From assembly GCF_900104945.1 (NCBI RefSeq), contig NZ_LT629736.1, positions 3,189,001 through 3,253,000 of the forward strand: 64,000 bases of DNA. The letters run 5' to 3'. The notes below the pieces were generated by a model. The model did not search any database, was not told where the DNA came from, and worked only from the letters and a program-made list of their open reading frames with translations. The translations under genes were made by a program, and so were the position numbers. This document shows, in pieces, positions 1-64,000 of this stretch (positions are counted from its first letter, which is position 1; each line of letters opens with the position of its first letter). The DNA comes from Halopseudomonas xinjiangensis (lineage in GTDB: Bacteria > Pseudomonadota > Gammaproteobacteria > Pseudomonadales > Pseudomonadaceae).

Positions 1-975
1 TTCGGCGAAATCGTTGATCTGCACGAAATTGACCAGATAAGGATTGCTGCCGTTGATATAGGGGAAGGCGTTATCGCCGCGCAGCTTCTGTAACGCGGCA
101 GTAACCACGTGTCCCGAACGACCGTAGCTGACCCGCCCCTGCCAGGCCTGGTTGTCGATATCGCCGGCCAGTGCGCTGCCCTGCTCTTCAGAGAATGCCA
201 CGCGCAGCTCGCTGGTCAGCACGCCCTCGCCCAGCGGTTGCTCCCAGGCGAGGCCGAGAAACTGTTGGCGGTAGAGATCATCCAGTTGTGCCAGATGAAA
301 GCTGCCCGCCAGGCCTGGGGTGAATTGGTAATCCGCCCCAACCCATTGAAAATGATTTGCGTTGAACGAGCCGCCAAACCGGCCATTTTTGTTGTTCAGT
401 GCCAGCTCGTCGGAGCCGCTCGAGTTGCGATACCGGACGCTTTCCAGATGTCCGAGGCTGACTGCCAGCGACTCGATCTCGCCGATGCTGACCATGGCAC
501 CTTCGAAGGTCTGCGGCAGGATGCGGCTGTTGTTTGGCTGCAGAGTGGGCAGTTTGGGAAACAGCGTGCCCACGTATACTTCGGACTGCGAAGCGCGCGC
601 CTTTGCCGTCAGCCCGAGGGTGCTGAAGTCATCCTCCGCGCGGTTGTCAGAATCACGCGGCAGCAGGCCGGTACCGGTGCGATCCGGGCTCGAATCGAGC
701 TTGATACCGAGCAGCGCCTGGGCATCGAGCCCGAAGCCAACGACGCCAGGGGTGAAGCCCGACTCGATATTCAGCAGAAAGCCCTGGGCCCATTCTTCGC
801 GCTTGGACTGGCCGGCATCTTCCCGGAAGTCGCGATTGAAATAGATATTGCGCAGGTCGAGACGTGCACTGCTGTCTTCGATGAAACCCTGAGCATGACC
901 AGCCTGACTGGCGAGCGTCGAACCGATGGCGAGGAGAGTGGGGGCCACGAGCGCCCGGCGTGGAACTGTACTCAT
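1..975 (-). CDS. OprD-family outer membrane porin (5' part, cut by window edge)
   Basis: Reading the minus strand from ATG 975 gives 325 residues with no stop before the window edge, so the C-terminal part is missing. The N-terminus has a signal peptide (two arginines, a hydrophobic stretch, then a cleavable AGHA-Q). It is followed by features typical of the OprD/Opd porins: an early 'F.ED....L..RN.YFNRDF' section, a 'DAQALLGIKLDSS' strand and a 'GTLFPKLPTLQPNNSR' segment. Such porins are 16- to 18-stranded outer membrane channels for small carboxylates or basic amino acids. A GGAG motif lies 10 bases before the ATG. It diverges from the tctDE-like genes. In P. aeruginosa the tricarboxylate porin OpdH adjoins TctDE, so an OpdH-like substrate range is likely but is inferred from context. 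Confidence 0.85.
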   Translation of the reverse strand, partial: MSTVPRRALVAPTLLAIGSTLASQAGHAQGFIEDSSARLDLRNIYFNRDFREDAGQSKREEWAQGFLLNIESGFTPGVVGFGLDAQALLGIKLDSSPDRTGTGLLPRDSDNRAEDDFSTLGLTAKARASQSEVYVGTLFPKLPTLQPNNSRILPQTFEGAMVSIGEIESLAVSLGHLESVRYRNSSGSDELALNNKNGRFGGSFNANHFQWVGADYQFTPGLAGSFHLAQLDDLYRQQFLGLAWEQPLGEGVLTSELRVAFSEEQGSALAGDIDNQAWQGRVSYGRSGHVVTAALQKLRGDNAFPYINGSNPYLVNFVQINDFAE

Positions 976-1166
976 CGATGCTGAACTCCATTCTTGTTTT
1001 TGTAACCGGGCGATCGATGCGCCCTGGGTGCGGCTTACCTGCTGAGGAGGGGTACCGTGAAGCGATGCTAGTCAGCCAGGCTTTCACCAACCTTTCATCC
1101 GTACGGCCAATAGCGACACCGGACGGGCGGTGTACACTTCTTCACGAACGACGCAGGGAGACTCAG

Positions 1167-1835
1167 GTGCGAATACTGCTGGTAGAGGATGATGCCGAGT
1201 TGGCTGACAGCCTGAGCCGTGCGCTCAAGTCGGGCGGCTGGACCGTTGATACGCTGCATGACGGGGTGGCGGCGGACCTGGCTTTGCGCACCGAGGATTA
1301 CGCACTGGCCGTGCTCGATGTTGGCCTGCCACGCATGGACGGATTCGAGGTGTTGCGCGGTCTGCGCGAACGCGGTCAGACCTTGGCGGTGATCATGCTG
1401 ACTGCCAGGGGCGAGGTGGGCGACCGGGTGCGAGGTCTGAATCTGGGCGCCGATGACTACCTGGCCAAACCCTTCGAACTGAGTGAACTGGAAGCCCGTG
1501 TCAACGCGTTACTGCGCCGCAGTCTCATGGGCGGAGAGCGTCAGCAGCACTGTGGTTCGCTGGTTTACGATCTGACCGACCGCCGGTTTACCCTCAACGG
1601 AGAAGCGTTGAGTCTGCCGTCGCGCGAGCACGCCGTATTGGAGAGCCTGATCGCCCGCCCGGGCCGGTTGATGAGCAAGGATCAACTGGCTGGGAAGGTA
1701 TTTGGTCTGGATCAGGATGCTAGCCCCGAAGCCATCGAAATATACATCTCGCGCCTGCGCCGCAAGCTCGACGGCAGCCAGGTGCGCATCGTCACCTTTC
1801 GCGGCCTGGGTTACCTGCTCGAGGCGCAGGAGTGA
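1167..1835 (+). CDS. tctD: OmpR-type response regulator, TctD-like
   Basis: A 222-residue OmpR/PhoB-class regulator. The receiver domain (about 1-115) shows the acidic pair in 'VEDDAEL' near residues 7-9, the phosphoacceptor Asp51 in 'LDVGLP', a Thr79 switch residue and Lys101 in 'AKPFEL'. A winged-helix DNA-binding domain with the 'EIYISRLRRKLDG' recognition helix fills the C-terminus. I chose GTG 1167 because the receiver begins there (RILLVEDD) and a GGGAG site lies 7 bases upstream; the longer in-frame extension to 960 has no family resemblance. It overlaps the kinase start by 4 bases, so the two are co-translated. The TctD assignment rests on the kinase partner's N-terminal domain and the divergent OprD-type porin; the inducing carboxylate is not known. 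Confidence 0.85.
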   Translation: MRILLVEDDAELADSLSRALKSGGWTVDTLHDGVAADLALRTEDYALAVLDVGLPRMDGFEVLRGLRERGQTLAVIMLTARGEVGDRVRGLNLGADDYLAKPFELSELEARVNALLRRSLMGGERQQHCGSLVYDLTDRRFTLNGEALSLPSREHAVLESLIARPGRLMSKDQLAGKVFGLDQDASPEAIEIYISRLRRKLDGSQVRIVTFRGLGYLLEAQE

Positions 1836-3211
1836 ACCGCTGGAAAAGCCTCCGCGGTCGGCTGCTCAGCCGTCTGGCCCTGGTGCTCGGTATATTGCTG
1901 GCGCTCGGCAGCATCAACGCCTACTGGAGCGCCCGCAGCGCAGCTGATGTCGCATATGACCGTTCCCTGCTCTCCTCGGCACGCGCGATTGCGGAAAGTC
2001 TGTTCGATGAGGACGGCGCGCTGTACGTGGATGTGCCCTATATAGCTCTGGACAATTTCGCCTACGATATTTCCGGGCGTCTTTATTACCAGGTGATCAG
2101 CCCGGCGGGCCGATCCGTCTCCGGCTACGAGGATCTGCCCGCCCCGCCGGACGGCACGCCGGTGACCCGCGATTACCCTGCTCTCGCCAGGTTCTACGAC
2201 AGCACCTACCGCGGCGCCGATGTGCGGGTGGTCAGTCTGTTGCAGCCGGTCAGCGGCGGTACGCTGCAGGGCATGGCAGAAATCCGCGTGGCCGAGACCC
2301 GCGGCGCTCGCGAAGGCATGGCTCACTCTCTATTGCGCCATTCTTTGGTCAGTCTCGGGTTGCTGTCGCTAAGCGCCTTGTTACTCAGCTGGCTGGCGGT
2401 GAATGCGGCGCTGGCACCGCTCAGACGGTTGCGCGAGCAGGTCGCCGCGCGGCGCAGCGACGATCTCAGCCCGATCGCCACCGAAGGCTTGCAGCGCGAA
2501 GTACGGCCGCTGGTCAAGTCGATCAATCATTTCACCGGCCGGCTCCGGGAAAACTTCGAGCGCCAGCGGGATTTCATCGCCGAGGCCTCCCATGAGCTGC
2601 GTACGCCACTGTCGGCGCTCAAGGCTCGGATCGAGCTCGGCCTGCGCTCGTCTGATCCTCGCGACTGGCAGCAGGCATTGAGGGAGGCGCAAGGCAGCAC
2701 CGATCGCACCATCGGCCTTGCCAACCGGCTGCTGTCGATGGCGCGCATCGAGCGTGGCGCGCGCGCTGTAGCCGAGGGCAGCGCCGAGCGCGTCGCGATG
2801 CAGCCGCTGGTACAGGAGATCGCCATGGCCATGGTCCCGCTCGCCCGCGAGCAGCAGATCGAGCTGGCGCTGGAGGTCGAGACCGGCTTCCACATCTGGG
2901 GTGAGCCAACGCTGCTTCAGGAGTTGCTTGCCAACCTGATCGATAATGCGCTCGGCCACACGCCTGCGGGAGGTCACGTGATATTGCGTCTGCGCTCGCC
3001 GCGAGTGCTGGAGGTGGAAGACAGCGGACCGGGCATACCCGAAGCGTCGCGCAGCAGGGTGTTCGAAAAGTTCTACCGGGACGGCGGTGCTGGCAGCGGA
3101 TTGGGATTGTCGATCGTCGGCGAGATCTGCCAGGCGCATCGTGGCCAGATCAGCCTGCATGAGGGCTCGCTTGGCGGGTTGCTGGTACGGGTCGATTTCG
3201 AGAGGCAGTAA
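1832..3211 (+). CDS. tctE: sensor histidine kinase, TctE-like
   Basis: A 459-residue membrane kinase. There is one transmembrane helix at about residues 10-30, a periplasmic sensor region of the TctE N-terminal type ('AYDRSLLSSARAIAESL', about 41-165), a second helix at about 170-192 and a short HAMP-like linker. The HisKA H-box has His254 in 'ASHELRTPLSA', and the ATPase domain shows 'LLANLIDNALGHTP' (N-box), 'DSGPGIP' (G1) and 'GSGLGLSIV' (G2), so it looks catalytically complete. The start is GTG overlapping the regulator's stop (GTGA). Its last 62 bases overlap the 3' end of pxpC on the other strand, an unusually long convergent overlap. It probably senses a small carboxylate and controls the divergent porin and possibly transporter genes beyond the window. 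Confidence 0.85.
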   Translation: MNRWKSLRGRLLSRLALVLGILLALGSINAYWSARSAADVAYDRSLLSSARAIAESLFDEDGALYVDVPYIALDNFAYDISGRLYYQVISPAGRSVSGYEDLPAPPDGTPVTRDYPALARFYDSTYRGADVRVVSLLQPVSGGTLQGMAEIRVAETRGAREGMAHSLLRHSLVSLGLLSLSALLLSWLAVNAALAPLRRLREQVAARRSDDLSPIATEGLQREVRPLVKSINHFTGRLRENFERQRDFIAEASHELRTPLSALKARIELGLRSSDPRDWQQALREAQGSTDRTIGLANRLLSMARIERGARAVAEGSAERVAMQPLVQEIAMAMVPLAREQQIELALEVETGFHIWGEPTLLQELLANLIDNALGHTPAGGHVILRLRSPRVLEVEDSGPGIPEASRSRVFEKFYRDGGAGSGLGLSIVGEICQAHRGQISLHEGSLGGLLVRVDFERQ

Positions 3212-4247
3212 CGGTAGCGCCAAGGGCGCTTCCGCGTGCTTCGGCGAACTGTTGCAGCACCTCCAGATGCTTGAGTCGTGCGAGTTCACTGCTCACTGGT
3301 CGCAGATAAACAACCTCTCCGGGCGCACTCTGCGCCAGACGCGCCACGGCCAGAGGCGTCAGTGCGCCAAGCCGCGGGTAGCCGCCAATGGTTTGCCGAT
3401 CGTTGAGCAGGATGATCGGCTTGCCGTCCGGGGGCACCTGGATCGCGCCCAGTGGAATGCCTTCGGAGATCAATGCGAGCCCGGTGTAGCGCAGCGCTGG
3501 TCCGGTCAGGCGGACGCCCATGCGGTCGGCTCGGGCGTCGATGCGCCACGGCTGGTTGAATGCGGCGAACAGGCTGGCGCCAGCGAAGTCGCTGTATTGG
3601 GAGCCTAGAAGCACCTCTAGCGAGGCCGGTTGCGAATAGGGCGAGGCTGCTATCGCGCCGGAGACGGCGTTCCCACACAAACCCAGGTACAGCGACGCGA
3701 TTGCACTGGGCGCCATCATGCCTCTGTCCCGCCGGGCCTGTGGGAGCGGCGTCCCCGCCGCGATGGGCCGGGCTGCGCCAGCGAAAGCCAACCGATCACC
3801 GCGGCGCAGTGCCCCGCCCCGACCATCCGGCCCACCCAATCCTTCGCGCACCACCGTCGACTGCGAACCCAGCACAGCCTTGATATTGAAGCCGCCGGGC
3901 ACCGCAAGGTAACCCCGCACGCCGTTTCGTGGCGCTCGAAGTGTCAGACGTTGACCGGCCGACACCGCCAATGCACGCCATGGACCAACCGGGACGTCAT
4001 CGAGCAGGGCGTCGAGATCGGCGCCGCCCAATGCCACCATGGTGTCAGTTTCGAAGCGCAGCGTGACGCCGCCGAAGGGCATCTCCAGCACGCTGGCGCC
4101 GGGCTCGTTGCTCAATAGACAGTTCGCCCAGCGCATCGCTATCCAGTCCAGCGCGCCGCCCTGGGTGACGCCGAGATGACGCACACCGAAGCGACCAAGA
4201 TCCTGCAGCTGCGCCAGCCCCAGCGTTTGTTCGACGACCAGGGTCAT
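3150..4247 (-). CDS. pxpC: 5-oxoprolinase subunit PxpC (biotin-dependent carboxyltransferase-like)
   Basis: A 365-residue protein of the AHS2/KipA-like family, the third component of the PxpABC enzyme that hydrolyses 5-oxoproline (pyroglutamate) to glutamate using ATP. Family features are 'LQDLGRFGVRHLGV..GGALD' near the N-terminus, 'RGYLAVPGGF' at 111-120, 'GDRL' at 150-153 and the C-terminal 'IPLGAIQVPPDGKPIILLNDRQTIGGYPRLG'. ATG 4247 overlaps the pxpB stop (ATGA). Odd point: residues 161-170 are encoded by a sequence that looks like a Pseudomonas REP palindrome (plus-strand 3739-3766), in the linker between the two halves. Compared with the E. coli homologue as I remember it, the linker here is about 25-30 residues longer, yet the frame is kept. 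Confidence 0.9.
   Translation of the reverse strand: MTLVVEQTLGLAQLQDLGRFGVRHLGVTQGGALDWIAMRWANCLLSNEPGASVLEMPFGGVTLRFETDTMVALGGADLDALLDDVPVGPWRALAVSAGQRLTLRAPRNGVRGYLAVPGGFNIKAVLGSQSTVVREGLGGPDGRGGALRRGDRLAFAGAARPIAAGTPLPQARRDRGMMAPSAIASLYLGLCGNAVSGAIAASPYSQPASLEVLLGSQYSDFAGASLFAAFNQPWRIDARADRMGVRLTGPALRYTGLALISEGIPLGAIQVPPDGKPIILLNDRQTIGGYPRLGALTPLAVARLAQSAPGEVVYLRPVSSELARLKHLEVLQQFAEARGSALGATVTASRNRPVPATRQASPHAG
3739..3766 (+). repeat. REP-like palindrome inside pxpC
   Basis: The plus strand reads TGTGGGAGCGGCGTCCCCGC followed by CGCGATGG. This is the usual Pseudomonas REP layout: a GTGGGAGCG head, an imperfect hairpin whose arms are GCGGCG and CGCCGC, and a CGCGA tail. A related head and tail occur at 52672-52697. 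REP elements are normally extragenic; this one is translated in frame as part of pxpC. The hairpin is seen directly; calling it REP is recognition of the family consensus. Confidence 0.6.
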
Positions 4248-4948
4248 GAGCCAGCCATCGACATGTCGTCGCCACCCAGCCGCACGAACTCGGCATGATC
4301 GACCGCGACAAAGCGCACCCGGTCGCCGGGCGCAAGCAGGCTGTAGGCGTCCCGATCGCGGTCGAACAGCCGGATCGGCGAGCGGCCAAGCAGATTCCAG
4401 CCACCGGGTGAAATCAGCGGGTAGATAGCGGTCTGCCGTTCGGCAATGCCGACGCTGCCAGCCGGGACCCGCTGCCGTGGCGTGGCCAACCGGGGCGCGG
4501 CAATCTGCGGCTCGACCAGTCCCATATAGGCGAAGCCAGGCGCGAACCCGAGGGCAAACACGCTGTATTCGCGGGCGCAGTGCGCACGGATCAAGGCGGC
4601 CTCACCCATGCCGCTTCGCTTTCCCAGCGCAGCCAGATCCGGCCCTACGCTGGGGTCGTACCATACCGGGATATCGTGCAGCGCGCCGGTTCGCTGCGCA
4701 TCCAGCGGCTGCAAGCCTGCCAACGCGGAACCTACCAGCGAGCGAGCCTCCCGCTCGTCGAGATGCGCCGGATCGAAGGTGATCATCAGAGTGGTGTAGG
4801 ACGGCACCAGGTCGACCAGTGCCAGGCCGAAGGTGCTGCGAACACGTTCGGCTGCGGCGAGCAGCCATGGCATGTTCGATTCATCGATGCTGTCGAACAG
4901 GCGCAGCGTCAGACTATCGAGCGCTGCGGTCTCGACGCGCGGACGCAT
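4244..4948 (-). CDS. pxpB: 5-oxoprolinase subunit PxpB (allophanate hydrolase subunit 1 family)
   Basis: A 234-residue AHS1/KipI-type protein, the second PxpABC subunit, which partners PxpC in ATP-dependent ring opening of 5-oxoproline. It shows the family's 'VPSYTTLMITFDP' segment, 'IPVWYDPSVGPDLAAL', 'YSVFALGFAPGFAYMG' and the conserved 'PRLATPRQRVPAGSVGIAERQTAIYP..SPGGWNLLGR' C-terminal block. ATG 4948 was chosen because it lies just after the pxpA stop (4951-4953) and the protein then begins where the family begins; a further upstream extension would overlap pxpA. Its stop overlaps the pxpC start by four bases. The genes pxpA-pxpB-pxpC are one tight operon on the minus strand. Confidence 0.9.
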   Translation of the reverse strand: MRPRVETAALDSLTLRLFDSIDESNMPWLLAAAERVRSTFGLALVDLVPSYTTLMITFDPAHLDEREARSLVGSALAGLQPLDAQRTGALHDIPVWYDPSVGPDLAALGKRSGMGEAALIRAHCAREYSVFALGFAPGFAYMGLVEPQIAAPRLATPRQRVPAGSVGIAERQTAIYPLISPGGWNLLGRSPIRLFDRDRDAYSLLAPGDRVRFVAVDHAEFVRLGGDDMSMAGS

Positions 4949-4950
4949 GC

Positions 4951-5697
4951 TCAGCGTCGTTCTTCCAGGGCCGTGGCGATTTGCCGAACGACCATGATTG
5001 ACTCGGGATTGTCGCCATGCACGCACAGCGTATCGGCTTTGAGGACCAGCTTGCTGCCATCCGCGGCAGTCAGGGGTTCACCGCGCGACAGGGTCAGTGC
5101 CTGGTCGAGTATCTCGGTCGCCAGGTGATGCACGGCGCCGGGCTGATCACGACCGAGCAGAAAGCCTTCGCCGTCGTAGGCGCGATCGGCGAAGGCTTCG
5201 AACATCAGGGGGATGCCGATCTCGTCGGCGATGGTTTGCGCCTGGCTGTTGTCACGGCGGGCCAGCAACATCAACTGCAGGGACGAATCGTAACGATGCA
5301 CCGCCTGCATGACCGCTCGCAGCAGATCGGGCCGGCGCATCATGTCGTTATACAAGGCGCCGTGCGGCTTGACGTACTCGACGCGGGCGCCTTCGGCACG
5401 GCAGATGCCGTCCAGCGCGCCAATCTGATAGAGCAGCATGTCCTCTACTTCCTGATTGCTGCAGTTCATCGAGCGGCGGCCGAAGCCGACCAGATCGGGG
5501 TAGGCCGGATGGGCGCCGATGCGTACGCCGTGCTCGACGGCCAACGCGACGGTGCGGCGCATGGTGCCCGGATCGGAGGCATGGAACCCGCAGGCGATGT
5601 TGGCGCAGTCGACGTGCGGCATGACCTGCTCGTCCAGCCCCATCGTCCAGGCGCCGAAGCTTTCGCCCATGTCGCAATTGAGCAGCAGTCTGTTCAT
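4951..5697 (-). CDS. pxpA: 5-oxoprolinase subunit PxpA (LamB/YcsF family)
   Basis: A 248-residue LamB/YcsF protein, the first subunit of PxpABC 5-oxoprolinase, which recycles pyroglutamate formed from glutamine and glutamate. Family hallmarks are the N-terminal '[14 protein letters not shown]', '[25 protein letters not shown]' (written here in part), '[17 protein letters not shown]', 'VKPHGALYN' and the C-terminal '[11 protein letters not shown]'. ATG 5697 is preceded by a good ribosome site (GAGGAG, 6 bases upstream). It is the first gene of the pxpABC operon, divergent from the DJ-1-like gene at 5778. The usual complete length is about 250 residues, so the gene appears intact. Confidence 0.92.
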
Positions 5698-5777
5698 TCG
5701 AGGCTCCTCGGGAATGCTGAACAAACTAACCGAGAACCCGTCGAATGACCAACTCCACCCCGATGCAGGAGCATTCC

Positions 5778-6461
5778 ATGAAAGTACTGATGGTATTGAC
5801 CTCACACGACAAGCTGGGCGATACCGGCAAGCGAACCGGTTTCTGGCTGGAGGAATTTGCCGCGCCGTACTATGTGCTGAAGGATGCCGGCGCCGACATT
5901 ACCCTCGCCTCGCCCGCGGGCGGTCAGCCGCCGATCGATCCGAAGAGCGATGAGCCGGACGCCCAGACCGCTGCCACCGAGCGCTTCAAGGATGATGACG
6001 AAGCCCGACTGCAGCTGGCCAATACGCACCGCCTGGCTGGAATCAGGCCGGAGGAGTACGACGCGGTTTTCTACCCCGGTGGACACGGTCCGCTCTGGGA
6101 CCTGTATGACAACGCCGACTCTATCCGCCTGCTTGAGCAATTCGTCACCGCCAGCAAGCCCATCGCTGCGGTATGCCACGCCCCCGCCGTGCTGCTCAAT
6201 GTCCGCAGTGGCGCCGGCGATCCGCTGGTGAACGGCAAACGTGTCACCGGCTTCGCCAATTCGGAGGAGGAAGGCGTCGGTCTGACCGACGTCGTACCCT
6301 ATCTGCTGGAAGACCGACTCAAGGAAAAGGGTGGCGTCTACAGCAAGGGCGACGACTGGAGCTCGTATGTACTGGTCGACGGCAAGCTGATTACCGGACA
6401 GAACCCGGCTTCGTCCGAGCAGGCCGCGCGGGAACTGGTCAAGCTTCTGAGCGAGGCCTGA
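5778..6461 (+). CDS. DJ-1/PfpI-family protein (Hsp31-like type 1 glutamine amidotransferase fold)
   Basis: A 227-residue class I glutamine-amidotransferase-like protein of the DJ-1/PfpI superfamily. It carries the nucleophile elbow '[10 protein letters not shown]' with Cys133 followed by His134, the '[11 protein letters not shown]' loop at 99-109 and the acidic residue in '[12 protein letters not shown]' that pairs with the cysteine in this family. '[14 protein letters not shown]' resembles the inserted region of the yeast Hsp31/YDR533C-type members. Members act as glyoxalase III (methylglyoxal to lactate), deglycases or chaperones; which one applies here cannot be decided from sequence. ATG 5778 has AGGAG 6 bases upstream, better than the in-frame ATG at 5745. 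Confidence 0.85.
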
Positions 6462-6596
6462 TCGCCCACGCGACCTGGCGGGGATGACGCATCGAACCAG
6501 CCGGGCGACGAAGCGCAGCTCGGCATGGCGGGTCCAGGCGAACTTCCGGCCGCTTCGGGCTTCTATGGAACAGGTGCCCCATTCCAGGACTCGTTC

Positions 6597-7559
6597 ATGT
6601 CATTTTCCAATACCGCGGCGAACGTCGCTTCGCCCTCGGCGGACGTCGATTGCGTCATCGTCGGGGGTGGTCCGGCGGGCCTGACCGCGGCGCTGTATCT
6701 GGCCCGGTTCCGCCGCCGTTGCCTGTTGATCGATGGCGGTGATAGCCGCGCCTCGTACATCCCCACCTCGCACAATTATCCGGGTTTTCCGCCGGGCATC
6801 GCCGGGGTTGATCTGCTTGCCCGTTTGCGCGACCAGGCGCGGGCATACGGTGCCCAGCTCGATGAAGGCTGGGTGGACTCCATCGAGCCCCATCCGGCAG
6901 GCTTCGCCGTCCGCCACGGGCATAACCTGACCCTGGCGCGGCGGGTCATCCTTGCCAGCGGTATCGAAGACGAACTGCCGGACATGCCTGACGTGCATGA
7001 CGCTATCCGGGATGGCATCGTCCGACTATGCGCGATTTGTGATGGCTACGAGGTCAACGGAGAGAATGTGGCGGTCTATGGCGAGGCGGAGAACGCAATC
7101 AGTCACGCCGTATTTTTGCGTACCTTTTCTGACCACGTCACGGTCATCGTGCATGGCCAGCCACACGCCTGCGATGAGGCAATCGCCGTTGCAGATCATT
7201 ACGGAATCCGCGTGGTGTCCGACCACGTCGAAGCGATGCGTCTGACCGAGGACGAGCGGGTCGAGGTGACCACCCGCGGCGGGGAGCGAATCGTTTTTGA
7301 CCTCGTCTATCCCAGCCTGGGCAGCCGCTCCCGTTCAACCCTGGCCGCGCAACTGGGGGCACGTTGCGACGATAACGGTGCGCTGCTGGTGGATGACCAC
7401 CAGCGCACCTCGGTGGAGGGTCTGTTCGCGATCGGAGATGTGGTCAAAGGACTCAAGCAGATGAGCGTGGCGACCGGTCAGGCGGCGATCGCTTCGACCG
7501 CGTTGCACAACAGCCTGGAAGCCAATCCCTGGGGTGGCTCCCGGCCGGACCGGTATTGA
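6597..7559 (+). CDS. thioredoxin-reductase-like FAD/NAD(P)-dependent oxidoreductase
   Basis: A 320-residue flavoprotein with the thioredoxin-reductase architecture: an FAD-binding GGGPAG motif at 23-28, a redox-active pair Cys145-Ala-Ile-Cys148 followed by DG, a second nucleotide-binding region near 158-190 ('[17 protein letters not shown]', in which the usual GxGxxA is altered), and the C-terminal FAD motif 'GLFAIGDVV' followed by a 'QAAIA' helix. The second dinucleotide motif lacks canonical glycines, so NADPH use is uncertain. ATG 6597 is where family similarity begins; upstream Shine-Dalgarno is weak. It could be a TrxB paralogue or a ferredoxin/flavodoxin reductase-like enzyme. A strong terminator follows 22 bases after the stop. 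Confidence 0.8.
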
Positions 7560-7581
7560 GTTTCGAGACAAAGGGCCACAA

Positions 7582-7608
7582 AAAAAGACCGCCCTTGGCG
7601 GTCTTTTT
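7582..7608. terminator. bidirectional rho-independent terminator
   Basis: GACCGCC (7587-7593), CTT loop, GGCGGTC (7597-7603), with a run of A before and a run of T after the stem. It can end the oxidoreductase transcript on the plus strand and the DUF1328 transcript on the minus strand. Confidence 0.85.
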
Positions 7609-7623
7609 GATGGCTCAGGCCAG

Positions 7624-7791
7624 TCAGGGTCGCGGTCCGCGACGACTCATGAAGAAGGAGACGATGAACAGGATCAGGAAGATGACGAACAGCACCTGTG
7701 CGATGGTGGTAGCCGTCCCGGCGATGCCGCCGAAGCCCAGCACGGCAGCGATAATGGCGATGACGAGAAATACGATTGCCCACTTCAGCAT
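7624..7791 (-). CDS. DUF1328-family small membrane protein (YtjA-like)
   Basis: A 55-residue protein, too short for many gene finders. It begins [20 protein letters not shown], continues through a [12 protein letters not shown] turn into a second hydrophobic helix ([16 protein letters not shown]), and ends in a short basic tail SRRGPRP. This two-helix layout matches the DUF1328/YtjA family of inner membrane proteins, whose function is unknown; in Pseudomonas members are often seen with general-stress genes. ATG 7791 starts exactly at the family N-terminus. The gene lies between the three-BON protein and a shared terminator on the minus strand. Confidence 0.85.
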
Positions 7792-7846
7792 GGTATGTCC
7801 TCTTGCAATTGAATGACGTTGGCTTGCGTCTGCCCTGACGGGCCTG

Positions 7847-8686
7847 TCACTTGCGAACGTTCAAGCCGTCGGCGTTCACTTCGGTCACTCCCCGAATGTC
7901 TTCGGCGGTACTGATTGCCTGCTCCCTTTCGGCTTCCGACTCGACTACCCCGCTGAGTCGAACCCGTCCTCGGTTGGTGTCGACCGAAATGCTGGTGCCG
8001 CTGAGGCTGCGGCTGAACAGAAGGCTCGATTTCACTTTGCTGGTAACCCATGCATCGCTCAGCGTATCGCCCGCCGTACCGGCCGCGTCCTGCGCAGCAC
8101 CTGTAAAGTCAGACCCGGCGTCGGCGTTGACGTTCAGCTGGTTGCGTATTTCCCGTGCCTGCTCGGTATCGGCAGCGATGCGCTCTGCCAGCTCTTTGGT
8201 CTCTTCGGAATCGACCTGCCCGGTGAGGGTGACGAGGCCATCGTCGCTGTCGACCTGGATGTCCAGCCCCTGGGTCCGGCGGTTCCAGAGCAACTTGGAC
8301 TTGATCGTCGCTGTGAGCGTGGCATCGTCGACGCGCCCGCCCAACCCGCGGTCGCGCTCCTCGCCGCGACCGGCCTGCTGGTCAACCTGAAGCTGGTTGT
8401 CGACACGGTTGATTCCGTCGACCTCAAGCGCGACCTGAGCGGCAAGCTCCCTGTCTACCTCCGAATCGACCGTTCCGGAGAGGATCGCCTTGTCACCTTC
8501 GATGTCGACGTCGATGTTGAAGGGGCTGAGGTTGCGGTTGACTGCCAGTGCTGTCCACACCGAACCCTGTTGACGGGCTTCGGTCAGTTGCTGGCGCAAA
8601 TCGGCGTCCTCGGCGCCCACCCCTGCCGTGACAGCAAGCGCGCCGACGACCGCCATGGCGACGAGTGTTGGTTTGAGTCTGAGCAT
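7847..8686 (-). CDS. periplasmic protein with three BON domains (OsmY-like)
   Basis: A 279-residue exported protein. Residues 1-25 form a signal peptide (hydrophobic '[18 protein letters not shown]'). Three BON domains follow, at roughly 40-100, 120-180 and 205-279, each with the pattern of a short helix, a 'D.G.V.L.G.V.S' strand turn and a 'A..V..V..V.N.L.V' closing helix-strand. BON proteins such as OsmY bind phospholipid or act as periplasmic chaperones and are induced by osmotic or envelope stress. The ATG at 8686 has an excellent Shine-Dalgarno (GGAAGGAGG). The charged, Gly-rich linker between domains 1 and 2 ('[14 protein letters not shown]') is typical of multi-BON proteins. It probably shares transcription with the DUF1328 gene 55 bases downstream. 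Confidence 0.88.
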
Positions 8687-8972
8687 CGATGCCTCCTTCC
8701 TTGTTTCCTGGTGGAGGAAGAGGGCAACCTTCATGCCAACAGCGTTTCGGATGAAACACCTTGAAAATCAACCCACTACGATTAGCAGAGGGAAGGCGAA
8801 GCATGCAATTTGCACTATTTGCCCTCTCGCGGCTTTGCGCTTTGCACGAACATATCAGGGCGATGCAACAATTCAATTGGCGAGTCAGGGGGCGGGAACT
8901 AAAGATTGCTGCCGAGTCACGAATATATATAGACGTGCCGTTCTGCTCAGGCAGCCATTCCGGAGTATTCAC
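8687..8972. promoter_or_regulatory. divergent intergenic region with weak ECF-like promoter
   Basis: This 286-base gap separates the BON gene (minus) from the DUF4136 lipoprotein (plus). The only candidate signal is GGAACTA at 8895-8901 with GTCACGA at 8916-8922, resembling an AlgU/sigma-E promoter but with a short 14-base spacer, so it is weak. A TATATATA stretch lies just downstream. No RNA gene is evident. Confidence 0.25.
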
Positions 8973-9539
8973 ATGTTACGCATGACCTTTTTGTCCGCCG
9001 CACTGGTGCTGCTCGCCGCCTGTCAGACTACCCAGCCGCAGCGAGACTACGACAGCAGCCGCAACTTCGCCGAGTATCGATCTTGGACCTGGGCCGACCC
9101 GGCCATCAACTTCACACCCGCCAACGACCCGCGGATCGGTAGCGACCTGGTGGCGCAGCGTCTCAAGGACGCGATTGCTTCCCAGCTCGACGCGCGTGGC
9201 TTGCGCCCGGCTGCTTCGCCGGAACAGGCGGATCTGAAGGTGCGTGCCGACATGGTCATCGACGAGCGTGAGCAGATGGTCACCACCAACTACGGCGTCG
9301 GCCTTGGTACCGGGTACTGGGGGGTATGGGGTGGTGGTCCTATGATGAGCGAGACGCGTTCGGTCGACTATCAGACCGCCACCTTGCAGATCGATCTGAT
9401 CGATGCAGAGGACAATCAGCTGGTATGGCGGGGCAGCAGTACCGAGGTGGTGCGCGATCAGAGCCAGTCGCCAGCCGAGCGAACCCGTTCCGCTCACGAG
9501 CTCGCCGCTCGGGTACTGACCGGCTACCCGCCGAACTGA
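8973..9539 (+). CDS. DUF4136 lipoprotein
   Basis: A 188-residue lipoprotein. The signal sequence ends in the lipobox 'LLAAC', so the mature N-terminus is Cys16. The mature part begins with the DUF4136 pattern 'DYDSSRNFAEYRSWTWADP' and carries the family's 'VAQRLKDAIASQLDARGL', 'ADLKVRADMVIDER', Gly/Trp-rich 'GVGLGTGYWGVWGGG' loop and 'TLQIDLIDAEDNQLVWRGSS' strand. Function is unknown; it is presumably anchored to the outer membrane. ATG 8973 has GGAG 7 bases upstream. It neighbours BON and DUF1328 genes, an association seen in envelope-stress groups, so a stress role is plausible but inferred. Confidence 0.85.
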   Translation: MLRMTFLSAALVLLAACQTTQPQRDYDSSRNFAEYRSWTWADPAINFTPANDPRIGSDLVAQRLKDAIASQLDARGLRPAASPEQADLKVRADMVIDEREQMVTTNYGVGLGTGYWGVWGGGPMMSETRSVDYQTATLQIDLIDAEDNQLVWRGSSTEVVRDQSQSPAERTRSAHELAARVLTGYPPN

Positions 9540-9564
9540 AGCGCTCGTAGCTCCGCGCCGGCCG

Positions 9565-10113
9565 TCAGAAGTTAGCCGGCGTGGTGGCGCTGATCAGCAG
9601 ACAGGGCTCGTCGAACGGGTTGCGGAAGCGGTGCGGCTGGTTACTGTCGAAGTAATAGCTGTCGCCGGTTTCGAGCACATGGGCTTCACCGTTGACAGTT
9701 ACTTCCAGCCGGCCGCTGACCACCGTGCCCGCCTCCTCCCCTTCATGATTGAGCATATCCGGCCCGGTATCCGAGCCGGGTGGGTAGGTCTCGTTGAGGA
9801 AGGCGAAAGCGCGGTTGGGGTGGCCTGTGCCGACCAGCCGCATGGTCACTTCACCGGAACCTATGTCGAGCAGCTCGTCGGCGCGGTAGATCACCTTGCG
9901 CTGACTGTCATGCTCGATTTCCAGCGAGAAGAAATCCACCAGGGACATCGGGATGCCCGAGAGTACCTTCTTGAGAGAGCTGACCGACGGGCTGACGCTG
10001 TTCTTTTCGATCATGGATATGGTGCTGTTGGTAACCCCTGCACGTTTGGCCAGTTCACGCTGGGACAGGCCCTTCATTTTTCTTATCGCTTTGAGACGCG
10101 CACCCACATCCAA
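9565..10113 (-). CDS. pauR: XRE-family regulator with cupin domain, PauR/PuuR-like
   Basis: A 182-residue regulator with an N-terminal helix-turn-helix (about 5-60: 'LKAIRKMKGLSQRELAKRAGVTNSTISMIE', quoted in part) and a C-terminal cupin (about 110-175: 'GEEAGTVVSGRLEVTVNGEAHVLETGDSYYFDSNQPHRF', in part). This is the layout of PuuR (E. coli) and PauR (P. aeruginosa), repressors of putrescine and other polyamine catabolism. The context supports PauR: alanine racemase, RidA, DadA, an Lrp regulator and a PauB-like oxidase follow in the order I recall for PA5301-PA5309. A GGAGG lies upstream of ATG 10113, at a rather long spacing of about 12 bases. It converges with the DUF4136 gene. Confidence 0.85.
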   Translation of the reverse strand: MDVGARLKAIRKMKGLSQRELAKRAGVTNSTISMIEKNSVSPSVSSLKKVLSGIPMSLVDFFSLEIEHDSQRKVIYRADELLDIGSGEVTMRLVGTGHPNRAFAFLNETYPPGSDTGPDMLNHEGEEAGTVVSGRLEVTVNGEAHVLETGDSYYFDSNQPHRFRNPFDEPCLLISATTPANF

Positions 10114-10224
10114 GGTCGGGATCCTCCGGGGCGGCTGCAGGCAGCCGGATGGTGAGACAGTTGTCGATTCAGTCCGGGATCATTGCACGGCTGTGCAGAA
10201 TTTTCAACGCGGTGCCGACGCGTG

Positions 10225-11298
10225 TCAGTCGCGATACAAGCGTTGCACGCGGTTCAGATTACAGAACAGCTGATAAGCAATGGTGCTGGCGTGGGCGGCC
10301 ACTTCGCTGGCATTCAGGCCGTTGCCCCAGAAACGTACAGGCGTGCCCAGCCCTGCCTGTGGCAGGTCGGTCAGATCGACCGTCAGCATATCCATGGAGA
10401 CCCGGCCGATGAGCCCGGTACGCTGGCCGCCGACCAATACTGGCGTGCCATCTCTGGCGTGGCGCGGATAGCCGTCAGCGTAACCCATCGCTACCACACC
10501 TATCCGCGTCGGACGCTGCGTGACGAAGCGCGAGCCGTAGCCGATCGGCTCGCCCGTCTCGATCTGGCGCACGGCGATGATCTTCGAGTCCAGTTGCATA
10601 ACCGGCAGGAGTCGCTCTGCATGAGTCTGTTCGAATTCGAAGGGCGTCGCGCCATACAGCATGATCCCCGGCCGCAGCCAGTCGCCATGCGCCGCGGGCC
10701 AGGCGAGGACACCGGGGGAGTTGCACAGGCTCGCCGGACCGCCGAGCGCATCGGTGGTCCGGTGAAAGACCGCCAGTTGTTCCTCGGTGCGGCCGGTCTC
10801 CGGCTCGTCAGCACGGGAAAAGTGCGTCATGCGGGTGAGTGACGCCACATTCGGGCTGTTTTCCAGCGAGCGCCAGATGGCTGGATACTCATCTGGTGCG
10901 AAGCCGACCCGGTGCATGCCGCTGTCGAGCTTGAGCCAGACATTCAGCGGGCGGGCAAGCCGCGCCTCGGCGAGGTCCGCCAGTTGACCGTGGTGATGAA
11001 TCACGACCCACAGGTCGTGCTCGACAATCAATTCAAGCTCGGTTACCTCGAACCAGCCTTCCAGCAGCAGTATCGGCTGGCTGATGCCGGCCTGACGAAG
11101 CTCCAGTGCTTCCTCGATGCAGGCGACAGCGAAGCCATCGGCCAACTCGCGCAATGCCTCGGCACAGCGAACCGCACCGTGCCCGTAGGCATTGGCCTTG
11201 ACCACCGCCAGTGCCCGAGCCGCAGGCGCCAGCGTTTTAGCGAACTGATAATTGTGGCGCAGGGCGGAGAGGTCGATGACGGCGTGGGCTGGGCGCAT
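10225..11298 (-). CDS. alr: alanine racemase (catabolic DadX type)
   Basis: A 357-residue PLP-dependent alanine racemase. The PLP lysine is Lys34 in '[10 protein letters not shown]'; the second-base tyrosine lies in '[10 protein letters not shown]' (about residue 250). '[11 protein letters not shown]' and 'RPGIMLYG' are other family blocks. ATG 11298 begins the family N-terminus ('[17 protein letters not shown]'); an upstream in-frame extension of 66 codons has no resemblance. The position next to dadA and a RidA gene argues for the catabolic racemase (DadX) that feeds D-alanine to DadA; it may also supply D-Ala for peptidoglycan if no other alr exists, which cannot be seen here. Confidence 0.93.
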
Positions 11299-11387
11299 GT
11301 TCGAATCTTGAGGGCGGCGGGATCGGGCTATCCCGGATGGCGCTAGCGTATCAGACTGACCGGGCGGCGAGGAGCAGCCCGACCTTG

Positions 11388-11744
11388 TCAAAGCGCCGCA
11401 ATCACCGACATTTCGACGAGGATCTCCGGCTCGCACAGTCGCGCCTCGACCGTCGCCCGTGCTGGAGCGGTTCCTTCGGGCAGCCACTGGTCCCACACGC
11501 TGTTCATTGCTGCGGAATCGGCGTCGATATCCTTCAGATAGATGGTCACCGAGAGGATCCGCGTCTTGTCACTGCCGGCCTCGGCGAGTAACTGCTCGAT
11601 GGCCGCCAGCGTGCTGCGGGTCTGGGCGGCGCAGTCAGCATTCAGATCCTCGTCGTCAGCTACCTGCCCGGCGAGATAGATGGTGTTCTGGTGAATGACG
11701 ATCTGACTCATGCGACGGTTAGTGTGCAGACGCTGGACGGACAT
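11388..11744 (-). CDS. RidA-family (YjgF/YER057c) deaminase
   Basis: A 118-residue RidA-superfamily protein. RidA-type enzymes hydrolyse reactive enamine/imine intermediates released by PLP- and flavin-dependent amino-acid enzymes. Visible family features are 'VYLAGQV' ('[13 protein letters not shown]' here), 'Q....L..I..LL..AGS', 'SVTIYLKDI' and the arginine in '[19 protein letters not shown]'. Its place between dadA and alanine racemase fits detoxification of 2-iminopropionate made by D-alanine oxidation. With ATG 11744 the N-terminus is '[18 protein letters not shown]', which resembles other members of this subgroup, but then the gene overlaps the dadA 3' end by 26 bases; ATG 11711 avoids the overlap and cannot be excluded. 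Confidence 0.88.
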
Positions 11745-13017
11745 GCCGGCGTGTCTCCCTGTGTCGAGTGTAACGATCGATGCCGATGCCCTCGGTGCGG
11801 ATCGCGGGTGTGTGTCCGCTGATCAGATCGGCCAGCAACTGGCCGGACCCGCAGGACATGGTCCAGCCGAGCGTACCATGGCCGGTATTGAGATAGAGGT
11901 TGTGCAGAGTACTGGCGCCGATCACCGGCGTGCCATCGGGCGTCATCGGTCGGAAGCCGGTCCAGAAGCTGGCCTGGCTGGCATCACCAGCGCCTGGGAA
12001 CAGATCGCCGACCACCATCTCCAGCGTGGCACGCCTTTGGTCTCGCAAGGCGGTATCGAAGCCGGCCAGCTCGGCCATGCCACCGACCCGGATCCGGTCG
12101 GCAAAGCGTGTCACCGCCACCTTGTAGGTTTCGTCCATGATGGTGGACACCGGGGCGCGGTCGCTGTCGATGACCGGCAGCGTCAGTGAGTAACCCTTGA
12201 CCGGATATACCGGCAGATCAATGCCCAGCGGCCGCAGCCACTGGGGCGAATAGCTGCCGAGGGCCAGCACGTAGCTGTCGGCGCGAAGCACTTCGTCGCT
12301 CAGCCGAACGCCGGTGATCCCTTCGCCGTCGCTGAGCAGGCCCTGAATTTCGCAGTTGAACCGAAACTCTACGCCCAGTGCCTGGCATTGTGTGGCCAGA
12401 CGCGTGGTGAACAGATGGCAGTCGCCGGTCTCGTCGCCCGGTAGTTGCAGGCCGCCGACGATACGCTCGGCACTTGCGGCCAGGCCTGGCTCGGCTTCGA
12501 TGCAGCCGGCCCGGTCGAGCAGCCGGTACGGCACGCCGCAACGTTCGAGTACGGCTATGTCCTTGGTAGCGGCGTCGAGCTGTTTCTGCGTACGGAAGAG
12601 CTGCAAGGTGCCGAGCTGGCGGTGTTCGTAATCCACCCCGCTGTCCCGGCGCAGCTCCACCAGGCAGTCTCGGCTGTATTCCGCCAGACGCATCATGCGT
12701 TCCTTGTTCACCGCATAGCGCGCCTCGGTGCAGTTGGCGAGCATGCGCGCCATCCAGCGGTACTGATCCGGATCGCTGGTCGGTCTAATGGCCAGCGGAG
12801 CATGCTTCGCGGCCATCCACTTGATTGCTTTCAGCGGCACGCCCGGCGCTGCCCAGGGCGCGGAATAGCCGGGCGAGATCATGCCGGCATTACCGAAGCT
12901 GGTTTCCAGCGCAGGCCCCGGCTGGCGGTCGATCACGGTGATCTGATGCCCGGCTTTGGCCAGGTACCACGCGCTGGTAACGCCGATTACGCCGCTTCCG
13001 AGGATCATGACGTGCAT
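11719..13017 (-). CDS. dadA: D-amino acid dehydrogenase small subunit DadA
   Basis: A 432-residue FAD enzyme that oxidises D-alanine and other D-amino acids to 2-oxo acids and ammonia, passing electrons to the respiratory chain at the inner membrane. The FAD-binding motif GSGVIG is at 7-12. Diagnostic DadA blocks follow: '[25 protein letters not shown]' (in part), '[17 protein letters not shown]', '[13 protein letters not shown]' and the C-terminal '[18 protein letters not shown]'. ATG 13017 is the family start ('[12 protein letters not shown]'). It heads the minus-strand dadA-ridA-alr operon and diverges from the Lrp-type regulator dadR, which in Pseudomonas activates dadAX in response to alanine. 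Confidence 0.94.
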
Positions 13018-13171
13018 TGCGTTGGCTCCCGAGTGGGCGTGGATAGAATGGATAACTTGCCGCAATGGGCAATATCACTATTCTAGAAGCGCTGGGTCTG
13101 GGCGATTTCTCGAATAAACAGTATTGGTTGGAAAATAACGCTGTGAATAAGCTGATAAACAGGAAGAAACC

Positions 13172-13666
13172 ATGAAAACGCGCAGGGCATCCAGCCGCGA
13201 GCTCGACAAGATCGATCTGAGTATTCTGCGCGTGCTGCAGAACGAAGGGCGCATCTCTTACGTCGAGCTGGGCGATCGCGTCGGGCTTTCGACCACGCCC
13301 TGCATGGAGCGGGTCAAGCGGTTGGAGCGCGAGAAGTTCATCCTCGGCTACGGCGCGCGGCTCAACCCGCAGAAACTCCAGGCCAACCTGCTGGTGTTTG
13401 TCGAGATCAGCCTCGCATCGAAGTCGGCGGACATCTTCGACGACTTTCGCCGCGCGGCGATCAAGCTGCCCCACGTGCTGGAATGTCATCTCGTCTCCGG
13501 CGACTTCGACTACCTGATCAAGGCGCGGATCTCCGAGATGGCCTCATACCGCAAGTTGCTCGGCGACATCCTGCTCAAGCTGCCGGGAGTCCGGGAATCG
13601 AAAAGCTACATTGTCATGGAAGAACTCAAGGAAACCCTGGCGATCCCTATACCTGAAAGCGATTAG
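13172..13666 (+). CDS. dadR: Lrp/AsnC-family regulator DadR
   Basis: A 164-residue Lrp/AsnC regulator. The N-terminal helix-turn-helix is at about 12-60 ('LDKIDLSILRVLQNEGRISYVELGDRVGLSTTPC', quoted in part) and the C-terminal RAM ligand-binding domain at about 75-155 ('VFVEISL', 'VLECHLVSGDFDYLIKARI'). Proteins of this subgroup are DadR/Lrp (PA5308), which senses alanine and activates dadAX. It lies divergent to dadA with 154 bases between them, an AT-rich stretch where Lrp-type binding sites would be expected, though I could not define a consensus operator by eye. Confidence 0.9.
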   Translation: MKTRRASSRELDKIDLSILRVLQNEGRISYVELGDRVGLSTTPCMERVKRLEREKFILGYGARLNPQKLQANLLVFVEISLASKSADIFDDFRRAAIKLPHVLECHLVSGDFDYLIKARISEMASYRKLLGDILLKLPGVRESKSYIVMEELKETLAIPIPESD

Positions 13667-13728
13667 CCGCTAAGCTGCTGTCAAATTTTATTTACATTTT
13701 TACGCCAATCCTGAACGGAACCAAGCCT

Positions 13729-15024
13729 GTGCTGACCCATACGCCTGACCATGCACCGTCCTACTACGCCGCTACCCGTAACCAGAGCCTGAAGCTGCCG
13801 GCCCTCGAAGGCGACGTGCAGGTCGACGTGTGCATCGTCGGCGGCGGCTTCACCGGCCTGAACACGGCGATCGAGCTCCGTCAGCGCGGCTTGTCGGTCG
13901 CGCTGGTCGAGGCCCATCAGATCGGCTGGGGCGCCAGTGGTCGTAACGGCGGTCAGCTGATCCGCGGCGTGGGTCATGATCTGGATCAGTTCGAGAAGAC
14001 CATCGGCCGCGAAGGTGTGCGCGATCTGAAGCGCATGGGTATCGAGGCGGTGCAGATCGTCCGTGAGCGCGTCGAGGCTTTCAGCATCGATTGTGACCTG
14101 ACCTGGGGCTACTGCGACCTGGCGAACAAGCCAGCCCATCTGGACCAGTTCCGTGCCGATCGTGACGAACTGCTGGAACTGGGTTATCCCCATGAACTGA
14201 AGATGGTCGAGTCCGGGCAGATGCATAGTGTTGTCGGCTCCGATTGCTACGTGGGCGGAATGACCGATGCTGGCTCAGGCCATCTGCATCCGTTGAATCT
14301 GGCGCTGGGCGAGGCCAAGGCGGCGCTGGAGCTCGGTGCTCAGCTATTCGAGCATTCCTATGTGACGCAGATCGATTTCGGCCCGGTGGTTACCGTGCAT
14401 GCCGCACGCGGACGCGTGCGTGCCGGGCAACTGGTGATCGGCTGCAATGCGTACATCGGCTCGCTACACCACCAGCTCAGCGGCACAGTGATTCCGGCCG
14501 GCAGCTACGTGATCGCTACCGAGCCTCTCGGCGAGGAGCGCGCGGCACGGCTGATTCCGCAGAACATGGCGATGTGTGACCAGCGCGTGGCGCTCGATTA
14601 TTACCGGCTCTCGGCAGACAAACGGCTGTTGTTCGGCGGCGCCTGCCATTACTCGGGCCGCGACCCTGCGGATATCGAGGCCTATATGCGGCCGAAGATG
14701 CTCAGGGTGTTCCCGGAGCTGGCAGACGTACGTGTCGAGTATCAGTGGGGCGGAATGATCGGCATCGGCGCCAATCGCCTGCCGCAGATCGGCAGACTGC
14801 CGGAACACAGCAACGTGTTCTATTCGCAGGCCTATTCGGGCCACGGGGTGAACGCGACGCACCTGGCGGCGCGGATTCTGGCCGAAGCCATCACCGGCCA
14901 GGCGAGCCGCGGTTTCGAGCTGTTCAGCCGCGTGCCGCACATGCACTTCCCCGGCGGCCAGCGCCTCCGTGCGCCACTGCTGGCGATGGGCATGGCCTGG
15001 CAGCAGCTGAAGGAAATCCTCTAG
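13729..15024 (+). CDS. gamma-glutamylputrescine oxidase-like FAD enzyme (PuuB/PauB)
   Basis: A 431-residue FAD-dependent oxidoreductase of the PuuB/PauB (DAO) family. 'PSYYAATRNQSLKLPALEGDVQVDVCIVGGGFTGL' (quoted in part) contains the substrate-side N-terminus and the FAD motif GGGFTG at 38-43; 'GWGASGRNGGQLIRG' and the C-terminal 'YSQAYSGHGVNATHLAARILAEAI' (in part) are also family features. PuuB/PauB oxidise gamma-glutamylated polyamines to the aldehyde. It starts with GTG 13729; the region before it is AT-rich and carries only a weak Shine-Dalgarno. Position after dadR matches the pauB4 gene (PA5309) of P. aeruginosa as I recall it. The PauR-like regulator 3.6 kb away is its likely controller. 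Confidence 0.85.
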   Translation: MLTHTPDHAPSYYAATRNQSLKLPALEGDVQVDVCIVGGGFTGLNTAIELRQRGLSVALVEAHQIGWGASGRNGGQLIRGVGHDLDQFEKTIGREGVRDLKRMGIEAVQIVRERVEAFSIDCDLTWGYCDLANKPAHLDQFRADRDELLELGYPHELKMVESGQMHSVVGSDCYVGGMTDAGSGHLHPLNLALGEAKAALELGAQLFEHSYVTQIDFGPVVTVHAARGRVRAGQLVIGCNAYIGSLHHQLSGTVIPAGSYVIATEPLGEERAARLIPQNMAMCDQRVALDYYRLSADKRLLFGGACHYSGRDPADIEAYMRPKMLRVFPELADVRVEYQWGGMIGIGANRLPQIGRLPEHSNVFYSQAYSGHGVNATHLAARILAEAITGQASRGFELFSRVPHMHFPGGQRLRAPLLAMGMAWQQLKEIL

Positions 15025-15031
15025 CGGGACG

Positions 15032-16369
15032 TCAGTCCTGTTTGACCTCGGTCAGGCCCCACTCCATATCGGCCACCCGTGCAGGCTGCGCGGATAGATC
15101 GAACAGGTCTCCGTTAGCCGGCACCATCCCCTGCATGCCCAAGCTGCGGGCGAATTCCAGATGGGCCTGCTGATGGTAGGGTTCGCCATGCACCGGCAGC
15201 AGGTAGCGCGCCTTCAGCCAGCCGTACATCTGCCGCAGGTCCTCCTGTGGCGGGTGGCCCGAGGAGTGGATGGGCGCCATCTCGTCATCGATGATATTCA
15301 CGCCCTGCTCCGTCAGACCCCGGCGAATGCGCTCAAGCGATTCTTCGTTGCCTGGAATCAGCCTTGAGGAGAACAGTACGGTGTCACCTTCTTCCAGCGA
15401 GAGGTGCGGATGGTTGCCGCTGGCCAGCCGGCCCAGCGCCGCAGCCGGCTCGCCCTGGCTACCGGTACAGATCCACAGCTGTTGTTCGCGAGGCAGATAA
15501 CCCAGCTCCCAGGGGCTGATAAAACCCGGGCGCGAACTCAGGTAATTCAACGCACGCCCAGCGCTGTGCATGGTCAGCAGGCTGCGCCCGAGCAGTCCGG
15601 CGTAGCGAGCGGTGTCGAAGGCGATTTCGGCGAGACTCTGCAGTCGCGCCAGGTTGCTGGCAAAGCAGGTGACGATAACCCGCTTGCGACAAGCACGGAT
15701 CGTGTCAGACAGGCCGTTCTGCACGTCGGCCTCGGAGCGGCTGGTGCCGGGAACCGGGGCGTTGGTCGAGTCGCCGATTACCGCGTGAACACCGCTGCGA
15801 CCCAGCGCTTGCAACCGGCTCTGCGCCGTCAGCCCGCCGACCACCGGTGATGGGTCGAGCTTCCAGTCGCCGCTATGGTAGATACGCTTGCCTGCCGCCT
15901 CGATGACGATGCCGTGCGACTCGGGGATCGAATGCGTCACCGGAATCCACTCGGCCTGAAAGTTGCCGATGCCTATCGGCTCCAGCGACCGAATCTCTTT
16001 CATCTGTGGCCACTGCAACGACGGGTCGAGCTTGTTGCGGATCAGGTGTGCGGCGAACGGGCTGGCGTACAGCGGGCAGTTCAGCTCGCGCCAGAGATGC
16101 GGAATGGCCCCGATGTGATCTTCATGCCCATGTGTAATCAGCAAGGCCGAAAGCTGTATATCGTGCTGCTTGAGTGCAGCGAGGCTGGGGACCGACATGA
16201 TGTTGCTGCCGCCGGGCATCGACTGCAGCGCAAAGCCACAGTCCACTGCAATCCACTGTCCCGCCGAGCCGTACAGGTAGAAGTTCGCACCGAACATGCC
16301 GGCGCCCCCGAGGGCGATGAAGAACGGGCCTGGCTGACGGTGCAACTGGTCGAAGCGTGGTGCGGTCAT
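15032..16369 (-). CDS. RNase J-like metallo-beta-lactamase-fold hydrolase
   Basis: A 445-residue MBL-fold enzyme. The metal motif HGHEDH is at 80-85 in 'ITHGHEDHIGAIPH'; further ligands are the histidine in 'IPVTHSIPESHGIVI', the aspartate in 'YHSGDWKLDPSP' and the late 'HSSGHPPQEDLRQM' and 'LLPVHGEPYH'. The order of motifs, with a beta-CASP-like insert and the 'SGH' signature, is that of ribonuclease J, but it is shorter than the roughly 550-residue Gram-positive enzyme and lacks its C-terminal domain. Gammaproteobacteria mostly rely on RNase E, so an RNase J-type protein here is notable; substrate is not established. ATG 16369 with AGGA upstream was preferred over a TTG nine codons earlier. 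Confidence 0.8.
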   Translation of the reverse strand: MTAPRFDQLHRQPGPFFIALGGAGMFGANFYLYGSAGQWIAVDCGFALQSMPGGSNIMSVPSLAALKQHDIQLSALLITHGHEDHIGAIPHLWRELNCPLYASPFAAHLIRNKLDPSLQWPQMKEIRSLEPIGIGNFQAEWIPVTHSIPESHGIVIEAAGKRIYHSGDWKLDPSPVVGGLTAQSRLQALGRSGVHAVIGDSTNAPVPGTSRSEADVQNGLSDTIRACRKRVIVTCFASNLARLQSLAEIAFDTARYAGLLGRSLLTMHSAGRALNYLSSRPGFISPWELGYLPREQQLWICTGSQGEPAAALGRLASGNHPHLSLEEGDTVLFSSRLIPGNEESLERIRRGLTEQGVNIIDDEMAPIHSSGHPPQEDLRQMYGWLKARYLLPVHGEPYHQQAHLEFARSLGMQGMVPANGDLFDLSAQPARVADMEWGLTEVKQD

Positions 16370-16429
16370 GGGGCTGTCCTGTTCGAAGTCTTTCAAAACA
16401 GCTTAACAGATGATCCGCGACCGACCGGT

Positions 16430-17659
16430 TCAGGCAAAAAACCAGTAGCACACGGCGATGGCTGCGAGCATGCCGGCCAAATCGGCCAACAGCGCGCAGC
16501 CCAGGCCATGCCGTACGCGGCGGATACCGACCGCGCCGAAGTACACCGCCACCACATAAAAGGTCGTCTCGGTGCTGCCCTGAAAGGTCGCTGCCAGTAA
16601 CGCGGCGAAGCTGTCGACCCCATGCGTGTTCATGGTTTCGATCATCATCGCCCGTGCACCGCTGCCCGATAATGGCTTGATCAACGCGGTGGGCAGCGCG
16701 TCGACAAAGCGGGTATCCCAGTCCATCGACACGGCCAGCCAGCGGATAGCATCCAATACTGCGTCCAGCACGCCACTGGCGCGAAGCACACCTACTGCTA
16801 CCAGCATCGCAACCAGGTAAGGCAGCAATGAGACGGTGAAGCTGAAGCCTTCTTTGGCGCCTTCGATGAAGGCATCGTAGACATGCACCTTGCGCGCCCA
16901 ACCGACCAGTAGAAACAGCATGACGATGCCGAACAGCGTCAGGTTGCCAACCAGCGTCGAGGTGGCAGCCAGCGCCTGTGCGGACAGACCGGCGAGCACG
17001 GCAAGCAGCGCGCCGAGTGCGAGAGCACCGGCACCCAGATAGGCCAGCACGACGGGATCCCACAATTTCAGCCGCTGCATCAGCGCGACGCTGAATAGGC
17101 CGGTGAGACTCGAAGCGGTAGTCGCCAGCAGGATCGGCAGAAATACCGCGGTGGGATCGGACGCGCCCTGTTGCGCGCGGTACATGAAGATAGTCACCGG
17201 CAATAACGTCAGCGACGAGGCATTGAGCACCAGAAACAGGATTTGCGCATTGCTTGCCGTGTCCCGGCTCGGATTGAGCGTTTGCAGGGAGTGCATGGCC
17301 TTCAGACCGATCGGCGTCGCTGCGTTGTCCAGCCCCAGCACGTTCGCGGCAAAATTCATGGTGATGTGCCCGAGCGCGGGATGCCCGCTGGGGACCTCCG
17401 GCATCAGACGGCGGAATAGCGGGTTGAGTACTCGAGCCAGCAGATCGATCAGGCCGGCCTTCTCGGCGATGGCCAGCAGGCCCAGCCAGAGAGTCATGGT
17501 GCCGATCAGCACGATGATGATGTCGACGCTGAGCCGTGTCATATCGAACAACGCGGCGACCAGGCGGCTGAACACCTCGGTGTCACCTCCCCCCAACCAT
17601 TGCCAGAGCGCGGCAGCGAATGCGGCAATGAAAAAGCTCAGCCAGATACCGTTAAGCAT
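16430..17659 (-). CDS. SpmA/SpmB-like nucleoside-recognition (Gate) membrane protein
   Basis: A 409-residue integral membrane protein with many hydrophobic helices. The N-terminal half resembles spore maturation protein A ('VLIGTMTLWLGLLAIAEKAGLIDLLARVLNPLFRRLMPEVP', quoted in part, and 'MNFAANVLGLDNAATPIGLKAM'); the C-terminal half resembles SpmB ('FKEGF'-like 'GAKEGFSFTVSLLPYLVAMLVAVG', 'IKPLSGSGARAMM', 'FQGSTETTFYVVAVYFGAVG'). Each half is a 'nucleoside recognition' or Gate domain, so this is a natural SpmA-SpmB fusion as found in many Proteobacteria. A transport role is inferred from the fold; the substrate is unknown. It is tandem with the RNase J-like gene, 60 bases apart. Confidence 0.85.
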   Translation of the reverse strand: MLNGIWLSFFIAAFAAALWQWLGGGDTEVFSRLVAALFDMTRLSVDIIIVLIGTMTLWLGLLAIAEKAGLIDLLARVLNPLFRRLMPEVPSGHPALGHITMNFAANVLGLDNAATPIGLKAMHSLQTLNPSRDTASNAQILFLVLNASSLTLLPVTIFMYRAQQGASDPTAVFLPILLATTASSLTGLFSVALMQRLKLWDPVVLAYLGAGALALGALLAVLAGLSAQALAATSTLVGNLTLFGIVMLFLLVGWARKVHVYDAFIEGAKEGFSFTVSLLPYLVAMLVAVGVLRASGVLDAVLDAIRWLAVSMDWDTRFVDALPTALIKPLSGSGARAMMIETMNTHGVDSFAALLAATFQGSTETTFYVVAVYFGAVGIRRVRHGLGCALLADLAGMLAAIAVCYWFFA

Positions 17660-17768
17660 GCTTGCAGTGCGTCCTGCTCGGCTTCATGTAGGGAGTCGCT
17701 CTGGCTGACCATCCGCGAAGGTGGGAAGTAGGCGACCGCGGACAGCTATGCTGCCGACTTGATGAGCA

Positions 17769-18641
17769 TCATTCAAGAGCAGCTGGCGGGGCTTGGCAAG
17801 GGTCGGCTTCGCGTGGGGCATCAGCTGGGGCACACCAGTCCGGCCAGCTGACAGCGGCCGGAACCAGCGCTGCGAGCAGGGCCGCCGTCTCGCTGTCGGG
17901 CAGGCCGTCATACCGGGCAGGGCGAAAGCGCATCTGAAACGCGGCGATCACGTTGCGCAGTGCCGGGCTGCCCCGGTCGGTATCGATATCCTCTGGCAGC
18001 GCATACCCAAACGTCGCCAGCGACTGGCGAAACCAGCGCAACGGCGGCGTACGGTCTCTCAGCTCGTTCAGATGGCTCTGCACCTGCTGCTGGTCCGGCC
18101 AGATGGCCACGCCAGCATCGGCCAGCTGCTGCCAGGGAAATAGCGGGCCGGGGTCGAGCTTGCGCTGCGGCGCCACATCGCTATGACCGACGACCCGGTC
18201 GGGAGTCAGATTGTGCCGTTCCAGGATGTCTGCGAGCAGCTCGGTGAGCGCTTGGATCTGCCGCGGCTCCCAGGTATGCCAGACTCGCCCGAGCGGCGTC
18301 TCGCTGTAGCCGGGGTGGACCAGTTCGATGCCGATCGACGTCGCGTTAAGCCAGGTCCGACCCTGCCAGCTGCTGTCCCCCGCATGCCAGGCGCGGCGGC
18401 TTTCGTCGACCAGCCGGTAGATGGTGGGTGGACTCTGCTTGATCAGGTAATGGCTGCTTACCGGTCCGCGGGTCAGCGTGCCCAGCGAGCGCTCGAATCC
18501 GGACGAGGTGTAGTGCAGCACCACGTACTGCACCCGGCTATCCTGGCTTTCGGAGCTGTAACGGGTGTCGATGGCCGGGCCGCTCGCGCAGCCGGTCAGA
18601 AACAGCATAACAAGCAAGGAGTTGACGAGAAGCTTCACCAT
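17769..18641 (-). CDS. N-acetylmuramoyl-L-alanine amidase lipoprotein (AmpDh-like)
   Basis: A 290-residue amidase_2 enzyme that cleaves between MurNAc and L-Ala in peptidoglycan. The signal sequence ends in the lipobox LTGC, so Cys18 is lipidated and the protein is anchored at the outer membrane or inner membrane periplasmic face. The predicted zinc ligands are His43 ('VVLHYTS'), His153 ('VVGHSD') and Asp163 ('KLDPG'); Glu106 in 'GIELVHPG' is also conserved. A C-terminal helical region at about 200-265 resembles the peptidoglycan-binding domain of AmpDh2/AmpDh3. This differs from cytosolic AmpD, which has no lipobox. ATG 18641 begins the signal peptide. A gap of 109 bases to the upstream-coded SpmAB gene holds nothing obvious. 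Confidence 0.88.
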   Translation of the reverse strand: MVKLLVNSLLVMLFLTGCASGPAIDTRYSSESQDSRVQYVVLHYTSSGFERSLGTLTRGPVSSHYLIKQSPPTIYRLVDESRRAWHAGDSSWQGRTWLNATSIGIELVHPGYSETPLGRVWHTWEPRQIQALTELLADILERHNLTPDRVVGHSDVAPQRKLDPGPLFPWQQLADAGVAIWPDQQQVQSHLNELRDRTPPLRWFRQSLATFGYALPEDIDTDRGSPALRNVIAAFQMRFRPARYDGLPDSETAALLAALVPAAVSWPDWCAPADAPREADPCQAPPAALE

Positions 18642-18703
18642 GTCCTCGGGATAAACGGGCCGAGTGACTAGCCTAGCATAGCAACGCGCTGGAACGTGGT
18701 GGT

Positions 18704-20377
18704 TCAGGCCGCTCGGACGATGCGGTTTCGGCCCGCCTGCTTGGCCTGGTACATGGCTTGATCCGCACGTTCGAAGGTCTCTTCGAGCGTGTCGTCAGGG
18801 CGGAACTGGGTAAAGCCCATCGAGATGGTAATGGTCACCCGTTCAGCTTTGAAGTGAAACGGGCATTGCTCGATACCGCGACGCAGTTCATCAAGCACGA
18901 GAGCGCCCTGCTGCACGGTTGTGCCCGGCATCAACAGGACGAATTCTTCACCGCCGAAGCGACCGATAAAATCCGTCTTGCGCAGCCGCCCCGAGAGCTG
19001 TTGGGCGATCAGCCGCAGCACCTTGTCGCCTGCCAAATGTCCGAAGCGGTCGTTGATCGATTTGAAATGATCTACGTCCAGAACGGCCAGCAAGAGATCA
19101 CCACCATAGCGGCGCCAGCGGTCGAATTCCTCTTCCATGCGCTTTTGCAAGCCGGCACGGTTGGCCATGCCGGTGAGGTTGTCAAGCATGGCGCGCTGGC
19201 GCTGTTCGTCGAGGTGTTTGCGAAAAGTCTGGGCTTCTACTTCCATCACCTGGATACGCTCGATCATCGAGCGCATACGGCTGGACGTCTCTTCCTCCTG
19301 TTGCTCGCGGGAGCTGCGGGCATGATCGACGTCCTGCAGTAGTGCGTCGAGCTTGGCGTCGACGTTAGCTTTCAGTGCATCCAGTTCGGTTGCGTCGCGC
19401 ACGTCGTCATGCAGCCCGGCGACCTGGCTGCGGATCGCTACCTCCAGCTGCTTGCCGGATTCGAACGAGCCAAGACAGGCGTCGTGCGCGGCTTCCAGAT
19501 TGCCCTGAAATTGTGCAAGCCGCTGATTAAGCTGCTTGAGGTAACGTTCGAAGTCGTGTTGACGTTTCTGTTGAGCATTGAGTACCAACAGCATCAGTTC
19601 GTCGAGTACCGCAGCCAGTTCGTACCAGTTCAAACCGCGGCTAACCTGCTCGCGTAGCCGCTCACAGCGGCTTCGCTGATCGTCGAGCACCTGCAGTTCG
19701 GAAAGCAGATTGAGCAGGATGGTCTCGATATGGCCTGCAACTTGAGAATACTGCTGCGCCTCACCGCCCACCGGGCTGGACGCCGAGTCAAGGCGCGGCG
19801 GCACGGTGTCTTCCTGAATTTCGTCCTTCGTCTGCGGATCACCGATCGCCATATGCGATGCCATTGGCGCCGGCACCTGCGCGTCGCCACGCTTGAACAG
19901 GCGCGCCAGCAGCCCACGGCTTTCCGGACCGGACGGCGTATCGAATATCAGTTGCTGGACGACCGACAGCTCCTCCAGCAGAGCCGGGATCTGGTTGGCG
20001 TAGACGAGCGGAGCTTCGAGTTGCTTCTGCAGCTGTCGCAGTGCCCGGTTCGCGATCCCGGTCGGATGATGGCTTTGCAGATTCTGCGCCAGCGCCTGAA
20101 GGTGATGAGCGATCCTGACCAGGCGTTCCTGACGGTCTGCGTCAGCCTTGAGAACAGCGCGCTCCAGTTCCGGCATCAGGTCGGCGAGCAGATGGGGCGG
20201 GGCGTCGGCCCGTAGGGAGCCGCGGAGCTCACGCAGCCGCTGATCAAGCAACGGATCGAGCCCGTCGGCGGCGATACTGATACGAACCAGACTGCGCTTC
20301 AGAAGCTCTTCGTGATCGAGAAGACTTTCCACGGCTTCCTGCCCTGCATCGAGATCGCTGTTTCTTGGGTCCGACAT
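18704..20377 (-). CDS. diguanylate cyclase (GGDEF) with long coiled-coil N-terminus
   Basis: A 557-residue cytosolic protein. Residues 1-385 are rich in Leu, Gln, Glu and Arg heptads and are mainly helical; no membrane segment is visible. The C-terminal GGDEF domain (about 395-557) contains the active-site variant GGEEF at 475-479, an intact inhibitory I-site RKTD at 466-469 and the 'DVDHFKSINDRFGHLAGDKVL' core (quoted in part), so it should make c-di-GMP and be product-inhibited. The architecture resembles the Pseudomonas SiaD/PA0338-like soluble cyclases, but I cannot name an exact orthologue. ATG 20377 follows a GCAGGAG site. Input signal unknown. Confidence 0.9.
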   Translation of the reverse strand: MSDPRNSDLDAGQEAVESLLDHEELLKRSLVRISIAADGLDPLLDQRLRELRGSLRADAPPHLLADLMPELERAVLKADADRQERLVRIAHHLQALAQNLQSHHPTGIANRALRQLQKQLEAPLVYANQIPALLEELSVVQQLIFDTPSGPESRGLLARLFKRGDAQVPAPMASHMAIGDPQTKDEIQEDTVPPRLDSASSPVGGEAQQYSQVAGHIETILLNLLSELQVLDDQRSRCERLREQVSRGLNWYELAAVLDELMLLVLNAQQKRQHDFERYLKQLNQRLAQFQGNLEAAHDACLGSFESGKQLEVAIRSQVAGLHDDVRDATELDALKANVDAKLDALLQDVDHARSSREQQEEETSSRMRSMIERIQVMEVEAQTFRKHLDEQRQRAMLDNLTGMANRAGLQKRMEEEFDRWRRYGGDLLLAVLDVDHFKSINDRFGHLAGDKVLRLIAQQLSGRLRKTDFIGRFGGEEFVLLMPGTTVQQGALVLDELRRGIEQCPFHFKAERVTITISMGFTQFRPDDTLEETFERADQAMYQAKQAGRNRIVRAA

Positions 20378-20429
20378 GTGTGCTCCTGCACGCTGTAGCG
20401 GACGATTATAGAGTAAAACCAGACCGTAG

Positions 20430-21302
20430 CTAGCGGTTCGGCTCGCGCGGCTTGCACATCTGGTCGGGTAGTCGGATGTGCATGGCTACCGGCAAATGGT
20501 CTGAAATCGCCTGCGGTAATACTTCCACCTGTTCGATCGACAGGCTCGGGCTGATCAGGATGTGGTCGATCATCCGCGCCGGCTTCCAGCTCGGGTAGCT
20601 TCCCGGTAGGGACGCGGTATGCAGACCGCTCCCGCGCAGCGGCGAGTGATCCAGCAGATCCTCGGCGTGAGTGTTCATGTCGCCCATCAACACCACATGC
20701 TGGTGATCGGCCACGCGTTCACGGATATAGGCCAGCTGATTGTTTCGTGTACGCAGGCTGAGCGCGAGGTGCATCATCACCACCAGCAGCGAATCCTGAC
20801 CCTGACCGAAACTGGTCAGAATTGCGCCGCGTCCGGGCAGCATGCCCGGCAGCTTGTGGTCTTCTACCAATTCCGGAGCGAAGCGGCTGAGCAGGCCGTT
20901 CGAATGCTGAGCGAATCGCCCCAGGTTACGGTTGAGCTGCTGATACCAGTACGGAAACTGCCCTTCCTTGGCCAGGTGTTCCACCTGATTGACATAACCG
21001 GAGCGTATGCTGCCGCCGTCGACTTCCTGCAGAGCAACCAGATCGAAGTCATTGAGCATGCGAGCGATCTGGCCGAGCGTGGCCTGGCGGCGTGCATGTG
21101 GTAGAAAGTGTTGCCAGCTGCGAGTGAGATAGTGGTGATAGCGCTGGGTATTGATACCCACCTGAATATTGAAGCTGAGCAGACGCAGCACGTTCGGCAG
21201 CGTCTGCTCGGATGAAACCCAGTGCGGATTGGTGCGCAGACAGGCTGGCGCCATGGATCCGTGGGTTGAGCGTCGTACCGGGATGTTTCCCGCTGAAATC
21301 AT
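20430..21302 (-). CDS. endonuclease/exonuclease/phosphatase-family protein
   Basis: A 290-residue EEP-superfamily (DNase I/exonuclease III fold) protein. Recognisable elements are 'LRLLSFNIQVG' with the metal-binding Asn, 'LVALQEVDGG' with the metal-binding Glu, 'HLALSLRTRNNQLAYI', 'VVLMGDMNTHAEDL' with Asp-x-Asn, and the catalytic 'ISDHLPVAM'. The substrate could be a nucleic acid, lipid or phosphate ester. The start is uncertain: ATG 21302 has GAGG 7 bases upstream and lies 8 bases after the dsbA stop, so I prefer it; ATG 21254 is an alternative. The order cytochrome c4-dsbA-EEP nuclease near engB-polA is a conserved Pseudomonas arrangement as I recall it. Confidence 0.8.
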   Translation of the reverse strand: MISAGNIPVRRSTHGSMAPACLRTNPHWVSSEQTLPNVLRLLSFNIQVGINTQRYHHYLTRSWQHFLPHARRQATLGQIARMLNDFDLVALQEVDGGSIRSGYVNQVEHLAKEGQFPYWYQQLNRNLGRFAQHSNGLLSRFAPELVEDHKLPGMLPGRGAILTSFGQGQDSLLVVMMHLALSLRTRNNQLAYIRERVADHQHVVLMGDMNTHAEDLLDHSPLRGSGLHTASLPGSYPSWKPARMIDHILISPSLSIEQVEVLPQAISDHLPVAMHIRLPDQMCKPREPNR

Positions 21303-21310
21303 GGGCAACC

Positions 21311-21946
21311 TCAGTTGGATTGCCGTTCCCGCTCCACCAGGTACTCGGCAACCTTGAGCATGTCTTCAAAGCCGCCGGCCATGGCGGCTTCGATGCGATA
21401 TTTTCCGTTCACTATCAGCGTGGGTACGCCGGTGGCACGGTAGGCCTTGGACAGCCGTTCGGCCTGGGCCATCTTGCCGCGCACGCCCATGGATGACCAG
21501 GCGCGCTTGAATTCCTTCTCGCCGATGCCGTGAGGCTCGAGAAATTCGATGATTTCGTCCTGAGTGGCCAGACGTTTTTTCTCGTTATGAATCGCCTGGA
21601 ATACGGCCTGATGCGTCTCGTCCAGCTTATCCAGGCTTTCCAGAGTGTAGTAGAGCTGACCGTGGGTGTTCCAGACGCCGCCGAAGAAAGCGGGTACCGG
21701 ACGGAAGTAGGCATCTTCGGGAAGGGTCTTCTTCCACTCGCCGATGATCGGCTCGAGTGAGAAGCAATGACCGCAGCCGTACCAGAACAGCTCAGCCACT
21801 TCGATCTTGTCCGCGTTCTGGGTGGGAGCCGGAGCGGTCAACTCCACGTAATGGACGCCAGCCTCGTAGGGTGCTGCTTCCTGAGCATGGGCCAGAGCCA
21901 GACTACCGAACAGCCAGACCAGGGCGATTGAAATCAACGCGCGCAT
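21311..21946 (-). CDS. dsbA: thiol:disulfide interchange protein DsbA
   Basis: A 211-residue periplasmic oxidase. A cleavable signal peptide ends at 'ALAHA-QE'. The active site is Cys58-Gly-His-Cys61, which differs from the E. coli CPHC but occurs in Pseudomonas DsbA paralogues. The cis-proline loop 'GVPTLIVNGKYRI' and the helical insertion in between are in place. It introduces disulfides into exported proteins, including outer-membrane and cytochrome assembly factors. ATG 21946 has GGGAG 6 bases upstream. It is transcribed with the EEP-family gene, and a terminator separates it from the upstream cytochrome c4 gene's promoter side. Confidence 0.92.
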   Translation of the reverse strand: MRALISIALVWLFGSLALAHAQEAAPYEAGVHYVELTAPAPTQNADKIEVAELFWYGCGHCFSLEPIIGEWKKTLPEDAYFRPVPAFFGGVWNTHGQLYYTLESLDKLDETHQAVFQAIHNEKKRLATQDEIIEFLEPHGIGEKEFKRAWSSMGVRGKMAQAERLSKAYRATGVPTLIVNGKYRIEAAMAGGFEDMLKVAEYLVERERQSN

Positions 21947-22045
21947 GTAACTCTCCCGAACGAACTCTTGACGTATCGAATGATGACCGGCGGTTCGCCT
22001 GGTCATCGCTCATGATGATCCATGCAGCATAACCGCTACTGCACG

Positions 22046-22076
22046 AAAAAAGGGTGACCGAAGCCACCCTTTTTTT
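22046..22076. terminator. rho-independent terminator between dsbA and cytochrome c4
   Basis: A run of A, GGGTG, a short loop ACCGAAGC, then CACCC and seven T form a stem followed by a T tract. On the minus strand it would end the cytochrome c4 transcript before dsbA; the A-run on the other side makes it usable in both directions. Confidence 0.7.
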
Positions 22077-22108
22077 GAAGCCTGCCGCAACACACGGCAA
22101 TACCTGGA

Positions 22109-22726
22109 TCAGCGCAGGCCCTGAATGTAATTGGCCACAGCTTCGATGTCACGGTTGCTCAGCTTCTCGGCAACCATCTGCATGATGCGGGTATCACCAT
22201 CGTTGGTGCGCTCGCCTTCGCGGAAAGCGGTCAACTGCTTGACGGTGTACGCAGCATGCTGGCCCGCCAGATGCGGGAAGCCCGCTGGCTCGTTACCCTT
22301 GCCGGTTGGCGAATGGCAGCCGGTACAGGCCGGCAGGCCGGTCGACAGGCGTCCGCCGCGGTAGAGCTTCTCCCCCGTTTCCGCCAGTTCAGGATCGGCG
22401 ACCCCGCCAGACATGGTATTTTCGGAGAAATAGGCTGCTATGTCGGCCAGATCCTGCTCGTTGAAAGGGTCCAGCATGCCGGTCATCTCAACCACGACGC
22501 GACGGCCTTCCTTGATGTCGGCCAGCTGCTTGAACAGATAGCGGTCGCCCTGGCCCGCGAGTTTCGGAAAGTTGCCGGAGGTGCTGTTGCCATCGGCGCC
22601 ATGGCAGGCACCGCACATGGCTACCTTGCCAGCGCCGGCTTCAGCGTTTCCTTCGACCGGGGCCTGTGCATAGGCCGAACCGGCCACACCGAGGGATAAC
22701 ACCAGACTCACGAGTAATTTATTCAT
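22109..22726 (-). CDS. diheme cytochrome c4
   Basis: A 205-residue periplasmic diheme cytochrome. A signal peptide (1-20, ending 'SAYA-QAP') is followed by two class I cytochrome c domains with CGACH at 38-42 and CTGCH at 134-138. The methionine ligands lie in 'EMTGML' and 'IMQMVAEKLS'. Cytochrome c4 carries electrons from the bc1 complex to terminal oxidases such as cbb3. It is membrane-associated in Pseudomonas. ATG 22726 precedes the typical 'NKLLVSLVLSLG' signal. It diverges from engB with 264 bases between the starts. Confidence 0.92.
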   Translation of the reverse strand: MNKLLVSLVLSLGVAGSAYAQAPVEGNAEAGAGKVAMCGACHGADGNSTSGNFPKLAGQGDRYLFKQLADIKEGRRVVVEMTGMLDPFNEQDLADIAAYFSENTMSGGVADPELAETGEKLYRGGRLSTGLPACTGCHSPTGKGNEPAGFPHLAGQHAAYTVKQLTAFREGERTNDGDTRIMQMVAEKLSNRDIEAVANYIQGLR

Positions 22727-22990
22727 CGGCTAATCCAATTACGGCTAAAAAAAGTGGCATTGCCCGCAGCTCCGGCTTCGTACGCCGCGTTATCCATACG
22801 GACTGCCTCGTTATTCGTTCCCGTCACGCTTCCTGTGCCAGTAGAGCGCCATGCTATCCGCCGCAAGGTGGGGCTGCAATGGTCAGACTGTCGCACTGAG
22901 TAGCCGGGATATAAAACCGCAGCAGTATATACTAAGCTACGTAGCGGCGTGAATGTCGTCGCCCCCATGCCAGCCTTCACGGATTCATCC

Positions 22991-23635
22991 ATGTCTCTAG
23001 CAACACCTCTAGTCTCCCTGTGCCAGCGCGCATCCTTTATCAAAAGTGCCAGCGAAGTCGATCAGTGCCCGCCCGATCAGGGTTTCGAAGTGGCGTTCGC
23101 CGGCCGCTCCAACGCGGGCAAGTCCAGCGCCCTGAACACCCTCACCCATGCTCGTCTGGCGCGCACGTCCAAGACCCCCGGACGGACGCAGCTGATCAAC
23201 TTCTTCGGTCTCGACGAGCAGCGCCGTCTGGTCGATCTTCCCGGTTACGGCTACGCCAAGGTGCCGCTGGCGCTCAAGGAGCACTGGAAGCAGCATCTCG
23301 ACGCCTACCTTACCCATCGCGACTCGTTGGTCGGGCTGGTCCTGGTCATGGATATCCGGCATCCGCTGTCCGATTTCGACCAGATGATGTTGCAGTGGGC
23401 TGGCGACAGCAGCCTGCCGACGCTGGTGCTGTTGAGCAAGGCGGACAAGTTGGCATTCGGGGCGTCGAAGAATGAATTGCTGAAAATTCAGGCTCGCGTG
23501 CGCAAGGAACATGGCGATCTGGTGTCGGTGCAACTGTTTTCATCGCCCAAGCGGCAGGGCGTCGACGAAGCGCACGCGGTGCTGGAGCAATGGTTTTTTC
23601 CTGATCTGCTGGATATCGATGCGGCTGAAGGCTGA
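22991..23635 (+). CDS. engB: ribosome biogenesis GTPase EngB (YihA/YsxC)
   Basis: A 214-residue essential GTPase of the TrmE-Era-EngA-YihA class that assists assembly of the 50S subunit. The G1 P-loop GRSNAGKS is at 38-45; G2 is in '[12 protein letters not shown]', G3 is 'DLPGYGYA', G4 is 'LSKADKL' and the G5-like 'VSVQLFSS' is near the end. I chose ATG 22991 because the family starts close to it; two earlier in-frame starts (22949, 22967) are possible, and the Shine-Dalgarno (ACGGA) is weak. It is followed by the sRNA locus and polA, which is the same order as yihA-spf-polA of enterics. Confidence 0.92.
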
Positions 23636-23654
23636 TCGGCGGCAAATCGCAGGC

Positions 23655-23695
23655 AAAAAAAACCCCGAACTTCTATGGGGAGGGAAGGTTCGGGG
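23655..23695 (-). terminator. terminator of the ErsA-like sRNA
   Basis: An 8-bp GC-rich stem with a 17-base loop and an uninterrupted run of eight T on the minus strand. On the plus strand there is no T tract after the stem, so it serves the sRNA rather than engB. Confidence 0.8.
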
Positions 23696-23788
23696 CTTAA
23701 CGACCGGGCTGTGCTAGGAAAGGGTTGCCCGGTTTTCTGCCAACACTAAATCACATCTAAGGAGCAAGAAGGGCTTGACTGGCCATTC
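23655..23788 (-). ncRNA. ersA: ErsA-like small RNA (Spot 42 position)
   Basis: In the gap between engB and polA, the minus strand carries an AlgU-type promoter (23795-23821) and, about 95 bases past the predicted start, a strong terminator: CCCCGAAC (plus 23663-23670) pairs with GTTCGGGG (23688-23695), followed on the minus strand by eight T. The expected transcript is about 130 nt. The terminator loop on the RNA is C/U-rich (CUUCCCUCCCCAUAGAA). P. aeruginosa ErsA is an AlgU-dependent sRNA of about 132 nt at exactly this locus and uses a C/U-rich stretch to pair with the algC ribosome site. Promoter class, length, position and loop all agree; the 5' end is estimated from the -10 box. No open reading frame is evident. 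Confidence 0.75.
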
Positions 23789-23794
23789 ACAAGC

Positions 23795-23821
23795 TCTGAC
23801 CGCCCCGTTTCGCTGAAGTTC
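23795..23821 (-). promoter_or_regulatory. AlgU (sigma-22) promoter of the sRNA
   Basis: On the minus strand GAACTT (plus 23816-23821) is followed after exactly 16 bases by TCAGA (plus 23795-23799). The AlgU consensus is GAACTT-N16/17-TCtGA, so the -35 is perfect and the -10 differs at one base. It lies between the polA stop and the sRNA and points toward the sRNA. Confidence 0.75.
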
Positions 23822-23871
23822 AAAAAAATTCCGCGAAACCACAAAAAAATTTTGAGCGGGACGAAACCGTT

Positions 23872-26619
23872 CTAGTGAGCCTCGTCCCAGTTCATGCCGG
23901 CGCCCACCTCAACGGCCAGCGGCACGTCCAGTTCCGCTGCCGCACTCATGCGCTGGCAAAGCCCTTCGCGCACACTGTCAACGAGGTCCTCTCGTACTTC
24001 GAGCACCAGTTCATCGTGTACCTGCATGATCACGCGCGCGTCCATCTGCGATTCGACCAACCAGCGGTCCACTTCGATCATGGCGCGCTTGATGATATCG
24101 GCCGCGGTGCCCTGCATGGGCGCGTTGATTGCCGTGCGTTCCGCCGCCTTGCGCATCGCCTGGTTCTTCGAATTGATGTCCGGCAGATACAACCTGCGTC
24201 CGAATAGCGTTTCGACATAGCCCTGCTCGTGCGCCTGATCACGGGTGCGTTCCATATAGCTGAGCACGCCGGGGTAGCGGACGAAGTAACGATCGATATA
24301 GGCCTGGGCTTCCTTGCGGTCGACGCCGATCTGCTTGGCCAGGCCAAAGGCACTCATGCCATAGATGAGCCCGAAGTTGATCGCCTTGGCGCTGCGACGC
24401 TGGTCGTTGCTGACCTCCTTCAGCGAGACGCCGAAGACTTCTGCAGCGGTTGCCCGGTGCACGTCCAGATCGTGACGGAAGGCATCGAGCAGACCCGGAT
24501 CCTGGGCCAGGTGCGCCATGATCCGCAGCTCGATCTGCGAATAGTCGGCAGCCACCAGCCGGTACCCCGCTGGGGCGATAAACGCCTGGCGGATGCGGCG
24601 GCCCTCGGCGGTGCGAATCGGAATGTTCTGCAGGTTCGGGTCCGACGAGGAGAGGCGGCCGGTCGCCGTCACCGCCTGATGATAGGAGGTATGAATGCGC
24701 CCGGTGCGGGCGTTGATCTGCTCAGGCAGGCGGTCGGTATAGGTGCTCTTGAGCTTGCTCATGCTGCGGTACTGCATGATCACCTGCGGCAGCGGGTAAC
24801 CCTGCTCGGCCAGCTCGGCGAGCACCGATTCAGCGGTAGATGGCTGGCCCTTGGCGGTCTTGGACAGCACCGGTAGGCCTTGCTGATCGTAGAGAATCGC
24901 GCATAACTGCTTCGGTGAGCCGAGATTGAACTGCTGGCCGGCGATGTCGTACGCCTGATGCTCGAGGTCGAGCATCTTCTCGCCCAGTTCGCGGCTTTGT
25001 ACGCCGAGCAGCTGCGCATCGACCAAGGCACCGAAGCGCTCGATGCGCGCCAGCACCGGCATCAGCGGCATCTCGATATCTTTCAATACGCTCATCAGGC
25101 TCGGATGCGCGCGCAGCTTCTGGACCAGTGTCTGGTGCAGGCGCAGCGTGACATCGGCGTCTTCCGCCGAATAGGGCCCGGCCTGCTCCACGGCCACTTG
25201 GTCAAAGGTCAGCTGTTTGGCGCCCTTGCCGGCAACGTCTTCGAAGCGGATGGTGTTCTCGCCGAGATACTTCAGCGCCAGACTGTCCATGTCATGGCGG
25301 GTGGCGGTCGAATCCAGTACGTAGGACTCGAGCATGGTGTCGAAAGCCACCCCGCGCATCTCGATGCCGTAGTGCGCCAGCACGTTCATGTCGTACTTGG
25401 CGTGCTGGGCGACCTTGAGCTTGGTTTCGTCTTCCAGCAGTGGCTTGAGTTGGGCGAGCACGGCGTCGCGGTCGAGTTGCTGCGGCGCGCCCATGTAGTC
25501 ATGGCAAAGCGGTATGTAGGCCGCCTCGTGCGGATTCACCGCAAAGGAGACGCCGACCAGTTCGGCCTCCTGTGCATTGAGGCTGGTAGTCTCGGTATCG
25601 AAGGCAAACAGCCGGGCGATCTCCAGCTTGTCCAGCCAGCGCTCCAGATCGTCCTGCTCGAAGATGATCTCGTAATGCCGCTCGACCTTCTCGGCTGGCT
25701 CGTCAGCCTTGACCGATCCTGGCTGGGCTCCGGCGCGGCTTTCGCGCTGCAGGTCTTCCAGCCAGTTACGAAACTCGAGTTCGCGGTACAGTTCTATCAG
25801 CGCTTCGCGGTTGGGCTCGCCCGGATGCAGCGCATCCACGCGAAGCTCGAGCTCCACGTCGGTCTTGATCGTGGCCAGCTGGTGCGACAGGTAGGCTGCC
25901 TCGCGGTGTTCGGTCAGCTTTTCGGCGAGCTTCTTGGCGCCGCGTATGTCCAGACCGGCGACCTTTTCGAGATTCTCGTAAATCACATCCAGCCCGCCGC
26001 CGAGGCCGCCGATCAGGCCGACCGCGGTCTTCTCGCCAATGCCAGGCACGCCCGGAATGTTGTCGGACTTGTCGCCCATCAGGGCCAGGAAATCGATGAT
26101 GCAGTCAGGGCCGACGCCGAACTTCTCGCGAACGCCCGCCTCGTCCAGCACGGTGCCGCTCATGGTGTTGACCAGCGTGATATGACCGTCGACAAGCTGC
26201 GCCATGTCCTTGTCGCCAGTGGAAATGATCACCGGGCAACCGTTCGCGGCGCTCTGACAGGCCAGCGTACCGATCACGTCGTCCGCTTCCACGCCCTCGA
26301 CGCATAGCAGCGGCAGGCCGAGCGCGCGAACACAGGCATGCAGGGGCTCGATCTGGCTGCTCAGCTCGTCGGGCATCGGCGGGCGGTGCGATTTGTAGTT
26401 TTCGAACAGGGCGTCGCGAAAGGTCGGACCTTTGGCGTCGAAGACCACCGCGAACGGGCTGGCCGGGTACTGCCGACGCAGGCTGCTGAGCATGTTGAGC
26501 ACGCCCTTGATCGCGCCGGTGGGCTGGCCTTTGGAGGTCGTCAGCGGAGGTAGGGCATGGAAGGCGCGATACAGGTAGGACGAGCCATCCACGAGGATCA
26601 GGGGGGCGGTATCAGTCAT
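23872..26619 (-). CDS. polA: DNA polymerase I
   Basis: A 915-residue three-domain polymerase. The 5'-3' flap nuclease occupies about 1-300 ('[20 protein letters not shown]' start, '[12 protein letters not shown]', '[20 protein letters not shown]'). The 3'-5' proofreading domain, about 320-500, keeps catalytic acids ('[12 protein letters not shown]', 'HNAKYD'-like '[10 protein letters not shown]'). The polymerase domain, about 520-915, shows motif A '[14 protein letters not shown]', the O-helix '[14 protein letters not shown]' and motif C '[10 protein letters not shown]'. All three activities should therefore be present. It functions in Okazaki fragment processing and repair. ATG 26619 begins the usual N-terminus. 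It is divergent from the DUF2782 gene. Confidence 0.96.
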
Positions 26620-26713
26620 GCGTCAGATCAACGTTCCGATAAGAAAAAGGGCTAGAATAGCGGCGGGTAGCAAGGCTGCACCTCCACCTTCCTATGACAG
26701 GACACAGAGTACC

Positions 26714-26998
26714 ATGACACGTTCAGTATGCCGTTGGCTGGGAGCATTGACGCTGGCGCTGAGTTTCCCACTGTTGGCTCAGGAGCCGGTCACCGCCGAG
26801 CCTGATGTGACCATCCGCGAGGAAGGCGGTCGGCGGGTAGAGGAATATCGACTCAACGGCTTCCTGTATGCGATCAAGGTATTCCCCAAGAACGGTGCGC
26901 CATACTTTCTGGTCGCGGTGGACGACGAGGGCAACTTCGCCCGCGCCGACCAGGTGCAGGGCATGCGAATCCCGTCCTGGAAAATCTTCGAATGGTAG
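26714..26998 (+). CDS. DUF2782 exported protein
   Basis: A 94-residue protein with a signal peptide (about 1-22, 'LGALTLALSFPLLAQ') and a small mature domain: 'EPDVTIREEGGRRVEEYRLNGFLYAIKVFPKNGAPYFLVAVDDEGNF' (quoted in part) and 'MRIPSWKIFEW' at the end. This is the DUF2782 family, small periplasmic proteins of unknown function usually next to polA and thrB in Pseudomonas. ATG 26714 starts the signal peptide. The following thrB begins 6 bases after its stop, so the two are co-transcribed. Confidence 0.85.
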   Translation: MTRSVCRWLGALTLALSFPLLAQEPVTAEPDVTIREEGGRRVEEYRLNGFLYAIKVFPKNGAPYFLVAVDDEGNFARADQVQGMRIPSWKIFEW

Positions 26999-27004
26999 GC
27001 AAGC

Positions 27005-27958
27005 ATGTCCGTCTTCACGCCGGTTGAGCGCAGCGAGCTGGAGCTTTTCATTGGCGGCTACGACGTAGGCCGCCTGGTCAGCCATGCGGGTATCGAAGGC
27101 GGCAGCGAGAACAGCAACTTCTTCGTTGAGTGCGAGCGGGGCTCCTTCGTGCTGACGCTGGTCGAGCGCGGGCCGGTGGATGAGCTCGATTTCTTCGTTG
27201 CGCTGCTTGAATGCCTGCATCAGGCGGACCTGCCGGTGCCCTACGCCATAGCCGACCGCCAGGGTCGGACGATTCAGCGCTTCAAAGACCGGCCGGCGCT
27301 ACTGCAGCCGCGCCTGCCCGGCAGGCATGTGCAGGTTCCGACTATCGAGCATTGCGCGGCGCTCGGTGCGATGCTCGCTCGGCTGCACCAGGTCAGCAGT
27401 ACTTGCGGCCTCGAACGCCAAAGCGATCGTGGACCGGAATGGATGCTTGCCGAGGTAACGCGATGCCGCCGGCAGGTTTCGCCGAGCGAAGCCGAATTGC
27501 TCGACGAAGCCGCCGAGGCGTTGCGGCGGGTACAGCAACGCGGGAGTCAACTGCCGAAGGCGGTGCTGCACGCCGATCTGTTTCGCGACAACGTCATGTT
27601 CGAAGGCCACCGACTGACCGGCATCATCGACTTCTACAATGCTGCCAGCGGCTGGACACTGTATGACTTGGCAATTTGCGTCAACGATTGGTGCATGAGC
27701 GAGCACCTGCGCCTCGATCCGCTGCGCAGCGATGCATTACTGGCGGCCTACGCCGCCCAGCGACCCTTTACCGCCAGCGAAGCGGAATGCTGGCCGGATC
27801 TGCTGCGTATTGCGGCGCTGCGGTTCTGGTTGTCCCGGCAGATTGCCGTACAGGCTCATGCGGACCAACCAGGCGTTCTGGTCAAGGAACCGCAGCACTT
27901 CATGCATATCCTCGAGGCGCACCGCGAGGTGTCGGTGCGCCTTGCCCCTTTCATCTGA
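27005..27958 (+). CDS. thrB: homoserine kinase (ThrB, aminoglycoside-phosphotransferase fold)
   Basis: A 317-residue kinase of the APH-like ThrB2 type used by Pseudomonas, which phosphorylates L-homoserine on the way to threonine. It has 'MSVFTPVERSELELFIGGYDVG' at the N-terminus, 'GIEGGSENSNFFV', the catalytic loop 'VLHADLFRDNVMFEGH' (Brenner-type HxDxxxxN) and the metal-binding 'GIIDFYNAASG'. This is unrelated to the GHMP homoserine kinase of E. coli. ATG 27005 follows the DUF2782 stop by 6 bases. Its stop abuts the znuA stop on the opposite strand. Confidence 0.92.
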   Translation: MSVFTPVERSELELFIGGYDVGRLVSHAGIEGGSENSNFFVECERGSFVLTLVERGPVDELDFFVALLECLHQADLPVPYAIADRQGRTIQRFKDRPALLQPRLPGRHVQVPTIEHCAALGAMLARLHQVSSTCGLERQSDRGPEWMLAEVTRCRRQVSPSEAELLDEAAEALRRVQQRGSQLPKAVLHADLFRDNVMFEGHRLTGIIDFYNAASGWTLYDLAICVNDWCMSEHLRLDPLRSDALLAAYAAQRPFTASEAECWPDLLRIAALRFWLSRQIAVQAHADQPGVLVKEPQHFMHILEAHREVSVRLAPFI

Positions 27959-28915
27959 TCAGAGCGATTCCAGGCACCCGGCCAGGTCGTCACTCAGCGT
28001 GGTCAGAAACTCCACATAGCCCTGTGCGGTGACGGGCGCGTCGCCGCCGAGCGGATCGAGCGCAGCGCTGCGCACCGGCAGCCCGGCGGTCAGTGATTCG
28101 ATCAGGCGCGGGGTGAATTGCGGCTCGCTGAATACGCAGCTCGGGCCGGCTTCCTGCAGCCGTTCACGCAATTGAGCCACATGGCGGGCGCCGGGCTGAA
28201 CCTCGTGTGACAGGCTGAAGATGCCGCGCGCGCGCAAGCCGTAGTGGTCTTCGAGATAGCCGTAGCCGTCATGGAAGACGAAGTATGGTTTGCCTGCCAG
28301 CGGTTCGAAGCGCTTCTGCAAACGGCTGTCCAGCTGCATGACCTGTTCTTCGAAACGCGTGATGTTTGCGCCGAGGCGGTCGCTGTGCTCGGGGAACAGG
28401 GATGCCAGGTCCGCTGCCATGGCGCGGGCGATAGCGACGGCATTGGTGGGAGACAACCAGATATGCGCATCATAGGTGCCGCCATGATCATGTCCATGGC
28501 CGTGCTCCTCGGCATGAGCGTGCTGCTGGTGCTCGTGCTCGTCGTGTCCATGATCTTCTTCCGCATGCTCGTCGGCATGACCGCTCCCCAGCGGTCGCAG
28601 CGTGACGCCAGCAGCGTGCATCAGCGCCACGTCGGTGTCGCGCGACTTCAGCAAGTGCTCGAGAAACAGCTCCAGCTCCGGTCCGACCCAGTACACGCGC
28701 TGCGCCTGCTCCAGTGCGCGACGCTCCGACGGGCGCAGTGCGTAGCTGTGTGGCGACGCACCGACCGGCAGCAGCAGTTCCGGCTCGGCGATACCGTCGA
28801 GCGCGGCGGCTGCAATCAGTTGGAGTGGTTTGATGGTTGTCAGCACACGCGGCTCGTCGGCGCGAGCGGCAACGGCCAGGGTCAATCCTATGACGAGGGC
28901 GAAACAGCGAAGCAT
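27959..28915 (-). CDS. znuA: zinc ABC transporter substrate-binding protein ZnuA
   Basis: A 318-residue periplasmic zinc-binding protein of the cluster A-I family. A signal peptide (about 1-19, 'AVAARA-DE') precedes the conserved 'TTIKPLQLIAAAALDGIAEPELLLPVGASPHSYALRPS' block (quoted in part), whose histidine is a zinc ligand. A long His/Asp/Glu-rich loop at about 113-147 (over a dozen His) captures zinc; further ligands are in 'DAHIWLSP' and 'VFHDGYGYLE'. It delivers zinc to ZnuBC. It is the only gene transcribed leftward from the Zur palindrome. Confidence 0.94.
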   Translation of the reverse strand: MLRCFALVIGLTLAVAARADEPRVLTTIKPLQLIAAAALDGIAEPELLLPVGASPHSYALRPSERRALEQAQRVYWVGPELELFLEHLLKSRDTDVALMHAAGVTLRPLGSGHADEHAEEDHGHDEHEHQQHAHAEEHGHGHDHGGTYDAHIWLSPTNAVAIARAMAADLASLFPEHSDRLGANITRFEEQVMQLDSRLQKRFEPLAGKPYFVFHDGYGYLEDHYGLRARGIFSLSHEVQPGARHVAQLRERLQEAGPSCVFSEPQFTPRLIESLTAGLPVRSAALDPLGGDAPVTAQGYVEFLTTLSDDLAGCLESL

Positions 28916-28940
28916 CGGTGGGTACCTGGAAGAAGTTAAG

Positions 28941-28955
28941 TGTTATATGATAACA
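28941..28955. promoter_or_regulatory. Zur operator between znuA and zur
   Basis: TGTTATATGATAACA is a perfect inverted repeat (TGTTAT, 3-base centre, ATAACA), matching the core of the gammaproteobacterial Zur box. It lies 26 bases upstream of the znuA ATG and 42 bases before the zur ATG, so zinc-bound Zur can repress both directions. Confidence 0.85.
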
Positions 28956-28996
28956 GCTCGTTTCAATTCCGACAGTCCTCCCGGGCAAGGCGAAGC

Positions 28997-29479
28997 ATGA
29001 GCGCTACTGATCCGCACGTTCCCCACGATCACACTCATTGTGTCAGCACAGCGCTGGATACCGCCGAGGAGGTTTGCGCCCGCGGTGGCGCGCGCCTGAC
29101 CCCGTTGCGCAAGCGCGTGCTCGAGCTGGTCTGGCAGAGCCACAAGCCCCTCGGCGCGTACGACATCCTCGAAACCCTGTCACGCGAGGATGGCCGCCGC
29201 GCTGCCCCGCCGACCGTCTACCGCGCACTGGACTTTCTGCTCGAGCAGGGACTGGTGCATCGCATCGCCTCGCTCAACGCCTTCATCGGTTGTGCCCATC
29301 CGGAGCGGGCCCATGAGGGACAGTTCCTCATCTGTCGCAACTGCCGTATAGCGGTAGAGCTCGATCAGCCACTGATCCACCGGGCGATCAGCGATAGCGC
29401 CGCGGGTCTGGGTTTTGCCGTAGAAGCCGAAACCGTCGAAATTACTGGCCTGTGCGCGCGCTGCAAGGCGGCGGCATGA
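28997..29479 (+). CDS. zur: zinc uptake regulator Zur (Fur family)
   Basis: A 160-residue Fur-family repressor. A winged helix-turn-helix at about 25-90 ('[30 protein letters not shown]', in part; '[21 protein letters not shown]') is followed by the dimerisation/zinc domain with '[25 protein letters not shown]' (structural Cys-x2-Cys) and a C-terminal Cys-x2-Cys in '[10 protein letters not shown]'. 'LNAFIGC' is typical of Zur rather than Fur. ATG 28997 lies after an AAGG site. It overlaps znuC by four bases. It autoregulates through the palindrome upstream. Confidence 0.93.
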
Positions 29480-30279
29480 GCGAGCCATTGCTGGAATTGA
29501 GCGGCGTCAGCCTGTCGCGTAACGGCTCGGCCGTGCTGGAGGACATCAGCCTGCGCGTGGCACCGGGTGAAATCGTCACGCTGATCGGTCCGAACGGTGC
29601 GGGCAAGACCAGTCTGGTGCGGATCGTACTTGGGCTGCTGCAGGCCGATGCCGGCAGGGTCCGGCGCCAGCCTCGCCTGCGTATCGGCTACATGCCGCAG
29701 AAGCTGCATATCGATTCCACCCTGCCCTTGACCGTCGAACGCTTCCTGTTGCTCGCGCCTGGCTGCCGGCGTGCCGATGTTCGCGAAGCTTTGGAGGACG
29801 TCAACGCACTGCACCTTCTGCAACGGCCGCTGCAGCAGGTGTCGGGAGGTGAATTGCAGCGCATCCTTCTGGCTCGGGCGCTGCTGCGCAAGCCCCATCT
29901 GTTGGTGCTCGACGAGCCGGTGCAGGGCGTTGATGTCAACGGTCAGATCGAGCTGTACCAGCTGATTACCCGACTGCGCGATCGTTACGGTTGCGGTGTG
30001 CTGATGGTCTCCCACGACCTGCATCTGGTCATGGCAACCACCAACACTGTGGTGTGCCTGAACCGTCACGTCTGCTGTTCAGGCCATCCCGAGCAGGTCA
30101 GCCTCGACCCGGCCTTCGTCGCTTTGTTCGGCGAGCAGGCCAGCGCCCTGGCGGTCTACAACCATCATCACGATCACGCCCATGACCTGCATGGCGAGGT
30201 GATCGACAACAGCGATACAGCCGGCTCGCCGCGACTGACGCCGGTACACAAGCACGGACCTTCCTGCAAACATGCCTGA
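29476..30279 (+). CDS. znuC: zinc ABC transporter ATPase ZnuC
   Basis: A 267-residue ABC ATPase. Walker A 'GPNGAGKTS' is at about 38-46, the signature '[16 protein letters not shown]' at about 122-137, Walker B '[12 protein letters not shown]' follows and the H-loop is '[10 protein letters not shown]'. Its C-terminal tail is His-rich ('[12 protein letters not shown]', '[10 protein letters not shown]'), a feature of zinc-transport ATPases. ATG 29476 overlaps the zur stop (ATGA), and its own stop overlaps the znuB start, so zur-znuC-znuB is translationally coupled. Confidence 0.94.
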
Positions 30280-31057
30280 CTTTCTGATTTACGCCCTGGC
30301 CGCCGGCCTGGGGCTGGCGCTTGTCGCCGGTCCGTTGGGTTCTTTCGTGGTGTGGCGCCGCATGGCCTATTTCGGCGATACGCTGTCCCATTCGGCATTG
30401 CTGGGTATCGCCCTGGGCATGCTGCTGGATATCAACCTGACCCTGGCGGTCACCGCCGGCTGCGTACTGCTGGCAGTGATTCTGGTGGCGCTACAAAACC
30501 GCCAGTGGCTGGCCAGCGACACTTTGCTGGGCATCCTTGCGCACAGCACCTTGTCGCTGGGCCTGGTGGTGCTGGCGTTAACGGACAACGTGCGCGTCGA
30601 TCTGATGGCCTATCTGTTCGGCGACCTGCTGGCAGTCAGCGAGCACGACCTGTACTGGATGCTTGGTGGTCTGGCGCTGGTCGTGGTGTTGCTCGGGCTG
30701 CTCTGGCGACAGCTGCTCTCGGTGACCGTGCACGAGGAGCTGGCCCGGGTCGAAGGCCGGCCGGTCACCGCCATTCGCCTGGCGCTGATGCTGCTGATCG
30801 CAATCGTCATCGCCGTGGCCATGAAGGTCGTCGGCGTGCTGCTGATCACGTCACTGCTGATCATTCCTCCGGCCGCCGCCCAGCGGCACGCGCATACGCC
30901 GGAACAGATGGCACTCGGTGCCAGCATCTTGGGTTGCCTGGCGGTACTTGGCGGGCTGGGTATGTCGTGGAATCTCGATACGCCCGCCGGCCCGTCGATC
31001 GTGGTCAGCGCAGCCCTGCTGTTTGTGATGGCAGTCAGTCTGCCGCGGCGCGCCTGA
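30272..31057 (+). CDS. znuB: zinc ABC transporter permease ZnuB
   Basis: A 261-residue permease of the ABC-3 family with about seven to eight hydrophobic helices. It shows '[30 protein letters not shown]' (quoted in part), the family's signature near the first cytoplasmic loop, and '[24 protein letters not shown]'. With ZnuA and ZnuC it forms the high-affinity zinc importer. ATG 30272 overlaps znuC by 8 bases. No terminator is evident in the 84 bases before the next gene. Confidence 0.93.
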
Positions 31058-31141
31058 AGGGCAAAGGGATGTAACACTCCAGCGCTGCGGTTGTCCCATG
31101 AACAGGCATCGAACAGGATGGCTTCATGGTTACACTGACGC

Positions 31142-32136
31142 ATGCGTGATCCGCTGATCATTCCAACTGACGAAGGCTTGTACTGCCCGGCCGGGGATTT
31201 TCATATCGATCCCTGGCGTCCGGTGGCACGCGCCGTTATCACTCATGCCCACGCCGACCACGCTCGACCGGGCAACAGCGAATATTACTCGCACCATGCG
31301 GGGCTACCGATTCTCCGACACCGGCTCGGTGAAGCGCATGCGTTCCATGGTCTGGAATACGGCGAAGCGGTCGAGTTCGGCCGGACTCGGGTCAGTTTGC
31401 ATCCGGCGGGGCACGTGCTCGGCTCGGCGCAGGTCAGGGTCGAGCACGCTGATGGCAGCGTCTGGGTAGTGACCGGCGACTACAAGCGAGACGCCGATCC
31501 GACCTGCGCGCCATTCGAAGTGGTGCCCTGCGACACCCTCATCACCGAGGCGACTTTGCTCTGCCCTGCTACCGCTGGCCCCCGGTGGAGCGCGTCGCGG
31601 AGCAGATCTGGGACTGGTGGTCCGGCCACAGCGACCGCCCCTGCGTACTGTTCACCTACGCGCTCGGCAAGGCCCAGCGGGTACTGGCGGCTTTGACCGC
31701 CCACACCGACCGGACCGTCTACCTGCACGGCGCCATGCTGGCCATCACCGACATCTACCGCGATGCCGGTGTTTCCATGGTGCCTACCGCTCCGGTGAGC
31801 GAATTGCCGGCCGATCACGACTTCGCTGGCGAGTTGATCCTCGCGCCGCCTTCCGCCGCCGGCTCGCCGTGGATGCGCCGTTTCCGCGGCGCCAGCACCG
31901 GGTTCGCCTCCGGATGGATGCGCATCCGCGGCAATCGTCGGCGCCGCGGCTATGACCATGGTTTCGAGCTCAGCGATCATGCTGACTGGCCTGCGTTGCT
32001 GCAGACCATCGAGCAAAGCGGCGCCAGTACCATTCTCACTACCCACGGGCGCAGCGAAGAGCTGGTGCACTATCTGTGCGAGCGAGGTGTCGACGCCCGA
32101 GCGCTGACCACCTTGTACGGCGGCGAGGAAGATTGA
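31142..32136 (+). pseudogene. ligase-associated DNA exonuclease (MBL fold), frameshifted
   Basis: The reading frame is split. The first part (31142 to about 31558) is a clean metallo-beta-lactamase N-terminus: 'LYCPAGDFHIDPWRPVARAVITHAHADHARPG' (quoted in part) with HAHADH, 'HPAGHVLGSAQVRVE' and 'VTGDYKRDADPTC', ending '...ITEAT'. The second part resumes in another frame from 31561 ('LPCYRWPPVERVAEQIWDWW') through 'FGFELSDHADWPALL'-like and 'ILTTHGRSEELVHYL' motifs to the stop at 32136. Family members read 'EATFGLP..RWPPVE', so one base is missing at about 31556-31560. Undisturbed, the product would be about 331 residues, the family's usual length, and the distal half keeps normal codon use. 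So it is either a very recent mutation, a sequencing error or a recoding site. It heads the repair cluster. Confidence 0.85.
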
Positions 32137-33731
32137 TGCAGGCCTTCGCCAACCTCTACGCCGAGCTCGACGCCACCACGCGCACCCAGGCCAAGCTCGA
32201 TGCCATGGTGCGCTACTTCACTGATGTCGATCCGGCCGACGGCGCCTGGGCCACCTACATACTCGCCGGCCGCCGAATGAAGCGACTGGTCGGCCCGCGA
32301 AAGCTCCGCGAATGGTTGAGCGAGGCCACCGGGCTACCCGACTGGCTGGTCGAGGAAACCTATCAGCATGTGGGTGACCTGGCTGAGACCATCAGCCTGC
32401 TGATGGAGGATGACAGCGAGCGCGAGGCTGTTGGCGGCTCGCTTGCCGAATGGATCGACCAAGCGGTCCTCGGTCTGCTCGATCTCGACGACGATCAGCG
32501 CAAGGCCCATGTCATCCGGCATTGGCGCGAGCTACCGCGCCCGGCGTGCTTTCTTTACAACAAGCTGCTCACCGGTAGCCTGCGGGTGGGTGTCTCGCGC
32601 GGGCTGGTCGAGCGTGCACTGGCGGCCCTGAGCGGCAGGCCGCGAGCCTTGATCGCACGTCGACTGATGGGCGAGTTCGAGCCGACGGCGCGCTTCTATG
32701 AGCGTCTGTTCGACGCCGAGCAGCGCGAGGAGCGCGCCGGCCAGCCTTACCCTTTCTTTCTCGCTTCGCCCCTTGAAGGTGGTCCCGAGGCGCTCGGTGA
32801 TCTTCACGAATGGTTGGCCGAATGGAAGTGGGACGGCATCCGCGCCCAGCTGATCGCGCGGCCGGCAGGCATTTGGCTCTGGTCACGTGGTGAAGAGCCG
32901 ATGGCCGGACGCTTTCCTGAGGTCGAGGCGGCAGCGAAGCTGCTGCCCGAAGTGGTGCTCGACGGCGAGCTGCTCGCCTGGGATACCGATGTCATGCCGT
33001 TTTCCCAGATGCAGCGACGCATCCAGCGCAAGACCGTTGGGGACAAGCTGCTGCACGAAGTACCGGTGGTTTTTCTCGCCTACGATCTGCTCGAAGATGC
33101 CGGAGTCGACTGGCGTGACAGGCCACTCGAAGAGCGCCGCGCGAGGCTCGAGGCCATTCTCGCGGAAGTCGATCATCCGGCGCTTCGCCTGAGCCCGGCC
33201 GCTGACGCCGCCGACTGGGACGCGCTGGTGGTAATGCGAGAAAGCAGCCGCGACCGGCGCGTTGAAGGGTTGATGCTCAAGCGCAAGCAGAGCCCTTACC
33301 GAAGCGGCCGGCCCCGCGGCGACTGGTGGAAATGGAAGATCGACCCATTGTCGATCGATGCGGTGCTGCTATACGCCCAGCCGGGTCACGGCCGGCGGGC
33401 AAATCTCTATACCGACTACACTCTCGCGGTTGCCGATGGCGACAGCTTCGTGCCCATCGCCAAGGCCTATTCGGGTCTGACCGACGAAGAGATCGGCAAG
33501 CTGGATCGCTGGATCAGGCGGAACACGGTGGAGAAGTTCGGCCCGGTTCGCTCGGTCAAGCCCGAGCAGGTGCTGGAAATCGCTTTCGAGGGCATCCAGC
33601 CCTCGCCTCGGCACAAATCCGGCATTGCCCTGCGCTTTCCGCGCATTCTTCGCTGGCGCCACGACAAACCGGTGGCCGAGGCCGATAGCATCGAACAGGT
33701 TCGGGAGTTGCTGCGTGTCTACGGCAGCTGA
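32136..33731 (+). CDS. ATP-dependent DNA ligase (ligase-associated repair cluster)
   Basis: A 531-residue ATP-dependent ligase, separate from the NAD-dependent replicative LigA. An N-terminal DNA-binding domain (about 1-200) precedes the adenylation domain with the nucleotidyl-accepting Lys231 in 'EWKWDGIRAQL', followed by 'VVLDGELLAWD' (motif III), 'VEGLMLKRKQSPYRSGR' (motif IV) and 'GDWWKWKIDPL' (motif V); an OB-fold domain completes it. Such ligases accompany an MBL exonuclease, an Lhr-type helicase and PdeM, as they do here. ATG 32136 overlaps the exonuclease stop (TGATG). Role in DNA damage response is known for the cluster; detail here is inferred. Confidence 0.93.
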   Translation: MQAFANLYAELDATTRTQAKLDAMVRYFTDVDPADGAWATYILAGRRMKRLVGPRKLREWLSEATGLPDWLVEETYQHVGDLAETISLLMEDDSEREAVGGSLAEWIDQAVLGLLDLDDDQRKAHVIRHWRELPRPACFLYNKLLTGSLRVGVSRGLVERALAALSGRPRALIARRLMGEFEPTARFYERLFDAEQREERAGQPYPFFLASPLEGGPEALGDLHEWLAEWKWDGIRAQLIARPAGIWLWSRGEEPMAGRFPEVEAAAKLLPEVVLDGELLAWDTDVMPFSQMQRRIQRKTVGDKLLHEVPVVFLAYDLLEDAGVDWRDRPLEERRARLEAILAEVDHPALRLSPAADAADWDALVVMRESSRDRRVEGLMLKRKQSPYRSGRPRGDWWKWKIDPLSIDAVLLYAQPGHGRRANLYTDYTLAVADGDSFVPIAKAYSGLTDEEIGKLDRWIRRNTVEKFGPVRSVKPEQVLEIAFEGIQPSPRHKSGIALRFPRILRWRHDKPVAEADSIEQVRELLRVYGS

Positions 33732-36183
33732 CGGGCTGGAGCAGATTGAGGCGTGGTTCGCCGGGCTGGGTTGGCAGCCGGCCGGTTTTCAGCGCCAGGC
33801 CTGGCAAGCGTTTCGCGCCGGTCGCAGTGGCCTGATCCACGCCTCGACCGGTTCTGGCAAGACCCTCGCCGCCTGGCTCGGGCCGGTTTCGCTGGCGCTG
33901 GAACAGGAGCGCGTCCAGACCGGGCTGCGTGTATTGTGGATTACGCCCTTGCGTGCGCTGGCGAGTGATACGGCCGGACACCTGCAAGGCGCTGTCGATA
34001 GTCTGGGGCTGGACTGGAAAGTGGAAATCCGCACCGGCGACACCAGCGCCAGCGTCCGTGCCCGTCAGCAGCGCAAACTACCGCAGGCGCTGGTGACCAC
34101 CCCGGAAAGCCTCTCGGTGCTGCTGTCTTACCGCAACGCCGAGGAACAGTTCGCCGGCCTCGATGCGGTCATTGTCGACGAGTGGCACGAGCTACTCGGC
34201 AGCAAGCGCGGCGTACAGCTGCAGTTATGCCTGGCCTGGTTGCGTGCGAGACGTGCCAACCTGCCGGTATGGGGGCTCTCGGCCACGTTAGGCAATCTCG
34301 ATGAGGCACTGGCGGTGTTGCTGGGTGAGGGAGCCACGCCGGGAGAGCGCATTGCCGGCGAGCAGGGCAAGGAGTTGACCGTGCGCGGGCTGTGCCCGCC
34401 GAGCATCGATCGCTTCCCCTGGGCTGGCCATCTGGGATTGTCTCAGCTTGAGGGCGTGCTGACGTATCTGGAGCAGGCCGAGACGTCGCTGCTGTTCACC
34501 AATACCCGTTCGCAGGCCGAGCTGTGGTTCGAGGCGATCGCCAGAACCCGCATGGACTGGATAACCGAAATCGGCCTGCATCATGGCTCGATCGACCGCG
34601 GGCTGCGCAAGCGTCTAGAAGACGGACTGCGGGAAGGGCGGTTCCGCTGCGTGGTCTGTACCTCGAGCCTCGATCTCGGTGTGGATTTTTCTCCCGTCGA
34701 CCGCGTGGTGCAGGTCGGCAGCCCCAAGGGCATTGCCCGGCTGATGCAGCGCGCCGGTCGTTCGGGGCATCGTCCGGGCGCGGCCAGTGAGATTCTTTGC
34801 GTGCCCAGTCACGCTTTCGAGCTGGTTGAAATCGCTGCCGCGCGGCGCGCCTGGAACGCTGGTCGTGTCGAGTCGCGCAGGCCGCTTCGATTGTGTCTGG
34901 ATGTGCTGGCCCAGCACCTGGTCAGCCTGGCAGCAGGCCCGGGTTTTCGCGCCGAGGCGGCGCTCGCGGAGGCACAGTCGACGTACGCTTTCGCCGATCT
35001 GACCGCAGAAATGTTCGAGTGGTGTCTGGTGTTCATCACCCGGGGCGGCCCGGTGCTTGAACACTATCCGCAGTTCCAGCGAGTCGTCCAGACCGAGGAC
35101 GGACTATATCGGGTCGAGGATGTTGGCATCGCCCGCCGCCATCGCATGGCGATTGGCACCATCACCAGCGATGCGCAGATGCAGGTGCGTTTCATGAAGG
35201 GCGCCAGTCTCGGCACTATCGAGGAGAACTTCATTGCCCGGCTCAACCCTGGCGATGTGTTTCTGTTCTCCGGCCGCGCGCTGGAGCTCATCCGCGTGCG
35301 TGACCTGATCGCCTATGTGCGCCCGGCCACCTCGCGCCGAAGCCACGTTCCACGCTGGTATGGCGGGCGTCTGCCGTTGTCCAGTGAGCTGGCCGACAGT
35401 GTGTTACAGATCTTGCAGGAGGTGGAGACGGGCCTATATACCGACACCGAGGTTAGTGCCGTGGCACCGGTGCTGGAACTGCAGAAGCTGCAATCCGCCC
35501 TGCCCGCTCCGGACCGTCTGTTGATCGAGCGTTGCCGGTCCCGGGAGGGCGAGCATCTGTTCGTCTATCCGTTTGCGGGCCGGCTGGCGCATGAGGGCCT
35601 GGCAGCGGTGTTGGCCTGGCGGCTCGGCCAGCGCGTGCCAGCGACCTTCGCCCTGTCGGTCAACGATTACGGGCTGGAATTGCTCAGCAGCGCCCGGCTT
35701 CCCGAGCTTGATGAAAACGATTGGCGCGCACTGTTGGCGCCGGAGCAACTGCTCGACGACGTGCTCGCGGCGCTCAACGCCAGCGAGCTGGCGCGCAGGC
35801 AGTTCCGCGATATCGCGCGCATCAGCGGGCTGGTGTTTCAGGGGTATCCGGGGCGCAGCAAGACCGACCGGCAGCTTCAGGCTTCCACCGGGCTGCTTTA
35901 CGACACCTTGCAGCGCTACGATCCCCAGCACCGATTACTCGATCAGGCGCGCCGCGAAGTGCTCGAGGAGCAGCTCGACATTCGCCGGCTGCGCGAAGTG
36001 CTCGAGCACGCCGCTGCGCAGCAACTACGGGTGATGTCGCTTGAGCGATTTTCGCCGCTGGGCTTCCCGCTCTGGGTCGAACGCCAGCGCAGCCGACTGA
36101 GCACCGAAGACTGGCGTCAGCGCGTACAACGCATGCTCGAATCGCTGGAGCGCAACGCCAGCAAGCGCAGGAAGCGCGCATGA
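33715..36183 (+). CDS. ligase-associated DEXH-box helicase (Lhr family)
   Basis: An 822-residue superfamily 2 helicase of the Lhr type. Walker A 'STGSGKT' is at 44-50, the Q-motif-like 'GWQPAGFQRQAWQAF' precedes it, motif II is DEWH at 155-158 (a DExH variant), motif III 'GLSATLGN' and motif VI 'QRAGRSGHRPGA' are present. C-terminal regions match the Lhr core and winged-helix extensions ('IARRHRMAIGTITSDAQMQV', 'GDVFLFSGR'). GTG 33715 with GGGAG 7 bases upstream was chosen; it overlaps the ligase 3' end by 17 bases. It is probably a 3'-5' ATP-dependent translocase acting with the ligase and nucleases in repair. Confidence 0.92.
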   Translation: MSTAADGLEQIEAWFAGLGWQPAGFQRQAWQAFRAGRSGLIHASTGSGKTLAAWLGPVSLALEQERVQTGLRVLWITPLRALASDTAGHLQGAVDSLGLDWKVEIRTGDTSASVRARQQRKLPQALVTTPESLSVLLSYRNAEEQFAGLDAVIVDEWHELLGSKRGVQLQLCLAWLRARRANLPVWGLSATLGNLDEALAVLLGEGATPGERIAGEQGKELTVRGLCPPSIDRFPWAGHLGLSQLEGVLTYLEQAETSLLFTNTRSQAELWFEAIARTRMDWITEIGLHHGSIDRGLRKRLEDGLREGRFRCVVCTSSLDLGVDFSPVDRVVQVGSPKGIARLMQRAGRSGHRPGAASEILCVPSHAFELVEIAAARRAWNAGRVESRRPLRLCLDVLAQHLVSLAAGPGFRAEAALAEAQSTYAFADLTAEMFEWCLVFITRGGPVLEHYPQFQRVVQTEDGLYRVEDVGIARRHRMAIGTITSDAQMQVRFMKGASLGTIEENFIARLNPGDVFLFSGRALELIRVRDLIAYVRPATSRRSHVPRWYGGRLPLSSELADSVLQILQEVETGLYTDTEVSAVAPVLELQKLQSALPAPDRLLIERCRSREGEHLFVYPFAGRLAHEGLAAVLAWRLGQRVPATFALSVNDYGLELLSSARLPELDENDWRALLAPEQLLDDVLAALNASELARRQFRDIARISGLVFQGYPGRSKTDRQLQASTGLLYDTLQRYDPQHRLLDQARREVLEEQLDIRRLREVLEHAAAQQLRVMSLERFSPLGFPLWVERQRSRLSTEDWRQRVQRMLESLERNASKRRKRA

Positions 36184-36830
36184 AGGAAATGCTGGACTGC
36201 GAACTCGCCGGCGAGAGTGTGATCATGCATGCCAACAGGGCGCTGTATCTGCAGGAGCATGCCACGCTGCTGGTCGCAGACACGCATTTCGGCAAGGGCG
36301 CCTTTTTCCGCAGGCAGGGCATCGCCGTGCCCAGCGGGCAGAGTGCGGCTGACCTGCAGCGCTTGAGTCGTCTGGTGGAGCAGTTCGAGCCGCAGCGCCT
36401 CATCGTACTGGGCGATGTGTTCCATCATCGGCCCACTGCCGACGAGCCGTTCTTCAAGCACTTTGCCGCCTGGCAGGCGCGACATCCGGATCTCACCCTG
36501 GAAGCAGTAGTGGGTAATCATGATCGGCACGTCCGCGGACTGACGCTGCCGATCGACTGGCACCCGCATCTGGACATCGGGCCGTTTCGCTTGTGCCATG
36601 AGCCAGAGGCAGTGCAGGGGCGACATGTGATCGCCGGGCACATTCATCCCGCCTATGCGCTGGCGGCAGCCGGCGATCGATTGCGGGCACCGGTGTTCTG
36701 GATGCGTTCCGGTGTGACCGTGCTGCCATCCTTCGGAGCGTTGACCGGCGGCTGGAACGTTCCCGAGGCGAAGGGCAGCCGGCTGGTCATGGTGCTGGAC
36801 GGCCAACTGCTGCCGTTGCCGGAACTCTGA
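36180..36830 (+). CDS. pdeM: ligase-associated DNA damage response endonuclease PdeM
   Basis: A 216-residue calcineurin-like metallophosphoesterase. The metal-binding motifs are all present: 'VADTHFGKGAFFRRQG' (D-x-H), 'IVLGDVFHHRPT' (GD), 'AVVGNHDRHV' (GNHD) and 'VIAGHIHPAYAL' (GH-x-H). This is the PdeM family, found as the last gene of the exonuclease-ligase-helicase cluster. Its substrate in DNA repair is not settled; related enzymes cleave phosphodiester bonds. ATG 36180 overlaps the helicase stop (ATGA), so helicase and PdeM are co-translated. Confidence 0.92.
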   Translation: MKEMLDCELAGESVIMHANRALYLQEHATLLVADTHFGKGAFFRRQGIAVPSGQSAADLQRLSRLVEQFEPQRLIVLGDVFHHRPTADEPFFKHFAAWQARHPDLTLEAVVGNHDRHVRGLTLPIDWHPHLDIGPFRLCHEPEAVQGRHVIAGHIHPAYALAAAGDRLRAPVFWMRSGVTVLPSFGALTGGWNVPEAKGSRLVMVLDGQLLPLPEL

Positions 36831-36880
36831 AGCGCCGCCGGTCAGCCTTCGCTTGAGTGGAGCAGGCCGGCTGCAATAAG

Positions 36881-36896
36881 CTGTATGTCCATACAG
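36881..36896. promoter_or_regulatory. LexA (SOS) box
   Basis: CTGTATGTCCATACAG fits the gammaproteobacterial LexA consensus (CTG-N10-CAG, ideally CTGTATATATATACAG). With its flanks it is a 9-bp perfect arm palindrome with a 2-base centre (36879-36898). It ends 15 bases before the ATG of the radical-SAM gene, so LexA would cover the promoter or start site and the pair of genes should be SOS-induced. Confidence 0.88.
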
Positions 36897-36911
36897 CTAT
36901 CGGATGCTGCC

Positions 36912-38126
36912 ATGCAGCTTGTCGACAAACTCGCCGTGCTCGCTGACGCCGCCAAGTACGACGCCTCCTGCGCCAGCAGTGGCGCTCCCAAGCGCAGCTC
37001 GAAGGGCAAGAGCGGCATCGGCGCGACCGACGGCATGGGCATCTGTCACAGCTTCACGCCCGACGGGCGCTGCGTGTCGCTGCTGAAGATCCTGCTGACC
37101 AACTTCTGCCTGTTCGACTGCCAATACTGCGTCAATCGACGATCCAGTGACGTGCCGCGGGCGCGCTTCACGCCGGAGGAAGTGGTTCGGCTGACCCTCG
37201 ATTTCTATCAGCGCAACTACATCAGCGGGCTGTTCCTCAGCTCCGGCATCATCCGCTCGGCCGACTACACCATGGAGCAGCTGGTGCGGGTCGCCCGGCT
37301 GTTGCGCGAAGAGCACGAGTTTCGCGGCTACATTCATCTGAAAACCATCCCTGAAGCCGACCCGGCACTGATCGTCGAGGCGGGTCGCTACGCTGACCGG
37401 CTGAGTGTGAACATCGAGCTGCCGGATCCGGGCAACCTCATCAAGCTGGCGCCGGAAAAGCGTATCGACAGCATCACCCAGGCGATGGGCACTATCGACG
37501 ATGCTTCGCAGGATTCGCGGGAGGATCGCCGCGCGCCGGCCTTTGCGCCTGGTGGCCAGAGCACCCAGATGATCGTTGGCGCTGACGCCAGTGACGATCG
37601 CACCGTATTGTTCCGGGCCGAGTCGCTGTACCGCGACTACCGCCTCAAGCGGGTGTACTACTCTGCCTTCAGTCCGATTCCCAACAGTCCGTCGTCGGTG
37701 CCATTCCAGCCGCCGCCTTTGATGCGTGAGCACCGTTTGTATCAGGCCGACTTTTTGTTGCGGGGCTACGGCTTCAAGGCCGGCGAATTGCTGGGCGATA
37801 CCTCAGAGCTAGCGCTGGATATCGACCCCAAGCTGGCCTGGGCATTGGCCAACCGCGAACAGTTTCCCGTCGATCTCAATCGCGCCGATGCCGGCATGAT
37901 CGCGCGAATCCCGGGAATCGGCCTGCGATCTGCGCAACGCATCGTCGAGCTTCGCGCGCTCAAGCGGGTGCGTTATCAGGATCTGTTGCGCATGCGCTGC
38001 ATCATGGACAAGGCGCGGCCATTTGTAGTCACCGCAGACTACCGGCCCCAGCAGGACACGGTCGAGTCAGCAGTGCTGCGCACACACCTTCGCGACCAAC
38101 CAGCGCAGTTGGGGCTTTGGGGATGA
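36912..38126 (+). CDS. radical-SAM putative DNA modification/repair protein
   Basis: A 404-residue radical-SAM enzyme of the TIGR03916 (putative DNA modification/repair) family. The 4Fe-4S cluster cysteines are Cys66, Cys70 and Cys73 in 'NFCLFDCQYCVNRR' (CxxxCxxC). An N-terminal 'KYDASCASSG' and 'ICHSFTPDGRCVSLLKILL' region contains other conserved cysteines. The C-terminus has a helix-hairpin-helix DNA-binding motif 'RIPGIGLRSAQRIVELRAL'. ATG 36912 was chosen because an earlier in-frame ATG at 36885 lies inside the LexA box and gives nine unrelated residues. Its stop overlaps the next gene (ATGA). The reaction and DNA substrate are unknown. Confidence 0.9.
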   Translation: MQLVDKLAVLADAAKYDASCASSGAPKRSSKGKSGIGATDGMGICHSFTPDGRCVSLLKILLTNFCLFDCQYCVNRRSSDVPRARFTPEEVVRLTLDFYQRNYISGLFLSSGIIRSADYTMEQLVRVARLLREEHEFRGYIHLKTIPEADPALIVEAGRYADRLSVNIELPDPGNLIKLAPEKRIDSITQAMGTIDDASQDSREDRRAPAFAPGGQSTQMIVGADASDDRTVLFRAESLYRDYRLKRVYYSAFSPIPNSPSSVPFQPPPLMREHRLYQADFLLRGYGFKAGELLGDTSELALDIDPKLAWALANREQFPVDLNRADAGMIARIPGIGLRSAQRIVELRALKRVRYQDLLRMRCIMDKARPFVVTADYRPQQDTVESAVLRTHLRDQPAQLGLWG

Positions 38127-38962
38127 AGGTACTCGACTGCGACGACGACTTCGATCGCTGGCGTGTGCAGGCGCGCGGGCTGTTGCTGGCCAATGTACCG
38201 CCCGAACAGGTGTGCTGGGAGGACGCCGCGGCACGGCAGCTCTTCGGCAGTACAGGCGATGACATTGATCCGATGCCTGCAGCGCAGGACACGTCGATTC
38301 GCGTGCCGCCGGACTTGCTGGAGGATCTCAGGCTGGCCGGTTGCCACCGGATGCCGGGTCGCTGGAATCTACTCTACCGCGTCCTCTGGCGAGCCACGCA
38401 TGGCGAACCCCAGGCGCGGCTCGCTGGTGATCCGGATGGCAGCGAACTGCAGCGGCGGATCAAGGCGGTCCGGCGCGAGGCCCACCATCTGCACGCTTTT
38501 CTGCGTTTTCATCCATGCCCGGCAAATCCCTCGCTGGACTACATCGCTGTGCACCAGGCCGCGCATGATGTGCTCGGCTGGGCCAGCGAGCATTTCATCG
38601 GTCGCCTCGGACGGCAGCGCTGGATGATCGTTTCATCGCGCGATGCGGTGTGGTTCGACGGTGAAACGCTGCAGTACCGGCGCGAGTGTCCGCCGGAATG
38701 GCGAGCGCTCGCCGATGCAGTGTGCAGCGAGGACGACGCGCTCTGGCAGACCTACTACAGCTGTATCTTCAATCCGGCTCGGGTCAATCCGACAGTCATG
38801 CGCGGACACATGCCCAGTCGCTTCTGGTCAGGCCTGCCAGAAGGCAAATTGATCGCTGGGCTGGTTGGTGACGCCAGGCTGGGTGCACGGCAGGTCGGGC
38901 AGGCCGGCCGAGTCATCGCCCGGCGCGGCAAGCGTATCGAAGTGCCGTCGAAAATCGACTAG
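38123..38962 (+). CDS. TIGR03915-family putative DNA repair protein
   Basis: A 279-residue protein that almost always pairs with the radical-SAM gene before it. It has an N-terminal 'VLDCDDDFDRWRVQARGLLLANVPPEQVCWED' segment (quoted in part), a central 'RREAHHLHAFLRFHP' motif with adjacent histidines and 'YYSCIFNPARVNPTVMRGHMP' near the C-terminus. These correspond to the TIGR03915 family, which is distantly linked to uracil-DNA glycosylase-like proteins; I do not see a complete canonical UDG active site. ATG 38123 overlaps the upstream stop. A functional partnership, probably in DNA lesion processing under SOS control, is inferred from the fixed pairing and the LexA box. Confidence 0.85.
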   Translation: MKVLDCDDDFDRWRVQARGLLLANVPPEQVCWEDAAARQLFGSTGDDIDPMPAAQDTSIRVPPDLLEDLRLAGCHRMPGRWNLLYRVLWRATHGEPQARLAGDPDGSELQRRIKAVRREAHHLHAFLRFHPCPANPSLDYIAVHQAAHDVLGWASEHFIGRLGRQRWMIVSSRDAVWFDGETLQYRRECPPEWRALADAVCSEDDALWQTYYSCIFNPARVNPTVMRGHMPSRFWSGLPEGKLIAGLVGDARLGARQVGQAGRVIARRGKRIEVPSKID

Positions 38963-39588
38963 CGCGCTATCAGCTGGGGCAGGTATCGGGCAACCGACTC
39001 GCGTTGCAGGGGCGCGCGGAGAAATCCGACGTAGCGGCCTTCCGGGTCGACCAGGATGACCTGGCCGCTGTGGTCGACCAGATAATCCTGTTGCGACGTG
39101 TCCGGCTCGATGTAGGCAACCGACAGGGCGGCGGCAAGCTTCTCGAGTTGCTCGGGCTCTCCCGTCGCACCGCTGAATTCGGGATTGAAATAATCCAGAT
39201 ATTCACGCAGCCGCTCGGGGGTGTCGCGCTCCGGGTCGACGCTGATCAGCGTGACGTGCAGCTGGTGGTTGCGTGCCTCCTCGGGCAGGTCGGCGATCAG
39301 CTGACGCAGCTCGGCCAGCGTGGTGGGGCAGACGTCCGGACAGAAGGTGTAGCCGAAGAACAGCAAATCCCATTGGCCGCGCAGTTGTTCCTCGGTCCAC
39401 TCGCCGCCGCCAGCGGCCTGCAGATGGACGTCCGGAATGGACCGGGGCGTGTCGAACATAAAGATGCCGGCTTGCGATAGCTGCTCCGCGTCAAGCGCGG
39501 GCGATCGGGTCATCTTGAACAGCAGCAGGCCAAGGATCAGCGCAATGACCGCGAGGATGACCCAGACGGTCTTCTGTACGCCGCTCAT
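38959..39588 (-). CDS. senC: SCO1/SenC copper chaperone for cytochrome c oxidase
   Basis: A 209-residue membrane-anchored thioredoxin-fold protein that inserts copper into the CuA site of subunit II. A single N-terminal transmembrane helix (about 7-25) is followed by the Sco domain with Cys83-Pro-Asp-Val-Cys87 in 'GYTFCPDVCPTTL' and the third ligand His173 in 'YLVDHSGQVIL', so the copper site is complete. 'TLISVDPERDTPE' is also typical. ATG 39588 overlaps the cyoE stop. It is the last gene of the oxidase assembly operon and its 3' end overlaps the DNA-repair gene by four bases on the other strand. Confidence 0.93.
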   Translation of the reverse strand: MSGVQKTVWVILAVIALILGLLLFKMTRSPALDAEQLSQAGIFMFDTPRSIPDVHLQAAGGGEWTEEQLRGQWDLLFFGYTFCPDVCPTTLAELRQLIADLPEEARNHQLHVTLISVDPERDTPERLREYLDYFNPEFSGATGEPEQLEKLAAALSVAYIEPDTSQQDYLVDHSGQVILVDPEGRYVGFLRAPLQRESVARYLPQLIAR

Positions 39589-40490
39589 AGCCAACCAGCG
39601 ATACTGGCGTAATGATCAACCAGCAACGCAACGAAGAGCCACAGCAGGTACCAGAGTGAATACTTGAACGTCTTGATCGCCACATGTGGGCGACTGTCGC
39701 GCCACAAGGCCCAGGCCCAGTCGAGGAAACGAATGCCCAGTACCAACGCAGCGACCAGATACAACGGACCGCTCATCTGGATGACGTAGGGCAGCAGACT
39801 CACCGCCAGCAATATCAGTGTGTAGAGCAGGATGTGCAGCTTGGTGTAGCGCTCGCCGTGCGTGACGGGCAGCATCGGAATGTCGACCTTGGCATACTCC
39901 GCCTTGCGGTGTATCGCCAGCGCCCAGAAATGCGGCGGCGTCCAGGCGAAGATGATCAGCACCAGCAGCAGGCCTTCGGCATCGATCTGGCCGGTGACAG
40001 CGGTCCAGCCCAGCAGGGGTGGTGCGGCGCCGGCGAGACCGCCGATGACGATGTTCTGCGGTGTGGCACGTTTCAGAAACGAGGTGTAGATCACCGCGTA
40101 ACCGAGCAGCGATCCCAACGTCAGCCAGGCGGTAATGGCATTGACCCATTGCAGGAGAATGACCATGCCGGCTACGCCGAGCAACATGGCGAACAACACC
40201 GCATTGAGCGGATTGACCCGGCCCTGTGCCAGCGGTCGCCGCTGGGTTCGAGCCATATGCAGGTCTATGCGCCGGTCCACCACGTGGTTGATAGCGGCGG
40301 CCGATCCGGCGCACAAGGCAATACCAAGATTACCGGCGAGCAGAATGGTCCAGGGCACGGCGCCCTCGGTAGCCAGCAGCATCCCGATGGCCGAGGTGAT
40401 GATCATCAGCGCAACGACTTTGGGCTTGGTCAGCTCCAGATAGTCGCGCCAGCCCGCCTGTAGTCGGGCTGTATTGGTCAAGCTCCGCAT
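39585..40490 (-). CDS. cyoE: protoheme IX farnesyltransferase (heme O synthase)
   Basis: A 301-residue UbiA-type prenyltransferase with about eight to nine transmembrane helices. It transfers a farnesyl group onto heme b to give heme O, the precursor of heme A. Diagnostic motifs are 'YLELTKPKVVALMIITSAIGM', 'AINHVVDRRIDLHMARTQRRPL' (the Asp-rich prenyl-diphosphate site, quoted in part) and 'YTSFLKRATPQNIVIGGLAGA'. ATG 40490 starts the family N-terminus. It lies between ctaA and senC in the minus-strand assembly operon. Confidence 0.94.
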   Translation of the reverse strand: MRSLTNTARLQAGWRDYLELTKPKVVALMIITSAIGMLLATEGAVPWTILLAGNLGIALCAGSAAAINHVVDRRIDLHMARTQRRPLAQGRVNPLNAVLFAMLLGVAGMVILLQWVNAITAWLTLGSLLGYAVIYTSFLKRATPQNIVIGGLAGAAPPLLGWTAVTGQIDAEGLLLVLIIFAWTPPHFWALAIHRKAEYAKVDIPMLPVTHGERYTKLHILLYTLILLAVSLLPYVIQMSGPLYLVAALVLGIRFLDWAWALWRDSRPHVAIKTFKYSLWYLLWLFVALLVDHYASIAGWL

Positions 40491-40555
40491 CGTGCTCTCC
40501 CCCTGACGCTTTAGTGCGCCTTTATGTTTATTGTGGTCCCAGTATGCGCCAGCCG

Positions 40556-41593
40556 TCAGTGACTGGCCAGCGCGCTGCCCGGGTGCGGTCTGGCGAAGAT
40601 TGCCGCCTTGCCGGGCGAGCGAAGCCTGTAGTTCACCGCGACCATCACCAGCAGCAGGCAGGCACCGCCAGCGTTGTGCGCCACCGCCACCGCCAGCGGC
40701 AGATGCGCCAGCACATTGGTAACGCCCAGGGCGACCTGCACCATCAGCGCCAGCGCGACCAACCCGGCGAGGCTCGGCAGGCCGGCGCGTAGCAGACGCC
40801 TGGCCAGAAACAGCACCGTCAAGGTGGTGATCAGCGCGCCGACCCGATGGGCGAAATGGATGGCTGTCCGGCCCGCCCCGTCAAGAATGCCGCCGAGGTA
40901 GTTGGGTCCAATCTCGTGGAAGACATCGAAGCCGGCCGCGAAGTTCATGTCCGGCCACCACTCTCCGTGACAGGTTGGCAGATCGGTACAGGCCAGCGCT
41001 GCATAATTACTGCTGGTCCAGCCGCCCAGCGCGACCTGCAGGATGACCACCGCCAGCGCGACGCGGGCAATCCTGCGCAGGGAAGCACGGCCGGCTCCGC
41101 CGAGAGGGTGCATTCCGCCATGTAGCCGCAAGCACATCAGCAGCAGCAGGCTTAGCGTGGCGAAGCCACCAAGCAGGTGAGCGGTGACGACCTGCGGCCA
41201 GAGCTTGAGCGTGACCGTCCACATGCCGAACGCCGCCTGACAGATCACCAGAACCAGCAACCCGAAGCTCAGGCCTACCGGGTAGCCGTCCTCGCGACGG
41301 TGACGCAGGCTGAACAGCGCCAGGCCGAGAATTACCAGGCCCAGGGTGCCGGCTGCGTATCGATGGATCATTTCAGCCCAGGCCTTGAACGATTCCACAG
41401 GACTATCGGGAAAGCGCATTTGCGCCGCCTGCAACGCAGAATCGCCGCGCGGTACGCTGAGAAAGCCGTAACAGCCTGGCCAGTCCGGGCATCCCAGGCC
41501 AGCGTGAGTAAGGCGTGTGTACGCACCGAGTACCACCACCACAAAGCCCAGCAGCAGTCCCAGCAATGCGAATCGATATCCCGGTTTGTGCAT
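40556..41593 (-). CDS. ctaA: heme A synthase
   Basis: A 345-residue Cox15/CtaA protein with eight predicted membrane helices, which oxidises the C8 methyl of heme O to make heme A. Family features include 'RLTHAGLGCPDWPGCYG' with paired cysteines in the first periplasmic loop, 'AWAEMIHRYAAGTLG' with the heme His, 'TAHLLGG', 'IHFAHRVGALI' and 'VAHNAGGACLLL'. ATG 41593 is 4 bases downstream of the stop of the small Sco-like protein, so the genes are co-transcribed. Confidence 0.94.
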   Translation of the reverse strand: MHKPGYRFALLGLLLGFVVVVLGAYTRLTHAGLGCPDWPGCYGFLSVPRGDSALQAAQMRFPDSPVESFKAWAEMIHRYAAGTLGLVILGLALFSLRHRREDGYPVGLSFGLLVLVICQAAFGMWTVTLKLWPQVVTAHLLGGFATLSLLLLMCLRLHGGMHPLGGAGRASLRRIARVALAVVILQVALGGWTSSNYAALACTDLPTCHGEWWPDMNFAAGFDVFHEIGPNYLGGILDGAGRTAIHFAHRVGALITTLTVLFLARRLLRAGLPSLAGLVALALMVQVALGVTNVLAHLPLAVAVAHNAGGACLLLVMVAVNYRLRSPGKAAIFARPHPGSALASH

Positions 41594-41597
41594 GTGA

Positions 41598-42197
41598 TTA
41601 CCCTATCTTCGAGACTTTGAGGAGGTGTTTCAGGTCGTCGAGAATCTGCCGGGCGGGCCGCTCCGGATTGCGCCGCAGGACGACACGCCCCAGCGGGTCG
41701 ATCACCCACAACTGCGGTTGCTGACGCCATGCCTGCGGCTGGCTGTCGAGGCTGTCACGATACGCGGCCTCGTTGAGCGGCAGCACGGTGAGGCGAGGAA
41801 ACTCGCTGTCGAGCCGTTCGCGCAGCGCTGGCGATGCCGGGTGAGCCTGCAGCAGAACGTGCTCCACGCGTCCCGCCTCGCGCCCCAGCGCCACGTTGAT
41901 CTGTCGAGCCTCGTGAACCAGGGCAAGGCAGGCCTCTTCGCAATCACCGGGGGTGGTCACGGTAAGCCGCCAGGGTGCGCCATAGCCCAGGGGTTCGACG
42001 CCGGCGCCCCAGGTCTGCACCGATATTGCCGATTCGACGAGGTCGGACTTGTTGGTATGGCTTTCCGGCACGCCGTAGCCGGAGCGGGCCATCAGCCAGG
42101 CGACGAAGATCGGGCCGATGACTACCGCGAATACGGCAAGCAGCTTGAGCTGTCCACGGCGCGGTGGTGTGGTATCGGAGGGGTTATGATTTTCCAT
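41598..42197 (-). CDS. membrane-anchored Sco-like protein without His ligand (PA0111 type)
   Basis: A 199-residue conserved protein found only inside this oxidase cluster in Pseudomonas, as I recall. One transmembrane helix (about 18-37) is followed by a periplasmic part that looks like a degenerate Sco/thioredoxin fold: Cys86-x3-Cys90 in 'PGDCEEACLALVHEAR' sits where Sco1 has CxxxC, and 'QLWVIDPLGRVVLRRNP' matches the end strand of Sco. The Sco copper histidine before that strand is absent. It may be a thiol-disulfide factor for CuA assembly rather than a copper donor; this is inference. ATG 42197 overlaps the SURF1 gene by 14 bases. Confidence 0.75.
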   Translation of the reverse strand: MENHNPSDTTPPRRGQLKLLAVFAVVIGPIFVAWLMARSGYGVPESHTNKSDLVESAISVQTWGAGVEPLGYGAPWRLTVTTPGDCEEACLALVHEARQINVALGREAGRVEHVLLQAHPASPALRERLDSEFPRLTVLPLNEAAYRDSLDSQPQAWRQQPQLWVIDPLGRVVLRRNPERPARQILDDLKHLLKVSKIG

Positions 42198-42915
42198 GTG
42201 GGATGGTTCCTTCCGAGTCGGGCCGCAAGCCGGCCCAGATGAACAGAACGAGCAGGGCGGCGGCCAGCGCGAACCATTGAACCGCATAGCCAATATGCTT
42301 GGCGGAGGTCATTGGCAAGCCGGGCCACTCCAGGCGCAGGGCGCCGGGGCCGCCATCGGTGACTCTTGCGATCCAGCCCGGGCCATCCAGGTCGAGTTGC
42401 TCGTACAGGCGCGAGGGATCGACGCGCACGATCAGCTTGGGCCAGCCCGGTCGGTCGGCCCCGTCGGGTAATTCGAAGCCGCGTCCGGGCTCGGGCAACG
42501 CCTCTACTGTCAGAGTCACCGTTTCCTCGGGCGTCTCCACGATCGGCCGCTGACTGCGATCGCGCCACGGCAACCAGCCGCGGTTGACGATCACCCATTG
42601 CCCGGACAGTTCATCGTAGAAAGGCTGCAGTACCTCGACTCCGGCGCGACCGCTACGGGTGCGGTTATCCAGTATCCAGGCATGTTCGACATCGAATTGA
42701 CCCTTCAGCCGAATCCTCCGCCAGGCAACGTCCTCGCCAGTGGCAAGTTCAGTCAGGCTGCTGGGCGTCTGGGCGCGTCCTTGGTCTATGCGCGCCTGCA
42801 TTTCGCGCTTTTCCTCGGCGCGCTCGAGCTGCCAGAAACCCAGCACCACGAGCAGTGGGAGGAAGGCACCAACGAAAACCCACATCGGCCAGCCGGGCGC
42901 GAACCGCCGGATCAT
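42184..42915 (-). CDS. SURF1-family cytochrome oxidase assembly protein
   Basis: A 243-residue SURF1/SHY1 protein. Two transmembrane helices lie at about 12-30 and 215-233, with a periplasmic loop between. Family motifs are 'GFWQLERAEEK' after the first helix, 'HAWILDNRTRSGRAGVEVLQPF' (in part), 'VIVNRGWLPW' and 'HIGYAVQWFALAAAL' at the second helix. SURF1 helps insert heme A into subunit I. The start is not well marked: ATG 42915 was chosen; a GTG three codons earlier is possible. It diverges from the DUF2909 gene with only 69 bases between. Confidence 0.9.
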   Translation of the reverse strand: MIRRFAPGWPMWVFVGAFLPLLVVLGFWQLERAEEKREMQARIDQGRAQTPSSLTELATGEDVAWRRIRLKGQFDVEHAWILDNRTRSGRAGVEVLQPFYDELSGQWVIVNRGWLPWRDRSQRPIVETPEETVTLTVEALPEPGRGFELPDGADRPGWPKLIVRVDPSRLYEQLDLDGPGWIARVTDGGPGALRLEWPGLPMTSAKHIGYAVQWFALAAALLVLFIWAGLRPDSEGTIPHGKS

Positions 42916-42984
42916 TGCGCGCACCCCGGGCGGGAGGGTAGCGCTATACTGCGAGGACTTTCTACGAACAAGGAATCGTCGATC

Positions 42985-43200
42985 ATGTGGCTCAAGGTAA
43001 CCATATTGCTGTTGTTGGCGGCGCTGGCGATCAGTCTCTTCAGCGGCCTGTTCTTCCTGATGAAGGATACCGACAACAGCGGCCGGCTGGTCAATGCACT
43101 GAGTGTCAGGATCATTCTCACGGTGCTGGTGGTAGCCCTGATCGTCTATGGCTTCTGGTCCGGCCAGCTAGGGTGGAACACGCCCTGGCTGCACGATTGA
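42985..43200 (+). CDS. DUF2909 twin transmembrane protein
   Basis: A 71-residue protein with two hydrophobic helices ('WLKVTILLLLAALAISLFSGLFFLM', in part, and 'VRIILTVLVVALIVYGFWSG') joined by 'KDTDNSGRLVNALS'. This matches the DUF2909 family of small membrane proteins that lie between cox subunit III and SURF1 genes in Pseudomonas. The function is unknown; a role in oxidase assembly is inferred from position, although it is on the opposite strand to all other genes in the cluster. ATG 42985 has AAGGA 10 bases upstream. Confidence 0.85.
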   Translation: MWLKVTILLLLAALAISLFSGLFFLMKDTDNSGRLVNALSVRIILTVLVVALIVYGFWSGQLGWNTPWLHD

Positions 43201-43212
43201 GCAGCCAGGGCG
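43181..43212. terminator. hairpin between DUF2909 and cox subunit III (terminator-like)
   Basis: CGCCCTGGCTGC (43181-43192) pairs perfectly with GCAGCCAGGGCG (43201-43212) around an 8-base loop that holds the DUF2909 stop. There is no T tract on either side, so it may act as an RNA-stability hairpin or a weak bidirectional terminator between the convergent genes. Confidence 0.5.
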
Positions 43213-43217
43213 TTCGC

Positions 43218-44117
43218 TTAGACCACGTAAACGAAGATGAACAGTCCGACCCAGACCACGTCGACGAAGTGCCAATACCAGGCCGCCGCCTCGAAACCGA
43301 AGTGATTGTCGGGCGTGAAGTGCCCCTTGATTACCCGCAGCAGTATCACCGTCAGGATCAGGGTGCCCATGAACACGTGGGCGCCATGGAAGCCGGTGAG
43401 CATGAAGAAGGTTGCGCCGTAGATACCCGAGTTGAGCGTCAGCCCCAGGTCATTGTAGGCGTGGACGTATTCCATGATCTGCAACGTCAGGAAGATCACC
43501 GCCAACACCACGGTCAATAACAGCCAGTTGCGCAGCGCCGCGCGCTTGCCGGCACGCAGCGCATGGTGCGCCAGGGTGACGGTGACGCTGGAGCTGATCA
43601 GGATGATGGTGTTGATCAGGGGCAGCTGCCAGGGGCTGATGGTTTCGCGCGGCCCGGGGAATGTCGCCGGGTCGGGGTTCTGCAGCAGCGGCCAGCTGAA
43701 TTCGAAGCCCGGCCACAACATGTTTGAATAGCCGCGTTCGCCTTCGCCGGCCAGCCACGGACCGACTAGCACCCGGATGTAAAACAGCGCGCCGAAGAAG
43801 GCGGCGAAGAACATGACTTCCGAAAAGATGAACCAGCCCATGCCCATTCGGAACGAGCGATCCATCTGCGCGCTATACAGCCCTTGTCGGCTTTCACTGA
43901 TGACGTTGCTGAACCAACCGAAGAACATGTAGGCAATGATCGCCAGTCCAGCCATCAAAACCCAGCGGGCAGCACCGGCTTCGCCGCCGCTGCTCAGATT
44001 GTTCATCAGCGTGCCGGCACCGAGCACGGTGACCAACAGGCCGATGGAGCCGACGATAGGCCACTTGCTTTGCGCCGGTACGTAATACACCTCGTGTTGC
44101 GTATCGTGACTCGCCAT
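43218..44117 (-). CDS. ctaE: cytochrome c oxidase subunit III
   Basis: A 299-residue CoxC/CtaE protein with seven membrane helices. Typical elements are 'YYVPAQSKWPIVGSIGLL', 'MGMGWFIFSEVMFFAAFFGALF' (in part), 'LINTIILISSSVTVTLAHHAL', 'LNSGIYGATFFMLTGFHGAHV' and the ending 'AAAWYWHFVDVVWVGLFIFVYVV'. The length exceeds the roughly 260 of alpha-proteobacterial versions by a loop between helices 3 and 4, common in Pseudomonas. Gap to ctaG is 30 bases. Confidence 0.94.
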   Translation of the reverse strand: MASHDTQHEVYYVPAQSKWPIVGSIGLLVTVLGAGTLMNNLSSGGEAGAARWVLMAGLAIIAYMFFGWFSNVISESRQGLYSAQMDRSFRMGMGWFIFSEVMFFAAFFGALFYIRVLVGPWLAGEGERGYSNMLWPGFEFSWPLLQNPDPATFPGPRETISPWQLPLINTIILISSSVTVTLAHHALRAGKRAALRNWLLLTVVLAVIFLTLQIMEYVHAYNDLGLTLNSGIYGATFFMLTGFHGAHVFMGTLILTVILLRVIKGHFTPDNHFGFEAAAWYWHFVDVVWVGLFIFVYVV

Positions 44118-44147
44118 TGTGTTGTTCTCCTTATCAGGCAGCCTGGT

Positions 44148-44714
44148 TCAGTTGATGGGCGCGGCAGCCAGGTCCAGGCTGCCTGCCATGCGCTCGGTCA
44201 CATCGAATAATGTGTAGGACAGTGTCAGCCGGCGAATCTCCCCGGGCAGTTCGGGATCGACGATGAAGCGCACCGGCATTTCGATGCGCTCGCCCGGCTG
44301 CAGTACCTGCTGGGTGAAGCAGAAGCATTCGGTCTTGTGGAAGTAGGCTGCGGCCTTGGATGGAGCCACACTGGGAATCGCCTGAGCCACCATCGGTTTG
44401 TCCGTGGGGTTATGCGCCACGAAGAGAATTTCCCGGGTTTCGCCGGGGTGTAGCGATAGCTCTTCGGCCACCGGACCAAAGCTCCACTGCATGCCTTCTG
44501 CATTGGTCGCGACAAACTGCACGCGCAAGGTCCGGGAGGTATCGACCGCGGCCGCCTCGCCGACGTAGGCGGCCTTGTCGGTCTTGCCATTGATGCCGAA
44601 GGCCTGGCACATCACATCGTAGATCGGCACCAGCAGAAAGCCGAAGCCGAACATGCCGACCACCAGCAACAGTAACTTGCTTACCAGCCGCTTGTTGCCC
44701 AGGCCTTCGCTCAT
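44148..44714 (-). CDS. ctaG: cytochrome c oxidase assembly protein CtaG/Cox11
   Basis: A 188-residue Cox11-type protein that delivers copper to the CuB centre of subunit I. One N-terminal membrane helix (about 11-30, 'LLLLVVGMFGFGFLLVPIYD') is followed by a periplasmic Ig-like domain with the copper motif Cys130-Phe-Cys132 in 'KTECFCFTQQ'. 'MCQAFGINGKT' with a further cysteine near the membrane is typical. ATG 44714 is 10 bases downstream of the coxA stop. Confidence 0.93.
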   Translation of the reverse strand: MSEGLGNKRLVSKLLLLVVGMFGFGFLLVPIYDVMCQAFGINGKTDKAAYVGEAAAVDTSRTLRVQFVATNAEGMQWSFGPVAEELSLHPGETREILFVAHNPTDKPMVAQAIPSVAPSKAAAYFHKTECFCFTQQVLQPGERIEMPVRFIVDPELPGEIRRLTLSYTLFDVTERMAGSLDLAAAPIN

Positions 44715-44724
44715 GGCGCGCCTC

Positions 44725-46305
44725 CTACTTCACTTCAGGCGGTGTGGTGAAGGTGTGATACGGCGCCGGCGAAGGAACCGTCCATTCCAGGCCTTCGGCG
44801 CCATCCCACGGCTTGGCTGCAGCTTTCGGTCCGCCGCGGATGCACTTGATCACGATGTAGAGGAACAGCAACTGCGTGGCGCCGAACATGAACGCGCCGA
44901 TCGATGACACCATGTTGAAGTTGGCGAACATCATGTTGTAGTCCGGAATCCGTCGCGGCATGCCGGCCAGCCCGATGAAGTGCATGGGGAAAAAGGCCAG
45001 GTTCATGCCGACGAAGCTCATCCAGAAATGCGTCTTGGCGAGGATTTCGTCGTACATGTGGCCGGTCCACTTGGGTAGCCAGTAGTAGGCCGAGGCGAAG
45101 ATGCCGAAGATTGCTCCAGGTACCAGCACGTAGTGGAAGTGCGCCACCACGAAGTAGGTATCGTGGTACTGGAAGTCTGCCGGAGCGATCGCCAGCATCA
45201 GGCCAGAGAAGCCGCCGATGGTGAACAGGATCACGAAGGCGATCGAGAACAGCATCGGCGCCTCGAAGGTCAGCGACCCGCGCCACATGGTGCTCACCCA
45301 GTTGAACACCTTCACGCCGGTGGGTACGGCGATCAGCATGGTGGCGTACATGAAGAACAGCTCGCCGGTCAGCGGGATGCCGACGGTGAACATGTGGTGC
45401 GCCCAAACCACGAACGACAGGAATGCAATCGCCGCAGTGGCGTAGACCATCGAGGTGTAGCCGAACAGCGGCTTGCGGGCGAAAGCCGGGATGATCATGC
45501 TCACCGCGCCGAACGCCGGCAGGATCATGATGTACACCTCGGGATGACCGAAGAACCAGAATACGTGCTGGAACATTACCGGATCACCGCCGCCAGCAGC
45601 GTTGAAGAAACTGGTACCGAAGTGGATGTCCATCAGCATCATGGTCACCACGCCCGCCAGTACCGGCATCACCGCCACCAGCAGAAACGCGGTGATCAGC
45701 CAGGTCCAGACGAACAGCGGCATCTTCATCAGAGTCATGCCCGGCGCGCGCAGGTTGAGGATGGTCGCGACGATGTTGATCGCGCCCATGATCGAGCTGA
45801 TGCCGGCCAGGTGAATGGCGAAGATGAAGAAGGTAACGCTGGGTGGCGCATAGGTGGTCGACAGCGGCGCGTAGAAGGTCCAGCCGAAGTTCGGGCCGCC
45901 GCCTTCCATCAGCAGCGTCGACGCCAGCAGGCCGAAAGCCGCAGGCAACAGCCAGAAGCTGAAGTTGTTCATCCGCGGCAACGCCATGTCCGGCGCCCCG
46001 ATCATCATCGGGATCATCCAGTTGGCCAGGCCGACGAACGCCGGCATGACCGCGCCGAACACCATGATCAGACCGTGCATGGTGGTCATCTGGTTGAAGA
46101 ATTCCGGCGCTACCAATTGCAGACCGGGTTGGAACAGCTCGGCGCGGATGACCATGGCCATGGTTCCGCCCATCAGGAACATGGCGAAGCTGAACCACAG
46201 GTACATGCTGCCGATGTCCTTGTGGTTGGTGGTCAGTACCCAACGCATCAAGCCTTTTGCCGGACCATGCGCATGGTCGGCGTGATGATCGATCACTGCA
46301 CTCAT
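44725..46305 (-). CDS. ctaD: cytochrome c oxidase subunit I (aa3-type)
   Basis: A 526-residue heme-copper oxidase subunit with about 12 membrane helices. The low-spin heme His is in 'TTMHGLIMVFGA'; the CuB ligands are in 'FGHPEVYIMILPAFG' and 'WAHHMFTVG'; the heme a3 and a ligands are in 'AHFHYVLVPGA'. 'GHPEVY' with the cross-linked His-Tyr and the K-channel Lys region identify an A-family aa3 oxidase. It reduces oxygen to water with proton pumping in the inner membrane. The gap to coxB is 10 bases, so they are co-transcribed. Confidence 0.96.
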   Translation of the reverse strand: MSAVIDHHADHAHGPAKGLMRWVLTTNHKDIGSMYLWFSFAMFLMGGTMAMVIRAELFQPGLQLVAPEFFNQMTTMHGLIMVFGAVMPAFVGLANWMIPMMIGAPDMALPRMNNFSFWLLPAAFGLLASTLLMEGGGPNFGWTFYAPLSTTYAPPSVTFFIFAIHLAGISSIMGAINIVATILNLRAPGMTLMKMPLFVWTWLITAFLLVAVMPVLAGVVTMMLMDIHFGTSFFNAAGGGDPVMFQHVFWFFGHPEVYIMILPAFGAVSMIIPAFARKPLFGYTSMVYATAAIAFLSFVVWAHHMFTVGIPLTGELFFMYATMLIAVPTGVKVFNWVSTMWRGSLTFEAPMLFSIAFVILFTIGGFSGLMLAIAPADFQYHDTYFVVAHFHYVLVPGAIFGIFASAYYWLPKWTGHMYDEILAKTHFWMSFVGMNLAFFPMHFIGLAGMPRRIPDYNMMFANFNMVSSIGAFMFGATQLLFLYIVIKCIRGGPKAAAKPWDGAEGLEWTVPSPAPYHTFTTPPEVK

Positions 46306-46315
46306 GACAGGTCTC

Positions 46316-47440
46316 CTATTGGCCTTCTTTGAATTCGAGGATTTCCAGCGGCGTCACCATCTCGCCGGTATCGTTACCCCAGGCGTTGCGTTCGTAGGTG
46401 ATGACCGCGGCGATGTCGACTTCCGAGAGTTGCTTGCCATAGGCGGCCATGGCGGTGCCGGGCTTGCCGTTGACCACGATGTCGATGTGCGCGGGAATGT
46501 TGGTGGTGGCTATGTCGCTGCCCTTGAGCGCCGGGAACATCGGTGGAATGCCTTCGCCGCCAGGCTGGTGACAGGATGCGCAGGCGTTGGAATAGACGCC
46601 TTCGCCACGCTCGACCAGCTCTTCCAGGGTCCATTCCTTGTCGCGCAGCTCGGCTTCGCGAGCGGCCAGTTCCTTCTTCTCGGCCAGCCAGGTGGCGTAG
46701 TCTTCCTCGCTCTTGACCTCGACCACCACAGGCATGAAGGCGTGGTCACGGCCGCATAGCTCGGTGCACTGGCCACGGTAGATCCCAGGCTCATCGACAC
46801 GGGTCCAGGCTTCGTTGATGAAGCCGGGGATGGCGTCTTTCTTGACCGCCAGATCCGGCACCCACCAGGAGTGGATCACGTCCGAGGCAGTGATCAGGAA
46901 GCGGACTTTCTGACCAGCCGGAATGACCATCGGCTCATCAACCTCAAGCAGGTAGTTTTCACCTTTCTGCATGGTGTTGCCGATGGCGTCTCGCGGGGTG
47001 GACATGGTGCTGAAGAAGCTGATGTCCTCGCCCAGGTAGCGATACTGCCAGCGCCATTGGTAGCCGGTGATCATGATGTCTACATCGGCTTCTTCGGCGT
47101 CGTAGATTTCGATCAGCGTGCGGGTCGCGGGGATGGCCATCCCAACCAGGATGACCAGAGGTATGACGGTCCAGGCAATCTCGACCGAGAGGTTTTCATG
47201 GAACTTGGCGGGCACGGCGCCGCGGGATTTGCGATGCATGACGATCGACCAGAACATCACGCCGAACACCAGTACTCCGATGGCGACGCATATCCAGAAG
47301 ATGGTCATGTGTAAGTCGAATACGGAGTGGCTGACCTCGGTCATCCCCCTGCGCATGTTCACGGTCCAATCGGCACAGGCGGAGCTGCTTAGCCAAAGCA
47401 AAGACAGTCCTGCCGGCCAGGCGCTTGCTTGTCGCAACAT
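46316..47440 (-). CDS. ctaC: cytochrome c oxidase subunit II with fused cytochrome c (caa3 type)
   Basis: A 374-residue subunit II. A signal peptide (1-23) and two membrane helices (about 44-66 and 88-106) precede the periplasmic cupredoxin domain with the CuA ligands His190, Cys225, Cys229, His233 and Met236 in 'GQCTELCGRDHAFM'. A helical linker (about 245-275) leads to a C-terminal cytochrome c domain with CASCH at 287-291 and its Met ligand near 'GTAMAAYGKQL'. This fusion makes the enzyme a caa3-type oxidase. ATG 47440 was chosen as the start of the signal peptide, leaving a 5' leader from the predicted promoter at 47588-47615. Confidence 0.94.
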   Translation of the reverse strand: MLRQASAWPAGLSLLWLSSSACADWTVNMRRGMTEVSHSVFDLHMTIFWICVAIGVLVFGVMFWSIVMHRKSRGAVPAKFHENLSVEIAWTVIPLVILVGMAIPATRTLIEIYDAEEADVDIMITGYQWRWQYRYLGEDISFFSTMSTPRDAIGNTMQKGENYLLEVDEPMVIPAGQKVRFLITASDVIHSWWVPDLAVKKDAIPGFINEAWTRVDEPGIYRGQCTELCGRDHAFMPVVVEVKSEEDYATWLAEKKELAAREAELRDKEWTLEELVERGEGVYSNACASCHQPGGEGIPPMFPALKGSDIATTNIPAHIDIVVNGKPGTAMAAYGKQLSEVDIAAVITYERNAWGNDTGEMVTPLEILEFKEGQ

Positions 47441-47587
47441 TCCCGGTCCCCTTTTATTGTTGTTATCGCTTCCGAAGCGGGGGCAAGCAGGCGTAACCGG
47501 GTTGGTCACGTACGGCTGAGCGGGTAGGGTCGGCCTTTCCGGCCATCTTCCGCGCACAGCAACCCCCAAGCACTCCAGACTGTTCCG

Positions 47588-47615
47588 AGTATAGACCTGC
47601 GAGGCCGCTTGGCAA
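47588..47615 (-). promoter_or_regulatory. sigma-70-like promoter for the ctaC operon
   Basis: On the minus strand TTGCCA (plus 47610-47615), a 16-base spacer and a perfect TATACT (plus 47588-47593). It points toward ctaC. Confidence 0.4.
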
Positions 47616-47751
47616 TGCTTCTGTTGGGTTATTTTTGACCGCTGTCAAGACCTTTTCGGGGCGCGGCGAGCAGCCTGAGACGGCTGCGGAGAGGGTGTTT
47701 TGCTGGCGATGTGAAGCCAATTGGCTGGTTGTGACTCGTCGCTGAGTCACT

Positions 47752-47780
47752 TTGACGGATATGAACCCCTCTGCTAGCTT
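47752..47780 (+). promoter_or_regulatory. sigma-70-like promoter for the hypothetical gene at 47828
   Basis: TTGACG, 17-base spacer, TAGCTT, ending 48 bases before the ATG. The GTGACTC inverted repeat ends one base upstream of the -35. Confidence 0.4.
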
Positions 47781-47827
47781 CAATCCGATCCGATTATCCA
47801 ATCCCACCGCCCCGTCCGGGAGCAAGC

Positions 47828-48472
47828 ATGAATATCACCGGCCTACGCGATCGTGTGCGCCTGGCTCAAGAACATGAGCAAAACGAAACTGCTCTGCGAA
47901 GCTGGCTCGACCAGCGCCTGCCAGAGCTGCACCAGTCGATCGTCGTCGAACGCGATGGCGTCGAGACACTTTTCAATTTCATCCGCTGCTACATCGAGCA
48001 CGTACCGGATGTCCTCGAAGCGGCCGAATCCGTCGCCGAGACGGCAACGCTGCGCACCCAGCTGATGCCGGTGCTGAAGGTGGCTGAAGCGTTCTTTCTG
48101 CATCCGCCGGTATTGCCGGAAGATCACCAGGGCATGCTGGCGCTGCTTGACGAGGCCTATCTCGCCCATCGCCTGGTCGAGGAAGTGAATGATCGCTATG
48201 TGGTGAACGGCGGGGAACAGCTGATTCCCATGGACATCACCCGGGCCAACCTGATCGTGCATCATCTACTCGGTGAGCCGTTTGCCAACGAACTGGATGC
48301 AGCCGTGGACCAGGCCGTGCGCGGGCTGGTGCCGGACAGCCTGTTCAGTTCACCATTGTTTCGGGACTACCAGGCACGTATCGACCCGGCCATGCGCCGC
48401 GAGCTGTGGCAGCAGTGGCCGTGCATGTCCGAGACGCTTGGGGTAGGGATCCGCTGGCGCGGCGGAGTGTAG
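47828..48472 (+). CDS. conserved hypothetical protein (PA0104-like)
   Basis: A 214-residue soluble protein, acidic and mainly helical, with no signal peptide, membrane segment or known active-site motif that I can see. Segments such as 'TLFNFIRCYIEHVPDVLEAAESVAETA' and 'MDITRANLIVHHLLGEPFANELDAAVDQAV' (both quoted in part) suggest a helical bundle. It occupies the place of the conserved hypothetical gene divergent from coxB in P. aeruginosa as I recall it. It is preceded by a candidate promoter and inverted repeat. A link to respiration is suggested only by position. Confidence 0.75.
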   Translation: MNITGLRDRVRLAQEHEQNETALRSWLDQRLPELHQSIVVERDGVETLFNFIRCYIEHVPDVLEAAESVAETATLRTQLMPVLKVAEAFFLHPPVLPEDHQGMLALLDEAYLAHRLVEEVNDRYVVNGGEQLIPMDITRANLIVHHLLGEPFANELDAAVDQAVRGLVPDSLFSSPLFRDYQARIDPAMRRELWQQWPCMSETLGVGIRWRGGV

Positions 48473-48487
48473 CGCCGCGCCAGGCGG

Positions 48488-48751
48488 TCAGGGCTTTTTC
48501 AGCTTGGGATTGGGAAAAAACTGCACCGTCTGCGATGTCGACGGCTGGGCCGGCTTGGCTGTCGTGACGCGCGTGGGGATTTCCCTCGGTACGGAATTGC
48601 CGCGGACGTCCAGCGTATCGGCGAAGCCGCAGGCGATGCACTCGCGATGCGGCACGCCCTCGACTTCGTACATCTTGATGGTGTCCATCGCGCTGCATGC
48701 CGGGCAGACCGCGCCGGCGATGAAGCGCTTGACGATCACGTCCTCGCTCAT
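48488..48751 (-). CDS. YheV-family zinc-ribbon protein (DUF2387)
   Basis: An 87-residue protein with a single zinc ribbon: Cys-Pro-Ala-Cys in 'AGAVCPACSAMDTIKMYE' and Cys-Ile-Ala-Cys-Gly in 'HRECIACGFADTL'. The C-terminal tail is Pro/Thr/Lys-rich and likely flexible. This is the YheV/DUF2387 family, which lies next to prlC in many gammaproteobacteria; its function is unknown. ATG 48751 overlaps the prlC stop by four bases, so the two are co-translated. Confidence 0.85.
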   Translation of the reverse strand: MSEDVIVKRFIAGAVCPACSAMDTIKMYEVEGVPHRECIACGFADTLDVRGNSVPREIPTRVTTAKPAQPSTSQTVQFFPNPKLKKP

Positions 48752-50790
48752 GCCGCTTCCCCGGTCAGGCCGCTATGGCGCAACAGCGCGTCGATCGACG
48801 GCTCGCGTCCGCGGAAAGCGACGAACAGCTCCATGGGCTCGCGGCTGCCGCCCTTGCCAAGGATATGTTCGCGGAACGCACGTCCGGTTTCCGGATTCAG
48901 CACGCCCTCTTCCTCGAACCGCGAAAAGGCGTCTGACGACAGCACTTCGGCCCATTTGTAGCTGTAATAACCTGCCGCATAACCACCGGCGAAGATATGC
49001 GCGAAGCCGTTCTGGAAGCGGTTGAACACCGGGGGGCGAATGACCGATACCTCGTCGCGAACCGCGTCGAGCACCTGTTGCACGCTACGCCCGGAGCGGC
49101 CCTGGGCGTGCAGCTCGAAGTCGAACAGGGAGAACTCCAGCTGACGCAGCATGCCGAGTCCGGACTGGAAATTCTTCGCCGCCAGCATCTTCTCGAGCAA
49201 ATCCTGCGGCAGCGGCTCGCCGGTTTCGAAATGGCCGGAGATCAGCGCCAGCCCTTCGGGCTCCCAGCACCAGTTTTCCATGAACTGGCTGGGCAGCTCG
49301 ACTGCGTCCCAGGCAACGCCGTTGATGCCTGACGCAGCGGAATAGTCGACGCGGGTCAGCAGGTGATGCAAGCCGTGACCGAACTCATGGAACATCGTGG
49401 TCACTTCGTCGTGGGTGAGCAGCGCCGGCTTGCCGCCCACGGCCGGCGTGAAATTGCACACCAAGTAGGCGACCGGCGTCTGCACCGCACCACCGGCCAG
49501 GCGGCGGCGATCGCGGAATCCGTCCATCCAGGCCCCGCCGCGCTTGTTGCTGCGCGCATACAGATCAAGGAAGAACCGTCCAATCACCTGGTCGTCTTCG
49601 ATGACTTCGAACAGTCGGGCGTCAGGATGCCAGCGATCGAACTCGTTGATCTCGCGCATCTGCACACCGTACAGCCGCTCCGCAACCGTGAACATGCCAT
49701 CCAATACGCGGTTGACCGGGAAATACGGGCGCAGCGCTTCCTGAGAAATCGCGTAGCGATGCTGGCGCAGCTTCTCGCTGTAGTAGCCGACATCCCAGGT
49801 CTGCAGGTCTTCGCAGCCGTGCTCGGCGGCGTACTCGCGCAGCGCCTGGAGGTCGGCTTCGGCGAAAGGTTTGCTGCGCGAGGCGAGGTCGCGCAGGAAG
49901 CCCAATACCTGGTTGGTGCTTTCCGCCATCTTGGTGGCGAGCGACAACTCGGCGTAATTGGCATATCCGAGCAGCTCGGACAGCTCAAGACGTAGCGCGA
50001 GGATCTCGTCGATCAGCGGGCCGTTGTCGAACTCGCCGGCGTTCGGACCCTGATCCGAGGCGCGGGTCGAATAGGCCGTGTACAGCTCCTCTCGCAAAGC
50101 GCGATCGTCTGCGTAGGTCATCACGGCGTAATAGCTGGGGAATTCCAGCGTGATCAAACAGCCTTCCAGGCCCTTGGCTTCGGCGGCCTGACGCGCCTGA
50201 TCGAGTGCCGATTCAGGTAGGCCAGTCAGCACGTTTTGGTCGGTGACATGCTTGGTCCAGGCCTGGGTAGCATCCATCACCTGGTTGGAAAACTTGCTCT
50301 GCAGCTCCGACAGGCGCATCTGCAGTTCGCCGTAGCGCTTCTGCTGGGCCGGCGGCAGTGCGATGCCGGACAGGCGGAAGTCGCGCAGCGCCTTGTTGAT
50401 GATCATCTGCTGGGTGGCGTCGAGCTGGGCAAAACGATCGCTTTCGGACAGCTGCGTGTAGGCTTCGAACAACGCCTGATTCTGACCCAGTTCGGTGAAA
50501 AATTCGCTCAGCAGCGGCAGGCAACTGTTGTATGCATCGCGCAATTCGGGCGTGTTTACCACAGAGTTCATGTGGCCTACCGGGGACCAGGCGCGCGATA
50601 GCCGCTCTCCGGTCTCGTCGAGCGGCTCCATCAGATCTTCCCAGGTCCACTCGGTCGGCGACGTGGCGAGCAGCGCATGAATCTGCGCGCGATTGTCCGC
50701 CAGGATCTGCTCGATGGCCGGCTTGACGTGCTCGGCGCGAATCGCGCTGAACGGCGGCAGGTCATAGTCTTGCAGCAGCGGGTTCGACAT
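48748..50790 (-). CDS. prlC: oligopeptidase A (M3 family)
   Basis: A 680-residue cytosolic zinc metallopeptidase that degrades short peptides, including cleaved signal peptides. The zinc motif HEFGH begins at about residue 468 in 'TMFHEFGHGLHHLLTR', and the third ligand Glu is in 'ELPSQFMENWCWEPEGL'. N-terminal 'NPLLQDYDLPPFSAIRAEHVKPAIE' (in part) is the prlC type rather than dipeptidyl carboxypeptidase. ATG 50790 begins at the conserved start. It heads the prlC-yheV pair and diverges from the gamma-carbonic anhydrase-like gene. Confidence 0.95.
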   Translation of the reverse strand: MSNPLLQDYDLPPFSAIRAEHVKPAIEQILADNRAQIHALLATSPTEWTWEDLMEPLDETGERLSRAWSPVGHMNSVVNTPELRDAYNSCLPLLSEFFTELGQNQALFEAYTQLSESDRFAQLDATQQMIINKALRDFRLSGIALPPAQQKRYGELQMRLSELQSKFSNQVMDATQAWTKHVTDQNVLTGLPESALDQARQAAEAKGLEGCLITLEFPSYYAVMTYADDRALREELYTAYSTRASDQGPNAGEFDNGPLIDEILALRLELSELLGYANYAELSLATKMAESTNQVLGFLRDLASRSKPFAEADLQALREYAAEHGCEDLQTWDVGYYSEKLRQHRYAISQEALRPYFPVNRVLDGMFTVAERLYGVQMREINEFDRWHPDARLFEVIEDDQVIGRFFLDLYARSNKRGGAWMDGFRDRRRLAGGAVQTPVAYLVCNFTPAVGGKPALLTHDEVTTMFHEFGHGLHHLLTRVDYSAASGINGVAWDAVELPSQFMENWCWEPEGLALISGHFETGEPLPQDLLEKMLAAKNFQSGLGMLRQLEFSLFDFELHAQGRSGRSVQQVLDAVRDEVSVIRPPVFNRFQNGFAHIFAGGYAAGYYSYKWAEVLSSDAFSRFEEEGVLNPETGRAFREHILGKGGSREPMELFVAFRGREPSIDALLRHSGLTGEAA

Positions 50791-50913
50791 GGTGTACGGT
50801 ATCCTGATTCGTAGTGACTGGTTTCACGTGCCATCTTATTGAATACGGGCGTGTTTGGCACGGCTACTGGTTTTATTCAATCGAGCTCAGAGTTTCGCTA
50901 AATGAGGTGACGC

Positions 50914-51456
50914 ATGCATATACGATCCTTCGCTGACAAAACGCCGCAGCTGGGCCGCGCCGTGTTCGTCGACCCATCGGCCGTGGTGCTGGGCGACGTG
51001 GTGCTGGGCGATGATTGTTCTGTATGGCCGGCGGCGGTGATCCGTGGCGACATGCATCGCATCCGCATCGGCAATCGGACCAGCGTGCAGGACGGCAGCG
51101 TTCTCCACATAACCCATGCCGGACCTTACAACCCGGACGGTTATCCGTTGCTCATTGGTGATGATGTGACTATCGGCCACAAGGTTTTGTTGCACGGTTG
51201 CACACTTGGCAGCCGCATCCTCGTCGGCATGGGCAGTATCGTCATGGATGGTGCGGTCATCGAGGACGATGTCATCCTCGGCGCCGGGAGCCTGGTACCG
51301 GCCAACAAGACGCTGGAGTCGGGCCATCTGTACATGGGCAGTCCCGCCCGACAGGTCCGTCCGCTGTCCGAGAAAGAGCTATCCTTCTTCACCTACACCG
51401 CCGGCAATTATGTGCGTCTCAAGGACCAGCACCTGCAGCAGGAGTGGGCTGGCTGA
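50914..51456 (+). CDS. gamma-carbonic anhydrase-like hexapeptide protein (YrdA)
   Basis: A 180-residue left-handed beta-helix protein. The hexapeptide repeats include 'VFVDPSAVVLGDVVLGDDCSVWPAAVIRGDMH' (in part) and 'IGDDVTIGHKVLLHGCTLGSRILVGMGSIV'. The metal histidines of the gamma family occur in 'HITHAG' and 'GHKVLLHGC' (His-x4-His). YrdA-type members bind zinc but activity as a carbonic anhydrase is not assured. Members sit beside prlC in Pseudomonas (PA0066/PA0067 as I recall). ATG 50914 has GAGG 6 bases upstream. Confidence 0.88.
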   Translation: MHIRSFADKTPQLGRAVFVDPSAVVLGDVVLGDDCSVWPAAVIRGDMHRIRIGNRTSVQDGSVLHITHAGPYNPDGYPLLIGDDVTIGHKVLLHGCTLGSRILVGMGSIVMDGAVIEDDVILGAGSLVPANKTLESGHLYMGSPARQVRPLSEKELSFFTYTAGNYVRLKDQHLQQEWAG

Positions 51457-51604
51457 TTGCAGCCGGTGTTTCGCTCGGCCTGCTGCCTGATGATCAGGCC
51501 CGTGAATAGTCCCGGGTCAGGTCTGGATTAGTCGACGCCCTGGTTTACCATCGAAACAGTCGGGGTGATCCCCGTCCTGTCTACCAACCAATCGCGAGGG
51601 AAAC

Positions 51605-52630
51605 ATGTCTGCCCATACCAACCGCAAGATCGTACTCAACCAACGCCCGCAGGGCGAAATCCAGGAGGGCGATCTGCTCCTGAAGGAAGAGCCGGTACGT
51701 GACATCAGGGACGGCGAGGTGCTGGTCCAGACGTTGTGGCTGTCGCTGGACCCCTACATGCGTCCACGTATGAACGACAGCAAGGGCTACATGGATCCCA
51801 TCGGCATCGGTGAGCCGATCGTTGGCGAAAGTGTGGCCCGCGTGATTGAGTCCAAGTCGGACAAGTATCAGGTGGGCGATATCGTCACCTGCTACTCGGG
51901 CTGGCAGGAGTACTGCAGCTTCCCGGGCGATGCGCCGATGGTCTACAAGGTCGACGCTGGTAGCGTTCCGCTGCAGGCGTACCTGGGTGTGGCTGGCATG
52001 CCGGGCCGTACCGGATATTGCGGGCTGATGTATGTCGGCAAGCCCAAGGCTGGCGAAACCGTCGTGGTCTCGGCGGCGTCGGGTCCGGTGGGTACCGTTG
52101 TCGGCCAGACCGCCAAGCAGCAAGGCTGTCGTGTTGTAGGCGTGGCCGGTGGCGAAGAAAAGTGCCGTTTCGTGGTCGAGGAGCTGGGCTTCGATGCCTG
52201 CGTCGATTACAAGGCCGGCAATCTGGAAGCGGATCTCAAGGCCGCCTGCCCGGACGGCATCGACGTATACTTCGAGAACGTCGGCGGCGAAGTGACCCGT
52301 GCGGTTGCCAAGCTGTTGAACAAGGGCTCACGCGTGCCAATCTGCGGCTACGTTTCAGCCTACAACGCTGAAGACGCCAGCAAGGTCGAAACTCCGTTCC
52401 ACGTGTTTGGCGCCATGGGCGAGAACAAACCGGAGCATCGGTTCTTCCTGGTCACCGAATGGCAGGACAAGCATCAGGAAATCACCAAGCTGCTGGCCGA
52501 CCAGGTCGCTTCGGGCAAGCTGAAGTATCGCGAGACAGTTGCCGAGGGTCTGGAGAACGCCCCTGAGGCATTCAAAGGGATGCTCAAGGGCAAGAACTTC
52601 GGCAAGCAGCTGGTGCATATCGCTGATTGA
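51605..52630 (+). CDS. NADP-dependent zinc-less medium-chain reductase (CurA-like)
   Basis: A 341-residue MDR-superfamily oxidoreductase of the leukotriene B4 dehydrogenase/CurA group. It contains 'NRKIVLNQRPQGEIQEGDLLLKE' at the start (in part), 'TLWLSLDPYMRPRMND', the nucleotide-binding 'VVSAASGPVGTVVGQTAKQQG' (in part) and 'DVYFENVGGEVTRAV'. No zinc-ligand cysteines are present. Such enzymes reduce the carbon-carbon double bond of enones such as curcumin or 2-alkenals using NADPH. ATG 51605 has GAGGG upstream at a spacing of 7. It is a single gene, with a REP cluster after it. Confidence 0.9.
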   Translation: MSAHTNRKIVLNQRPQGEIQEGDLLLKEEPVRDIRDGEVLVQTLWLSLDPYMRPRMNDSKGYMDPIGIGEPIVGESVARVIESKSDKYQVGDIVTCYSGWQEYCSFPGDAPMVYKVDAGSVPLQAYLGVAGMPGRTGYCGLMYVGKPKAGETVVVSAASGPVGTVVGQTAKQQGCRVVGVAGGEEKCRFVVEELGFDACVDYKAGNLEADLKAACPDGIDVYFENVGGEVTRAVAKLLNKGSRVPICGYVSAYNAEDASKVETPFHVFGAMGENKPEHRFFLVTEWQDKHQEITKLLADQVASGKLKYRETVAEGLENAPEAFKGMLKGKNFGKQLVHIAD

Positions 52631-52671
52631 GCTGACGGCGCGTCCCTGCGGGAGCACTCTCGTGTTACCCC

Positions 52672-52783
52672 GTGGGAGCGCACCTGGGCGCGATAGCTGA
52701 GCCAGACCGACAGCCTATTGCGGCCAGCTCAGCGCGAATAGCGGGACCGTGCAGTCTTCATCGCGGTCATGCCCGCTCCTACC
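52672..52783. repeat. pair of inverted REP elements (BIME-like)
   Basis: GTGGGAGCGCACCTGGGCGC + GATAGC (52672-52697) and, inverted, the reverse complement of 52761-52783, which reads GGTAGGAGCGGGCATGACCG + CGA. Both fit the Pseudomonas REP head (G-GGAGCG) and tail (CGCGA). The 12-base core GCGCACCTGGGC recurs at 52805-52816, possibly a third decayed copy. They lie between two convergent genes, the usual REP location. Confidence 0.6.
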
Positions 52784-52833
52784 AAAACCGTGCCCAAGGA
52801 CGAAGCGCACCTGGGCACGACGGCGGAGTCTCG

Positions 52834-54501
52834 TCAGGGCTGCTCGGCCTTGGCCCACTCCTCTTCCTGCAGCGCCCGCCACATGATTTTGCCGGTGGGC
52901 GATTTTGGCAGGGCGTCGACGAATTCAATCAGCTTCGGACACTTGTAGGCCGACATGTTCGCCTGGCACCAGGAGAGGATGTCGTCGGCGCTGACGTCCT
53001 TGCTTCCGGCCTCGAGCACGATCACCGCCTTGGCTGTCTCGCCGCGACGCTCGTCCGGTGCTGAAATGATGCATACCTCCTGCACCGCCGGGTGACCGTA
53101 GAGCAGCGATTCGACTTCTGCCGGCCAGACCTTGAAGCCGGACGCATTGATCATTCGCTTGACCCGGTCGACCAGGTAGAAATAGCCCTCCTCGTCGTAG
53201 TGCCCGATATCTCCCGAGCGAAAGAAGCGCTTGCCGTCGAGTTCCATGAAGGCTTCCGCCGTGGCTTCGTCGCGGCGCCAGTAGCCCTGGAAGACCTGTT
53301 CGCCATGCAGGATGATCTCGCCGGTCTCGCCGGGCCCGACTTCCTTCAGCGTCTCGATATCCACCACGCGCGCGTCAACGCCGATGATCGGAATGCCCAG
53401 GCATTGCGGCTTGGGTGCGTTCGGCGGATTCATGTGGGTGGCACTGATGGTTTCGGACAGACCATAGCCCTCCGAGTACTTCAGGCCCATCTTGCCTTCG
53501 AGCTTCGCCGCCACGGCGGCCGGCATCGGTGCGCCGCCGCCGCCAATCGCCTGCAGGCTGGACAGGTCGTACTGGTCGATGGTCGGCTCGGACAACAGAT
53601 CAACGACCATGGTCGAGATGTTGCGCCAGCTGGTGATCTGGAAGTCCTGGATCAGCTGTGCCGCGGTCTTGCGATCCCAGCGGGTCATCACCACCTGCGT
53701 GCCGCCGATGTAGATCGAGCTGTTCATACAGACCTGCATGCCGGTGACGTGAAACATCGGCACCGAGACCAGCTGGCGGCTGGAATGCTGCGCATTGCCC
53801 CAGGCCGAACAGTACACCGTGGTGGCCATGACACTGTGGTGGGTATGCACGCATCCCTTGGGATTGCCGGTTGTGCCCGAGCTGTAGGGGATCACGCAGA
53901 GATCGTCAGGGCCGGTGGTCAACGGGCCGGGCGCATGGGCTTCAGCCAGCGCGGCTTGCCAGGCGGTGACCCCATTCCCGGCGGGGATGTCGCTGGGCAG
54001 GCGCACGGCGTCGGGGAGTTCGAGACTGGTCGGCTCGGAAACATATTCGGAGTAGGCGCTGGCCACGACTTGCTTCAGCGAGCCCTGGCCGATCAGTCCG
54101 GAAAAATTGTCCAGCAGCTCAAGTCCGCACAGGGCGAAGCTCGCTTCGGTGTCTTGAAGCAGGTATTCCAGTTCCGCCTTGCGGTTCATCGGGTTGACCG
54201 GTATCACCACCGCGTTTGCGCGCAGGATGGCGTAAAAGCCAATAACGAATTGCGGACTGTTCTGCATGTACAGCAGCACGCGATCCCCGCGCTTCACGCC
54301 GGCCTGCTGCATGTAGCCGGCCAGTGCTTCGGCCTGGCGCTCCAGTTCACGGTACGACAGCGAGGTGCCGTAGTAGATGATGGCGGGATGGTCGGGGTAG
54401 CGCAGGGCGGAGATGGTCAGGTTGCTGTACAGACTTGTCTGGGGCAATTCGAGAAAATGCGGTACCTGGTCGGGCCAGACCTGGTAGTGACGATCGAACA
54501 T
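52834..54501 (-). CDS. long-chain fatty acid-CoA ligase (AMP-binding)
   Basis: A 555-residue ANL-superfamily enzyme that activates a carboxylic acid with ATP and CoA. The P-loop 'YSSGTTGNPKG' is at 206-216, 'GYGLSETISATHMN' (A5) and 'YWRRDEATAEAF..DGKRFFRSGDIGHYDEEGYFYLVDR' (A7-A8, quoted in part) follow, and the catalytic lysine lies in 'PKSPTGKIMWRALQ' near the end. The substrate is probably a medium- or long-chain fatty acid. ATG 54501 starts the typical 'MFDRHYQVWPDQVPH' region. It is a single-gene unit. Confidence 0.9.
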   Translation of the reverse strand: MFDRHYQVWPDQVPHFLELPQTSLYSNLTISALRYPDHPAIIYYGTSLSYRELERQAEALAGYMQQAGVKRGDRVLLYMQNSPQFVIGFYAILRANAVVIPVNPMNRKAELEYLLQDTEASFALCGLELLDNFSGLIGQGSLKQVVASAYSEYVSEPTSLELPDAVRLPSDIPAGNGVTAWQAALAEAHAPGPLTTGPDDLCVIPYSSGTTGNPKGCVHTHHSVMATTVYCSAWGNAQHSSRQLVSVPMFHVTGMQVCMNSSIYIGGTQVVMTRWDRKTAAQLIQDFQITSWRNISTMVVDLLSEPTIDQYDLSSLQAIGGGGAPMPAAVAAKLEGKMGLKYSEGYGLSETISATHMNPPNAPKPQCLGIPIIGVDARVVDIETLKEVGPGETGEIILHGEQVFQGYWRRDEATAEAFMELDGKRFFRSGDIGHYDEEGYFYLVDRVKRMINASGFKVWPAEVESLLYGHPAVQEVCIISAPDERRGETAKAVIVLEAGSKDVSADDILSWCQANMSAYKCPKLIEFVDALPKSPTGKIMWRALQEEEWAKAEQP

Positions 54502-54624
54502 GGCATGTCTCCGGTTACGGCTCGGTCTTGTTCTTGCGAACAGAGGAGGCTAGCCGCCTGGCCCGACGCTGCAAACGGATAACAGCGTCCGTGTTGACGC
54601 GTCATAAGCGCAGGGAGGGTCGAC

Positions 54625-55320
54625 TCAGGGCAGCCAGATGCGGAACTCGCCGCCACCCAGGCGACTTTCGTTGGTCAGTTCGATGTGTCCTTCGGCGCCA
54701 TTACGCTGATGCAGGCGTGCGATGCGCTCGCCGAAGTACAGTCCCAGCCCGGTGCTTCCGGTACTCATGTCGATACCCAGCACGTACTCGGACTGCTTCT
54801 CGATCATCTGCGGCGGATAACCCTGTCCGTCGTCGCTGATGGCGATGCACAGCTGCTCGCCGTCCATGAGCGCCTCCAGATGAATCGCCGAGCGCGCGTA
54901 GCGAATCGAGTTGTTGATCACATTCGCCACCACGGAGCCGACCAGCTCGGGGTCGAAGTACCCCATCATGCCGTCGACCTCGACTTCATAGCTGCCTTCG
55001 ATATGGCGTGCGCGAAGAATGTCGTCGTGACGCGCCAGCTGCGATTCGAGAAAATCCTCCACGTCCAGCCAGGTAGGCCGCAGGGGAAGCTGGTTGACCC
55101 CGAGTTTATACAGCCCGAGCATCTGTACCAGCATGCCGTTCAGACGCAGTGACTCGTACTCGATGATGCCGTGTTCGCGCGTGTCGTTCATCTCGGGTGG
55201 CAACGCTGCCAGTGAGGCGCTGTACGCCTGCATCAGAAGAGCGAGCGAGTTTTTCATGTCATGTACGGTCGAGGCGATGACCGTCGAGAAGTCCAGCGCC
55301 GGGCCTTCTTCCTCGCTCAT
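54625..55320 (-). CDS. soluble histidine kinase paired with TPR response regulator
   Basis: A 231-residue kinase without transmembrane or recognised sensor domain. The phosphoacceptor is His20 in 'STVHDMKNSLALLM', an HDxKN-type H-box. The ATPase part has an N-box 'VANVINNSIRYA', G1 'DDGQGYPP' and G2 'GSTGLGLYFGERIA'. ATG 55320 overlaps the stop of the upstream TPR response regulator by four bases, so they are co-translated and surely partners. Because there is no sensor domain, the input probably comes by protein contact, perhaps through the TPR region. A similar pair occurs in other Pseudomonas, but I do not recall a function. Confidence 0.85.
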   Translation of the reverse strand: MSEEEGPALDFSTVIASTVHDMKNSLALLMQAYSASLAALPPEMNDTREHGIIEYESLRLNGMLVQMLGLYKLGVNQLPLRPTWLDVEDFLESQLARHDDILRARHIEGSYEVEVDGMMGYFDPELVGSVVANVINNSIRYARSAIHLEALMDGEQLCIAISDDGQGYPPQMIEKQSEYVLGIDMSTGSTGLGLYFGERIARLHQRNGAEGHIELTNESRLGGGEFRIWLP

Positions 55321-56921
55321 AGCGACTCCACAGAGCGCTGCAGCTTCTGGTAGCGCTCGTAACGATGGTCGCTGCTGGGCATGCTGCGTACCTGATCCAG
55401 GCAGCGCATACATTCTGCCTTCAATCCCGGGTCACGCTCGGCGGCAAGCAGCCGGAGCAACGATTGCGCGGTGTTCAGAGCGAAGCTGATGTTCCGCGGC
55501 TGGCTGGCCAGCGCCTTGCGGAATGATTCCAGGGCCTCGGGAAACTGCTTCTGCTGGTAATGGCGGATGCCCTCGCGGTTGTGCTTCTGAGCGTCCGCGC
55601 CCGCGTTGAGAATCGCGGTGTCGTCGGTCTGCCCGGCGATGCCTTCCATTACCTTCGGGTCGTCGCCGTACATCTCCGCACAGGTCGCGAGTACTTCATC
55701 CGCCCGCTCGGCCTGGCCCAGATCGCGCAGCTGGCTGGCCACGGCCAGGGCTACGTCGGACGGAAAGAAGGTGCTCATCTCGCTCATGCGTTCAGCTGCC
55801 TGCTCGGCCATCCGCTTGGCGTCGTCGGCTTTGCCGGCCTTGGTCAGGGTGCGCGCCTGCATCAGGTTCGAACGGACCCCTAGTGCCGGATCGTCCCGCC
55901 AGGTCTTGTCCAGCTCACCGAGCGTCTGTCTGATTTCCACCAGTGCGCGGGGATTGAGGCTGCCCTCGCCGGCCTGGTCGGTCAGGCTGGCGGCGAGATT
56001 CAGGTGGTTTTCCGGGTCTCGGAATGCAGAGTTGCGGCCCAGATCCACGGCTTGGCGAAACGCGCGGACCGCGCGGTCATGGTCCTGGTTCTGCTGAGCG
56101 AGCTTGCCCAGCTCGGCCTGACGACGCAGCGTGTTCGGGGAGATCTTCACGCCCTGCTCGATGTACTGCTGCGCCTGGTGCGTGTCCCCTTCCGCTGCGG
56201 CTACTGCGGCCAGGCCGTCGTACAGTGCCGGCAGCATCGGGAACAGTTCGATGCCTCGCTCATACAGGGCACGCGCCTTGTCCAACTGCCCCGTGCTCCG
56301 ATAATGACCGGCAAGCGCTACCAGAGCCCAGGGCATCGGACGATCATCGACCAGCTTGCTGAGCAGGCTTTCCAACTCGGCATGTTGACCAAGTTCGCGT
56401 AATGCATCGGCTAGATAGCGCTGGCACTGCGGCGCATAGCGCGGATGGCTCGCCATGATCTCGGCGCTGGCGCGGGCGACACTGCGATAATCGGACCTGG
56501 CCTGTGCGTCGAGTATCGGCTTGAGCGCGTTTTTCCGCTCCACCAGCTTGTCCAGGCGCTGTTGCAGGCTGGCACGAGTGAACGGCTTGGTGAGATAGGC
56601 GTCTGGTTCGGTTTCCAGCGCCGCCATGACCATTGCCTGGCTACTCTCTGCGGTGACCATGACAAAAATGCAGTGCGGGCTCAGCAGTTTGGCGTGATGC
56701 AGCTCTTCGAGAACCTGTTGGCCATTCTTGCCTTCGCCCAGGTTGTAGTCATGCAGGATGATGTCATAGGTGTTGCGCCGGCACTGTGCCAGGGCTTCGT
56801 CGCCGTTGGCGGCGGTGTCGACGTTCTGCACCGCCAACTGTCGCAGCATGCCGGTGACGGACGAGCGAAAGTCGGAGAAGTCGTCGACGACGAGAAAACG
56901 TTTCTTGCTGTAGTCGATCAT
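55317..56921 (-). CDS. response regulator with TPR repeat output
   Basis: A 534-residue protein. The N-terminal receiver (about 6-125) has Asp13-Asp14, the phosphoacceptor Asp58 in 'ILHDYNLGEG', Thr90 in 'VMVTAES' and Lys112 in 'LTKPF', so it can be phosphorylated. The rest is a long tetratricopeptide solenoid: 'ALVALAGHYRSTGQLDKARALYERGIELFP' (in part) and 'EAQ..I' type repeats at about 170-250, 265-300 and 465-500. There is no DNA-binding or enzymatic domain, so output is by protein-protein binding. It is translationally coupled to the soluble kinase. Confidence 0.88.
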   Translation of the reverse strand: MIDYSKKRFLVVDDFSDFRSSVTGMLRQLAVQNVDTAANGDEALAQCRRNTYDIILHDYNLGEGKNGQQVLEELHHAKLLSPHCIFVMVTAESSQAMVMAALETEPDAYLTKPFTRASLQQRLDKLVERKNALKPILDAQARSDYRSVARASAEIMASHPRYAPQCQRYLADALRELGQHAELESLLSKLVDDRPMPWALVALAGHYRSTGQLDKARALYERGIELFPMLPALYDGLAAVAAAEGDTHQAQQYIEQGVKISPNTLRRQAELGKLAQQNQDHDRAVRAFRQAVDLGRNSAFRDPENHLNLAASLTDQAGEGSLNPRALVEIRQTLGELDKTWRDDPALGVRSNLMQARTLTKAGKADDAKRMAEQAAERMSEMSTFFPSDVALAVASQLRDLGQAERADEVLATCAEMYGDDPKVMEGIAGQTDDTAILNAGADAQKHNREGIRHYQQKQFPEALESFRKALASQPRNISFALNTAQSLLRLLAAERDPGLKAECMRCLDQVRSMPSSDHRYERYQKLQRSVESL

Positions 56922-57093
56922 TCAGTAACTCGACAGATCCAGTGGTTTTGAGTGCGCTTGCCTGCAGTGTAGCCGATGCGCCCACTCTGAACCGAAAGCC
57001 TATTGCCACTATAGCAGTCGCAGGGCAGCGCTGGTCCAGCCTGTCGGTGCGGAAACTGATCGAGCGTCCGTGCCCGAGTCAGCCTGGATCGCC

Positions 57094-58488
57094 CTAGCGA
57101 CGCTTCTTGCCTACGTCCGATTGGGCTGCGGCACGCAGATTGTCGCGCGCATCATCCCGTAGCAGGTAGCCGGCGCGTACGTTTTCCGAATCCGTCCGGG
57201 CCACAGCGGTGACGTAGCGGCCATGGTTGCGGTACAGCTCGGCCAGAGCCTGATCGTCGAGTGGCTCGTAGCTACCGAACAGGAAGCAGAACGATTCACC
57301 CGCATTGCTGCCCGTATTGATCGCGGTAGGCGCGGTCACCTGCGAAAGCTGAATACCGCCTTGAGCCAGACCCAGTTCGTCACGTGCCTTGACGTTGCCA
57401 TCGAACTCCAGATACGGCGCGGAGGGCGGCAATTCACCGTCGATCCAGTCGATCATGTGCTCATGTGCGGCGGCAATCACGTGGTGTAACGGCACGCGGC
57501 TGAACGGTTCCAACGCGCAGTTGTACTGCGGCGCACCGCCGGCCAGGTCGCGCTCGGACAGCGGTCGACGATACTCCTGGCCCTGGTAGCCTGAGTGGGC
57601 TGTACCAGCAACTTCCCAGCGTCGATAGACCGGGCTGTCGGGACGGCGGCCAAGCGGTGTGCGCACGTCGGTCTCCGAAAGGATGTGAAACACCGGTTCG
57701 TCACCTTCTCGCGTCGGCGCGGTGCCAACGATGAACTCGTAGCCATCGAATACCGGATTCTCGATCTGAGGCAAAATGCGATCGTAATAGACCGTCATCC
57801 GGCCGGCAGACTGAGAGCCGCCCATGGCGATGATCTTGTCGACGGACAATCCGCCCATCGGGTCGGCCCCTTCGGGACCGCGCACGGCTTCGGCTGCCTG
57901 GGCGAAGATTTCGTAGGAGAGCTGGTCAGTCATCCATTCACCATCCGCAGTCACGTCGAGCTCGCCGTAGCGGGTCGGACTCCACTCACGCAACTGGTTC
58001 ACGCCAACCCGCTGTGCCGATACACCGATCCATGTGTAGCCATCGCGCATGATCTGCTCGCCATGCCACAGCGCATCCAGATCGTAGCCGGCGGTGACAT
58101 TCTGCCACTCCATCAGCACCACTCCGTTAGAACGAGCCTCGGAGATCGGCCGGCGAACAAGAATGCGGGTGCGGTATGGCACGTCTTCGGCCAGCAGGGT
58201 GCCGTCGGTGGCGTAAGCATCTGCCTCACCGGACAGGTAAAACTCTTCTTCCACATAGCGACGCTTGGCCAGGTCGTCATAGGTCGCAAAGAACGGATAG
58301 GTCTCGGCAAGATCGCTTGATGCCGGGTCTCCGGGTGGGCTGCCGGGTATCGGGCCTTCTATTGTCGGCGCGGCGAGAAGGCTGGCCGAAAGGGTCATGC
58401 CCAGTGTCAGCAAAGCCGCTCTGAAGGCGGGAGATGGAGCGAAACGGGACGGGTCGGCGGGCGCCGACGGAGAGGGATGGTGGCGCAT
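57094..58488 (-). CDS. secreted alpha/beta-hydrolase-domain protein
   Basis: A 464-residue exported protein. The N-terminus is Arg/His-rich then hydrophobic ('AALLTLGMTLSASLLA'), consistent with a signal peptide. The nucleophile elbow is Gly-Gly-Ser-Gln-Ser in 'IIAMGGSQSAGRMTVYY', and late acid and histidine candidates are in 'YRRWEVAGTAHSGYQGQEYRR' and 'HHVIAAAHEHMIDWIDGE'. It matches the 'alpha/beta hydrolase domain-containing protein' family seen with lipid or terpene substrates; the actual substrate is unknown. ATG 58488 is the first in-frame start. It diverges from the GH79-like lipoprotein gene with 232 bases between them, and the close placement suggests shared regulation. Confidence 0.78.
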   Translation of the reverse strand: MRHHPSPSAPADPSRFAPSPAFRAALLTLGMTLSASLLAAPTIEGPIPGSPPGDPASSDLAETYPFFATYDDLAKRRYVEEEFYLSGEADAYATDGTLLAEDVPYRTRILVRRPISEARSNGVVLMEWQNVTAGYDLDALWHGEQIMRDGYTWIGVSAQRVGVNQLREWSPTRYGELDVTADGEWMTDQLSYEIFAQAAEAVRGPEGADPMGGLSVDKIIAMGGSQSAGRMTVYYDRILPQIENPVFDGYEFIVGTAPTREGDEPVFHILSETDVRTPLGRRPDSPVYRRWEVAGTAHSGYQGQEYRRPLSERDLAGGAPQYNCALEPFSRVPLHHVIAAAHEHMIDWIDGELPPSAPYLEFDGNVKARDELGLAQGGIQLSQVTAPTAINTGSNAGESFCFLFGSYEPLDDQALAELYRNHGRYVTAVARTDSENVRAGYLLRDDARDNLRAAAQSDVGKKRR

Positions 58489-58720
58489 GGGCGTTCTCCG
58501 ATTGTGTTGTTTTTATGAGACTGACCGGGAGGTAAGTCTCATTGAGGATTAGTTTGCGGTTTCGTTTCGGTCAAGGTCGTTGGTCGGGGGCGAGAAGGCT
58601 GCTGGCAAATCGCCGCGAGCGTGGCGGGGCGGCGAGGCGTCTGGGGTGGGCAAACCGGAATAGTCAGCTAGGCTTGATGGGTGTCAAAAACCACCTAATT
58701 GCCAGCACACGGGAGAGGAC

Positions 58721-60553
58721 ATGCATCGCATGATCGCCAGACCGCGTCGGGACGCGTCAACATCCGGCGACATCGGATCAGCCGGAGCCATCATTCGCTG
58801 GGTGGGCTGCGCATTGCTATGTCTGGGTCTGCTCGGCTGCGCCACCGGCGGTAATCAGCCGGAACCGGAGATCATTCGCAGCTTTGTCGCTGAGCCAGCC
58901 ACCATCACTGCAGGCCAGAGCGCAACTCTGAAATGGCACGTCAATGATGCCCGGGAGGTGTCGCTAGGCGGCCTTCCAGCGCCGGCTGGCTGGTCGGAGA
59001 CCAGTGTGTCGCCGATACGCACCACCACTTACCGCCTGACAGCGGTGGCCGGGGCCGGGCAGACAGCGACTCGCGAAGTCACGGTCACCGTCGATGAAGG
59101 ACCGATCCTGGCCAAGGTCGCTATCGACCCTCAGGCAAGCGGGCCGACCCTGCCTGGCGGCTTTCTGGGGTTGTCGCATTCCGCGGCGCAGGCGCAATTG
59201 CTGATGGGCGATCCGTCGATCGGCGCGAACCCGGTCTATCGGCAGCTGCTGGCCAACCTCATGCGTGACAGCGCCGGGCCGCTGAGCCTGCGCATCGCGC
59301 GTGACGGAACGGGTGACGCGAGCGTTCCCGACCGTTCCCTGACCACGGCACTGGCTAGTCTTCATCAGGAGATGAGCGGCATTGGCGAAGGCGTGCAGTA
59401 CATTCTCGGGCTGGACATGAAGCAGGGCGTGCCCGGCCTGGCACGCATGCAGGCCCAAACGTACACGCAGAATCTGCCCGCCCAGGCGATACACGCGTTC
59501 GAGCTGGGGTCCAGGCCTGATCTGTTCGTCGAGCAGGGCCACCGCCAAACGGACTACGACTTCGCGGAATATTTCGCTGAATACCAGTTGTATGCCGAAC
59601 AACTGCAAGAAGTAGCCGGCTCGAGCCTGGTGACTACCGCGCCATCGACGGCGCCTGGTAGCGAATCAGCGCAAGGCGAATTCGCCGAGCCAGCGCAGGT
59701 CGAGCACATGCTTATGAGCGCCTTCGACGTAATCGGCGAGGTCAGCCAGTACCCCGTATCGGGAACGGAGGCCGCCTGTGAGCCGGCTCACTTGCTACAG
59801 CCGGCCATGAGCACGCGAGCCGTGGAGCAGCTACACCCTTATCTGCAAGTGGCCCGCCGGGCGGCCAAACCTTATCGTCTGATTGAAGTGGATACGGCCA
59901 TATGTGGTGAGGATGCAGCAGCGAGCGACACCTTCGCAGCGGCACTGTGGCTTGCCGATGCACTGTTCGAACAGGCCTATGCTGGCGTGTCGGCGGTAAA
60001 TGTGCAGAGCAATCTGTGGGCTGCGGAAGGTGGCTGGGACCCTCAGGGGCTGTTTCATGTCGCGATCCCCGCGCAGCAATACAAGGTCTCCGCTGCCCGC
60101 GCTGCTCCGCCTGCAGAGGACGCTTTCAGTACCGAGTACAGCCTGCGCCGCGTACTGCCGCAATATTATGCTTTGCTGTTCTTCGCCGAAGCGACTGCTC
60201 GCCAGGCGGAATTACTGCCCGTTTCGGTGGCCAGCGACGACAACGTCAAGGCCTGGGCTACCCGGGATCGCCAGACCGGGCGAATCACCATCGCGCTGAT
60301 CAACAAGGACAGGCAGGCCTTCGGCCGGGTGCGGCTGGAGATGCCCGGCTACACCCGGGGCGAGGTCAAGCGCTTGACCGCGGCAACGATCGAGACGCGG
60401 GATCAGATCCGCTTCGGTGGCCAGACTTTCGACGGTAGCACCGATGGCGTGCCACTTGGTGTGGAGCAGCGCGAGCGCGTGGAGCTTACCGATGGTGTGT
60501 TGGAAGTGGCGCTTGACGCAGGTAGCGCGATGCTGCTGCGCCTGGGTCGTTAA
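58721..60553 (+). CDS. lipoprotein with Ig-like and GH79-like domains
   Basis: A 610-residue exported lipoprotein. The signal sequence ends in LLGC, so Cys40 is lipidated. Residues about 50-125 form an Ig-like strand domain ('SFVAEPATITAGQSATLKWHVNDAREVSL', in part). From about 135 the sequence resembles the GH79 glycosidase region of microbial beta-glucuronidases: 'GFLGLSHSAAQ', 'NPVYRQLLANLMRD', a (beta/alpha)8-like middle with 'AFELGSRPDLF' and a C-terminal beta-domain from about 510 ('GRITIALINKDRQAFGRVRLEMPGY', in part). I could not assign both catalytic carboxylates with confidence, so activity is unproven. ATG 58721 has GGGAGAGG 3-9 bases upstream. It is probably on the outer membrane. 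Confidence 0.65.
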   Translation: MHRMIARPRRDASTSGDIGSAGAIIRWVGCALLCLGLLGCATGGNQPEPEIIRSFVAEPATITAGQSATLKWHVNDAREVSLGGLPAPAGWSETSVSPIRTTTYRLTAVAGAGQTATREVTVTVDEGPILAKVAIDPQASGPTLPGGFLGLSHSAAQAQLLMGDPSIGANPVYRQLLANLMRDSAGPLSLRIARDGTGDASVPDRSLTTALASLHQEMSGIGEGVQYILGLDMKQGVPGLARMQAQTYTQNLPAQAIHAFELGSRPDLFVEQGHRQTDYDFAEYFAEYQLYAEQLQEVAGSSLVTTAPSTAPGSESAQGEFAEPAQVEHMLMSAFDVIGEVSQYPVSGTEAACEPAHLLQPAMSTRAVEQLHPYLQVARRAAKPYRLIEVDTAICGEDAAASDTFAAALWLADALFEQAYAGVSAVNVQSNLWAAEGGWDPQGLFHVAIPAQQYKVSAARAAPPAEDAFSTEYSLRRVLPQYYALLFFAEATARQAELLPVSVASDDNVKAWATRDRQTGRITIALINKDRQAFGRVRLEMPGYTRGEVKRLTAATIETRDQIRFGGQTFDGSTDGVPLGVEQRERVELTDGVLEVALDAGSAMLLRLGR

Positions 60554-60566
60554 AGTCCGAACGTGC

Positions 60567-60590
60567 AACGGCCCGCACCCGCAGGCCGTT
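60567..60590. terminator. hairpin between convergent genes (weak terminator)
   Basis: AACGGCC (60567-60573) pairs with GGCCGTT (60584-60590) around a 10-base loop. There is no T tract. It separates the stops of two convergent genes and may be a rho-independent terminator lacking the tail. Confidence 0.35.
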
Positions 60591-60607
60591 GATACGTGTA
60601 TGGGCAA

Positions 60608-61327
60608 TCACAACATCAGAAGCAGCGCCGCGTAGGCTACTGTGCCCGCGAGGAAAGCGCTGAAGCGGCTTTCGCGCTCTTCTGGCAGTTCTTCCTTCAG
60701 GACGTTGAGCACGACGCTACCGGTCAGGAAAGCGATCGCGGCGGACGTGGCGAGTTCGGATAGTTCGATGGCCTGCCCAAGGGCCCAGCCGGCCAGCACG
60801 GCAACCGAGAGTACCCAGCGCCCGCGCTGTCGAAACAGCGACTTGTGGTCCTGCTGCAGACCGAAATCATTGACCATGAAATGCAGCCCCAGCGCGACCG
60901 TGAACAGGACCAGATTGCCGAGACCTGGTTCTTCGCGGTGCACCAGCAGATAGCCAATCAAGACGTTGTAGGCGCTGAACGAGGCGATATGCAGCCAGAA
61001 CACGCTGGAGGGCGGCGGCGCACCGGGCGGCAGTTTGCGCCGATGGACCTTCATCGCCTGCTCGAGGCCGTAGAAACACACCAGGCCGGAGAGTGCCAGC
61101 AGATAGGTGTGGTGCTCCAGGTAGCTGAGCAGATCGAATCGCGCCTCTTCTATCACCTCCTGACCTCGTGCCAGCTCTGGCAGCAGATGAATGAACACAT
61201 AGGCCACCGAGACCCCGCCGGCCATCGACAGCCAGCGGCTCCTGGGCGTGCCATGGAGAAAGCGCAGGCGTTCGGTGTACAAATGGACGAGGATGAAGGC
61301 GAGAGTGGCGAGGAAGGTCGCTAGCAT
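60608..61327 (-). CDS. ZIP-like membrane protein
   Basis: A 239-residue protein with about seven hydrophobic helices. 'VSVAYVFIHLLPELARG' has the His-Leu-Leu-Pro-Glu pattern of ZIP-family transporters, and the C-terminal 'AFLTGSVVLNVLKEELPEERESRFSAFLAGTVAYAALLL' (in part) also fits ZIP helices 7-8. However the central metal-site histidines of a ZIP (H-x-x-x-E near helix 4) are only partly recognisable in 'LGLHFMVNDFGL', so transport of zinc is a guess. It lies downstream of a hairpin shared with the GH79-like gene and is transcribed leftward. Confidence 0.6.
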   Translation of the reverse strand: MLATFLATLAFILVHLYTERLRFLHGTPRSRWLSMAGGVSVAYVFIHLLPELARGQEVIEEARFDLLSYLEHHTYLLALSGLVCFYGLEQAMKVHRRKLPPGAPPPSSVFWLHIASFSAYNVLIGYLLVHREEPGLGNLVLFTVALGLHFMVNDFGLQQDHKSLFRQRGRWVLSVAVLAGWALGQAIELSELATSAAIAFLTGSVVLNVLKEELPEERESRFSAFLAGTVAYAALLLML

Positions 61328-61465
61328 GAAGTCCGTTCTGAGATCGATGACTGTGCCTTGTCTGACATCTCATGCGGCGAGAGGGTCAATCCACTCGGAG
61401 TCGGCGCGCGTCTGGCCAAAAGGTCCGAGTGTCATCTCAGGTTTCGCGGTTTTCCTGCCCGCGCG

Positions 61466-61543
61466 TTAGCGAATCGAAATGTACAGCAGCACGACAGACA
61501 TCACAGATAGGAACCCGATCAAGGCGCCGACAAATTCGAGCAT
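61466..61543 (-). CDS. candidate 25-residue hydrophobic peptide
   Basis: ATG 61543 is preceded on the minus strand by CCTGGAA at about 7 bases and opens a 25-codon frame, MLEFVGALIGFLSVMSVVLL followed by YISIR and a stop. The product would be one membrane helix with a basic end, like known small membrane proteins of bacteria. No homologue is recalled and the frame could be chance, so this is only a candidate. Confidence 0.25.
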   Translation of the reverse strand: MLEFVGALIGFLSVMSVVLLYISIR

Positions 61544-61821
61544 GACATTCCAGGTAGGAAAGAGAGGCGAGGGAATCGCGGATATTCGTCGACTGCTGCC
61601 GAACGGACATAGCGAGGACGGTGAGGGTGATGGGTGAGGGAGAAGAGGCCGGACAGTGCGCTCTTTAGTGGCGAATTGATAGCGCTATTTCAGGCTATGG
61701 AAAACAAAGAGCCAGAACGGTCGGTTTTCGAAGCTGTGGCGGCAGATTGAGGTGTGCTGAACGACAGGTTCGGGTCGTTGGATCGTGTCGTTGGGGAACT
61801 AGCTCGAAAGGATTGGCTGCG

Positions 61822-61949
61822 AATCGCTTTAGCGATTCTTGGGGCTTCGCCCCGTCGCCGCTGTACGGCTCCGCCCAAATCGCTTTAGCGATTTTTGGGG
61901 CTTCGCCCCGTCGCCGCTGTACGGCTCCGCCCAAATCGCTTCGCGATTT
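61822..61949. repeat. 56-bp tandem palindromic repeat, 2.3 copies
   Basis: Units begin at 61822, 61878 and 61934 (partial). Each contains AATCGCT-TT-AGCGATT (a 7-bp hairpin) and GGGGC-TTC-GCCCC (a 5-bp hairpin), then a conserved GTCGCCGCTGTACGGCTCCG stretch. Units 1 and 2 differ at one base (CTT versus TTT after the first hairpin). The partial third unit has AATCGC-TTC-GCGATT. Confidence 0.85.
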
Positions 61950-61990
61950 GTCGAACGACAGGTTCGAATCTACCGTCCGATACACCTTTT

Positions 61991-62030
61991 CAAACTAAAA
62001 AGCCCAGCTTTCGCTGGGCTTTTTAGTTTG
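61991..62030. terminator. strong bidirectional terminator after tRNA-Arg
   Basis: A perfect 18-bp inverted repeat, 61991-62008 against 62013-62030, with loop TTTC. The inner arms are AGCCCAGC/GCTGGGCT flanked by A5 and T5. It lies 2 bases past the tRNA 3' end, so it ends the tRNA transcript on the minus strand. Confidence 0.88.
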
Positions 62031-62032
62031 AT

Positions 62033-62109
62033 TGGCGCACCCGACAGGATTCGAACCTGTGACCCCTGCCTTCGGAGGGCAGTACTCTATCCAGCTGAGC
62101 TACGGGTGC
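62033..62109 (-). tRNA. tRNA-Arg (anticodon CCG)
   Basis: On the minus strand: acceptor GCACCCG pairs with CGGGUGC, discriminator G and encoded CCA (plus TGG at 62033-62035). The D-arm is GCUC..GAGU, the anticodon stem is CUGCC/GGCAG with loop CUCCGAA (anticodon CCG), the variable loop is GGGUC-like and the T-arm is ACAGG-UUCGAAU-CCUGU. Length is 77 nt. It reads CGG arginine codons. Confidence 0.95.
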
Positions 62110-62123
62110 ATTGCAGGGCCGCA

Positions 62124-62152
62124 ATAATACGCATTGTCGGTGGGAACGTCCA
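62124..62152 (-). promoter_or_regulatory. candidate promoter of tRNA-Arg
   Basis: On the minus strand TGGACG, 17-base spacer, TATTAT (plus 62124-62129), ending 14 bases before the tRNA 5' end at 62109. The -35 match is moderate. Confidence 0.4.
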
Positions 62153-62225
62153 TGCCTGCTGGTGGGAAACGCGCTCGTGCTGCGGCGATTGGCCGCCCTG
62201 CGCGGCTTTGCGCGGCGGGGCTATT

Positions 62226-62253
62226 TTGTCGCCTGTGGGTTTACCGGTATACT
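62226..62253 (+). promoter_or_regulatory. candidate sigma-70 promoter of cytochrome c5
   Basis: TTGTCG, 16-base spacer, perfect TATACT (62248-62253), about 63 bases before the cytochrome c5 start. Confidence 0.45.
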
Positions 62254-62316
62254 CGCGCACATTGTCCGGGCATCGTACCCAGGCTGCTACCTATAGCGAT
62301 GATGAGGATGTATAAG

Positions 62317-62751
62317 GTGACGACTGTGAAAAAACTTCTGGCTGCCTCTGCGGCCTTGCTTGCTCTGGCTGCCGGCAGTGCTTTCGCGGCCACCGACGAC
62401 GAGATCGCCGAGCGCATCAAGCCCTACGGCGATGTCTGCTATGTGGGTCAGCCGTGTGCCGAAGAAGCCGGCCCGAGCACTGCGGGTGCGTCCGGTGGCG
62501 GCGCGCGGTCGGGGGAGGAAGTCTACGGCAAGTTCTGCACAGCCTGTCACGGCGCTGGCGTTCTCGGTGCCCCGAAGATGGGCGATAGCGCTGCCTGGGA
62601 GAGTCGCCTGGCCAACCACAATGGCAGCTTCGACGAGCTGGTCCAGTCGGCCATCACCGGTATTGGTGCGATGCCGCCGAAAGGTACCTGTGCCGATTGT
62701 TCGGACGAGGAAATCGCCGCTGCCGTTCAGCACATGTCCGGCCTGGAATAA
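62317..62751 (+). CDS. cycB: cytochrome c5
   Basis: A 144-residue exported monoheme cytochrome. A signal peptide (about 1-24, 'LLAASAALLALAAGSAFA') precedes a mature domain with CTACH at 74-78 in 'YGKFCTACHGAG' and the Met ligand in 'IGAMPPKGTCADCSD'. The extra 'CADC' pair near the end and the 'ARSGEEVYGKFC' lead-in are hallmarks of cytochrome c5. It carries electrons to terminal oxidases. The start is uncertain: GTG 62317 has GAGG 9 bases upstream; GTG 62326 has AAGG 8 bases upstream; ATG 62302 is also in frame. It adjoins rep, as in P. aeruginosa. Confidence 0.9.
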   Translation: MTTVKKLLAASAALLALAAGSAFAATDDEIAERIKPYGDVCYVGQPCAEEAGPSTAGASGGGARSGEEVYGKFCTACHGAGVLGAPKMGDSAAWESRLANHNGSFDELVQSAITGIGAMPPKGTCADCSDEEIAAAVQHMSGLE

Positions 62752-62768
62752 GCGTTTCGCAGTATCGG

Positions 62769-62793
62769 AAAGCCACCTTCGGGTGGCTTTTTT
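62769..62793. terminator. terminator between cytochrome c5 and rep
   Basis: AAAGCCACC (62769-62777), loop TTCG, GGTGGCTTT (62782-62790), then TTT. It ends cytochrome c5 transcription and can also act on the minus strand just after the rep stop. Confidence 0.85.
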
Positions 62794-62804
62794 GTGCTTG
62801 ATTC

Positions 62805-64000
62805 TCAGCTTTTCAGCATGCTGCGGATGTCGGCCAATGCGTTGCGTCCGCGGGCCTGCTTCTGCTCCACGGGCGCGTCGTCGGTGCCCTCCCACTCCAG
62901 ATCTTCCTTTGGCAGCTCATCCAGAAAGCGGCTCGGCAGACAGTCGATCACTTCGCCAAACTGACGGCGGCGCGCGGCGAACGTGAACGTGAGATTGCGC
63001 TTGGCCCGGGTGATGCCTACGTAGGCCAGGCGGCGCTCCTCCTCGACACTGTCCGCCTCGATACTCGAGCGATGCGGCAGGATTTCCTCTTCCATCCCGA
63101 GAATATAGACGTGCGGATATTCCAGGCCTTTGGAAGCATGCAGCGTCATCAGCTGCACCCGGTCGGTGTCCTCTTCTTCCTCGTGCCGCTCGAGCATGTC
63201 GCGCAGTACCAATTTGGAGATAGCGTCCTCGATGTCCGTTTCTCCGGTTTCGTCACGCTCGATGGTGGTCTTCAACGCATCGAGCAGGAACCAGACATTG
63301 CCCATGCGCTTGGCGGCGATCTCGTCGCTGGAGCAGTTCTGGCGAATCCAGTTTTCATAGTCCAGATCCAGCACCATGTCGCGCAGCACGCCGATTGGTT
63401 CTTCCTTGGCGCAACGGGTGCGTATGCCGTCCAACCAGCGCTGAAAGCGCTGCAGCCGCTCCAGGTAGCGTGGCTCGAGGTGCTCGGCCAGGCCCATTTC
63501 CGCACAGGCCTGGAACAGGCTGACCTGCCGGTCGTTGGCATAGTTGCCGAGCTTTTCCAGCGTCGCCGGGCCGATTTCCCGGCGCGGTACGTTGATCACC
63601 CGCAGTAGCGCGTTGTCATCATCCTGATTCACCAGCAGGCGGAAATAGGCCATCAGATCCTTCACTTCCTGACGGCTGAAAAAACTCGTGCCGCCGCTGA
63701 GATGGTAGGGAATCTGGTGGTGCTGCAGCTTCAGCTCGATGAGGCGCGACTGGTGGTTGCCTCGGTAGAGAATGGCGATGTCGCGCCAGGCCAGCTTGTG
63801 CTTGAGGTGCAAGGTCTGGATATCCGTAGCCACCCGCTCCGCCTCGGCCTCCTCGTTGCGGCAACGGACCACGCGGATCGGGTCGCCGTAGCCGAGTTCG
63901 CTCCACAGCTGTTTCTCGAACACGTGCGGGTTATTGGCAATCAGCGTATTGGCGGCGCGCAGGATGCGGCTGGTCGAGCGGTAGTTCTGCTCGAGCATGA
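62805..64000 (-). CDS. rep: ATP-dependent DNA helicase Rep (C-terminal part, cut by window edge)
   Basis: The minus-strand frame is open from the window edge to the stop at 62805, giving 398 residues of a UvrD/Rep-type superfamily 1 helicase. Motif IV 'LEQNYRSTSRIL', 'DIAILYRGNHQSRLIE', motif V 'VQLMTLHASKGLEYPHVYILGMEEEILPH' (in part) and motif VI 'EEERRLAYVGITRAKRNL' are visible. 'FTFAARRRQFGE' and 'LPSRFLDELPKEDLEWEG' match Rep rather than UvrD. The N-terminal Walker A part lies outside. Rep is a 3'-5' helicase that restarts stalled forks. Confidence 0.92.
   Translation of the reverse strand, partial: MLEQNYRSTSRILRAANTLIANNPHVFEKQLWSELGYGDPIRVVRCRNEEAEAERVATDIQTLHLKHKLAWRDIAILYRGNHQSRLIELKLQHHQIPYHLSGGTSFFSRQEVKDLMAYFRLLVNQDDDNALLRVINVPRREIGPATLEKLGNYANDRQVSLFQACAEMGLAEHLEPRYLERLQRFQRWLDGIRTRCAKEEPIGVLRDMVLDLDYENWIRQNCSSDEIAAKRMGNVWFLLDALKTTIERDETGETDIEDAISKLVLRDMLERHEEEEDTDRVQLMTLHASKGLEYPHVYILGMEEEILPHRSSIEADSVEEERRLAYVGITRAKRNLTFTFAARRRQFGEVIDCLPSRFLDELPKEDLEWEGTDDAPVEQKQARGRNALADIRSMLKS

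Follow-up and report, generated by a model that had tools for sequence, protein, structure and literature searches.

On the minus strand of the polA-engB intergenic region of Halopseudomonas xinjiangensis, direct reading of the sequence gives a promoter, then about 133 nucleotides and then a hairpin followed by eight U residues. The element lies in the window, i.e., the whole 64,000-nucleotide stretch analyzed here, and is clearly a new, expected ortholog in a known family, RF01719 (ErsA). As best explanation we propose, with a probability of roughly 0.87, an ErsA small RNA that would be transcribed by AlgU and would repress G-rich ribosome-binding sites by means of its terminator loop. The results suggest that ErsA at the polA-engB locus is an ordinary, known regulator and that a wider family of polA-locus RNAs is the new part worth following. 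The window ErsA itself comes from a genus in which targets need not equal those known from lung infection, and a literature search with thin coverage of subscription journals found no paper on Halopseudomonas together with a small RNA.

The RNA gene, its neighbors and its promoter

The original prediction had proposed an ErsA-like RNA and an Infernal search with the ErsA covariance model. Run as proposed, this search matched RF01719 (Pseudomon-1/ErsA) at 23767-23647 with 78.5 bits against a cut-off of 50, covering model positions 1-116 of 116, at an E-value of 1.2e-13 for the whole window against all families. It is the one match in the whole 3.54-Mb genome, and the ErsA-like identity is thus borne out by a full-length match, a single copy and the polA-engB locus. 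Within the genus, RF01719 was found in 36 of 37 genomes, the miss being a 92% complete assembly in about 350 contigs (G004), and within the family in 292 of 298, 281 of them above the cut-off; the family-wide misses are G004, G061, G072, G082, G083 and G250. None of 14 control genomes was matched; E. coli is named among the control genomes in the AlgU and algC profile searches. Four Pseudomonadaceae genomes (G037, G042, G054, G272) list two RF01719 matches each. From Pseudomonadaceae, 63 loci were fetched, a biased sample picked by best score that comprises 30 of the 36 genus matches and 33 others; polA was seen in 59 of these loci, engB in 61 and at least one of the two in all 63.

The predicted transcript occupies 23655..23788 on the minus strand, with a start at about 23787-23788 placed from the promoter, 6-7 bases past its TCAGA element, and a resulting length of 133-134 nt. 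A model termed R1, whose training set includes the window sequence, aligns over 23788-23655. The RNA lies downstream of an ORF of 915 aa on the same strand (23872..26619, stop at 23872), which we take to be polA from its position. The convergent neighbor on the plus strand (22949..23635, 228 aa) is presumably engB (yihA) and has related loci in named Halopseudomonas. Inspection by eye revealed arms GGGACGA/TCGTCCC around the polA stop codon (23843-23888, minus strand) with seven T residues 8 bases on, possibly a weak candidate terminator of polA directly ahead of the ErsA promoter. In Halopseudomonas xiamenensis (L010 and L033, on an inferred common 260826-base contig) ErsA adjoins polA and engB is found about 7 kb away, so that something separates the two. 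A stretch near engB of Halopseudomonas pelagia (L035, 866-1013) matches the group II intron family RF02012 with 114.5 bits.

The promoter can be read from the sequence of the minus strand as the AlgU/sigma-E-type -35 element GAACTT (23816..23821), a spacer of 16 bases (23800..23815) and the -10 element TCAGA (23795..23799), as had been claimed. The AlgU -10 consensus is TCTGA, from which TCAGA differs in one base. In all 63 fetched Pseudomonadaceae loci an AlgU-type promoter scores 9-11 of 11 and is located 53-56 bases ahead of the start of the Rfam match. TCAGA is present in 56 of the 63 loci and GAACTT at the matching place in 38, the remainder being one- or two-base variants, while the spacer measures 17 bases in 51 loci and 16 in 12. 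Each exact AlgU-type site is individually rare in the genome; there is no genome-wide excess, with four sites of the form GAACTTN16-17TCNGA in 3.54 Mb against 12 for the reversed control. Since the reversed control yields more, the other three exact sites were dismissed as not meaningful. One exact site (at about position 1500 of L082, G000:C1:1669518) stands just ahead of an ORF of some 26 codons that is followed by a hairpin, which may be due to chance.

The genome encodes AlgU (TIGR02939, 330.4 bits, cut-off 236) and Hfq. The two ORFs after algU are presumably MucA and MucB, as judged by position, and upstream of algU a GAACTT with TCTCA 16 bases on was noticed by eye.

Fold, terminator and predicted targets

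The RNA is organized into three stem-loops and a domain II, all on the minus strand. Stem-loop 1 (23768..23788) is followed by domain II (23734..23767) with its CUCCUU and GUUGGCAGA motifs, by stem-loop 2 (23703..23733) and by stem-loop 3, the terminator hairpin (23663..23695), in which the stem CCCCGAAC/GTTCGGGG encloses the loop CTTCCCTCCCCATAGAA. Within this loop, the C-rich segment CCCUCCCC (23677..23684) would be the probable seed for pairing with mRNAs; CCTCCCC is present in 62 of the 63 loci (29/30 from the genus, 33/33 others). The hairpin runs directly into eight T residues (23662-23655), i.e., eight U in the RNA (23655..23662), which form the terminator tail and a likely Hfq site. 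Both the strong terminator and a transcript of about 130 nt had been foreseen; the former is read directly and the latter agrees with the 133-134 nt predicted by the span from promoter to terminator. A simple terminator scan, restricted to loops of 3-8 bases, did not list the ErsA terminator, probably owing to this limit. The folding energy of 23786-23655 is mildly unusual (z -1.99, with 8 of 200 shuffles folding as well), which is weak evidence.

Covariation was assessed in alignment A1, consisting of 44 of the 63 Pseudomonadaceae RNAs, 39 of them distinct. Standard pairs fill 93.6% of its cells, a value that falls to 50-52% when the partners are slid by one column. Both-side changes occur in 9 of 22 pairs, where shuffles average 5.1 and none of 500 reaches this value, and in 45 cells, where shuffles average 12.5; within Pseudomonadaceae, further pair types are not above shuffles, 486 of 500 of which equal or exceed the observed value. 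The fold that the original prediction wanted supported by covariance therefore has such support, and compensatory changes accompany a structure of three stem-loops of which the first is the weakest. Stem-loop 2 is paired in 100% of cells with both-side changes in 5 of 7 pairs, stem-loop 3 in 94.9% with such changes in 2 of 8 pairs, and stem-loop 1 in 85.9%, with one of its 7 pairs mismatched in 36 of 39 sequences. Domain II contains many invariant columns. RNAalifold on A1 gave a small covariation term (-1.49) and both-side changes in 7 of 22 pairs; it shortens stem-loop 1, keeping only 3 of its pairs, and instead closes domain II by joining its two ends through 4 pairs.

Judging from the sequence, we propose that AlgU would be released from MucA under envelope stress and would then start transcription at the GAACTT-N16-TCAGA promoter that closely follows polA, yielding some 133 nt of RNA up to the U8 terminator. 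The exposed terminator loop, probably together with Hfq, would pair with G-rich ribosome-binding sites and thereby repress translation, and domain II may pair with other targets.

With regard to targets, pairing of the loop with the ribosome site of algC had been suggested. The genome encodes AlgC in a long, 835-residue form, and algC occurs in 37 of 37 genus genomes, the best match always exceeding 1000 bits. Among the 30 of 37 genus matches that were fetched (L086-L115), 27 carry GGAGGC ahead of the long algC start, roughly 90 bases upstream of the algC match. As background for predicted pairing served the translation starts of 57 ORFs in the window, chosen by a script and perhaps not all genuine genes. 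The 15-nt loop core reached -12.6 kcal/mol at the long algC start and -11.8 kcal/mol at an internal start, values equaled or bettered by 9 and 10 of the 57 ORFs, respectively; for the 22-nt loop the corresponding energies were -13.0 kcal/mol (11/57 as good) and -16.3 kcal/mol (3/57 as good). The suggested pairing is therefore unspecific at the long start and finds slight support at the internal start with the 22-nt loop, and we do not uphold algC as a clearly preferred target. CCUCC is the anti-Shine-Dalgarno core. As the ErsA loop contains it, the loop is predicted to pair with many ribosome sites, and the computed profile fits an RNA acting on strong ribosome sites in general.

RNAs at the polA locus outside Pseudomonadaceae

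At the level of the order, RF01719 matched 23 of 293 genomes, 13 of them Pseudomonadaceae and above the cut-off and 10 outside the family and all below it. Of the stretches around these 10 matches, eight carry polA and/or engB, and two from a single family (f2), one of them cut by a contig end, carry neither. The 11 RNAs located there contain TGTGTTT(T)AGTGTTGGCA in seven cases and a variant in three; neither is present in L120, where R1 gave no match. GAACTT precedes the Rfam start by 56-58 bases in 10 of the 11 and by 70 in L120. These order-level forms combine the ErsA motif with CCCCC loops. At the engB loci of Oceanospirillum and Allopseudospirillum (L040-L042), neither RF01719 nor R1 matched, and no such RNA was seen in the 900 bases after engB.

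A second model, R2, was trained on 26 RNAs, 11 of which stem from nine genomes outside Pseudomonadaceae. It matched 41 of 390 order genomes, 18 Pseudomonadaceae and 23 others, 14 of the latter untrained; 10 of the 12 loci fetched from these 23 have polA and/or engB. GAACTT-N16/17-TC was found near the start at 11/11 order-level loci (L157 left out) as compared to 3/649 control windows, most genomes or genera in this test being part of the R2 training.

Among 369 genomes of the class, R2 matched 23, two of them Pseudomonadaceae and 21 from outside the order, the latter spread over 15 GTDB families. R2 begins at the transcript start and is blind to promoter and neighbors, and none of these 21 genomes was used in training. 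Nevertheless, polA and/or engB lie beside 19 of the 21 matches, from 13 families; the exceptions are L166 and L174, of which a shortened stretch was used for L174. Near the start, GAACTT-N16/17-TC is present at 14 of 20 loci (L174 left out) vs. 5 of 1178 control windows. In all 20 folded RNAs, CCC occurs in two or more hairpin loops, and in 13 of them in at least three. When 20 of the 21 RNAs (L171 left out) were searched against Rfam at E-values up to 0.01, RF02837 (anti-hemB) was found in 13, once above the cut-off (L162, 51.7 bits), RF02232 (sX13) in two, L175 (48.3 bits, cut-off 50) and L172, and RF01719 in L175 and L159, while seven loci (L163, L164, L168, L169, L170, L174, L178) had no match at this level.

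The R2 alignment of 41 RNAs from 32 loci, some of them training sequences and all fitted to the model, has 95.1% of its cells paired and 323 cells with both-side changes, compared to a shuffle mean of 88.8. Its covariation amounts to 0.897 vs. 0.209 in shuffles (0 of 500 as high), and both-side changes affect 22 of 22 pairs, which 13 of 500 shuffles reach. Some loci contain more than one copy of the polA-locus RNA, namely four in tandem in L175 (1081-1832), three in L119 (2230-2851), of which two are strong and the third weak, and two each, some weak, in L125 (2317-2638), L116, L123 and L173.

The anti-hemB model is independent of R2 and was run on 38 genomes at E-values up to 5, a lax level at which 13 of 14 control genomes also match. 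The polA-locus RNA came out as its best match in 7 of 9 class-level genomes, in none of the 7 order-level genomes (of 10) for which a best place was listed, and in 1 of 19 Pseudomonadaceae (G036). In the genome of the window its best match (24.0 bits) is not at the ErsA locus. This test did not confirm homology of ErsA and anti-hemB.

Origin of the RNA and comparison with known systems

Two rival readings of the window RNA were weighed and found improbable. That it is a mere polA terminator or a fragment of the polA 3'UTR without its own gene would agree with the shared strand, with a -35 element only 51 bases past the polA stop codon and with the absence, by eye, of a clear polA terminator between the two; yet promoter elements, the 5' stem-loop and domain II are conserved between polA and the terminator, and the homolog in P. 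aeruginosa is a 132-nt transcript according to PMC5819304, so that we regard this reading as highly improbable. Somewhat less remote, and still unlikely, is a true Spot 42 ortholog, catabolite-controlled and kept in the polA-engB position. The locus is indeed shared, and ErsA is said in a review to have been first identified as a functional ortholog of Spot 42 (PMC8395346). On the other hand, RF00021 is absent from the matches on the window RNA up to an E-value of 10, RF01719 was not found in any of the 14 control genomes, and the sigma-E-type promoter contrasts with the control of Spot 42 by CRP. Of the original statement that ErsA and Spot 42 occupy the same locus, the common polA-engB place holds and a similarity to Spot 42 (RF00021) in Rfam does not; the link is one of synteny only, not of family, and membership in the Spot 42 family was rejected.

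A third reading widens the explanation as ErsA and does not contradict it: in Pseudomonadaceae, ErsA would represent an old family of sigma-E-driven RNAs at polA-engB whose loops are C-rich and to which sX13 of Xanthomonas and anti-hemB of Burkholderia also belong. We consider it somewhat more likely than not, given that R2 finds such RNAs in 21 genomes outside the order, 19 of them beside polA and/or engB, that promoter and CCC loops recur there, that RF02837 and RF02232 match among them, that order-level forms unite the ErsA motif with CCCCC loops, that the aligned RNAs covary, albeit in an alignment fitted to the model, and that place, orientation, promoter type and order of parts agree. 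Against this, the independent RF02837 ranks the ErsA locus first in a single one of 19 Pseudomonadaceae and not in the window genome, few of the class genomes are matched by R2, similar RNAs may have converged on one locus, and a C-rich terminator by itself is enough for a weak match to an unrelated family such as RF02399.

Spelled out as a history, for which we see slightly better than even chances, ErsA, sX13, anti-hemB and the RNAs of at least 12 further families of the class would go back to a single ancestral small RNA at polA-engB. A sigma-E-type factor would already have transcribed this ancestor, whose C-rich hairpin loops, as mimics of the anti-Shine-Dalgarno sequence, would have shut G-rich ribosome sites in response to envelope stress; on the way to ErsA, one C-rich hairpin would have been replaced by the U-rich domain II. 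Whether the polA locus of other bacteria encodes such RNAs was asked in the 2013 sX13 paper (PMC3771888), and the matches suggest that it does in 13 further families of the class, mostly with a sigma-E-type promoter. If true, separate Rfam families that belong to no clan would join into one testable envelope-stress system. Our literature search, with subscription journals thinly covered, found no paper joining any two of sX13, ErsA, anti-hemB, ar7 sRNA and Pseudomon-1, and the link may be published elsewhere.

Compared with known RNAs, the window RNA shares the polA-engB locus with Spot 42 of enterics (RF00021) and differs from it in promoter control. Spot 42 is described as Hfq-dependent in PMC3771888. 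Anti-hemB, or Burkholderia RNA 7 (RF02837), matches weakly over most of the window RNA (23772-23655), but its 19.8 bits are far below the cut-off of 49.5, and the best match of the genome lies elsewhere. According to PMC5688073, anti-hemB is among the biofilm RNAs of B. cenocepacia. sX13 of Xanthomonadaceae (RF02232) resembles the window RNA in adjoining polA, in its three stem-loops and in having C-rich loops, and RF02232 gave no match on the window RNA up to an E-value of 10. Unlike in the window RNA, each of the three loops of sX13 carries a C-rich motif; these motifs act on G-rich motifs near the translation starts of its targets, which are required, and sX13 has no need for Hfq (PMC3771888).

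The closest counterpart is ErsA of P. aeruginosa, an RNA of 132 nt that depends on sigma-22 and acts on algC, amrZ and oprD in an Hfq-dependent manner (PMC5819304, PMC7565897, PMC8395346, PMC8575079); Pseudomon-1 has a table row of its own in PMC2864571. Common to both RNAs are the post-polA locus, a sigma-22-type promoter, a length of about 132 nt, three stem-loops, a U-rich domain II, described as unstructured in P. aeruginosa (PMC8575079), and a C-rich terminator loop with a U tail. The window RNA nevertheless represents a divergent branch of ErsA, scoring 78.5 bits as opposed to 123.7-145.7 for the best-listed Pseudomonadaceae copies, with a stem-loop 2 that differs in stem sequence and has a loop of some 17 nt, and with a promoter spacer of 16 bases in place of the 17 found in P. 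aeruginosa ErsA and most relatives.
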